A stretch of 36,324 nt of DNA from Candidatus Methanofilum arcanum (GTDB lineage: Archaea; Halobacteriota; Methanomicrobia; Methanomicrobiales; Methanospirillaceae): the NCBI GenBank assembly GCA_031285085.1, contig JAITWW010000113.1, positions 1 to 36,324 on the forward strand, in the 5' to 3' direction. Below, piece by piece: positions 1 to 36,324 of this stretch. Both the position numbers and the translations under genes were made by a program. Every line of letters starts with the position of its first letter. Positions within the stretch are counted from its first letter, which is position 1. Under the pieces are notes generated by a model. It was not told where the DNA came from, ran no database searches, and saw nothing but the letters and a program-made list of their open reading frames with translations.

Positions 1-1
1 T

Positions 2-205
2 GCACAGGCTTCGATCAAGAGTAGCGACAAAGTGAAGGTGTATCCATGTCAGCTTCCGATGCGCATTTTTGGAAAAGAAGATCAGAATTTTCCAGTAGAA
101 CATGCTGTCAAGATCCTCTGGGGACATACTGTGGATGAAAAAGCACAGTGGGTGGCAGATAAGACGTTTACGGTGCGAATTACAGGGCCATCTCCAGAGG
201 TGTAA
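2..205 (+). CDS. C-terminal fragment of a protein of unknown function (truncated at window edge)
   Basis: Open frame 2 to TAA at 203-205, ...AQASIKSSDKVKVYPCQLPMRIFGKEDQNFPVEHAVKILWGHTVDEKAQWVADKTFTVRITGPSPEV*. Confidence 0.5.
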   Translation, partial: AQASIKSSDKVKVYPCQLPMRIFGKEDQNFPVEHAVKILWGHTVDEKAQWVADKTFTVRITGPSPEV

Positions 206-258
206 GAACATTTGAACAGTACCCTTATTTTTCTCTTTGAATTATTCCTTCATGAATA

Positions 259-398
259 GGGTCATGTTCGACAGTTGTTGATCAAAATAAATAAGGCCTA
301 ATTCAAAGAAAGTATAGCGAGCCAAAAGATTGTAACATGCATGAAAACTCACTTTGAAAAATAGGTGACTTCTCAAAAACAATTATCGAACATGATCC
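259..398. repeat. Imperfect inverted repeat pair (259-277 / 380-398), possible small non-autonomous element
   Basis: gggtcatgttcgacagttg vs reverse complement of caattatcgaacatgatcc (ggatcatgttcgataattg), 16/19 identical, about 100 bp apart in noncoding DNA. Confidence 0.4.
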
Positions 399-599
399 AC
401 GAATAGAATAGGCATTGAAACTATTACGTGATAATTTTAAAAGTAGAAAACAGCTACAAAATTTCTTTTAATAGGTTGCATGTGCTTTCGCTGCGGCGTT
501 CATTATTTTTTTAATATCAGTGTATTATAGAAATTTCATTTTAACATAAAAAGTTAATATATTACAAACACTATAACGAAGTGCGTTTCATATCAGGAC

Positions 600-655
600 T
601 TTACAAAGTCCATACATAAATTTTAAAATAGATATAGAAAGGTAGTTATATTAAA
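600..655 (+). promoter_or_regulatory. Candidate Pho box (four 11-bp-phased hexamers) plus TATA-like element upstream of pstS
   Basis: TTTACA-aagtc-CATACA-taaat-TTTAAA-ataga-TATAGA, then TTATATTAAA (646-655); pattern repeated at 1969-2024. Confidence 0.55.
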
Positions 656-698
656 TGATCTAAAGTAATGCTACACATTTCATGGAGATGTCTACAAG

Positions 699-1499
699 AT
701 GCAAAAATTATTCAGTATCATTACGATCATGGCATTCTCATTATGCCTGATTTCCAGCTGTGCTGGCGACGTCAGTGGTACCGTCTCGACAAGTGGTTCT
801 ACCTCAACGGAAAAAGTCATAGCTTCTCTCATTGAAGCGTTTACCATAGAAAACCCAGATGTAACAATTACATATGATGCGACAGGTTCTGGTGCAGGTA
901 TTACCGCTGTTACCGATGGGATCTCTGATATTGGTCTTTCCAGTAGAAAACTGAGAGATTCAGAAACTGGTCTTGATGCGACCGTTATCGCTCTGGATGG
1001 TATTGCAATTATTGTCAACAACGCCAATATTGTCGAAGACCTTACTATCGAGCAGATTGCTGGACTTTTCACTGGAACATTCACGAACTGGGAGGAGGTT
1101 GGTGGAGAAGACGCTCCTGTAGCGATCATCGGTCGTGAAGGAGGCTCTGGAACCAGAGATGGTTTTGAAAGCATTGTTGGTGTAGCAGAAGACTGTGTGT
1201 ACGATCAGGAGCTCACATCGACTGGAGCAGTCATCGCTGCAGTAGCTTCCAATAAATATGCCATCGGGTATGCTTCTCTGTCCGCTGTTAGCACCGATAC
1301 AAAGACTCTGACAGTTGAAGGTGTGGCATGTGCAGAAGAAACCGTACTTGACGGAACATACGCAATTCAGCGTCCCTTTATCATGGTAACACACAGTGGT
1401 GAGAAACTTTCAGATGCTACCAGTGCCTTTATTGAGTTTGCACTGAGCCCAGATGTTGCTGAAATTATCCTGAATGCAGGGGCAATACAGCCACGATAA
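699..1499 (+). CDS. pstS: Phosphate ABC transporter substrate-binding protein PstS (lipoprotein-like)
   Basis: Signal peptide with lipobox-like LISSC; STSGSTSTEKVIASLIEAF, TYDATGSGAGI, GREGGSGTRDGFE motifs; followed by pstCAB-phoU. Confidence 0.93.
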   Translation: MQKLFSIITIMAFSLCLISSCAGDVSGTVSTSGSTSTEKVIASLIEAFTIENPDVTITYDATGSGAGITAVTDGISDIGLSSRKLRDSETGLDATVIALDGIAIIVNNANIVEDLTIEQIAGLFTGTFTNWEEVGGEDAPVAIIGREGGSGTRDGFESIVGVAEDCVYDQELTSTGAVIAAVASNKYAIGYASLSAVSTDTKTLTVEGVACAEETVLDGTYAIQRPFIMVTHSGEKLSDATSAFIEFALSPDVAEIILNAGAIQPR

Positions 1500-1968
1500 A
1501 AGAGAAAGCACTTCACATTGTCGTAGTGTTAACCTATTTACCATCAAGCAGATCGCAGGGCATGCTTGCAGATCATGCAAGATTCTTTTAAATCACACGG
1601 TTGATGACCACATCAGCTGTACTTTTTTCGCTTTAAGGAGATAAAAGCCATACTGCCTGGAATTCAGGTAGCTGATACCCCAATTCTTTCATATCGCAAT
1701 GAATACCTTAGAGAAAGGTTTGAATGCATCTTTTTCTCCTTCTTATGAAATAACACCTTTACTGCGACTTAGATAACACATTATTCTCATCGTTGCAAAC
1801 GGGCAACTGGTGATGCTGTTATGAATGTACGGTTGAATGTATTGTTGAAACGCACGCAACATTATATTAAAGCAGCTTTTGTCACGAAAAGCCCTCATTT
1901 GGTTCTTTAAAGCGTTTTTTTCTTTCACAATGGCCAGTAGCTTGCAAAAGTGATTTCCATATTAAAAC

Positions 1969-2024
1969 TTTACAAAAAGCATACATAAATCATAAATTTC
2001 ATATAGATCATAATTTATATTAAA
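1969..2024 (+). promoter_or_regulatory. Second candidate Pho box plus TATA-like element
   Basis: TTTACA-aaaag-CATACA-taaat-CATAAA-tttca-TATAGA (11-bp period), then TTTATATTAAA (2014-2024); parallels 600-655. Confidence 0.55.
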
Positions 2025-2064
2025 AAGAATAACAAAATGCTATGTATTTCATGGAGATGTTTAG

Positions 2065-2172
2065 ATGATGAAAAGAACACTCAGTCTCATTATGGTCATG
2101 TTACTTTCATTGTGTTTGGTTGTAAGCTGTTTCAGTGATGTCTGTGGCACCGTTTCAACAAGCGGTTTTTGA
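2065..2172 (+). pseudogene. Truncated pstS paralogue (35 codons plus stop), remnant or leader peptide upstream of pstC
   Basis: MMKRTLSLIMVMLLSLCLVVSCFSDVCGTVSTSGF* aligns with the PstS N-terminus MQKLFSIITIMAFSLCLISSCAGDVSGTVSTSGS; shared upstream tttcatggagatgt. Confidence 0.75.
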
Positions 2173-2200
2173 TCTTGTATAGCTATATTAAGGTGCTACC

Positions 2201-3070
2201 ATGAAAATGAAAGAAGCGGTAGAAAAGATAATGAGTGGTTTCTTTTTTCTTTGCGGCGCAACGACAATTATAGCAGTTTCAGCTATATCTATATATATGG
2301 TTATAAGTGGAATTCCTGCTATAATCGAGATCGGAGTGAAAGAATTCCTGTTGGGAGAGGTCTGGAAAAGCACAGCAGCTGAGCCAAAATTTGGGATACT
2401 TCCCTTCATCCTCACCTCTGTGTTTGGCACATTTGGTGCAATACTCCTTGGTGTGCCAATTGGACTGATGACAGCAGTATTTTTGTCAAAACTCGCAAAT
2501 GAAAAAATAGCAGCAAGTTTTCGTCCAACTGTTGAACTTTTGGCAGGTATTCCTTCTGTGGTATATGGTCTCGTTGGTATGATTGTCTTAGTTCCCGTAA
2601 TAATGAATACCTTTGGCTTGAAAAATGGAACATGTCTATTGGCAGCAATTTTAGTACTTGCAATTATGATCCTTCCAAGCATCATCAGTGTAAGTGAAAC
2701 AGCACTTAATGCCGTACCAAAGGAATACGAAGAAGCAAGCTATGCACTTGGAGCTACAAAGATGGAGACTATTTTTAAAGTGAGCATTCCTTCTGCCAAG
2801 AGTGGAATTGTCGCTGGAATAGTTCTTGGAATAGGTCGTGCCATTGGAGAGGCAATGGCGGTTATGATGGTGGCAGGTAATGTGGCAAATATGCCTGAGC
2901 TTTTTAAAAGTGTTACATTTCTGACTACCGCAATAACAAAAGAGATGGCTTATGCTTCTGGGTTGCAGCGAGAGGCGTTATTTAGTATCGCGCTTGTTTT
3001 GTTTATCTTTATTATGGTAATTAACGGTATTTTGAACGTTTTATTGAAAAAAGGAAGCGGATCAAAGTGA
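2201..3070 (+). CDS. pstC: Phosphate ABC transporter permease PstC
   Basis: Six-TM permease; ELLAGIPSVVYGLVG and IGRAIGEAMAVMMVAGN motifs; GTGA overlap with pstA. Confidence 0.93.
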   Translation: MKMKEAVEKIMSGFFFLCGATTIIAVSAISIYMVISGIPAIIEIGVKEFLLGEVWKSTAAEPKFGILPFILTSVFGTFGAILLGVPIGLMTAVFLSKLANEKIAASFRPTVELLAGIPSVVYGLVGMIVLVPVIMNTFGLKNGTCLLAAILVLAIMILPSIISVSETALNAVPKEYEEASYALGATKMETIFKVSIPSAKSGIVAGIVLGIGRAIGEAMAVMMVAGNVANMPELFKSVTFLTTAITKEMAYASGLQREALFSIALVLFIFIMVINGILNVLLKKGSGSK

Positions 3071-3924
3071 CACATAAGCTCTCAACAAAGCGGCGTATGT
3101 ATGGTCTTGCTTTAGAATCTGCTATTTATCTCTGTGCTGGAATTACTGCTGCGTTACTTATTATATTAATTTTATATATTTTTTATAGGGGACTTGGAAC
3201 AATCACATGGGAACTTCTCACCACACAGCGCAGTGCACTGAGAGGCACTATTGGTATTCTTCCAAACATCTTATTTACACTCTATATTATTTTTACGTCC
3301 ATGATTATCGTCCTTCCTATTGGTATTGGAGCTGCAGTGTACTTAACTGAGTACACCACCAGTAAAAAATTAACACATGCTATTGAGTTTGCTATCGAGA
3401 CTCTCGCTGGTATTCCCTCTATCATATATGGGCTTGCCGGATATCTCATATTCTGTCTGAAGATGGGGATAGGAACGAGTATTCTCGCAGGAGCACTTAC
3501 CTTAGCCCTTATCATTTTGCCAACCATTGTAAGGACTACACAGGAAGCGCTTAAAACTGTCCCTGATTCATATCGTGAGGCATCAGTTGCTCTTGGTTCG
3601 ACGAAATGGCATACGATCAAAACAGTCATTTTTCCATCCAGTTTGGATGGCGTTGTCAGTGGCTCTATTCTTGCTGTTGGACGTATTGTCGGTGAGAGTG
3701 CAGCTTTGCTTTTCACGGCTGGAACAGCATATTCCTTAGTGTCCAACTACTTTGATGCTCTGGGGACTAGTGGTGGGACATTGAGTGTTGCTTTGTATGT
3801 CTATGTCTCTGAACACGGAAGATTTGATGTGGGATTTGCCATTGCCTCAATTTTAATGATTATTGTACTTATCATAAATGTTAGTGCAAGAATGATAAAG
3901 AAATATCTTGTATATGACAGGTGA
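3067..3924 (+). CDS. pstA: Phosphate ABC transporter permease PstA
   Basis: ETLAGIPSIIYGLAGY, ALGSTKWHTIKTVIFPSSLDGVVSGSILAVGRIVGESAALLFTAGTA; GTG start overlapping pstC stop. Confidence 0.93.
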   Translation: MTHKLSTKRRMYGLALESAIYLCAGITAALLIILILYIFYRGLGTITWELLTTQRSALRGTIGILPNILFTLYIIFTSMIIVLPIGIGAAVYLTEYTTSKKLTHAIEFAIETLAGIPSIIYGLAGYLIFCLKMGIGTSILAGALTLALIILPTIVRTTQEALKTVPDSYREASVALGSTKWHTIKTVIFPSSLDGVVSGSILAVGRIVGESAALLFTAGTAYSLVSNYFDALGTSGGTLSVALYVYVSEHGRFDVGFAIASILMIIVLIINVSARMIKKYLVYDR

Positions 3925-3927
3925 ACG

Positions 3928-4680
3928 ATGGATATAATTAATGTAAAGAATTTAAATTTATATTACAGCAACTTTCATGCTTTAAAGGATGTAAACATAG
4001 ATATTCCTGAAAAGGAAATTACTGCCCTGATTGGCCCCTCTGGGTGTGGGAAAAGTACGTTTCTCAAAACACTCAACCGCATGAATGATCTCATACAGGG
4101 CGTGAAAATAACTGGTGAGGTGAAGTTTCGTGATGAGGACATCTTTGCAAAGGATATAGATGTGACTCGCCTTCGCAAAAATATCGGTATGGTCTTCCAA
4201 AAACCAAATCCTTTTCCCATGAGCATATATGACAATGTTGCCTATGGACCAAAGCTTCATGGAACTTTGAAGCGAAATGAGTTAAATGACCTGGTTGAGC
4301 GCTCTTTGCGTGGGGCTGCCTTGTGGGATGAAGTGAAAGACCGTTTGAAAAAAAGTGCCCTTAGCCTTTCTGGTGGACAGCAGCAACGGCTTTGCATTGC
4401 CAGGGCTCTCGCTGTAGAACCAGATGTGCTTCTGATGGATGAGCCCACTTCAGCGCTGGACCCAGCAAGTACGATGAAGATTGAAGAACTGATGAGTGTT
4501 TTGAAAAAAAACTATACTGTTGTCATTGTCACCCATAATATGCAACAAGCGGCTCGTATATCTGATAACACAGCTTTCTTCCTTGTTGGTGAGTTGATAG
4601 AAGTGGGACGTACTGACAAAGTATTCTCCATGCCACAAGATAAGCGAACAGAGGACTACATAACTGGAAGGTTTGGTTAA
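3928..4680 (+). CDS. pstB: Phosphate ABC transporter ATP-binding protein PstB
   Basis: Walker [10 protein letters not shown], signature [16 protein letters not shown], Walker [14 protein letters not shown]. Confidence 0.96.
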
Positions 4681-4699
4681 AATTTAGGAGCGATTCATC

Positions 4700-5362
4700 A
4701 TGAATAATAGACAAGTTTTTGATTTTGAACTCAAGGAACTCTCTTCCGAATTAATACGAATGGGAGTTGCTGCGACAGAAGCTGTCGGCAAAGCAATGAT
4801 TGCGCTTGAAAAAAACGACAAAGACCTTGCTTGGACGGTTATTTTAGGAGACAAAGTAATTGATGAGATGGAGCGAAGCATAGAGAACCGTTGCTTTCGG
4901 CTTTTGCTTACACAACAACCTGTAGCACGCGATCTTCGAAAAATAAATGTAGCTATCAAAATGATTACTGATATTGAACGTATTGGAGATGCAGCCGTTG
5001 ATATTTCGAGGCTTTCCTTAGATAGAGGAGAATGTATATTTCCAGAGATTCAAAAGTCCGTGTTTGAAATGGCAGATGTAGCTCGATCCATGGTGGATGC
5101 AAGTATTGAAGCATATGTGCATGAAGATGAGGAAGCTGCAAAACAGACGATGGAAAAAGATGCCATTGTAGATATGTATTTTATTGATATCCGTAATGCA
5201 TTTGGTCAGCGCCTCAGTAGAAATACAGATGACATCATCGAAATTATGGATTATCTCATGATCATTAAATATTTGGAGCGTGTAGGAGATCATGCGGTTA
5301 ATATATGTGAGTGGGTGGAATTTTACAAAACTGGCATTCATCAAAAAGAGCGGATTTTGTAA
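4700..5362 (+). CDS. phoU: Phosphate signalling regulator PhoU
   Basis: Two PhoU repeats (ITDIERIGDAAVDIS, IKYLERVGDHAVNICEW), 220 aa, directly after pstB. Confidence 0.93.
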   Translation: MNNRQVFDFELKELSSELIRMGVAATEAVGKAMIALEKNDKDLAWTVILGDKVIDEMERSIENRCFRLLLTQQPVARDLRKINVAIKMITDIERIGDAAVDISRLSLDRGECIFPEIQKSVFEMADVARSMVDASIEAYVHEDEEAAKQTMEKDAIVDMYFIDIRNAFGQRLSRNTDDIIEIMDYLMIIKYLERVGDHAVNICEWVEFYKTGIHQKERIL

Positions 5363-5386
5363 TATTCTTGATTGGAGGAATATTTG

Positions 5387-6091
5387 ATGAACGAGAAGAT
5401 CATCATTGTTGAAGATGATGAAAGTATCCGCCGCTTAGTGGAGGTAACTCTGAAAAGTCATGGCTATAATCCATTAGGCTTTGATAATGCAGAAGATGCT
5501 TTAGCAGAAATGAGCAAAGAAGCTCCTGCTATTGCGATTTTTGATATTATGATGGCTGGGGTGGATGGTTTGGAAGCGGTAAGGCGCATACGTCAAATCG
5601 AACGCTTGAGGGCAGTTCCAATTATTATGCTTACAGCAAAGGATAGAGAATTAGACAAGATAATTGGACTGGATTCAGGTGCTGATGACTATATGACAAA
5701 ACCATTTTCTGTTCTTGAGCTGTGTGCAAGAGTTCGTGCCCAGCTTCGTCGTACTGCAAGTGACGAAAAATGTGTGGCTGTTATCTATGAAAGTAATGAC
5801 CTGTGCATAAATATTGCTGCACATGAGGTCACCGTAGCCGATGTTCCTGTGCTTTTGACATTGAAAGAGTTTGAACTTCTTAAACTCCTAATAGAAAATC
5901 GAAACAGGGCACTTTCACGAATGGAGATTTTAGCTCAGGTTTGGGGTGAGGATTACTGTGGTGAAACGAGAACGCTTGATATCCATATTGGAACCCTTCG
6001 TCAAAAACTTGGAGATACCGCCGAAAATAGTAGGTACATAAAAACAATACGGGGAGTAGGATACCGTTTCATCGGAGGTGATAAGGAGTGA
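5387..6091 (+). CDS. OmpR/PhoB-family response regulator (REC plus winged-helix DNA-binding domain)
   Basis: Receiver EDDESIRR...FDIMM...MLTAKD...DYMTKPF; C-terminal LTLKEFELLKLL...RTLDIHIGTLRQKLGD..IKTIRGVGYRF. RBS-like ggagg precedes ATG 5387. Confidence 0.92.
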   Translation: MNEKIIIVEDDESIRRLVEVTLKSHGYNPLGFDNAEDALAEMSKEAPAIAIFDIMMAGVDGLEAVRRIRQIERLRAVPIIMLTAKDRELDKIIGLDSGADDYMTKPFSVLELCARVRAQLRRTASDEKCVAVIYESNDLCINIAAHEVTVADVPVLLTLKEFELLKLLIENRNRALSRMEILAQVWGEDYCGETRTLDIHIGTLRQKLGDTAENSRYIKTIRGVGYRFIGGDKE

Positions 6092-7809
6092 AGAATATCG
6101 TGCTGCGTGGGTTTGTTCTTATCCTTACTGTAGCCCTTATTATGTCTGGGCTATTGAGCGCTGCTATATTTAGTGGAGAAGAAACAAAGCTTCAAAAAGA
6201 AGAGTTAACCCGTATTGCTACTATCATTTCTCGTCAATTTGACCCAATGCAGGATCACGATGCGCAAGCAGATGCAATCGCGACCGTTCTTCACAGGGTT
6301 CGTGTGACGATTATTGATAAAAATGGTACTGTGACTGGGGATTCTGCTGTTGATTATTCTACCATGGAAAATCACGGAAATCGTGCTGAGATCATGGATG
6401 CAAAGGCAACTGGCCGCTCTGTCAGTGTTCGTCAAAGTGATACCATAGGAACAAGGCTCATGTATGCTGCAATCAAAACCCCTGATGGTTCGTATATTCG
6501 ACTTGCTAAGGAATACAATGATATACTTGGAAATTTGTTTTCTTTTCTACCTGCGATTATTCCTGCTGCTTTGATCTCGCTTTTTGTCTCCGTTTTGCTA
6601 GCCAATAATTTTTCACGTCGCGTGACTCAACACATTACAACCATGAATGACAGTCTTTCCAGGGTTAAAGATGGCAATACTATGTTGAATCCGGATGACT
6701 ATCCTTATGACGAACTAAAGGACATGGTCACAAAAATTAATGCACTTGCTTTGGACATTAGCATGCACATCGAAAAACTGCAAGGTGAGAAAGACAAAAT
6801 TGCTTTCATTATGGATAATATGAAAGAGGGATTTATTCTCCTTGACAATCAACAAACGATATTACTTATTAATGACAGTGCTTGTAAGTATCTGGATTGT
6901 AAAAAAACTGTTTCTGGGGAACATATTACACATTGCACACGTAATTATCAGCTTTTACAGGCAGCAGACGATGCAATGAAATGCGGTGAAAACCGCTCTA
7001 TGGACATGAAACTTGATGGCCAGGTGATAGAGACTGCATTCACCTATGTTAACCCCAGGCAAGGAATGGATGATACAGGGCTTATTATCACGATGACGGA
7101 TGTGACAGAAAGACGAAACGCTGTTCAAATGCGGCGTGATTTTTTTTCAAATGCAAGTCATGAATTAAAAACACCAATCACGTCTATAAAGGGAGGAGCG
7201 GAACTGCTTTGCTCAGGTATCCCTCTAGATACAGAACAACGTTCAGAGCTTTTGACAAGGATTGAATTTGAATCAGAGAAGATGTGTACGCTCATAAATG
7301 ACATCATTATGATCAGCCGTATCGAAAGTGGAGAGATTATGGCCGACAGGGAAGATGTCGATTTTGAACAGGTCGTACAGGAATGCTGTGCTGAAGTTCT
7401 TCCTTTGATTGAACAAAATAATGTAATGTTAAATATGGAGCTCGAACCTGCTGTTCTGTTTGCCAACCGCAAAAATTTGCACGAACTTGCCTCAAATCTT
7501 CTGGTAAATGCGATTAAATACAATAAATTTGGTGGCAGTGTAGATGTTTTCTTGAAATCTTATGCAAATGAGGTCATTTTCACAGTGAGAAACGATGGGG
7601 AACCTATACCAATTGGGTATCAAAATCGCGTATTTGAGCGATTTTTCCGTGTAGACAAAGGAAGAAGCAAAAAAGTTGGTGGTACTGGGCTTGGACTTTC
7701 CATTGTAAAACATGTCGTAGATAGCATGAAAGGCACTATCCTTCTTGAAAGTAATGAAAAAGATGGAACAACATTCATCGTTCGTTTACCAAGGAATGAC
7801 CAGATATAA
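6088..7809 (+). CDS. PhoR-like sensor histidine kinase (TM, HAMP, PAS, HisKA, HATPase)
   Basis: SNASHELKTPITSIKGGAELL, NLLVNAIKYNKFGG, GGTGLGLSIVKHVV; GTGA overlap with response regulator. Confidence 0.93.
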   Translation: MKNIVLRGFVLILTVALIMSGLLSAAIFSGEETKLQKEELTRIATIISRQFDPMQDHDAQADAIATVLHRVRVTIIDKNGTVTGDSAVDYSTMENHGNRAEIMDAKATGRSVSVRQSDTIGTRLMYAAIKTPDGSYIRLAKEYNDILGNLFSFLPAIIPAALISLFVSVLLANNFSRRVTQHITTMNDSLSRVKDGNTMLNPDDYPYDELKDMVTKINALALDISMHIEKLQGEKDKIAFIMDNMKEGFILLDNQQTILLINDSACKYLDCKKTVSGEHITHCTRNYQLLQAADDAMKCGENRSMDMKLDGQVIETAFTYVNPRQGMDDTGLIITMTDVTERRNAVQMRRDFFSNASHELKTPITSIKGGAELLCSGIPLDTEQRSELLTRIEFESEKMCTLINDIIMISRIESGEIMADREDVDFEQVVQECCAEVLPLIEQNNVMLNMELEPAVLFANRKNLHELASNLLVNAIKYNKFGGSVDVFLKSYANEVIFTVRNDGEPIPIGYQNRVFERFFRVDKGRSKKVGGTGLGLSIVKHVVDSMKGTILLESNEKDGTTFIVRLPRNDQI

Positions 7810-7818
7810 TTGATGAAG

Positions 7819-7840
7819 AGTTGTCAAGTCTCTGACAACT
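7819..7840 (+). terminator. Hairpin directly after the phoR-like gene
   Basis: AGTTGTCA agtctc TGACAACT, perfect 8-bp stem 10 nt after the stop; no strong T-run. Confidence 0.4.
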
Positions 7841-7888
7841 ATATCCTCTATTTCACCTGAGAGCTATTATGGGTGTGTACCATCAACA

Positions 7889-8776
7889 CTACGAACTACA
7901 TCCGCAGCCACCTGCTGCTATTTTTTCCTCAGCCCAATTATCTGATATGAAATAACTTCCAGGAACGATATACACATTGTCATCTTCACCACCTTCTGGT
8001 ATCATTCCATAAGGGTTCACGAAGCCGCGCAGAATATAAGCACCAAGATAAATATCATCTGGAACTTTATAACTCAACTGTACCGTGGCACTTTTGTCTG
8101 CTGCAATAGATGGGATTGTTGCTTTTTCTGGAAATAATACCTGATTTCCAAGAAGTAACATAATTGAAACTGGTGTGCCTTCCTCTGCATCTCCACCGGT
8201 ATTTACAACCGATACAGATGGTGTAATTCTTGTGCCAGGGTGCAGTGACATAGGTGGAAGAGCTGAGATTGCTGTTATCTGATAGTTTGGCATATTTGGT
8301 GCTTTCTTTGTCCTTGTTATACCAGGAAATGCTGTTGCCTCTGTTGCAGATCCACTTCCTCCTTGAATAGATACTTCTTCTTTTGCTGCATCAGCAAAGT
8401 TTGGTGATACAAGATCATTGCTTGTCGTAACAAGAACTGCGAACTGATATGTACCTCCCACTGTTCCAGATGGAACAACACCTGTAAAAGGCACGGTTAC
8501 ACTTTCATCTGTTCGTAGATATGGTAATGCAACCCACCCAACAAATATAGAACGATTAGATCCAGTACCAAGTGGTAAGAGATAAGCTCCAAGATATCTC
8601 TGTGAGATTGGATCAGTGGCATTATTCAAAACAGTGATAGTTGAAGAAATAACTCCATCACGAGATTCAAGATCTGCGATATCTAAAGACACAGGAAACC
8701 CTGACACAACTCCTACAACTCCCAGTGCTATACACAAAAAAACAGCCACAACACAGCATACCGTATAAGACCTCAT
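7889..8776 (-). CDS. Secreted CARDB-like protein with Cys-rich C-terminus
   Basis: N-terminal signal/TM segment; repeated beta-rich segments (TPSVSVVNTGGDAEEGTPVSIMLLL...VQLSYKVPDDIYLGAYILRGFVNPYGMIPEGGEDDN); ends GGCGCSS. Confidence 0.6.
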   Translation of the reverse strand: MRSYTVCCVVAVFLCIALGVVGVVSGFPVSLDIADLESRDGVISSTITVLNNATDPISQRYLGAYLLPLGTGSNRSIFVGWVALPYLRTDESVTVPFTGVVPSGTVGGTYQFAVLVTTSNDLVSPNFADAAKEEVSIQGGSGSATEATAFPGITRTKKAPNMPNYQITAISALPPMSLHPGTRITPSVSVVNTGGDAEEGTPVSIMLLLGNQVLFPEKATIPSIAADKSATVQLSYKVPDDIYLGAYILRGFVNPYGMIPEGGEDDNVYIVPGSYFISDNWAEEKIAAGGCGCSS

Positions 8777-8949
8777 GAAACCACTTTTCCTTACCTATTA
8801 CTATTGTACAAAGTTACTAAATAAGAAAAGGGTATGCATAGATATTATAAACCTCTTGTGGATTTAAGTTGAAAATTAAATATAAATCATAAATTATAAT
8901 TTTAAAATGGAAAACGAGTGAAAAAGTACAGAGTATGTATACTATACCC

Positions 8950-9400
8950 GTAACAATCCTCTCGTTGGAAATATGATATGTATATCATGGTATCTCATGA
9001 AAGGCGAGGCATAGAAGCAATACGGGTGGATTGCCGGGGGACTGGCTGACATAACATGATTACCAGTCAGTGAATGAAGTGAACCTTTCAGTAATGATGG
9101 GGGGAAATGTATGAACGGGTGGGATCCCGAACGAGTCTGACTGCGATACGCGTCAGCTTGCAGGTCAGACCAATATGATACAGACAGCCATGTCACCACA
9201 CGCTGTAATGCAGACAAGAGTTAATGTGTTTTGAGTGCTGTTGTGTACACTTCACCTGTGAATCAGACCGGACATGTGTATGGCACCACCTGAATACTCC
9301 CAATACCTCTATTTCATACATTGATGAGTGCGTGCTTTATACCTTGTGAGTTATTTAAAAAATAGAAGTGCAAAAATTATTTTAAAAAACATCTTTTTTT
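8950..9400. ncRNA. Candidate structured RNA (hairpin-rich noncoding region; strand unresolved)
   Basis: Successive inverted repeats at 8973-8988, 9017-9034, 9040-9068, 9135-9170; no credible ORF; T-run near 9393-9401. Confidence 0.3.
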
Positions 9401-9883
9401 TAGATTCTGGTTCAATAAGAGATAATTGAGACGTCTTCCAAAGCCCTGTCTGGAAATGATGATATGCCATTTGTCTGACGCATTTGAGTCAGGACTCAAT
9501 GAGAATAATCTCATTTCACGATAGACGATGTTTCAACTGTACATGTTATTCCTTCCCAAAATGCGTTGATAATTTTCAACCTACGTCCCTCCTATGACAA
9601 ACCAAGGATGCGAGGCATGGCATCGACCTGTTCGACTTTTTGATATGCACAAAAACGGATTTCGTGACGAAATTGCTCTCGCGAGAAGGATTTACCTTCA
9701 TTCAAAATGGAATGAGATAGAAGATGAGATGAGATATTCATCACTTTTTTGGAAAAATTACTATTTTTTTATGTTTTACTTTGGTTGAAGCAAGTCATTT
9801 TTTATAGATTATGGATGGTGCCGCATTACATATACTGAAACCAGATACGAAATCATAAAATGAAAGAGAAAGGTAACATCATT

Positions 9884-10243
9884 TTATGCAGATGAAAACT
9901 TTTCAGCAACCAGTCCACCGATGGCTCCACCGATAAGAGCAAAGATCCCATTGTATAGTGCAAGCACAACGAGAGCAATCGTGCCAACAAGACCTACAAA
10001 CAATCCAAGAACACCAAGAAATGCAATTCCAAAGATAATGAATAAGGCAGAGATAACAAGTGCTCCAAAAATACCTGCAGCAAGCCCTACTTTCACCCCT
10101 CCTACTATTCCTTCCTTGAATAAGAATCCTGAAATAAACCCTCCAACCAATGGGCCTGGGAAAGGAAGAACAGATAAAATAAGCATCACAACAAAGCCTA
10201 TCAATGCTGACGGCCAAAATTCCATTTTTTCAACTATAACCAT
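9884..10243 (-). CDS. Small multi-TM protein, DUF5518-like
   Basis: 119 aa, Gly-rich TM helices (FPGPLVGGFISGFLFKEG..GGVKVGLAAGIFGAL). Confidence 0.6.
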   Translation of the reverse strand: MVIVEKMEFWPSALIGFVVMLILSVLPFPGPLVGGFISGFLFKEGIVGGVKVGLAAGIFGALVISALFIIFGIAFLGVLGLFVGLVGTIALVVLALYNGIFALIGGAIGGLVAEKFSSA

Positions 10244-10328
10244 AGTACTTAAGCTATTTCACAAGGTAAAAAAGATAGCCTACACAATTAAAAAGTAAAA
10301 TGAATAAATCACAGTACATTTCCAGGAA

Positions 10329-10817
10329 ATGCAAATGACATTCTTTTGTACTCAATGTGGAGAGTGTTGTACAACACTCGGTCTTGTGCATGTAATTGTG
10401 CAGCAGAACAAAGATAATGAGTTCGTGCTGCAAAATGAGTATACTGGACACCAAAGCATTGTTACTGTAGATCCTGACAAACATGAGTTCTTTTTAGATC
10501 AAAGCATATTTGAAATACATCCTGATTCATGTCCATTTTTCAGATTTCGAGAAAATGACAAAAAAGGGTACTGCACGTGTCACCTCACAAGGCCCCCAAT
10601 ATGCCGTGATTACAATTGCTGGAGAATTCTCATTCAGAACTCCACGGGTTCTAGAGTTGGAAGAGTTATGGGATGGAGACACCTCTGTGCAGAGGATGAA
10701 CATGTGAAAACCATATGGAGCAAACATGCACAAGAGCTTAGCAGCCTTCCTGATGAGGAGTGGGATAGGAGTGTAGTACGTCTCTTTCAGAGCTATGGAT
10801 ATCGAATTGTGGTCTAA
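10329..10817 (+). CDS. YkgJ-family cysteine cluster protein
   Basis: FFCTQCGECCTTLGLVHV N-terminus; CPFF...GYCTCHLTRPPICRDYNCW. Confidence 0.7.
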   Translation: MQMTFFCTQCGECCTTLGLVHVIVQQNKDNEFVLQNEYTGHQSIVTVDPDKHEFFLDQSIFEIHPDSCPFFRFRENDKKGYCTCHLTRPPICRDYNCWRILIQNSTGSRVGRVMGWRHLCAEDEHVKTIWSKHAQELSSLPDEEWDRSVVRLFQSYGYRIVV

Positions 10818-10970
10818 CCATGGCATCAAAAAAAGTTCCATATAATGTTTTGGTGCAAAGGGCACTTGAGAATGAAATGGAAATATAGGAAGTACAATTT
10901 TTGACTCAAGTAGAGAGATCGTATTTATTATGTTAGTTCGCAAACCATATGACACAACTCTCACTATGAG

Positions 10971-11867
10971 ATGGTGAATATCATGGCAGAAACAGAACAA
11001 AATCCCGCTGAATCATGTGATAATGTCTGCTCATCCTGTGAACATACAAAAACATGTTCATCAAACAAGGGGCAGGGTGGCCTTCCACCAAAAGCTGATA
11101 TTGATGTAAAACATGTAATCCTCGTACTTTCTGGGAAGGGAGGTGTTGGGAAGTCAACCGTTGCTGTCAACCTTGCATACGCTCTCTCAAACTATGGTCG
11201 TCAGGTAGGTCTTCTGGATCTGGACATCCATGGCCCAAACATCCCAAAAATGTTGGGTATTGAAGAACATGAGTTATTAGCTGAAGGAGACAAGATTGTC
11301 CCCGTTAAGATCACAGGCTCACTGAAAGTCGTATCAATGGCATTTCTCCTTCCATCACCAGATTCCCCAATTATTTGGCGTGGATCTATGAAGCATACAG
11401 TCATATCTCAGTTTTTAAGTGAAACAAAGTGGGGAACACTTGACTACCTTATCGTTGATCTTCCTCCAGGTACAGGAGATGAAGCATTATCAATTGTACA
11501 GCTCGCTCCAAACGTAGCAGGGGCTGTGATAGTAACCTCACCTCAAGATGTTTCAACTCTTGACAGTTCAAAAGCAATAAAATTTGCGGAGAAGTTGGAA
11601 GTACAGACAATTGGTATCGTTGAAAATATGTCTGGTCTTATCTGTCCACATTGTGGAGAAGAGGTTGATCTCTTTGGAAAAGGAGGTGGAGCAAAAATAG
11701 CAGAAGAGTACCAGATTCCCTTCCTTGGCAGCATTCCCTTAGATCCAGAAGTAAGAATCGCAGGTGATGATGGAAGACCGTACATCTTGCGCCACCAGGA
11801 TTCACCAACAAGAAAGGCAGTAGATCATGTCATGGAATCAATGATCAAGATTGTTGAACAATCATAA
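10971..11867 (+). CDS. Mrp/NBP35-family ATP-binding Fe-S carrier protein (start possibly 10983)
   Basis: GKGGVGKSTVAVNLAYALS deviant Walker A; LDYLIVDLPPGTGDEALS; N-terminal CDNVCSSCEHTKTC; ENMSGLICPHCG. Confidence 0.9.
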   Translation: MVNIMAETEQNPAESCDNVCSSCEHTKTCSSNKGQGGLPPKADIDVKHVILVLSGKGGVGKSTVAVNLAYALSNYGRQVGLLDLDIHGPNIPKMLGIEEHELLAEGDKIVPVKITGSLKVVSMAFLLPSPDSPIIWRGSMKHTVISQFLSETKWGTLDYLIVDLPPGTGDEALSIVQLAPNVAGAVIVTSPQDVSTLDSSKAIKFAEKLEVQTIGIVENMSGLICPHCGEEVDLFGKGGGAKIAEEYQIPFLGSIPLDPEVRIAGDDGRPYILRHQDSPTRKAVDHVMESMIKIVEQS

Positions 11868-13434
11868 TCCACCATCCACGTACATGATACCATACTCCGA
11901 TAGTCAAAGGAGAAGATGGATACATTTTGCATCAGATGTGAATACGATAGCTCAATTTATCGCTGTTGCTTCAAAGAAAAACCCATGTACCTACTTTTTT
12001 GTGGAATGTGGTGCAGGACATGCTTCAATCTTTTTTGAATGTTCAAAAGAGAATGTAAGCCAACAGGTCATAAACGAGATGCACACCATTGCAGAATCTT
12101 TTGGAATGCTTGATCTTGAAACAGCAGATGTATTCTCTTTGAAAGCACAATTCCCTCCTGTTGATGAGTTTTCAGCATCATTTTTCACATGCTGCAAAAC
12201 ACATCATCTCCTTCTTGGATCATGCATATATGATACACAAAAAGAAGGGAAAAGAGATCTCACTACATTGGAATGTACGTTCATTGGAAGAAAACATGAT
12301 CTCAACGCTTTTTTCGCTGAAATATCTAAGATGGACATAGAAGTCTTATCAATGGAACCTCTTGATGCAGTACATGACTATTCCTCAGCGATTCCATGGA
12401 CAATTGCATATCGTAACAAACTTGCTCATCTTCTCCCAGATGCTTCGAAAAGTGAGCTGACTGATCTCATCTGTGAATTTACACACATGGCTGAACAGAT
12501 GATTGCTCCAGAACGACCATTTCACTATTATATGGGTCAAGTACTTGAAAACGGAAACAGTCTTCGAAAAACATCGAAAGAAGGATTCTCTGCAGCTGTC
12601 CAGTGCATGACCATTACACCAGAGGTGACGCTGTTTTGTTTTCAGCTCCCTGGTGGAGGCAATATCTTTGTACTTCAATCTGAAGATGAACAGGTCATGA
12701 TTGATACAGGATATGGATGTTATTATCCTGATGTAAAAGAGATGTTTTCTTTTTATGGTCTTGATACCACAAAGTTCACAAAAATAGTTGTAACACATGG
12801 TGATGCAGATCACTGTGGAGCATCAGGATATTATCAATGCCCTGTCTATATGCACAAAGGAACCTATGATGTCATTCTCACAAATAATCGTGCACAGGGT
12901 TCTGTGGTAGAAGACTCAGTTCCAGAACAGGGCTATACAAGAATGATAAATCGACTTTCTGGTATGCATCCATCTTTGAATCCACATTTCTTCTCAGAGC
13001 CTCATGGTGAAACAGTAGAGGGGTTTTCCGTGCTTGAGACCATGAATATCGCTGGGCTTTCATTTCAGGTTCTTCTGAGTTGTGGAGGGCATCAGCATGG
13101 ACTTGTATATCTACTATGCCGTGAACAGGGGTTACTATTCACATCAGACACAATCTTAAATCTTGAGTACCTCCATGAAGAGCGCTCAGCATATAATCAA
13201 TTTGCAGTCTACTTTCTCACAACAGTGAATGTAAATCCTAAACTCGTGCGGCGTGAGCGTAAAGCATTACTTGCCCTTGCACAGACAGTAGATCGAGAGC
13301 GTAAAGAAAAAGGTATGTCCCCACTATGCATCTGTTGTGGGCATGGGCCATTATCTTATCTCGAAGGATCTCATGAGAGATCACGGCTGATCCCATGCAG
13401 CGAAGAGATTCAGTACATACCTCGATGCACATAG
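11851..13434 (+). CDS. Large metallo-beta-lactamase-fold protein with uncharacterised N-terminal domain
   Basis: IFVLQSEDEQVMIDTGYG...VTHGDADHCGASGYY...LLFTSDTILN...CICCGHGP; overlaps the mrp 3' end by 17 nt. Confidence 0.72.
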   Translation: MLNNHNPPSTYMIPYSDSQRRRWIHFASDVNTIAQFIAVASKKNPCTYFFVECGAGHASIFFECSKENVSQQVINEMHTIAESFGMLDLETADVFSLKAQFPPVDEFSASFFTCCKTHHLLLGSCIYDTQKEGKRDLTTLECTFIGRKHDLNAFFAEISKMDIEVLSMEPLDAVHDYSSAIPWTIAYRNKLAHLLPDASKSELTDLICEFTHMAEQMIAPERPFHYYMGQVLENGNSLRKTSKEGFSAAVQCMTITPEVTLFCFQLPGGGNIFVLQSEDEQVMIDTGYGCYYPDVKEMFSFYGLDTTKFTKIVVTHGDADHCGASGYYQCPVYMHKGTYDVILTNNRAQGSVVEDSVPEQGYTRMINRLSGMHPSLNPHFFSEPHGETVEGFSVLETMNIAGLSFQVLLSCGGHQHGLVYLLCREQGLLFTSDTILNLEYLHEERSAYNQFAVYFLTTVNVNPKLVRRERKALLALAQTVDRERKEKGMSPLCICCGHGPLSYLEGSHERSRLIPCSEEIQYIPRCT

Positions 13435-13585
13435 AAGTTGATGCAATAGAAGCTGCGCAAGAAGTGGAAATATTTTCATATTCTACTCACTATCGTCAGC
13501 TTAACACCACAACGACTAGAAAATAAGGGATTTTTGCGAAATAATTATACAGAGGTATTAAGTAAATAATAAAAACTGAATATAA

Positions 13586-16213
13586 TTATATGTCTTTTTC
13601 AGTTTGTGCTATTGTTACACACCAACCATTGGCATGGATAATATCAACTGCACTTCCTGCAACCTGATACTCAGATACAACCGTAAATGCATCTTTTGGC
13701 ACAGGAATCTCTTCATCATCAACTATAACTGTTTTTATTTCTGCAACGCTGTTTATATCTTGCTCTGAAATGGCTTTCATAAACCCTTTTGCTTTTCCAC
13801 GCAGTGCTGGGCCTATAATACTAAAGTTAAATGAAACAGATACTGCAACCTCAGTGAGCTGTACTTCTCCATGGGTAAAGGTCACTGGTGCATTGATGGC
13901 ATTCTCTACATCTCCTCCATCTTCGATTGCGATAGGAGTATAGACTGTGACATCTCCTAATGGTGCGTTTAATGCAACTCCCTTATCATGTTTATATCTT
14001 CGCACCTCTGCAACTATTGCAGATAACTGTGAACCAAGCTCCTGAGCATCTGGATTATGGTATGAGAAATCTGGCCACTTTTGGAAGTGTACTGAGTTTT
14101 TCGTGTTTGTTTCTGTAGTTGTGTATACGTGCAAGTGAGAGTAGAGTTCTTCTGCAAAGTATGGCATATATGGAGCAAGCAACCGGCATACCGTATCCAA
14201 TGTGATATGAATTGCAATACATGCCCCATCTCGCTCAGGACCTTCTCGGTATAATCTCCCCTTTACAAGTTCGATGTAATTATCTGCAAGAACATCCCAG
14301 CAGAACTCTTTTATTGATCGTAAGCCTTTGTCAAACTGGTAGGCCTCCATTGCAGCAGTTACCTCATCTACTGTTTTTGAAAGTTTGGTAAGGAGCCAGC
14401 GGTCAGCGAGCATCAGTGGGGCGTTTTGATCAAAGGGGTGTTTTTTAATCTGCATCAGAGCAAAACGTGCAATATTCCACATTTTTGTTTGGAATCTCCC
14501 AGCAGCGGTGATGTCATTTTTATTATAGACAATGTCAGATCCAGTTGCAGCACCGAGCGCTGCCCACTGACGCAGTGAGTCTGCACCATGTTCTTGGATG
14601 ATTGTCTCAGGAACAATTACATTTCCTCTACTCTTGCTCATTTTGAAACCGTCTTCACCAAGTACCATCCCGTTTATGAGAATCTGATCCCAGGGTTTTT
14701 GTCCAGTGAGAGAAACAGAGCGTAAAATTGTGTAAAAAGCCCATGTTCTGATAATATCGTGACCTTGTGGGCGAATTTGAGCAGGGAAGTAAGATTTTTC
14801 TCCATTTTCATTATAGTGTGTAACATACAATGCGGAGATAGAGGAATCCATCCAAGTATCCAGCACATCTGATTCTCCAACAAACTCCGTTGATCCACAG
14901 TCACAGACAGCTGGTGGCATCTCTGTCATCGGATCTACGGGAAGCCATGCGAGATCAGCGACAAGTGGCTTATGACATCCTTTACAGAACCAGACTGGAA
15001 TTGGTGTTGCAAAGATGCGTTGTCTTGAGATACACCAATCCCATTCCATCTGTGAGATCCAGTTCTCCATGCGTAAAAACATGTGCTCTGGGTACCATGA
15101 GACCTCATGTGCTGCGGCAAGTGATGCTTCTTTTGGAATTTTCGCAAACCATTGATGTTCAGAAAGAATTTCAATAGCTGTCTTACATCTCCAGCAAGTC
15201 CCAACTCGTTGTTCAAGAGGTTCTTGTCTTCGCAATATTCCTCGCATCTTCATCTCACTGATGATTGCAGCCTGGCATTCAGATGTTGTCATTCCTTCAT
15301 ATGGTCCTGCAAGTGCGGTCATATGTCCGTTCTTGTCAATAGCTTTTCGGAGAGGGAGGTTGTGCACTTTCCACCACACAACGTCCTGACGATCTCCAAA
15401 AGTACAGATCATAACCGCACCTGATCCAAATGCAGGATCAACAGCTTCATCAAAGATAACTGGAATCTGATGTTCAAAGATGGGAACTGTCAACTGTTTG
15501 CCTTTCCAGGAGGTGTATCTTTCATCTTTTGGATGCACTGCAACAGCAACACATGCACAGAGAAGTTCAGGTCGTGAGGTTGCGATCTCAACTCCATCAA
15601 AATTGAAGAAATTCAGTTTGGTGGTTCGTTCTTCATAACTCACTTCTGCAAGTGCAATTGCAGTTTCGCAGCGTGGGCAGAAATTTACCGGGTGATCACT
15701 TTGGTAAATCTGCCCATTTTTGTACATTTTGACAAATGATGCCTGTGTTTTTGAAAAATAGTTAGGCATCATGGTAATATATTCCTGGCTCCAATCAATA
15801 GAAAATCCCATTCTGCGCATGGTTTGGCGCATTTTTTCAATATTGGAAAGAGTCAGTTCGCGGCAGAGATTTCGAAACTCATTTCGTGGCAGATCATTTT
15901 TGGTAATGCCATGAATCTCTTCGACTTTTACTTCCGTAGGAAGCCCATGGCAATCCCATCCCTGAGGGAACATGACGTTATAGCCACGCATACGCTTGTA
16001 TCTGGCAATGAAATCAATATAGCACCAGTTAAAGGTGTTTCCAATATGAAATTCACCTGTTGGATAAGGAGGTGGAGTATCAATGATAAATTGTGGTTTT
16101 GATGGTTCATCTGGATTGAAGTACACATCTTCATCTCTCCACACATATTGCCAGCGCGTTTCACTCTCTTTAAAATCGTAGTTTTTTGGAAGATCTTGAT
16201 ATGACATTCTCAC
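13586..16213 (-). CDS. valS: Valyl-tRNA synthetase
   Basis: Class [16 protein letters not shown] (HIGH), [13 protein letters not shown] (KMSKS); [40 protein letters not shown]. Confidence 0.9.
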
Positions 16214-16339
16214 TATTAGTGTGCTGCACTATGTATTCATATAGTCGGATAGGAAGATGGTTGACTATCTATCTCTTTCTCAGTATCGTGTCTTGAACCG
16301 ATATTTCCTTCCTGTAACTTGCTTTTCCTTGTCTACTGT

Positions 16340-16615
16340 TTACTTTGGCCATGGTAGATCACCATCTGATGTACCAGAGACTTGTTGCAGTTCCTCATTT
16401 GTATAGGTAAAGAGATCTTCAATTTTTACATTGAAGTAGTACGCAATCCGAAATGCAAGACTTAATGATGGATCATACTTCTCTTTTTCGATGGCGAGAA
16501 TAGTTTGACGAGTAACACCAAGGGCCTGAGCGAGTTTTTCCTGTGTTAAATCGTGCATGGCACGAAACACTTTGATTCTATTCTTCACTTTCAAATCCCC
16601 CATACTTGTACGCAT
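16340..16615 (-). CDS. Xre-family HTH transcriptional regulator (start possibly 16603)
   Basis: KNRIKVFRAMHDLTQEKLAQALGVTRQTILAIEKEKYDPSLSLAFRIAYYFNVKIEDLF. Confidence 0.85.
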   Translation of the reverse strand: MRTSMGDLKVKNRIKVFRAMHDLTQEKLAQALGVTRQTILAIEKEKYDPSLSLAFRIAYYFNVKIEDLFTYTNEELQQVSGTSDGDLPWPK

Positions 16616-17018
16616 AGTAATATCGAAGAGCGGTGTATAGAAGAATCATCATGCACGGAAGGAGAAGGTACGATAGAGTAAAATTGGATACTATCTGCCC
16701 ACAAGGATGGTGAGGTAGAGTCAGGATAACTGCAACTCCTGAAAAAGCATATGCTGATACTAAAATAAGCACGATATGAAGAGTTCGTGTTGCTGCTTTT
16801 CCTACAATCAACTCAGTTCGTTCATCTTCCACAATCTCCTGAATCTGTGTTCGTGCGAGTGTGATAATAATTATTCCAATTATGAGGCCTATTGCACAGA
16901 TTATTGGAGAACGCACCGTTATTGCAAAGTAAAAGACAATCACTTCAAGAAGAGCTACTATCCCTATAATTGCTAAGAATCCGTTTTTATGAAGATGTTT
17001 ATTCATTGATATACACAC
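16578..17018 (-). CDS. DUF2178-like membrane protein
   Basis: Four predicted TM segments with TQIQEIVEDERTELIVGKAATRT; overlaps the HTH gene start. Confidence 0.7.
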   Translation of the reverse strand: MCISMNKHLHKNGFLAIIGIVALLEVIVFYFAITVRSPIICAIGLIIGIIIITLARTQIQEIVEDERTELIVGKAATRTLHIVLILVSAYAFSGVAVILTLPHHPCGQIVSNFTLSYLLLPCMMILLYTALRYYYAYKYGGFESEE

Positions 17019-17170
17019 GATTTATTTTATCTATTTATCTTTGTGAATTTTCCTGTTTTATCGTTACAATTTTTTGGAATAAAGGGAGTATATTATATTT
17101 TTATGTGAGTAGATTTTTTAAGATTTTAACGAGGCCTTTCGTTTTAGTGTTTTAGTATATGTGCAAAGAA

Positions 17171-17563
17171 TCACTCGGAAGATTCCTGGTTCTGATGAGC
17201 AAGTACGATCTCAATTACAGAGACACGCATCATGCCATCCTCGGTCTCAACCTCTTCGGTGCAGGTTGTAATCTGCTGCTTTTCAATCCGTGGCAAAAAC
17301 TTATGCAATGCAACTTCCACTGCATCAACCGCACGAGATATTGCCTTTCCACGACCACGAACGATAACCTCACTCTGTCCATTTTGAAACTGTGTTACAA
17401 TCGCAAGAACATAGTTCATAGTTGGTTTATTTCCAATAAAAACGATATTATCGGTAGAGATTGTATTTACATCTGAAGCGGAGGTCACCGTAGAATCTAC
17501 AATTACATCAGAATTCACAGTTTCCTCAGACATTGACTGCAATATTACCATTTCACCCTTCAA
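17171..17563 (-). CDS. albA: Alba-family DNA/RNA-binding protein with N-terminal extension
   Basis: [44 protein letters not shown]; start ambiguous (17563 or 17533). Confidence 0.88.
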
Positions 17564-17572
17564 TCCACTGGG

Positions 17573-18592
17573 TCATAGATATTTCTTTTCCCTTAACAGC
17601 TCAGCATTTAAAATGGAAGCTCCAGCAGCTCCCCGAATTGTATTATGCCCCATAGCAATATATCGAAGTCCCTCTCTCACACGCCCAACAGAAACACTCA
17701 TTCCTCCACCTCGCATGCGATCAAGACGAGGTTGTGGGCGATTATCCTCCTCATGGTACAATAAAGACTTATCCGGCTGGGTTGGTAGTCCTGAAAATGG
17801 AGCTTTGTAAGACATAAACGCCTTTTTTGCCACCTCAACAGAGGCATCACACTCAGCCCAGACAGCCATCGTATGACCATCGATGACAGGCACACGGTGA
17901 CAACTTGCACTCACTGGAAATGACGCAAAAGAAACGGTTGAACCGTCAAAAGTTCCCATTATCTTACCAGTCTCATGTTCCATCTTCTCCTCCTCGGATC
18001 CAATATATGGAACGATATTATCAAGAATGCCCATGCCTGGTACCCCTTCAAATCCAGCGCCAGAGATTGCTTGCATTGTTGCAACCTTTACATCACGAAT
18101 ATGATATGGTTGCAGAGGAGCAAGAGAAAGAGTTAACATAATCGTTGAACAGTTCGGATTTGTCACAATAAAGCCATCATATCCATCTTTATCTCGTTGC
18201 AGATCGATAAGGCCAAGATGATCCCCATTTATCTCAGGCACAACAAGGGGAATATGATCAGACATGCGATGTGCACTGGCATTGCTACATACTCCCATAC
18301 CAGCTTTTGCACATGCAAGCTCAATCGAACCTGCAAGTTCCGCAGGGAGCGCGGAAAAAACAAGATCAAGGTCTTTTAAAGCGGAGATATCTGTATCAAC
18401 AACACGCTTATCAGCAAGAGATGTTGGAAAGGGAGAATCAAGTCTCCAGTTTACTGCCTCTGCATATCTTTTTCCTGCGCTACGCTTTGATGCGGTCAGA
18501 ACGGTAAGATCAAAATATGGGTGATCAGAAAGTAATTGTACAAATCGTTGACCTACTGCGCCGGTAGCACCAAGCACACCTACCGATATCAT
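17573..18592 (-). CDS. asd: Aspartate-semialdehyde dehydrogenase
   Basis: GATGAVGQRFVQLLSDHP, VTNPNCSTIMLTLSLAPL, QAISGAGFEGVPG. Confidence 0.93.
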   Translation of the reverse strand: MISVGVLGATGAVGQRFVQLLSDHPYFDLTVLTASKRSAGKRYAEAVNWRLDSPFPTSLADKRVVDTDISALKDLDLVFSALPAELAGSIELACAKAGMGVCSNASAHRMSDHIPLVVPEINGDHLGLIDLQRDKDGYDGFIVTNPNCSTIMLTLSLAPLQPYHIRDVKVATMQAISGAGFEGVPGMGILDNIVPYIGSEEEKMEHETGKIMGTFDGSTVSFASFPVSASCHRVPVIDGHTMAVWAECDASVEVAKKAFMSYKAPFSGLPTQPDKSLLYHEEDNRPQPRLDRMRGGGMSVSVGRVREGLRYIAMGHNTIRGAAGASILNAELLREKKYL

Positions 18593-18631
18593 ACTGTTTA
18601 GTTAGGTGGCAAATAGGAAAAAGAGTATGGG

Positions 18632-18805
18632 TTATTCCACTGAAATCGAGTCTGCAGGACAGACATCAACGCATGATCCACAATCAACACAGGCATCTGC
18701 ATCAACAGACGCAATCTCATTTTCAAGAACAATTGCTTCTGCAGGGCAGTCATCAACACATGCCCCACATCCAGTACATGAATCTTTATCAACAATAGCT
18801 ACCAT
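18632..18805 (-). CDS. 2x[4Fe-4S] ferredoxin (57 aa, absent from ORF track)
   Basis: MVAIVDKDSCTGCGACVDDCPAEAIVLENEIASVDADACVDCGSCVDVCPADSISVE*, two CxxCxxCxxxCP motifs. Confidence 0.93.
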   Translation of the reverse strand: MVAIVDKDSCTGCGACVDDCPAEAIVLENEIASVDADACVDCGSCVDVCPADSISVE

Positions 18806-18859
18806 GTTGTAACCTCGTAACCAATAATTTCACCATGCTAAATAGATATACATATCTAT

Positions 18860-19057
18860 TCAATCATATTTTCCTTTCAGATTATTCCATCCGGTATATC
18901 CACAATAAAAGCATCCAATACCTTCGCAATGGTGACATTTCTCTGCAGGATGCTTTACAAACACGTGTCCTGTTGCACCGCAAAAGGAACAGCCGTCTCC
19001 AGTACAGTGCTGGCACTCTACTTCATCATACACTGGCTTTGCTGCTCTGTTTGTCAT
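18860..19057 (-). CDS. Small zinc-ribbon-like protein (DnaJ-like CxxCxGxGCxxC repeats)
   Basis: VECQHCTGDGCSFCGATGHVFVKHPAEKCHHCEGIGCFYCGYTGW; eight cysteines in 65 aa. Confidence 0.7.
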   Translation of the reverse strand: MTNRAAKPVYDEVECQHCTGDGCSFCGATGHVFVKHPAEKCHHCEGIGCFYCGYTGWNNLKGKYD

Positions 19058-19187
19058 TATACTCTGTAGGTTGCGTATACATTCGAAGCTTTTGAAAAGA
19101 GGTAAGAGATCGGAAAAAAGATAGAAATAAGTGCACTTACTGGGGCCGAGTATATAGGTGGAGAATGCTTGAAAACTTCACTTCCTA

Positions 19188-19703
19188 TCAAAGCGCTTTG
19201 AAACTCATACGTTTTTCAATATAAGGGAGAAGACCTCCCATAGAGATAATCTCAAGCATACGTTCTGAAAGTGGCTGAGCCTGATAGGTCATGGTATTTT
19301 TAGATTCATCCTGTACAGTTACTTTACCCGTCTCAAGTGAGCATGTGATAGTATCACCGTCATGACATGTAATATCAGGAACCTCAAAAAGTGGAATGGC
19401 AAGATTTAGTGCATTTCTGAAAAATATCCTTGAAAACGAACGCGCAACAATTGCTTGCACACCAGCAAGCTGAATCGAGACCGCAGCCTGCTCCCGTGAT
19501 GACCCACACCCAAAATTTTTTCCTGCAACAATGATACATCCATTTAAGCGTGCATGCAGCGTTGTATCAAGATCCTCAAATATATGATCAGCCCAGATCT
19601 GTGCATCTTTTGTTCGCAGATAACGCCCAGCAATGATGAGATCTGTATCGATATCATCTCCAAGACAGACTGCAGGTGCTTGTATTGTGTTGAATACGTG
19701 CAT
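19188..19703 (-). CDS. hacB: Homoaconitase / isopropylmalate isomerase-type small subunit (HacB/AksE-like)
   Basis: GDDIDTDLIIAGRYLRTKD, AGKNFGCGSSREQA; YLRT loop; ATG overlaps the hacA stop. Confidence 0.85.
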   Translation of the reverse strand: MHVFNTIQAPAVCLGDDIDTDLIIAGRYLRTKDAQIWADHIFEDLDTTLHARLNGCIIVAGKNFGCGSSREQAAVSIQLAGVQAIVARSFSRIFFRNALNLAIPLFEVPDITCHDGDTITCSLETGKVTVQDESKNTMTYQAQPLSERMLEIISMGGLLPYIEKRMSFKAL

Positions 19704-20917
19704 TATAAGACCTCCAGGGGATCTGTAATCACACCACATATAGCACTCACGGCAGCCGTTGTCACTGATGAGAGGAAGTACGAAGCATCAACACCCATTC
19801 TATTTTTGAAGTTTCGATTTGCAGTTGAAAGCCCAACCTCTCCCTTTCCGAGAACTCCTTGATGAGTTCCAAGACATGCTGCGCATCCAGGGGGAACAAG
19901 GATACAACCAGCGTCAATGAAGCTATCAATGACACCAGCCTGCAAAGCCTGTTGATAGGTACGGCGTGATGCTGGTGCAATAATTGTTCGAACAGAAACA
20001 GTCTCTCCTTTTAAGATCTCTGCAGCACGCAATAGATCTTCATATCTTCCATTTGTGCAGGTTCCAATAAACACCTGATCCAACTCGGTATCTGCGTACT
20101 TGTGCACAGGAACAACAGAGTCCACCCGATGGGGAACTGCAAGAAGCGGAACGATATCATCAAGTACGACATCAAACTCACGTGTGTATATTGGATCTTG
20201 TGGTTGTTGGTGTTTACAGTGAGTTCCGTACTGTGCCATATAGGTTTCAGTCACATGATCAGCATAAAACAGTCCCGTCTTTCCACCTGCTTCTATTGCC
20301 ATATTCGTAAGCGTCATGCGTTCAGTCATACTCAGCCCTGCACATCCCTCTCCAACAAATTCAAGCGCCTGATAGGTTGCTCCATCCATACCAAGTGTGC
20401 TTACATACCACAGCGCCAGATCCTTTGCCTCTGCACCACGTGAAAAGCTTCCGTGAAGGTGAAAACCAATACTTTCAGGAACACGAAACCAGGTCTCCCC
20501 AAGAGCCCAGAGACCCGCCATATCAGTTGCACCAACTCCTGTTGCAAACGCACCAAATGCTCCAAGTGTACAGGAGTGAGAATCAGCTCCTACAATGATC
20601 TCGCCAGGCGCCACATGCCCTTCAGCCATGTACTGATGACAGATCCCACCTCCAGCATCGGAAAAGTGAAACTGTTGCTGCTTGCAAAAGTTACGAAGTT
20701 CACGTTGCAGTGTGGCAACCTCAGAGGTGTTTGCCGGTGTATTATGATCAAAAATAACATAGACACGATAGGGGGCTTTTACGCCTTTCCCACCGAGTCT
20801 ATCCCAAACAAGCTTTGTCTGAATACCAGTGCCGTCATGGACGTACATGCGATCAACTTGTCGATCTATGTAGGTACCTGCTTCTGCACCAAGAATTTGC
20901 TCTGATAATGTTCCCAT
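19703..20917 (-). CDS. hacA: Homoaconitase / isopropylmalate isomerase-type large subunit (HacA/AksD-like)
   Basis: VGADSHSCTLGAFGAFATGVGATDMA, VFIGTCTNGRYEDL, PPGCAACLGTHQGVL. Confidence 0.88.
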   Translation of the reverse strand: MGTLSEQILGAEAGTYIDRQVDRMYVHDGTGIQTKLVWDRLGGKGVKAPYRVYVIFDHNTPANTSEVATLQRELRNFCKQQQFHFSDAGGGICHQYMAEGHVAPGEIIVGADSHSCTLGAFGAFATGVGATDMAGLWALGETWFRVPESIGFHLHGSFSRGAEAKDLALWYVSTLGMDGATYQALEFVGEGCAGLSMTERMTLTNMAIEAGGKTGLFYADHVTETYMAQYGTHCKHQQPQDPIYTREFDVVLDDIVPLLAVPHRVDSVVPVHKYADTELDQVFIGTCTNGRYEDLLRAAEILKGETVSVRTIIAPASRRTYQQALQAGVIDSFIDAGCILVPPGCAACLGTHQGVLGKGEVGLSTANRNFKNRMGVDASYFLSSVTTAAVSAICGVITDPLEVL

Positions 20918-20939
20918 TGTTCCCTCTCACTGTCTGTTT

Positions 20940-22064
20940 TTACTGAATCCCAACCACTTTTTGAATGCATGCAGTAAGAAATTCTGGAGTTACCACACCT
21001 TTTCCCTCACTATGCTGTTTAATATCAGCAAGAATAGCATCTACCTTTTCTTCAGGCACTGAGTACCCGGAGGTTGAGAGCACATGGATGAGAGCTTTTC
21101 TTCCGGTATGCTTTCCAAGAAGGAATTTTCGGGTGGTTCCAAGAAGAGCAGGCTGAATGTACTCATATGTCTGTGGATCCTCAAGCATGGCAGCGATATG
21201 AATGCCACTCTCATGTGCAAATGCATGATCTCCAACGATCGGTTTCGTAACTGGGATTGGAATGCCGGTATACTCTGCAACCATCTCTGAGAGAGCAGGA
21301 ATCTCAGTAAGATCATATCGATCCACTCCTCCTTTGAGTCGAATCCCAACCAAAACCTCCTCTAACCGAGCATTTCCACATCTCTCACCAATTCCATTCA
21401 CGGTCGTGTGAAGCTGAAATGCACCAAGTTGAGCTGCGGTAAGTGTGTTTGCAGTGGCACATCCAAGATCATTATGACAATGAATCGCAAGGGGAAGCGA
21501 GATCTGAGGGAGGATTGTCTGCAATCGCTCTTGTAAATCTAATGGTGTTAAGCATCCTGTTGTATCAGCAAATGTCAGCAGCGTGGCATGATGTTCTGCA
21601 ATCTCCTGATAAACCGAGATGAGAGCAGAAACATCTGTTCTCGAAGCATCTTCTGCCCCAAAACGAACCTGGAGACCGTGATCTACGGCGTAATCAACCT
21701 CAGTAGCAGCCCGTGCTACCATCTCTTCAAGGGGCTTTTTATATTTATGCTGGAGATGAGTAGGAGAGGTTGCCAGAAACAGGCTTACCATATCGACCTC
21801 AGCGGTAATGGCAGCTTCTAGATCTGAACGCATCGTTCTGGCGAGTCCACAGATCCTTGCATGTAACCCTTCTCGTGAGATTGCACGTACAGCTTTGCAT
21901 TCTTCTTCTGATATCACTGGAAACCCAGCTTCAATGACCTCAACACCAATAGCATCAAGCTGGTGTGCAATGGCAATCTTTTCTTCTTTGGTGAATGCAA
22001 CACCTGGGGTTTGTTCTCCATCACGCAGTGTTACATCACATATCTCAACATTCCACATATTCAT
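20940..22064 (-). CDS. aksA: Homocitrate synthase family protein (AksA-like)
   Basis: EICDVTLRDGEQTPGVAFTKEEKIAIAHQLDAIGVEVIEAGFPVIS; HCHNDLGCATANTLTAAQLGA; adjacent hacAB. Confidence 0.87.
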   Translation of the reverse strand: MNMWNVEICDVTLRDGEQTPGVAFTKEEKIAIAHQLDAIGVEVIEAGFPVISEEECKAVRAISREGLHARICGLARTMRSDLEAAITAEVDMVSLFLATSPTHLQHKYKKPLEEMVARAATEVDYAVDHGLQVRFGAEDASRTDVSALISVYQEIAEHHATLLTFADTTGCLTPLDLQERLQTILPQISLPLAIHCHNDLGCATANTLTAAQLGAFQLHTTVNGIGERCGNARLEEVLVGIRLKGGVDRYDLTEIPALSEMVAEYTGIPIPVTKPIVGDHAFAHESGIHIAAMLEDPQTYEYIQPALLGTTRKFLLGKHTGRKALIHVLSTSGYSVPEEKVDAILADIKQHSEGKGVVTPEFLTACIQKVVGIQ

Positions 22065-23223
22065 GATAAATCACCTCTTGGCAGTTTCCTTGGACTACAA
22101 ATGTTCTCGGTTCTTTTCTCTCCTGCATCGGCACTCCTATCGCGGACTGAATCTTTCGCAGCGCAGTACTGTCATCGCAGGTACATACATACGGGTTTGA
22201 AAAAGCGATATATGGCACAATATCAGATATTTTCTGTCCTCCTGTCATTCCCAGTTTGTAATTTTGTAAAACAACAGTTATTACTGGAATTTTTTGTTCA
22301 TAGATCTCAATGAGTGCCTGCAGTCCAGAGTGGAGGAGTGCATAATCTCCAATGAATGCAACACCGGTTGTATGAGCGGTTGCAATGGAGGAACCCATGC
22401 CATACGAGGCAAATCCAACGGTGTATGGAGTATTCATGAGAAGCACACAACATCCTGCATCACAGATGATGGGTTTTCCTGCTTCCTCAAACATATCAAA
22501 TAGAGCTCGAAATGAACAATCACGGCACAAAGAGAGGGATTTTTTTCTCCTTGAGCGGTGCGTATCAGCAGGTGTGAGATGAGGTGAAGGATGAATACAA
22601 GGGTACACAAGCCCACCTTGGTATCCATTCATCTGTTCTGTTATGTTCTGCACACGTACTCCTCGCCCATACATGGTACAATCTGGATCTGCAAGCCCAG
22701 TGCAGTTTTCTTTCTGTGGTTTCACAGATATCGAGTCGGTATTTGGTTCTGGTATTGTTATATGAGAACGAAGTTCAGTGTCTGTTACTCGTACGATGGT
22801 AATGCGGGAGAAGCGTTCAGAGGCTAAAAACGCCTCTTCGAGTGCCTCTCTTGGACTGTGCCCACACAGTTCTACCACGGCAGCTCTGGCAATTGGGCCA
22901 TAATATCGTGGGTCTTGGGCGGTTTGAGAGGCAGAGAGGTACTCATCATCTCCTGCAATTACTATGACACCAGCTTTTAATCCCTGGAATGTTGCATTGG
23001 CAAGGGGATCAGCAAGTGCATTCATGCCAACCTGTTTTACAATCACCGCAGCCCGCGTGCCTACGAGTGAGTGACCAAGTGCGAACTCTAAAGCGATTTT
23101 TTCATTTTTGACAATGGTTGCATGAGCCTGTTCACAAAGAGCAGATACCGGAAACCCTGGGACGCAATAGGTTGGAATGCCGCTTTTTTTGAGTATTGTT
23201 CCGAGTGCGTGTTCAATTTTCAT
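22045..23223 (-). CDS. Short IorA-like ThDP-dependent enzyme (candidate 2-oxoacid decarboxylase)
   Basis: PYR-domain Glu (NEKIALEFALGHSLVGTRAAVIVKQVGMNALADPL); ThDP motif GDYALLHSGLQALIEIYEQKIPVITVVLQNYKLGMTGGQ; lacks C-terminal ferredoxin domain. Confidence 0.75.
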   Translation of the reverse strand: MKIEHALGTILKKSGIPTYCVPGFPVSALCEQAHATIVKNEKIALEFALGHSLVGTRAAVIVKQVGMNALADPLANATFQGLKAGVIVIAGDDEYLSASQTAQDPRYYGPIARAAVVELCGHSPREALEEAFLASERFSRITIVRVTDTELRSHITIPEPNTDSISVKPQKENCTGLADPDCTMYGRGVRVQNITEQMNGYQGGLVYPCIHPSPHLTPADTHRSRRKKSLSLCRDCSFRALFDMFEEAGKPIICDAGCCVLLMNTPYTVGFASYGMGSSIATAHTTGVAFIGDYALLHSGLQALIEIYEQKIPVITVVLQNYKLGMTGGQKISDIVPYIAFSNPYVCTCDDSTALRKIQSAIGVPMQERKEPRTFVVQGNCQEVIYHEYVEC

Positions 23224-23267
23224 TTTTGTGGGATGGGTGTTTTTGATCTTGTTCCTTCAGGAGATGT

Positions 23268-24251
23268 TCATGAGTCTCTTCCAACAACGAGATCACATCC
23301 ACCACAGCGTGGGCACATGGTCTTACAGAGGGAAGGGTCAAGCTCTGCACTTCCAAGTGCTTTTGTCATGATCTCATGCATTGCAAGTAGGCGTTTTGAA
23401 TCAGGACGATGGTACCCTTCTGCCTCAAGTTCGGCATGTGGGCTTAAGGGGCGAATGATGGGAATGACTCCAAGATCGCAGAGTTCGTAAATACATGCTT
23501 CCATCTCCTGATCACTCTCTCCAAGCCCGAGAATTACATTTGAAAATACATGTCCTTTTCCAAACAAGGGAACAGAGGCTGCAAGTGCAAAGAGCAGTAC
23601 ATCTCGATTGCTTTCTGGACAGAATTTTGCCAGAATATCAGCAGTTGCTGCCTCAAGGTTAAATTTGACTTCACACGCTCCTGCTTCATACAGGCGCATG
23701 GCGCTTTTTTCTGTTGGATAGATAGAGACCCCAATTGGAAGCTCTGGGAACTCATCCCGAAGCCTTGTTACTACTGAGACTGTGTTCTCCTCTTCTTCCT
23801 CCACACTGTGCATGATCCCAGAGGTCAGCGATATCGCACGTACAGATCCATACTCCTGCTGTTTTTGAATCATGTGCACGATCTCATCATTGCTCTTTCT
23901 GCGTCCTGCAAGGGATGGAACATTACAGTACTTGCATGAAAAGATGCAAGAACCAGAGATCGTGATATATGCTTGTTCTGGACAGTGTAAGGAAGCAGGT
24001 TCGAGCTTTGCAATATGTTGTTCATTGTGTAAGGTGAATGAGACAACTCCTCCTCCACGGTGGGAGAGCAGGACAGATCCTGTTTTTGAGAGAGAGAGTT
24101 TGACACGATGACCATGATAGTTGAGAAATACCGCTCCATCACCTCCTGCACCAGGGCCTGCTATTGACTGACTTACAAACTGGTGCCACGAAGCACCGGA
24201 TATCTGAGCTGTTCCAGCAGCGAGCAAGTCTGCTTTTGTGTTTATCCACAT
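23268..24251 (-). CDS. Radical SAM protein of unknown function with extra C-terminal Cys cluster
   Basis: SGSCIFSCKYCNVP (CxxxCxxC); C-terminal SLCKTMCPRCGGCDLV; overlaps the mmp11-like gene. Confidence 0.85.
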   Translation of the reverse strand: MWINTKADLLAAGTAQISGASWHQFVSQSIAGPGAGGDGAVFLNYHGHRVKLSLSKTGSVLLSHRGGGVVSFTLHNEQHIAKLEPASLHCPEQAYITISGSCIFSCKYCNVPSLAGRRKSNDEIVHMIQKQQEYGSVRAISLTSGIMHSVEEEEENTVSVVTRLRDEFPELPIGVSIYPTEKSAMRLYEAGACEVKFNLEAATADILAKFCPESNRDVLLFALAASVPLFGKGHVFSNVILGLGESDQEMEACIYELCDLGVIPIIRPLSPHAELEAEGYHRPDSKRLLAMHEIMTKALGSAELDPSLCKTMCPRCGGCDLVVGRDS

Positions 24252-25150
24252 AATTCAAGTGCCTCCTCAAACTTCGTATAAAAAGGAATGGCGGCGATTG
24301 CACCTACCAGACCTCTGCCCATCATTGGCGTTGAAAGACCAGGGACTGCAGTGTCTCCTAGATACTGAGCCCTGGTATCGCCGTGATCAACATATCCCTG
24401 CTTTACTCTCCAACCATAGGGGAGAAGAGCATCTGGGGAGAATCCAACATAGACTGCCATGCCTGTCTCCGAAGAGAGGGTGTAGGCTTTGAGCAACTCT
24501 GAGAACTGCTCAATAAGTGAGGCTTGCGAGGTGGTTGCAAACTCGACAACTAATGCCACACAGTTTTTTGTGCGAAACTCCACTGGATATAACTGGACAA
24601 TGGTGTGTGAGAGGTACTGGTGCTCAGGGTTGTTTGTTTCTATGACACGTGCAATATTATGGACAAGTGTCCATGTCGCTCCCTCTTCGGCAGTATCGGT
24701 GTCATCAACACCGATGAGAACACGAGTATTTTTTGCAAGTACAATCATTGATCCGGCTGTTTTTCCTCCTCCTGATTCAGTGTACTCTGAACGAAGAACA
24801 CCTCCCGCAGATGCGCGGCAGATAGATGCTCCAACTCCTCCTCCTCCAAGACCAAGATAAGAGATGTAGATCTCATCTCCTTTGATCTGCGCTCCTGAGA
24901 TTCCAGCGGGAAAAACAGAACCCTGGAGGTCTAACGAGATATTTCCGGTATGGAGAATGTATCTTGTGGTGTTCGCAACCGTTCTCACAGAAGTTACAAG
25001 TGGGCTTTTTTGATACTGTGTCTTTGCCCACATTGCACCGCCTACACAATCGAACTGTTCAATAAGCTCAATTTCTTTTTCAGATTCACTTCCAATGGCA
25101 GTTATTTTTGGATATGTAATGCTGTAGGGGTTTTCTATTGTGAGAGTCAT
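24242..25150 (-). CDS. Methanogenesis marker protein 11-like
   Basis: Recognised pattern: FDCVGGAMWAKTQYQKSPLV, Gly-rich LGLGGGGVGAS, VLIGVDDTDTAEEGATW, GRGLVGAIAAIPF. Confidence 0.75.
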   Translation of the reverse strand: MTLTIENPYSITYPKITAIGSESEKEIELIEQFDCVGGAMWAKTQYQKSPLVTSVRTVANTTRYILHTGNISLDLQGSVFPAGISGAQIKGDEIYISYLGLGGGGVGASICRASAGGVLRSEYTESGGGKTAGSMIVLAKNTRVLIGVDDTDTAEEGATWTLVHNIARVIETNNPEHQYLSHTIVQLYPVEFRTKNCVALVVEFATTSQASLIEQFSELLKAYTLSSETGMAVYVGFSPDALLPYGWRVKQGYVDHGDTRAQYLGDTAVPGLSTPMMGRGLVGAIAAIPFYTKFEEALELCG

Positions 25151-25272
25151 TGTTTGTCACCGAATATTTCGTTGACAGAATTTTCGGCATCAAAGAATAT
25201 AAAGTTTCGGTCAGAGAGTGAATGAAAGAGTCAAAAAGGTATGAGAGAAAAGGGAGCTGATGCTTTTTTCTC

Positions 25273-26484
25273 TTATGAAGTTGTATTCTGGGAGGATAAT
25301 CGTTTTTCGATGAGATCCATATCAGCTCCTGAGAATCTGTTTCGAATGATCTCAAGTACCCGTTTTCGATAGATCTCTTCGATCTGTTCTGGTGTGGTGA
25401 TGCCTTTGTTTAGGATCTGGGGTCGTCTCTGCAACGACTGATTAAACATTGGCTCTGCATAATGGAATGCTCGTCCTTCTCCAAGCGCAAAGAGAAACTT
25501 TCGAATCGTGAGTCTTGGCATTGTTTCCATGTGTGTGGAGATGGTGTTTATCATATCAGTCATTGAAACCGGAGATCTCTCAAGGAAGCAGGAAAGTAGG
25601 CTTTTTGAGAGTTCAAGGCGTGTCTTTAGATCAAAGGGGTATCTTAGATTTTTTGTGATGAACTCCAGGATCTCGTCTTTGGTGCATGATGATTGAAGAG
25701 GGATATCTCCAGAACGTTTGAATAGCACTTGGGGGTGTCCAAGTGAAGAGGTTGAGATCTCCTCAATGAGGTCTCCTTCAAATGATTCCATAAACTCAGT
25801 GAAGCTATGAAATCCTAAACTTCCTTCTGAGAAGGAGGGTTGCAGTCGAAGGAGTTCATTTTTGAGGAGCGAAAATAATATTGCTTCATCTGGATTTTTC
25901 GAACGGATATATCTAATAAGGAGATCACGTCCTTTTCGAAGTGAGCTTGTGAGTACCTCTGATTCTTCGTCTGGCTCTTCATGTGCATCAAAATCTGGCA
26001 GTAAGAATACGCCAAGTAAGGTATCCAATGATTGATACTCAGAACAGTTATCTCTGATAGTATCTCCCACAGAGTCATCAAATCCCGTGAGATAGACTTT
26101 TTTTCCTCGCGCAAGGACGCGCCGAATGAGGGGGAGAAAGTCGGTATCGCCGGATCCAATCATTACCGCATCAAGTGGGTAAAACTGCATATCTTCAAGG
26201 ACATCAATGCTCATCTGAATGTCTGCGCCGTTTTTACCACGATGTGATGTTCCAGGTAGGTATTTGAGTTCAAAGCCGTATTTTATGAGATGTCTGATAT
26301 AGCGATTGTTGTCAGGCCGAGCCCAATCAGCATATGCCTTTTTTATACTGATTGTTCCTTTTGTAGCTCCATAATCTAGGAGAGGTCCAAGTTTTAAGGG
26401 GCGTTCAATGTGTGAAAAGACTTGATCTGCTGAAATTGCAAGATTTTCAAAGTCGAGGTAGATAGCAAGCTGGTGGGAGCTCAT
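25273..26484 (-). CDS. NYN-domain putative ribonuclease with LOTUS/OST-HTH-like middle domain
   Basis: AIYLDFENLAISA, NGADIQMSIDVLEDM, VMIGSGDTDFLPLIRRVLARGKKVYLTG; then LFSLLKNELLRLQPSFSEGSLGFHSFTEFMESFEGDLIEE. Confidence 0.75.
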   Translation of the reverse strand: MSSHQLAIYLDFENLAISADQVFSHIERPLKLGPLLDYGATKGTISIKKAYADWARPDNNRYIRHLIKYGFELKYLPGTSHRGKNGADIQMSIDVLEDMQFYPLDAVMIGSGDTDFLPLIRRVLARGKKVYLTGFDDSVGDTIRDNCSEYQSLDTLLGVFLLPDFDAHEEPDEESEVLTSSLRKGRDLLIRYIRSKNPDEAILFSLLKNELLRLQPSFSEGSLGFHSFTEFMESFEGDLIEEISTSSLGHPQVLFKRSGDIPLQSSCTKDEILEFITKNLRYPFDLKTRLELSKSLLSCFLERSPVSMTDMINTISTHMETMPRLTIRKFLFALGEGRAFHYAEPMFNQSLQRRPQILNKGITTPEQIEEIYRKRVLEIIRNRFSGADMDLIEKRLSSQNTTS

Positions 26485-26746
26485 ATGTCGTACGCCTTTT
26501 GGTGATATTCTTGATTCATAACAAGGTGAAAGAGGTGTGTACTTGGTTTTATGTGATGATCTCTTGTCATGTGTTTCATAGTGGTTGTGTTTGATTGTTC
26601 ATAAAATGAGTGTGTGAAGAATGAAATATATTTTTCTAAAGGACTTTTCATACCATTCAGAAAAATCTAAAAATGTGGGGTTGTTCCAAAAAAACTCATT
26701 TGAGGTTGCTTGTATGATAGTACTTCTGCTAGCAACTTTTCAAAGT

Positions 26747-26769
26747 AAAAAGAGAGGATCTTCTCTTTT
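26747..26769 (-). terminator. Intrinsic-terminator-like hairpin downstream of ahcY
   Basis: Minus strand AAAAGAGA agatcc TCTCTTTT, 8-bp stem ending in a T-tract, just past the ahcY stop. Confidence 0.45.
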
Positions 26770-26801
26770 CTTCTCTCGTTTAATCTTTTATTTTTGCTGG
26801 A

Positions 26802-28028
26802 TTATGTCCCAATATCCCAGCTTTCACTGTATTTTTTCTGTTCTTCACTCAAAGAATCAATAGAGAGATCAAGTGAAGCAAGCTTCAGGGAAGCAACTTC
26901 CATGTCAATATCAACAGGTACCTCATGAACACCAGGCTTTAACGCCTTTCCATGCTTTGCAATATACAAAACCCCTAATGCTTGTAATCCAAAGGAAAGA
27001 TCCATAACCTCAATAGGATGCCCCATTCCTTTTGGTGTTGCAAGATTGACAAGACGACCCTCAGCAAGTACATGGATCTTCTTGTTCCTGAGTGTATAAC
27101 TGTCAATACCATCACGGCGGTCGATGGTGCGTGCGTTCTGTTCTAACCACAGTTGATCGATTTCAACATTAAAATGTCCTGCATTCGCAAGAATAGCACC
27201 ATTTTTCATCGCTCCAAAGTGCTGAGCTGTAATGATAGAAGTGTTTCCTGTTGTTGTGATATAGATATCTCCAAAACGGGTTGCTTCTTCCATCGTCATC
27301 ACATGAAATCCTTCCATATATGCCTCAAGAGCACGGCGTGGATCTATCTCGGTTACGATGACCTTTGCTCCAAGTCCGCTTGCTTTTCGTGCAATACCTC
27401 GTCCACAGTATCCAAACCCAGCAACAACAACCCATTTTCCAGCGATCATATTATTGGTTGTGATCATGATTGCGGTAAGTGCGCTCTCCCCTGTACCATG
27501 AACATTATCAAAAAATCGTTTCATAGGGGTATCATTTACGGCGAGAACTGGAAATTTCAATTTTCCTTCCGCTTCCATCGCGCGCAGTCGATGAATACCT
27601 GTTGTTGTTTCTTCGCATGCACCAATTACTGATGGAAGAATGTCTCCTCTTGAGGTATGCAGTCGGTGAATGAGATCCATCCCATCATCGATTGTGATCA
27701 CAGGCTTTGCATCAAGAACCTTATCGATTGCTGCGTAGTACTCTTCGGTCGAACAGGCGCGTTGTGCAAAACAATGTACATGATCATACTCATTCAATGC
27801 CTGAGCTACGTCATCTTGTGTAGAAAGAGGATTGCATCCCGAAATATAGACCTCAGCGCCTCCTGCTGCGAGAGTCAGTACGAGATTTGCTGTTTTAGCT
27901 TCGACATGAAGTGCCATTCCGATCGTAGTACCTGCAAATGGCTGTTCTTTTTTAAATGTCTCAGTAATACTGTCAAGCACTGGCATGTACTGGCGTGCCC
28001 ACTCGATTTTTTGTTTGCCTGTATTCAT
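26802..28028 (-). CDS. ahcY: Adenosylhomocysteinase (SAH/SIH hydrolase)
   Basis: GTGESALTAIMITTNNMIAGKWVVVAGFGYCGRGIARKASGLGAKVIVTEIDP; NAGHFNVEID; LVNLATPKGMGHPIEVMDLSF. Confidence 0.93.
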   Translation of the reverse strand: MNTGKQKIEWARQYMPVLDSITETFKKEQPFAGTTIGMALHVEAKTANLVLTLAAGGAEVYISGCNPLSTQDDVAQALNEYDHVHCFAQRACSTEEYYAAIDKVLDAKPVITIDDGMDLIHRLHTSRGDILPSVIGACEETTTGIHRLRAMEAEGKLKFPVLAVNDTPMKRFFDNVHGTGESALTAIMITTNNMIAGKWVVVAGFGYCGRGIARKASGLGAKVIVTEIDPRRALEAYMEGFHVMTMEEATRFGDIYITTTGNTSIITAQHFGAMKNGAILANAGHFNVEIDQLWLEQNARTIDRRDGIDSYTLRNKKIHVLAEGRLVNLATPKGMGHPIEVMDLSFGLQALGVLYIAKHGKALKPGVHEVPVDIDMEVASLKLASLDLSIDSLSEEQKKYSESWDIGT

Positions 28029-28241
28029 ACTATTTCAGTAAGATATAGGTGGTATGCATACAAAAGAACTTTTACTCGGGCTTCTCAGCATATTTTGGAA
28101 GCGTTATCTATATAACCTCTTATGAAGAAAATATAAAGGACTTCTTTGGAAACATTCCAGAGTGAGCGGGACAATATTCTTCATTTTAAATCTCACTTGA
28201 ATGACATTTTGATTGAACATAGATAGAAAATATCGATTTAT

Positions 28242-28658
28242 ATGGCAGATTTTAAAGTAGTACTTTCTGATACAAAGACGGGAAAAGCATACAATGTCGC
28301 AGCAACCGGTGTTGCGGCAAGCTCATTCATTGGAAAAAATATTGGACAAGAAATGGATGCAGCTCCTCTTGGATTTGATGGATACACTATCAAGATAACT
28401 GGTGCATCTGATAAAAATGGCACTCCTGCACGTCAGAGCTTACCAATAGCTGGACGGCGCCGTGCATTAGTTCGTGGAGGGGTTGGATTCCATCCTGTGA
28501 TGGAGGGGCAACGCCGGAGAAAGATGATTCGCGGAAGCGAGATCACTGCTGATTTTGTTCAAATTAATGTAATCGTAACAAAGTATGGTTCAAAGACACT
28601 TGAGCAGTACTTTGCACCACCAGAAGCGCAGGCAGAAGAATCACAGACAGAAGAATAA
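28242..28658 (+). CDS. rps6e: 30S ribosomal protein S6e
   Basis: MADFKVVLSDTKTGKAYN..FIGKNIGQEMDAAPLGFDGYTIKITGASDKNGTPARQSL..RRALVRGGVGFHP. Confidence 0.95.
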   Translation: MADFKVVLSDTKTGKAYNVAATGVAASSFIGKNIGQEMDAAPLGFDGYTIKITGASDKNGTPARQSLPIAGRRRALVRGGVGFHPVMEGQRRRKMIRGSEITADFVQINVIVTKYGSKTLEQYFAPPEAQAEESQTEE

Positions 28659-28816
28659 ATCTCTTACTTTTTTAGGTTCTTTACAAAGTTACTTGAACGA
28701 CATTGAATATCCCTCATCGTAACCTCGTTTTCGTCGTTCATAGAAATTTTTATATAATATCTATATATATATTATTCAAGTGGCATTGGGAAGAACCGTT
28801 TTTTATCTAACACAGG

Positions 28817-28889
28817 AGAGCTCTTGTGATTTTAAATTTACATTTAAATATGCTATTTTTAATTTGAAATTAATTTTTTCAAGAGCTCT
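28817..28889. repeat. Inverted repeat enclosing AT-rich DNA (possible terminator/hairpin)
   Basis: agagctcttg (28817-28826) and caagagctct (28880-28889), perfect 10 bp; right arm overlaps the UPF0179 stop. Confidence 0.5.
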
Positions 28890-29466
28890 ACTCTTGTTTT
28901 GACACAAATCGTGGAAGTTCATCAGGTAATAATTCTAATAGAACAAGTGTTCTGGATTCTCCAACAGGGCATGGGACGGTATGCAAAGAAGATAATCTCT
29001 GTGTATTGGCAGATGTGTCACCATCACAAACATCCCCACTCTGACATAGTTGCATCTCCTCTGTTTCAATCTCTCGAATGATATATCGCTGCCCTTTCAC
29101 AAGACCAGGAGCATGACATTGAAATACGTACTCACATCGTTCATTACAGGGTGGATAATACACAAATGAAGTATTCCGAGCTGATGAAGCATTCGAAGGA
29201 AGAAGAATACGGGCAGGAATCAGTGCAGGTACAACCTCTACGGTGCGAGCCTTTCCTTCATGCACACTGCATTCATGAACAGGATCTCGAACGGAGATCA
29301 CCTTGTATCTTCTTCCTGACACAAGGTTATGACATACCTTACACACAGGACATGGTGTGCAGACCTCACTCATACCAATGTATATAAATTCACTGCCTTC
29401 GTGGGCATATACTTCCCCAACGATAGTAATTTTTCCTTTTGCATGTTGCAAGCTCATATGTTTCAT
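28888..29466 (-). CDS. UPF0179-family protein
   Basis: GKITIVGEVYAHEGSEFIYIGMSEVCTPCPVCKVCHNLVSGRRYKVISVRDPVHECSVHEGKARTVEV; many conserved Cys. Confidence 0.8.
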   Translation of the reverse strand: MKHMSLQHAKGKITIVGEVYAHEGSEFIYIGMSEVCTPCPVCKVCHNLVSGRRYKVISVRDPVHECSVHEGKARTVEVVPALIPARILLPSNASSARNTSFVYYPPCNERCEYVFQCHAPGLVKGQRYIIREIETEEMQLCQSGDVCDGDTSANTQRLSSLHTVPCPVGESRTLVLLELLPDELPRFVSKQE

Positions 29467-29514
29467 GCCTATCCATTATGTTTTAAAAATATGCATTTCA
29501 TTTGTATATTCTTT

Positions 29515-30597
29515 CTATTCCTGATATAATATCGAAACTAATCTCTGAGCGGACTCAGGAGTGAGACTCGTATCTAAAATCGTATATCGTTCAGGGCGAA
29601 TGGTTTTTGCTGCAAGCAATGCGCAGATGATCTGTTCATCAGAGACACCAATTTCATGAGGAGTTGTTGGAGCTCCTATTTTCTGTAATGACTCACGAAT
29701 TGAGCGCCAATCTCCATTATGGAGGTACATAGTCATAATGGATCCAATCCCACATGCTTCTCCATGCAGAACCTTTCCGGGTGCAATTTTTTCAAGTGCA
29801 TGCCCAAACTTATGTTCTCCACCTGATGCTGGTCGGGATGAGCCTGCAATACTCATTGCAATTCCTGAAAATACCAATGCCTTCACAACAATACGTGCCG
29901 CATCTTGGCATTTTGGCTTGATCAAAGGAGACTGCTTTACCAGGGTTTCTGCAGTCATTCTTGACAGTGCAATTGCATACTCACTTATTTGTTCACCCCG
30001 CAGGCGATGTGCAAACTCCCAATCTAAAATCGCAGTGTAATTTGAGATAATATCTGCACAACCAGAAGCAAGAAGACGATGCGGTGCTTCGGCAATGATG
30101 GTTGTATCTGCAATGACTGCTATTGGCGGCGCTGCTTCTATAGATACACTTCCTGTATCTGTTGGAAGCGTTGCGCGATTGGAAACAATGCCATCATGTG
30201 ATGCTGCTGTTGGAACACTGATGAATGGTTTGCCAGCACGAAATGATACGATTTTGGCGGTATCGATAACTCGCCCTCCGCCAATAGCAATGAGATAATC
30301 AACATCACGGGCTGCCTCTTCGGCAGCCTCGATAGTTTGGGGTGAGAGCGAGGGTGCAGAAAATTGAGAGATTGTATATGAACCCGAATCTTTCAGACGC
30401 TGATATACCAGATCCCCTGCCACTCTCCCTGTCGTTTCTCCCGTAATGAGAAGAACACTCTGACCGGGATGAACATTGGCACATATTGTTGGCATCTGCA
30501 AAATAGCATTTTCGCTGATGACGATATCACGAGGTAGTTTCGTGAAGAGTCCTTGATTTCCTGTGTTTACTATATGTGACATGAACTCGGTAGCCAT
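29515..30597 (-). CDS. egsA: sn-glycerol-1-phosphate dehydrogenase (start possibly 30582)
   Basis: LIAIGGGRVIDTAKIVSFRAGKPFISVPTAASHDGIVSNRATL; GGEHKFGHALEKIAPGKVLHGEACGIG. Confidence 0.92.
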   Translation of the reverse strand: MATEFMSHIVNTGNQGLFTKLPRDIVISENAILQMPTICANVHPGQSVLLITGETTGRVAGDLVYQRLKDSGSYTISQFSAPSLSPQTIEAAEEAARDVDYLIAIGGGRVIDTAKIVSFRAGKPFISVPTAASHDGIVSNRATLPTDTGSVSIEAAPPIAVIADTTIIAEAPHRLLASGCADIISNYTAILDWEFAHRLRGEQISEYAIALSRMTAETLVKQSPLIKPKCQDAARIVVKALVFSGIAMSIAGSSRPASGGEHKFGHALEKIAPGKVLHGEACGIGSIMTMYLHNGDWRSIRESLQKIGAPTTPHEIGVSDEQIICALLAAKTIRPERYTILDTSLTPESAQRLVSILYQE

Positions 30598-30726
30598 GGA
30601 TTTGTTTCACTTGAGTATAACATAGAACGTGCAGCATTGTTAGATATTTGCATTACAAAAAAGTACCACATCCAGGTGCCTAAAGCAAAAAGAGATATCC
30701 TTTCTTTTTAGATATGTAGTAACTGA

Positions 30727-31572
30727 ATGATAACTGAATTTATATACAAATATTACATCGATCCAATTAGATATGGTCTGGCATATAATCCAGTAGATAC
30801 CGCCACATATGCAATACTTCTAGTCATATGTGTATACCTTCTCTATCGATTGTTTTCCCGTTTGGGCATCAGTATTGATCGCTCCTTTATCTATGCATTA
30901 TTTCCATGGGTAGTGTTTGGTGGGTTCTTACGTGTCGTAGAGGATTGCAATATACTAACTGCTCCCATCAGCTATGTGCTCATCACTCCCCTTATTTACT
31001 TCTTTATCTTTCTCATTGCTTTTGTTATCCTTATCAGCTCCTGGTACCTTGAGAGAAAAAAAGTAATTTCTTCCTGGAAATATGTGTTTGGGACTGCTGG
31101 AGGAGTTTGTGCGCTTGCAACACTTTTTCTTCTCCTTTGGTTTGGCCTCACTCACACAACCATTGATCTCTTTGTTATTGCATTTATTCTGATAGCTACG
31201 GCTTTTTCAACCATGCTCATCTATGCCGTGCTCCGATATGTCTTTGCATGGTCATATCTCGATGAACGACTGTACCAGGTGCTGATTGCAGGTCATATGC
31301 TTGATGCAAGTGCCACAAGTTATGGCATTGATCTCCATTCCATGTCTTATGTTGAACAACATGTTGTTGGAGGTGCATTAATAGAGGCAACAGGGACTGC
31401 ACTTTCTATGTTTCCACTGAAATTATTGGTTTTAATTCCTGGTATCTATGTCCTTGAGTTGTACCGCAAAGAAGGATCAAAACCATTGTGGTATCTTATT
31501 CTTCTTGCAATGATTATGGTTGGTTTGGCACCAGGTATTCGTGACATGATGAGGATGATGTTGCACGTCTAA
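30727..31572 (+). CDS. DUF63-family archaeal membrane protein
   Basis: LFSRLGISIDRSFIYALFPWVVFGGFLRVVEDCNILTAPISYVLITPLIYF; GHMLDASATSYGID; multiple TM. Confidence 0.78.
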   Translation: MITEFIYKYYIDPIRYGLAYNPVDTATYAILLVICVYLLYRLFSRLGISIDRSFIYALFPWVVFGGFLRVVEDCNILTAPISYVLITPLIYFFIFLIAFVILISSWYLERKKVISSWKYVFGTAGGVCALATLFLLLWFGLTHTTIDLFVIAFILIATAFSTMLIYAVLRYVFAWSYLDERLYQVLIAGHMLDASATSYGIDLHSMSYVEQHVVGGALIEATGTALSMFPLKLLVLIPGIYVLELYRKEGSKPLWYLILLAMIMVGLAPGIRDMMRMMLHV

Positions 31573-31608
31573 ATGATAAGTAGAGACAAAAACATAATGT
31601 GAGAGTTC

Positions 31609-32220
31609 ATGAAAATTAACGAGATAGATACTATAACGCATACAGATACTTCCAAGCTATCACTTGGAATATATATTGTTTTTTCCTGTGCAATGTTTTT
31701 CTTTTTCATTGCAATTGGATATTGGACAGCACAAGCGGATTCAGCAGTAGGTGATCAGATCTACAACATGTTTCAGGATGTGGTAGTTACAGGTATTGCT
31801 TCTGATTCAGCTGCTGCTATGTCCTTTCAAATTTTCATAAATAATGTGCAGATCTGCGCTCTCATTTTTCTTGGTGGTGCAACATTTGGATTGTTTACTC
31901 TGTTTCTTTTGATGACAAATGGTATTGTCATTGGTGTTTTAATTGAGGTGCTTCTGCGAGATATGTCTGCCTCTGTATTGATGGTTGGATTACTTCCTCA
32001 TGGTATATTTGAAATCCCCGCTGTGCTTGTATCAGCAGCACTTGGAATGATCATTGCACGAGGGCTCTGGGGAGAGCTTTCCGGAAAAGGAGATGCACTT
32101 GACTCAGCAAAATATGCTGGACGGCTTTTTATTCTGTACGTTGTGCCATTTATCTTTGTTGCAGCGTGTGTTGAAGGGTTTATCACACCCTTTGTGATGG
32201 AAATGATGGTTACAAAATAG
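31609..32220 (+). CDS. Stage II sporulation protein M-like (SpoIIM) membrane protein
   Basis: IFINNVQICALIFLGGATFGLFTLFLLMTNGIVIGV; LLPHGIFEIPAVLVSAALGM. Confidence 0.83.
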   Translation: MKINEIDTITHTDTSKLSLGIYIVFSCAMFFFFIAIGYWTAQADSAVGDQIYNMFQDVVVTGIASDSAAAMSFQIFINNVQICALIFLGGATFGLFTLFLLMTNGIVIGVLIEVLLRDMSASVLMVGLLPHGIFEIPAVLVSAALGMIIARGLWGELSGKGDALDSAKYAGRLFILYVVPFIFVAACVEGFITPFVMEMMVTK

Positions 32221-32235
32221 AGGAGATAGTAGTGT

Positions 32236-33696
32236 ATGAGTGCCAATAGAGAAAACGATAATAATACCCAGAGTATAGAACTTCTTCCAAAAAAATCTGA
32301 TTTTTCAGAGTGGTATAATGAAATTTTGTGGCGTGCAGAGATTATGGATGTACGCTACCCGATTAAAGGAATGTATGTGTGGCATCCGTACGGGTTTGGT
32401 GTGAGAAAACGGGTGTATTCTATACTTCGCTCTCTTCTTGATGTTGATCACGATGAAACTCTGTTTCCCTTGCTTATCCCAGAGCATGAGTTCATGAAGG
32501 AGGCAGAGCACATTAAGGGGTTTGAAAACGAGGTCTACTGGATCACGCATGGAGGAACAACACCACTCGATGTACGGCTTGCCCTTCGACCTACCAGTGA
32601 GACATCAATCTACCCCATGTACGCACTTTGGATCCGATCTCATGCTGATCTTCCCCTAAAGCTCTATCAGGTTGTAAATACATTTCGCTATGAGACAAAG
32701 CATACGCGACCATTGATTCGCGTGCGTGAGATTACTTCATTTAAAGAAGCACATACCGTTCATGGTACATGGGATGATGCAGCAGAGCAGGTTGAAGCTG
32801 CGGTGCGGTTATATCAGGAGTTTTATGATGCTCTGTGTGTGCCTGTTTTGATATCAAAACGTCCTGATTGGGATAAGTTCCCAGGAGCTGATTACACCAT
32901 TGCTTTTGATTGTGTTATGCCAGATGGAAGAACCTTACAGGTTGGAACGGTGCATCACTTAGGTGATAGTTTTTCCAGGACATTTGATCTGACCTATGAG
33001 GATATCAATGGCGAGCAGGTTTTGTGCCATCAGACTTGTTATGGTATCTCAGAGCGATGCATTGCAGCACTTATTTCAACACATGGGGATGATACTGGGC
33101 TGTGCCTTCCCCCTCAGACTGCACCAGTTCAGATTGTGATTGTTCCTATTATTATGAAGAAGAGAGAGGCTGAGGTACAAGAAGCTGCTCAGGTTCTCTG
33201 CGATGAGTTACAAGCCGCTGGATTTCGGGTGAAGGTTGATGCCCGAGATCTGAGGCCAGGTGCAAAGTATTATCATTGGGAGCTTCGTGGTGTTCCTCTT
33301 CGTATTGAGATCGGTCCCCGAGATATTGATAATGGGGTTGTGATGACCGTAACACGTGGCGGTACAAAGGAAGCGATCCAAAGAGAGAATATTGCAGTAC
33401 ATATTCAAGAGAAGCTTGCATCTGTTACCACTGAGATACAGAGTGTTGCGCGTGAACGTGTACAGGGCCAGATTCATATGGTCTCTACTCGCGGTGAGCT
33501 TTTAGATGCCGCTAAGGGTGGTGTTGGTGTGCTGCATTGGTGTGGATCAAAGGAGTGCTGTGAAAAGATAGAAGCCGAGTCTGAAGCTGTGTTGCTTGGT
33601 GGAGAGCTTCGCGGAAAGCTTGTCAATGTGGATCAGAGTAATTGCATTATCTGTGGAGAACCTGGGACCGCCAGTTTGCTTGGAAGATCATATTAA
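32236..33696 (+). CDS. proS: Prolyl-tRNA synthetase (archaeal/eukaryotic type)
   Basis: [91 protein letters not shown]-terminal Cys pairs. Confidence 0.95.
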
Positions 33697-34395
33697 CCTT
33701 TCTGCACACCACTTTTTGCGAATACTGGAAGTACAGTCAATTTTGTACATACATTTTTTAATCCAATTTTTTATAGGGTTTTGAATTTAAAGTGAAATAA
33801 AACGGTAAAATCTCCTCCCAAGGTATATGTTCATATGGTACATAGCTCAAAGGAGTTGAACTATTGTACTCAACAAAATATTTTAAGTTGGATTTATTTA
33901 TATTGTATGTCAAACTAAACATCGAAATATGGGGAGGAATCGTCTATTTGCTGCAGTAAACACCTTGGTGTCAAGATATTTAAAATTTGTTGATGGGAAC
34001 ATGTATGTGCAAAGAATGGTTGTACTGTAAAGTCTGTGAAAGCTAAAATCATGCCAAAACCCAGGTTTGTCAAAAAGAGTGGCTGGCAATCTATGTCAAC
34101 TAAGGTGCGCGGGAAGAGGAAAAAGCTAAAAATTGAGAGCAATTCTCTATGAAAATCGTGATTCATTTCAAGTGCTATATATATTTCACGATGCGAATAG
34201 CTACCCCGCCAACCCACTTCAAAAAACCTTATATGCAAAGCCGCTGACACTCTGATGTTGAAACACGGAAATCATTTGTGAAAAGCATCACAAAAATGGT
34301 GAGATAACACCATGAAAAACGTGATATATTGCCTCATTTAACCTGAAAACTCCCAGTTGTTCTTGCTGTTTAAAGTTGATCTCCGTGGTGCTGAA

Positions 34396-35832
34396 ATGAA
34401 AGTAAAAATGGAGTATCACATGTCACAAACCGCACAAAAATTACCCAATCTCACACGAGCAGAGCTCACTACTCTCCTTCTCATAGTCAGCCTGTCCGCA
34501 TTTGCAACACCTCTGGTCATCTCTGGAGTAAGTGTCGCCCTTCTGTACATCTCCGAGGATTTTAACACTCTTGCATCTCATATCGGATGGGTGCTGACGA
34601 GTTTTCTTATGGCATCTGCAGTATTTCTCTTTCCATTTGGGAAATTATCTGACCGGATTGGAAAGCAGAGCATATTCATGGCTGGCCTCTCTTTCCAACT
34701 CATCGGATTTGTCATTGCCGGATTATCCACCTCTTTTCCAATGCTTCTTGTCGGGATGGCGCTTGGAGGACTTGGAAGTGCTCAGGTTCTCGCTGTTGGA
34801 ATCCCTCTTCTGACAACGAACTTCCCACATCAGGAACGAGGAAAGGTAATAGGAATAAATACCGCAGCAACCTATACTGCTCTTGCGCTCGGACCATTTG
34901 TTGGGGGCGTTCTCATTGACACCTATGGCTGGCACTCTATTTTTTGGGCACTCATTCCCATTGTTGCACTCGCATTATGTCTTGCGATAAGAGTCATTCC
35001 GAAACTTCCAAAAATAGTCCCTAACACCGACAAACCATTTGATGGTCTTGGTGCAGTTATTTATATCATTGCAGCATCGCTCGTACTTGTTGGTATCAGC
35101 AGGATTATGGAAGGATCAGATGCAGTTATCATGCTTATCATTGGTATTGCAATAGCAGTTATTTTCTTTTGGTGGGAACTAAAACAGCCTGAACCTGTCT
35201 TTCCAATCCATGTATTCATTGAAAACAAGTTATTTAGAAACAGTTCTCTCGCCGCACTCATTAACTATGGCGCATCATATGCAGTGGCGATGCTCCTTTC
35301 ATTTTACCTTCTCGGTGTTAGAGGGTTTACTGGCACTGAAGCAGGAACAGTTCTCATTGCACAGTCTGTTGTCATGGCAGTGCTAACGCCATTTACAGGA
35401 AGATTGTCAGATCGTATCGATCCTAAAATTCTTGCAACAGTTGGTATGATCATGACTGCACTCGCTCTGTTTGCATTTTCGACTTTGACAAGCACAACTC
35501 CCTTATGGGTTGTCATTGGTATTTTGATCTTTTTGGGAGCTGGAATTGCATTTTTCTCCTCTCCAAATATGAACTCTATTATGAGTTCAGTTCCTGACAC
35601 TCAGGCAGGCATTGCTTCTGCAACAGCAGGTACCATGCGAGTATTTGGACAGGTCGTATCAGTCGCTGCAGCCACAATTGCATTTGCAGTCATGCTTGGG
35701 TCTGTTGTTATCAGTCCAGAGATTGCAGATTCGCTTCTTGAAGCTATCTCGACAATATTTATAGCCCTTGGGCTTCTGTGTACAATTGGTATCTGGTTCT
35801 CATACTCACGTGGAAAATCAGGTAATTCATAG
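34396..35832 (+). CDS. MFS drug/solute transporter, EmrB/DHA2-like (start may be 34420)
   Basis: GKLSDRIGKQSIFMAGLSFQLIGF motif A; about 12-14 TM; GPFVGGVLIDTYGWHSIFW. Confidence 0.88.
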   Translation: MKVKMEYHMSQTAQKLPNLTRAELTTLLLIVSLSAFATPLVISGVSVALLYISEDFNTLASHIGWVLTSFLMASAVFLFPFGKLSDRIGKQSIFMAGLSFQLIGFVIAGLSTSFPMLLVGMALGGLGSAQVLAVGIPLLTTNFPHQERGKVIGINTAATYTALALGPFVGGVLIDTYGWHSIFWALIPIVALALCLAIRVIPKLPKIVPNTDKPFDGLGAVIYIIAASLVLVGISRIMEGSDAVIMLIIGIAIAVIFFWWELKQPEPVFPIHVFIENKLFRNSSLAALINYGASYAVAMLLSFYLLGVRGFTGTEAGTVLIAQSVVMAVLTPFTGRLSDRIDPKILATVGMIMTALALFAFSTLTSTTPLWVVIGILIFLGAGIAFFSSPNMNSIMSSVPDTQAGIASATAGTMRVFGQVVSVAAATIAFAVMLGSVVISPEIADSLLEAISTIFIALGLLCTIGIWFSYSRGKSGNS

Positions 35833-35856
35833 AAAGAAACTGTGAAAAACACCAAA

Positions 35857-35890
35857 GAAAGGTATTTTTACACCTTTCAACCGTTTTTTC
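35857..35890 (+). terminator. Terminator-like hairpin after the MFS gene
   Basis: GAAAGGT atttttac ACCTTTC (7-bp stem) followed shortly by TTTTTT. Confidence 0.45.
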
Positions 35891-36124
35891 AGACCACCTG
35901 TAGATCACCTGTATCGCTACAGCGCACAGAGTCCATCCATTTTCTTTCTTGTACCTATGGATTTTCACGGCATGGAATATCTCTTCATCACGTATGTGTA
36001 TGAAGAAAACATGGAATTATGAGTCAGTTCCCTCCTTCTGTACTTCATGCAAACCTTTCATCCTCTTCCCGTGTTTTTCCTTCATCGTCAGTTTTAATTG
36101 TGAATGTATCAAAAGAGGGTTCGA

Positions 36125-36324
36125 TTAATGTGAAACAACATCCTTCGTTGGCATTTTTGTTGGGCCCGTAGTTGGTTGTTCATCAAGAGCCGCGATAAGC
36201 TTCTCACGAAACGCATTATATGCGGAGTTACCAGGGTCGATTGCCAAGGCCCTCTCATATGCATCAAGAGCTTTATCAGTTATGCCAGTAGCATCATATG
36301 AAAGCCCGATAGCAAACCATGCTA
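36125..36324 (-). CDS. C-terminal end of a TPR-repeat protein (truncated at window edge)
   Basis: AWFAIGLSYDATGITDKALDAYERALAIDPGNSAYNAFREKLIAALDEQPTTGPTKMPTKDVVSH*. Confidence 0.75.
   Translation of the reverse strand, partial: AWFAIGLSYDATGITDKALDAYERALAIDPGNSAYNAFREKLIAALDEQPTTGPTKMPTKDVVSH

Follow-up and report, generated by a model that had tools for sequence, protein, structure and literature searches.

Duplicated Pho-box-like arrays beside TATA-like elements in a clostridial-type phosphate operon of a methanogenic archaeon

A pst-pho operon at a contig end

The window (the whole 36,324-nucleotide stretch that was analysed) carries at one end an operon in the order pstS-pstCAB-phoU-phoB-phoR, whose proteins are encoded between positions 699 and 7809 (Table 1). 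The operon has two promoter regions, P1 in front of pstS and P2 behind it. Two terminator-like hairpins 3' of pstS would separate this gene from the remaining operon, and P2 is well placed to serve pstCAB-phoU-phoB-phoR, since the truncated pstS copy that follows it ends about 30 bp before pstC. A scan of genome contigs with PstS returned distant relatives only. A second PBP_like_2 match, on contig 64, was considered as a second pst system and rejected, because it sits in a tungstate-type ABC operon.

Table 1. Positions of the operon genes and of the promoter features in the window
Feature	Position	Strand	Remarks
P1 Pho-box-like array, pstS promoter (CATATC-TTTACA-CATACA-TTTAAA-TATAGA)	589..638	+	11-bp period; top clostridial-matrix match in window
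P1 TATA-like element (GTTATATTAAA)	645..655	+	TATATT at 647; 10/11 identical between copies
pstS Shine-Dalgarno block (CATGGAGATGT)	681..691	+	11/11 identical between copies
pstS, phosphate-binding lipoprotein	699..1499	+	PF12849, TIGR02136 (TIGR02136 just below cut-off)
Two terminator-like hairpins with T-runs, 3' of pstS	1565..1630	+	5 in region versus 1.3 expected (shuffles)
Paralogous copy of 579-799 (promoter, leader, signal peptide)	1948-2168	+	ungapped alignment; 72% identity in own-genome DNA search
P2 Pho-box-like array (CATATT-TTTACA-CATACA-CATAAA-TATAGA)	1958..2007	+	11-bp period; clostridial-matrix match
P2 TATA-like element (TTTATATTAAA)	2014..2024	+	between-copy comparison
pstC	2201..3070	+	TIGR02138; clusters with Clostridia
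pstA	3067..3924	+	TIGR00974
pstB	3928..4680	+	TIGR00972
phoU	4700..5362	+	TIGR02135
phoB-type response regulator (REC + Trans_reg_C)	5387..6091	+	genome's only Trans_reg_C protein
PhoB residues 188 and 202 (Y/F to E, R/K to G)	5948-5995		60 clostridial relatives compared
phoR/pnpS-type histidine kinase	6088..7809	+	kinase domains intact

The operon was present in a single assembly, which is fragmented (154 contigs, 85% complete), and its location at the contig end means that only one flank is anchored. The other genome of the genus that was examined has a native-type pst instead. These circumstances would fit a bacterial operon joined onto an archaeal contig during metagenome assembly, an artefact that we consider very improbable. 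Ribosomal protein S6e, Alba and a G1PDH-like protein are encoded further along the same contig, which is therefore archaeal, and the PhoB protein is at most about 56% identical to that of any bacterial genome searched. The codon usage of the operon deviates slightly from that of the host (distance 3.0; 1.9 for native sets, with a 95% limit of 2.5), yet all 14 clostridial loci compared are farther away (3.8-12.6), and the promoters are altered from the clostridial form.

Pho-box-like arrays and their duplication

The sequence-only reading had described four hexamers spaced 11 bp apart in each promoter region, and this description was exact. TTTACA, CATACA, TTTAAA and TATAGA start at 600, 611, 622 and 633 in P1 (600-638), and TTTACA, CATACA, CATAAA and TATAGA start at 1969, 1980, 1991 and 2002 in P2 (1969-2007). 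The arrays very likely hold a fifth hexamer on the 5' side, CATATC at 589 and CATATT at 1958, and the best register of a matrix built from clostridial promoters places the first hexamer at these same positions. Pho boxes bound by bacterial PhoB/PhoP are 11-bp direct repeats (PMC4415409), and both arrays consist of direct hexamer repeats with the 11-bp period that marks Pho regulon promoters of the Firmicutes type. Self-similarity peaked at period 11 in both segments (24/36, versus 8-16 at the other periods from 7 to 15). When each promoter region (~140 bp) was shuffled locally with its dinucleotides preserved, 0.6-0.8% of the shuffles matched the observed self-similarity with the period fixed at 11, and 3-7% did so with the period free between 9 and 13. 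Judged on shuffle statistics alone the phasing is suggestive; it becomes convincing because a matrix built from clostridial promoters alone ranks the arrays at the top of the window.

The two segments do share one architecture, as had been noted, and they belong to a single duplication; the earlier reading had missed that the second copy is a duplicated and truncated 5' end of pstS. Regions 579-799 and 1948-2168 aligned without gaps through the promoter, the leader and ~33 initial pstS codons, and they were the sole pair found by a DNA search of the genome against itself. Since these regions are paralogous copies, the two promoters are not independent instances. The second copy is a truncated pstS with an open frame of 34 codons (MKRTLSLIMVMLLSLCLVVSCFSDVCGTVSTSGF), ending in a TGA stop at about 2168-2172, ~30 bp 5' of pstC. 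This truncated gene (window 2068-2176) still has a Shine-Dalgarno sequence and a signal peptide, ends in the lipobox-like LVVSC, and may yet yield a peptide of 34 residues. At its end, directly 5' of pstC, lies a T-run hairpin (2149-2176), a possible attenuator.

From its sequence, the duplicated pair is usable as a natural footprint of the conserved promoter parts. Between the copies, 27 of the 30 bases were identical in the hexamers at 589, 600, 611, 622 and 633, 10/11 in the TATA-like element and 11/11 in the Shine-Dalgarno block, compared with 70/101 (69%) in the coding part. The remaining noncoding bases were identical at 38 of 68 positions (hexamers versus these, Fisher p=0.001), which confirms the earlier impression that the flanks had diverged more than the repeats. 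When the four hexamers first described were set against their own three spacers, the counts were 22/24 and 9/15 (p=0.04). If the duplication is older than the transfer, this conservation would stem partly from selection in the bacterial donor.

Clostridial origin of the operon, its operator and its regulator

The PhoB tree grouped the window protein with 17 clostridial proteins in a clade of 18 rows (100/98). The PstC tree grouped the window PstC with three clostridial proteins (L142, L143 and L096) in a clade of four rows (100/99), apart from native archaeal PstC. PhoB of E. coli and PhoP of B. subtilis were included in the PhoB comparison as outgroups and for alignment orientation only. Clostridial PhoB homologues reached 54-56% identity, and no bacterial genome searched was closer than about 56% in PhoB; the gene order pstS-C-A-B-phoU-phoB-phoR is common to many of the clostridial relatives. 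Close PhoB homologues are nearly absent from archaea: in 232 genomes of the order, matches at E<=1e-20 were confined to four others (30-37% identity), and a 394-genome sample of the phylum contributed one more (37% identity). The best reading of these data is that the operon was acquired laterally from Clostridia together with its regulator and operator. On contig C2 of genome G480 (L060), a gene for an NptA-type sodium/phosphate cotransporter has TTTACA repeats upstream and is followed by a close PhoB-PhoR pair, and these PhoB relatives seem to control another phosphate importer.

The pst and phoB promoters of the clostridial clade contain TTTACA/TTAACA arrays in 11-bp phase, with the pattern TTTACA-n5-TTTACA or TTAACA-n5-(TTAACC, TATACA, AATACA, GATACT)-n5-(ATGATA, CTGATA); the L132 promoter, for example, reads TTTACA-TTTAT-TTAACA-TACAT-AATACA-TAAAT-CTGATA-GA. 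Scanned over both strands of the window, a matrix from clostridial sites only, with one training site counted twice, scored highest at 589 (10.5 bits), 600 (7.6) and 1958 (7.3), in that order, with shuffle P values of 0.002 and 0.013. When about 214 kb of this genome (428,116 positions) were scored with the doubled-site matrix, just 2 positions reached 10.5 bits. After removal of the duplicate, the 15-site matrix gave 11.5, 8.7 and 8.3 bits at 589, 600 and 1958. Over 631 kb (1.26 million positions) it ranked the first promoter 4th and the second 17th, with other positions scoring equally. The arrays match the Pho boxes of the regulator's closest relatives but score below nearly all of them (8-12 bits, versus 17-33 for the clostridial sites under leave-one-out scoring, except a single site at 5), and the archaeal copies are clearly weaker. 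A 39-bp matrix from all clostridial promoters was rejected as too generic, ranking the window sites only 2nd and 8th-9th. In the whole genome, TTTACAn5YATACATAA with 0 or 1 mismatch occurred in these two promoters only. With two mismatches there were 18 places against 14 in the reversed control, and because these counts are about equal no wider regulon was visible in the 85% assembled.

The pst promoters of related archaea were compared, a check proposed earlier: in all 19 regions scored, the maximum of the clostridial matrix in native promoters was -0.9 or lower. Since native pst promoters lack the motif, the Pho box arrived with the operon. The regions upstream of native Methanomicrobiales pstS (L243-L262) mostly have a TCTATGTCGAAAA-like (or TTTATGGCGAAAA) string with TATATA after it, and in many of them CTCTATAGAG-like strings stand further upstream; this shared string is possibly the element of native phosphate control in these archaea, or the BRE/TATA of these promoters.

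These comparisons also bear on whether an archaeal regulator, for instance an EarA-like one, binds the hexamers, or whether they arose by chance in AT-rich DNA. Each copy holds one TACATA (613-618 and 1982-1987), which equals the EarA consensus (PMC10665913), and the phase statistics are weak by themselves. TACATA, however, also occurs within clostridial arrays (L132, L135-L137 and L141), the pattern is missing from native archaeal pst promoters, and EarA is known for archaellum genes, so that we find this explanation hardly credible.

The regulator is a PhoB-type protein by its domains, as had been proposed from the sequence, with REC and a Trans_reg_C winged helix in the manner of OmpR/PhoB response regulators and with the phospho-acceptor Asp. 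It scored 221 bits against the TIGR02154 PhoB equivalog, whose cut-off is 296, and is thus PhoB-type and no certified member of that equivalog. Its recognition helix (RTLDIHI-TLRQKLG) agrees with the clade except for R to G at 202, a position occupied by R or K in 57 of the 60 bacterial rows. Residue 188, at which each of the 60 bacterial rows carries Y, F, I, S or C, is E and falls in the loop through which E. coli PhoB contacts sigma; residue 202 falls in the PhoB helix that touches DNA. E188 and G202 could represent adaptation or could represent decay and lost function.

TATA-like elements and the proposed mode of control

Each array is followed by TTATATTAAA, starting at 646 and 2015, 7-8 bp beyond the last hexamer, and the start codons (ATG at 699 for P1; at 2065 or 2068 for P2) lie as first reported. 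TATATT stands 58 bp from the array start in both copies and matches TATAAT at 5 of 6 bases, and the -10 hexamers of the clostridial promoters stand at 59-61 bp. Because it lies within 1-3 bp of the clostridial -10 position, the TATA-like element may derive from conversion of the donor -10. It is located 52-53 nt before the start codon, and TATA-like strings of the genome are enriched at 46-60 nt in crude sets of 122-125 regions. A de novo motif search of about 122 upstream regions yielded no clean BRE/TATA consensus, a sigma-70 scan was uninformative (8 sites versus 5.2 +/- 2.3 expected), and Rfam had no RNA family within 1-2300.

The arrays are probably Pho boxes imported with the clostridial operon, with PhoB activating two duplicated TBP/TFB promoters. 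A complete clostridial pstSCAB-phoU-phoB-phoR operon would have entered the methanogen together with its Pho boxes. The pstS promoter and 5' end would then have been duplicated and most of the second pstS lost, splitting the operon into two units under the same control, with P1 driving pstS and P2 driving pstCAB-phoU-phoBR. The P2 unit includes the gene of the regulator itself, and since phoB-phoR would be under P2 control, the system would reinforce itself by positive feedback. From the computed features we infer PhoB binding, activation, TBP/TFB contact and a phosphate response: when phosphate is scarce, PhoB would be phosphorylated by PhoR and would occupy the 11-bp repeats head-to-tail, adjoining the BRE/TATA region on its 5' side, from where it would stimulate transcription by aiding TBP or TFB binding at a weak BRE/TATA. 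By analogy, PhoB would most likely aid TBP or TFB as Ptr2 and EarA do. More tentatively, a PhoB-type activator may have come to act through TBP/TFB with the operator kept, the -10 turned into a TATA element and the polymerase-contact loop changed (Y/F to E at 188). The sequence-only reading of an OmpR-type activator beside an archaeal promoter is supported in part, by the match of the repeats to those of the relatives, by the PhoB-type regulator in the operon and by the array adjoining the TATA-like element; the clostridial origin had escaped it.

The same loci might instead be relics, that is, leftover bacterial Pho promoters with decaying repeats, the archaeon transcribing the operon from TATA-like DNA without PhoB. 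The sites are weak beside clostridial ones, PhoB departs at two otherwise conserved positions, and TATATT stands at the donor -10 distance. Set against this, the hexamers differ less than spacers and flanks do between two copies whose coding parts agree at just 69%, an argument that lapses if the duplication is older than the transfer. Both phoB and phoR also have intact frames with their catalytic residues, even though PhoB is the genome's only Trans_reg_C protein. We regard the relic reading as unlikely on balance. Quite improbable, in our estimate, is a role of PhoB as a repressor or insulator that binds against the BRE and blocks TFB/TBP, inverting the sign of control relative to bacteria. 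The array stops only 7-8 bp short of the TATA-like element and abuts or overlaps the BRE, as such a role would suggest. The bacterial Pst/PhoU/PhoR set is nevertheless wired for induction when phosphate is low. Archaeal activators likewise bind immediately 5' of the BRE (PMC5512572).

Activation by PhoB would bear on how a sigma-dependent bacterial activator could be taken over by a TBP/TFB organism that has no sigma factor. Regulator, kinase, operator and two sister promoters lie in one 8-kb segment, and the donor form of the promoter is available for comparison. The case could reveal whether a bacterial gene activator works with the archaeal transcription machinery.

Like clostridial Pho systems, the operon has TTTACA-like hexamers in exact 11-bp phase upstream of pst, encodes PhoB-PhoR within the pst operon and has an equal gene order. 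It differs in its archaeal host without sigma factors, in its more degenerate sites, in the TATA-like element that replaces the -10 and in the duplicated promoter. The methanogen activators EarA and Ptr2 recognise repeated hexamers that lie immediately 5' of the BRE (PMC5512572), and these short sites beside BRE/TATA offer a model of TFB or TBP recruitment by which PhoB might work; EarA and Ptr2 are not response regulators, belong to other protein families and lack 11-bp phased Pho hexamers. LtrR, FilR1 and Bat-type archaeal regulators resemble the system in bringing two-component output to archaeal promoters (PMC5847659), but none of them has the REC-Trans_reg_C (OmpR/PhoB) architecture, and a survey of two-component systems in archaea published in 2018 came across no typical OmpR/PhoB regulators (PMC5847659). 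Native Methanomicrobiales pst operons share the transporter function, whereas their PstC is 39-48% identical and lies in another part of the tree, and their promoters have another conserved string (TCTATGTCGAAAA) in place of a Pho-box array.

What the first reader, a model, noticed from the sequence alone, without database searches (positions are those of the whole stretch)
19188..25150. Putative coenzyme B biosynthesis super-operon linking mmp11, a radical SAM and a ThDP enzyme to aksA-hacA-hacB
Six same-strand genes are packed with overlaps (mmp11/rSAM 10 bp, ThDP/aksA 20 bp, hacA/hacB at one base) and short gaps. AksA and HacAB carry out the 2-oxoacid chain elongation that gives 2-oxosuberate. 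To my knowledge the later steps (decarboxylation to 7-oxoheptanoate, thiol formation, coupling to phosphothreonine) have not been firmly assigned to genes. The three upstream proteins are therefore positional candidates, and this could give methanogenesis marker 11 a pathway.
Basis: partly seen in the sequence, partly recalled or inferred. Interest (0 to 1): 0.82.

Follow-up and report, generated by a model that had tools for sequence, protein, structure and literature searches.

The report
Coenzyme B biosynthesis operon in methanogens
In a methane-making archaeon, six packed genes join the known start of the coenzyme B pathway to three unassigned proteins, and the same association recurs in distant archaea with different gene orders and even a different type of decarboxylase, so the missing steps of this essential cofactor's synthesis now have named candidate genes that can be tested.

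Summary
In detail: mmp11, a radical SAM protein, a ThDP enzyme, aksA, hacA and hacB lie on the minus strand at 19188-25150 with the stated overlaps. The order is conserved in 38 of 39 informative loci of the taxonomic order. There the operon usually continues with two genes absent from this window, DUF7714 (XcbA-like) and aksF. HacB carries the YLRT loop typical of homoaconitase in every readable operon copy; the second (LeuD) copies elsewhere do not. In other lineages the genes re-associate in new arrangements: Methanocella-like and f7 genomes have ThDP next to aksA/hacAB with aksA inverted, and Methanosarcina-like genomes have mmp11-ThDP and hacB-DUF7714-aksF. In a second phylum, 12 of 14 mmp11 genomes have ThDP-mmp11, mostly after hacA-hacB, but with an acetolactate-synthase-type ThDP enzyme. 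This argues strongly that ThDP is the 2-oxosuberate decarboxylase and that Mmp11 belongs to coenzyme B synthesis. The radical SAM protein was not found in class I methanogens, so it cannot be a universal step. Mmp11 keeps the TiaS kinase motif, which suggests an ATP-dependent step. No function has been tested biochemically.

The parts
24242..25150 (-). mmp11, methanogenesis marker protein 11 (302 aa); C-terminal half related to the TiaS kinase (TCKD) domain, motif GVDDTDTAEEGATW
   Evidence: TIGR03280 320 bits over cut-off 255.8; PF22641 TiaS_TCKD 45 bits; motif in 105 of 107 homologues
23268..24251 (-). radical SAM protein (327 aa), CX3CX2C plus invariant C211 and C-terminal CxxCxGCD (probable auxiliary cluster)
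   Evidence: PF04055; invariant cysteines in 23 aligned order sequences; CX3CX2C and the C-terminal cysteines held in 63 sequences over wider taxa; no curated family over cut-off
22045..23223 (-). ThDP-dependent enzyme (392 aa), IorA-like PYR+PP core without ferredoxin tail; proposed 2-oxosuberate decarboxylase; four invariant Cys (C233, C236, C258, C381)
   Evidence: TIGR03336 123 bits (cut-off 651) and PF02775; alignment of 22; same four Cys in the ~500-aa orthologues
20940..22064 (-). aksA, (homo)n-citrate synthase (374 aa, without the LeuA C-terminal regulatory domain)
   Evidence: HMGL-like + HCS_D2; length 374 against 504-564 aa LeuA-like proteins in a named relative
19703..20917 (-). 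hacA, (homo)n-aconitase large subunit (404 aa)
   Evidence: TIGR01343/NF001614 over cut-off
19188..19703 (-). hacB, (homo)n-aconitase small subunit with YLRT loop (start at ATG 19703; longer ORF to 19739)
   Evidence: best solved relative is homoaconitase small subunit 2pkp; YLRT against YL/FL-hydrophobic in second genomic copies

Best explanation
[quoted passage not shown] AksA and HacAB, with AksF encoded elsewhere in this genome, lengthen 2-oxoglutarate to 2-oxosuberate; this is established for homologues and inferred here. The ThDP enzyme then decarboxylates 2-oxosuberate to 7-oxoheptanoate (inferred, about 0.75). In most relatives a DUF7714/XcbA-like protein, here on another contig, converts that aldehyde to the thiol (inferred, about 0.45). 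Mmp11 does an ATP-dependent step; the most likely one is phosphorylation of the threonine moiety, or else the ATP-dependent coupling (pathway membership about 0.85, exact step about 0.35). The radical SAM protein is a lineage-specific accessory, perhaps in sulfur delivery or redox activation (about 0.25 for any one role).
For: Gene order conserved order-wide. DUF7714 lies within about 4 kb of ThDP in all 18 other order genomes of the 120-genome draw, and aksF follows it in the loci read in detail. ThDP and DUF7714 occur in exactly the same 48 of 120 genomes of the phylum; the strong mmp11 match occurs in 47 of them and rSAM in 48 plus 4 others. Re-association with changed order: Methanocella-like mmp11-rSAM / ThDP / inverted aksA / hacA-hacB with aksF and DUF7714; f7 ThDP / inverted aksA / hacA-hacB; Methanosarcina-like mmp11-ThDP and hacB-DUF7714-aksF. 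Second phylum: in 12 of 14 mmp11 genomes an acetolactate-synthase-like ThDP gene directly precedes mmp11, with hacA and/or hacB (all readable loops YLRS/YLRT) before it in 11, aksA visible in seven, and mmp4 and a GMC flavoprotein as partners. HacB loop discriminates homoaconitase from LeuD. Mmp11 retains the DDTD motif and an invariant Thr aligned with TiaS Thr18. DUF7714 has five invariant Cys and matches the XcbA family of coenzyme M synthesis. A 2025 paper states that the coenzyme B pathway is still unknown (PMC12068725).
Against: No biochemical or genetic test. rSAM was not found in 36 genomes of the Methanothermococcus phylum and gave only two weak hits in 60 of the Methanobacteriaceae phylum (no positive control in those searches), and DUF7714 does not ring in M. 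jannaschii. So several partners are not universal although coenzyme B is. McrA-bearing genomes of families f10 and f12 lack ThDP and DUF7714. Some Archaeoglobus-like genomes keep mmp11 (with a radical SAM neighbour) without a detected McrA. In Methanobrevibacter mmp11 sits near leuC-leuD-leuB-ribH, with a LeuD-type loop. The presence of McrA in the second-phylum genomes was not tested. HacB of the window is below the curated homoaconitase cut-offs (157.8 against 230).
Confidence: 0.82

Rival explanations
1. It is a leucine or isoleucine operon (LeuA, LeuCD and an acetolactate-synthase-like ThDP enzyme) and mmp11 is a passenger.
For: aksA and hacAB belong to the same superfamilies as leuA and leuCD. 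A true leucine operon with leuA, an ilvB-like gene, leuC, leuD and leuB exists in a related genome (L156). In Methanobrevibacter mmp11 lies near leuCDB.
Against: Operon HacB loops are YLRT or YLRS in every readable copy, while the second copy in the same genomes has YL/FL followed by hydrophobic residues. AksA-type proteins are 368-396 aa against 499-564 aa for LeuA. The window ThDP enzyme is IorA-like, not acetolactate-synthase-like, and acetohydroxyacid isomeroreductase was not seen nearby.
Confidence: 0.06
2. The ThDP protein is the sulfopyruvate decarboxylase ComDE of coenzyme M synthesis.
For: Methanomicrobiales are reported to use ComDE on the cysteate route (PMC12713407). ComDE is also a two-domain ThDP decarboxylase that gives an aldehyde later turned into a thiol.
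Against: No ComD or ComE family appears among the NCBIfam matches of the window or the ~500-aa orthologue, while the IorA family does. In M. acetivorans comDE sits with cysteate synthase and MMP16 (MA3297-3299, PMC12068725), not with mmp11. The neighbours here are aks/hac genes in several lineages.
Confidence: 0.07
3. mmp11 and rSAM modify methyl-coenzyme M reductase, F430 or a tRNA, and sit beside coenzyme B genes only because of shared regulation or ancestry.
For: Other methanogenesis markers are MCR-modifying radical SAM enzymes (PMC5943407, PMC11796369). Mmp11 is related to the tRNA enzyme TiaS. The mmp11-rSAM pair also occurs without aks/hac genes in Archaeoglobus-like genomes and archaeon H03B2.
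Against: mmp11 lies beside a ThDP enzyme in Methanosarcina-like families without rSAM, and beside a different type of ThDP enzyme plus hacAB in another phylum. Gene order is rearranged between lineages while the partners stay, which passive inheritance does not predict.
Confidence: 0.12
4. The radical SAM protein itself inserts the coenzyme B thiol, in the manner of lipoyl or biotin synthase.
For: Best solved-structure matches are lipoyl and biotin synthases, and LipS2 is among the NCBIfam hits. Extra invariant cysteines could hold a sacrificial cluster.
Against: The proposed precursor is an aldehyde (suberate semialdehyde in PMC3087415), so no C-H activation is needed. The protein was not found in class I methanogens. 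Matches to LipS2 and BioB are far below cut-off.
Confidence: 0.1

Closest known systems
AksA/HacAB/AksF 2-oxoacid chain elongation of coenzyme B synthesis
   Same: aksA, hacA and hacB are of this type; hacB has the YLRT loop; aksF accompanies them in relatives
   Different: Here they share an operon with mmp11, rSAM and a ThDP enzyme; aksF is not in this window
Indolepyruvate:ferredoxin oxidoreductase alpha subunit (IorA)
   Same: ThDP PYR and PP domains in one chain with CxxC and DxGC cysteines
   Different: Far below the family cut-off, no C-terminal ferredoxin domain, no IorB gene beside it
Sulfopyruvate decarboxylase ComDE
   Same: Predicted to work alike: ThDP-dependent decarboxylation of a 2-oxoacid to an aldehyde that becomes a thiol
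   Different: Not a sequence match to ComD/ComE families; different neighbours
TiaS, tRNA-Ile2 agmatinylcytidine synthetase
   Same: Mmp11 C-terminal half matches the TiaS kinase and ferredoxin-like domains and keeps the DDTD motif and the Thr aligned with Thr18
   Different: Lacks the rest of TiaS; separate TiaS-like genes of about 390 aa occur in the same genomes
XcbA family of bacterial coenzyme M synthesis (DUF7714 in relatives)
   Same: DUF7714 matches the family nearly full length; XcbA is reported to act at sulfoacetaldehyde
   Different: 42-91 bits against a cut-off of 150; tied to hacB and aksF, not to coenzyme M genes

Membership tests
Homoaconitase small subunit HacB | YLRT-type specificity loop instead of a LeuD-type loop | tested here: met
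   YLRT in window and 37 of 37 readable order copies; second copies differ. The meaning of the loop is from memory (M. jannaschii homoaconitase work)
Homoaconitase small subunit HacB | score over the curated NCBIfam equivalog cut-off | tested here: not met
   NF040625 157.8 bits, cut-off 230; a Methanosarcina-like relative reaches 232.5
Methanogenesis marker 11 (TIGR03280) | score over curated cut-off | tested here: met
   320.4 against 255.8 bits
Coenzyme B biosynthesis (pathway) | genes conserved together with aksA/hacAB in coenzyme-B-making archaea | tested here: met
Coenzyme B biosynthesis (pathway) | each protein present in every coenzyme-B-making lineage | tested here: not met
   mmp11 broadly present; rSAM, IorA-like ThDP and DUF7714 restricted
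Coenzyme B biosynthesis (pathway) | mutant needs coenzyme B or its precursors | not testable with these tools
   experiment
IorA (TIGR03336) | family cut-off and C-terminal ferredoxin domain | tested here: not met
   123 bits against 650.9; protein ends after the PP domain
ComDE sulfopyruvate decarboxylase | match to ComD/ComE families | tested here: not met
   absent from NCBIfam matches
Radical SAM superfamily | CX3CX2C in a PF04055 domain | tested here: met
MSMEG_0568 radical SAM family (TIGR04043) | score over curated cut-off | tested here: not met
   70.8 against 303.7 bits; the mmp11 neighbour in archaeon H03B2 does meet it, 326.9

The most novel reading that the evidence does not exclude
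The cluster and its relatives reveal the whole missing half of coenzyme B synthesis: two different kinds of ThDP enzyme recruited separately as 2-oxosuberate decarboxylase, DUF7714 as the 7-mercaptoheptanoate-forming thiol synthase, and Mmp11 as a TiaS-derived small-molecule kinase or ligase that completes the threonine phosphate end, with Mmp4 as a further partner in other phyla.
Probability: 0.3. Interest if true: 0.92.

Novelty: new variant of a known kind. Interest (0 to 1): 0.78.

Why it matters
Coenzyme B is the electron donor of methyl-coenzyme M reductase, which makes nearly all biological methane, yet a 2025 paper still calls its biosynthetic pathway unknown (PMC12068725). This gives named candidate genes for the steps after 2-oxosuberate and places the universal but unassigned marker Mmp11 (and probably Mmp4) in a pathway. 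The candidates can be tested in tractable Methanosarcina and Methanococcus strains and could be targets for methane inhibitors.

Tried and rejected
PDB profile searches gave no useful ThDP match (only a weak partial hit to oxalyl-CoA decarboxylase; nothing) and nothing for DUF7714. Literature searches found no paper on Mmp11 or on later coenzyme B steps; the library is open-access only. Neighbours of the separate rSAM gene in Methanosarcina-like families showed no coenzyme B genes. I rejected rSAM as the universal thiol enzyme, rejected ThDP as ComDE, and rejected the leucine-operon reading after the HacB loop test.
Full report
The locus. Six minus-strand genes lie at 19188-25150: mmp11 (24242-25150), a radical SAM protein (23268-24251), a ThDP enzyme (22045-23223), aksA (20940-22064), hacA (19703-20917) and hacB (best start 19703, end 19188). 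Mmp11 is over the TIGR03280 cut-off. The ThDP protein matches only the indolepyruvate oxidoreductase alpha family, far below its cut-off. The radical SAM protein has no curated family over cut-off, with weak matches to MSMEG_0568, LipS2 and BioB. HacB is closest to the solved homoaconitase small subunit 2pkp. A genome titled Methanomicrobiaceae archaeon (G170, locus L156) carries the same mmp11-rSAM-ThDP genes, so I take the order to be Methanomicrobiales-like.

Conservation in the order. mmp11 was found in all 61 relatives searched. I fetched 40 mmp11 loci. In 37 the six genes are contiguous and in order; in one they are in order with a 3-kb insert; one runs off its contig; one keeps only mmp11-rSAM. 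Spacing is mostly -29 to +3 bp. Protein identity to the window is about 38-63%, so the packing is kept by selection. In the order the operon goes on with a DUF7714 protein and an aksF-type dehydrogenase. The window lacks both: asd and alba follow instead, and the genome's DUF7714 is at the edge of another contig, C64:46-837. About half of the order genomes also have a tandem Mmp11 paralogue upstream.

Why coenzyme B and not leucine. Most order genomes searched have two LeuD-type genes (13 of 15; only the operon copy was found in the window genome and its same-genus relative, both incomplete). The operon copy always has YLRT (37 of 37), and the other copy has YL/FL followed by hydrophobic residues. 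The YLRT loop is, from memory, the known determinant of homoaconitase. AksA-type proteins in these clusters are 368-396 aa, while LeuA-type proteins in a related leucine operon are 504-564 aa.

Other lineages. In the same phylum I drew 120 genomes (the same draw each time). The IorA-like ThDP and DUF7714 occur in exactly the same 48; strong mmp11 in 47 of these; rSAM in these 48 plus four others. I read these sets off the tables by hand, and they cluster in few orders, so the effective number of independent events is small. The arrangements carry more weight. Methanocella-like genomes have mmp11-rSAM, then ThDP, an inverted aksA, hacA-hacB, aksF and DUF7714. f7 genomes have ThDP, inverted aksA and hacA-hacB, with DUF7714 nearby. 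Methanosarcina-like families have mmp11-ThDP together and hacB-DUF7714-aksF together elsewhere. DUF7714 rings in the named control Methanosarcina acetivorans and not in Methanocaldococcus jannaschii.

A second phylum. The phylum of archaeon H03B2 (probably Thermoproteota; not established) gave 14 mmp11 genomes out of 121. In 12 of them a ThDP gene directly precedes mmp11. In 11 of the 12, hacA and/or hacB precede it (the remaining one is cut by its contig edge), and all readable HacB loops are YLRS or YLRT. aksA is visible in seven, mmp4/MtxX lies between aksA and hacA in six, and a GMC flavoprotein follows mmp11 in 11 (in the twelfth, L241, it lies a little further on). This ThDP protein is acetolactate-synthase-like (TPP_N, M and C domains), a different subfamily from the IorA-like one. 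Two distinct ThDP enzymes in the same functional place is the strongest single argument that a ThDP reaction, by pathway logic the decarboxylation of 2-oxosuberate, belongs here with Mmp11. I did not test McrA in these genomes.

Limits of the radical SAM idea. rSAM was not found in 36 genomes of the Methanothermococcus phylum and gave only two weak hits in 60 of the Methanobacteriaceae phylum; the tool warns that an empty search without a positive control proves little, but the same profile finds the order copies at over 470 bits. A related radical SAM family (TIGR04043) overlaps mmp11 in H03B2 and in Archaeoglobus-like genomes, so a radical SAM partner of Mmp11 recurs in some lineages only.

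Mechanism proposals. ThDP: the catalytic glutamate region, the GD(Y/F)...N motif and four invariant Cys are kept in both lengths of the protein, but there is no ferredoxin tail or IorB partner, which suits a simple decarboxylase. Mmp11: its C-terminal half matches the TiaS kinase domain. The DDTD motif and a Thr aligned with TiaS Thr18 are kept in 105 of 107 homologues; from memory, that TiaS domain phosphorylates its own Thr18 and cytidine 34. An ATP-dependent phosphorylation of the threonine end is therefore my first guess, with amide ligation second. DUF7714: five invariant Cys and an XcbA-family match; XcbA is described as acting at sulfoacetaldehyde in bacterial coenzyme M synthesis (PMC11507031), the chemical analogue of 7-oxoheptanoate. 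Against this, Chadwick and colleagues suggest MMP16 or L-ASST for the coenzyme B thiol (PMC12068725). These step assignments are inferences; operon membership is what the data show.

Knowledge status. A 2011 review lists the later coenzyme B enzymes as unknown (PMC3087415), and the 2025 paper repeats this. No open-access paper found here links Mmp11, DUF7714 or these ThDP proteins to coenzyme B; closed-access work could not be checked.

Noticed in passing
L032-L070 upstream of mmp11; table: A tandem Mmp11 paralogue (about 30% identical, TIGR03280 about 170-210 bits) precedes mmp11 in 33 of 61 relatives but not in the window; its role is unknown.
   Followed up: partly
L242, L243, L247, L248, L250, L252, L192, L259, L260, L265: Mmp4/MtxX, a phosphotransacetylase-like methanogenesis marker, lies between aksA and hacA or beside mmp11 in several lineages, so it may also belong to coenzyme B synthesis.
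   Followed up: partly
L246, L248-L254 (and L242, L243): A GMC-type flavoprotein directly follows mmp11 in most second-phylum operons; a reductive role in the pathway is possible.
   Followed up: no
L238, L256, L257 (no McrA detected); L239, L258 (McrA present): Archaeoglobus-like genomes keep an overlapping mmp11 and TIGR04043-like radical SAM pair, some without a detected McrA gene.
   Followed up: partly
L190, L191: In Methanobrevibacter mmp11 follows ribH near leuC-leuD(YLIY)-leuB.
   Followed up: no
window 25273-26484: A NYN plus OST-HTH/LOTUS domain protein lies just upstream of mmp11 on the same strand; among fetched mmp11 loci it was seen only in the same-genus genome (L031).
   Followed up: no
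L236, L237: Some order genomes carry a second copy of the radical SAM family, closer to the Methanosarcina-like type, away from the operon.
   Followed up: no
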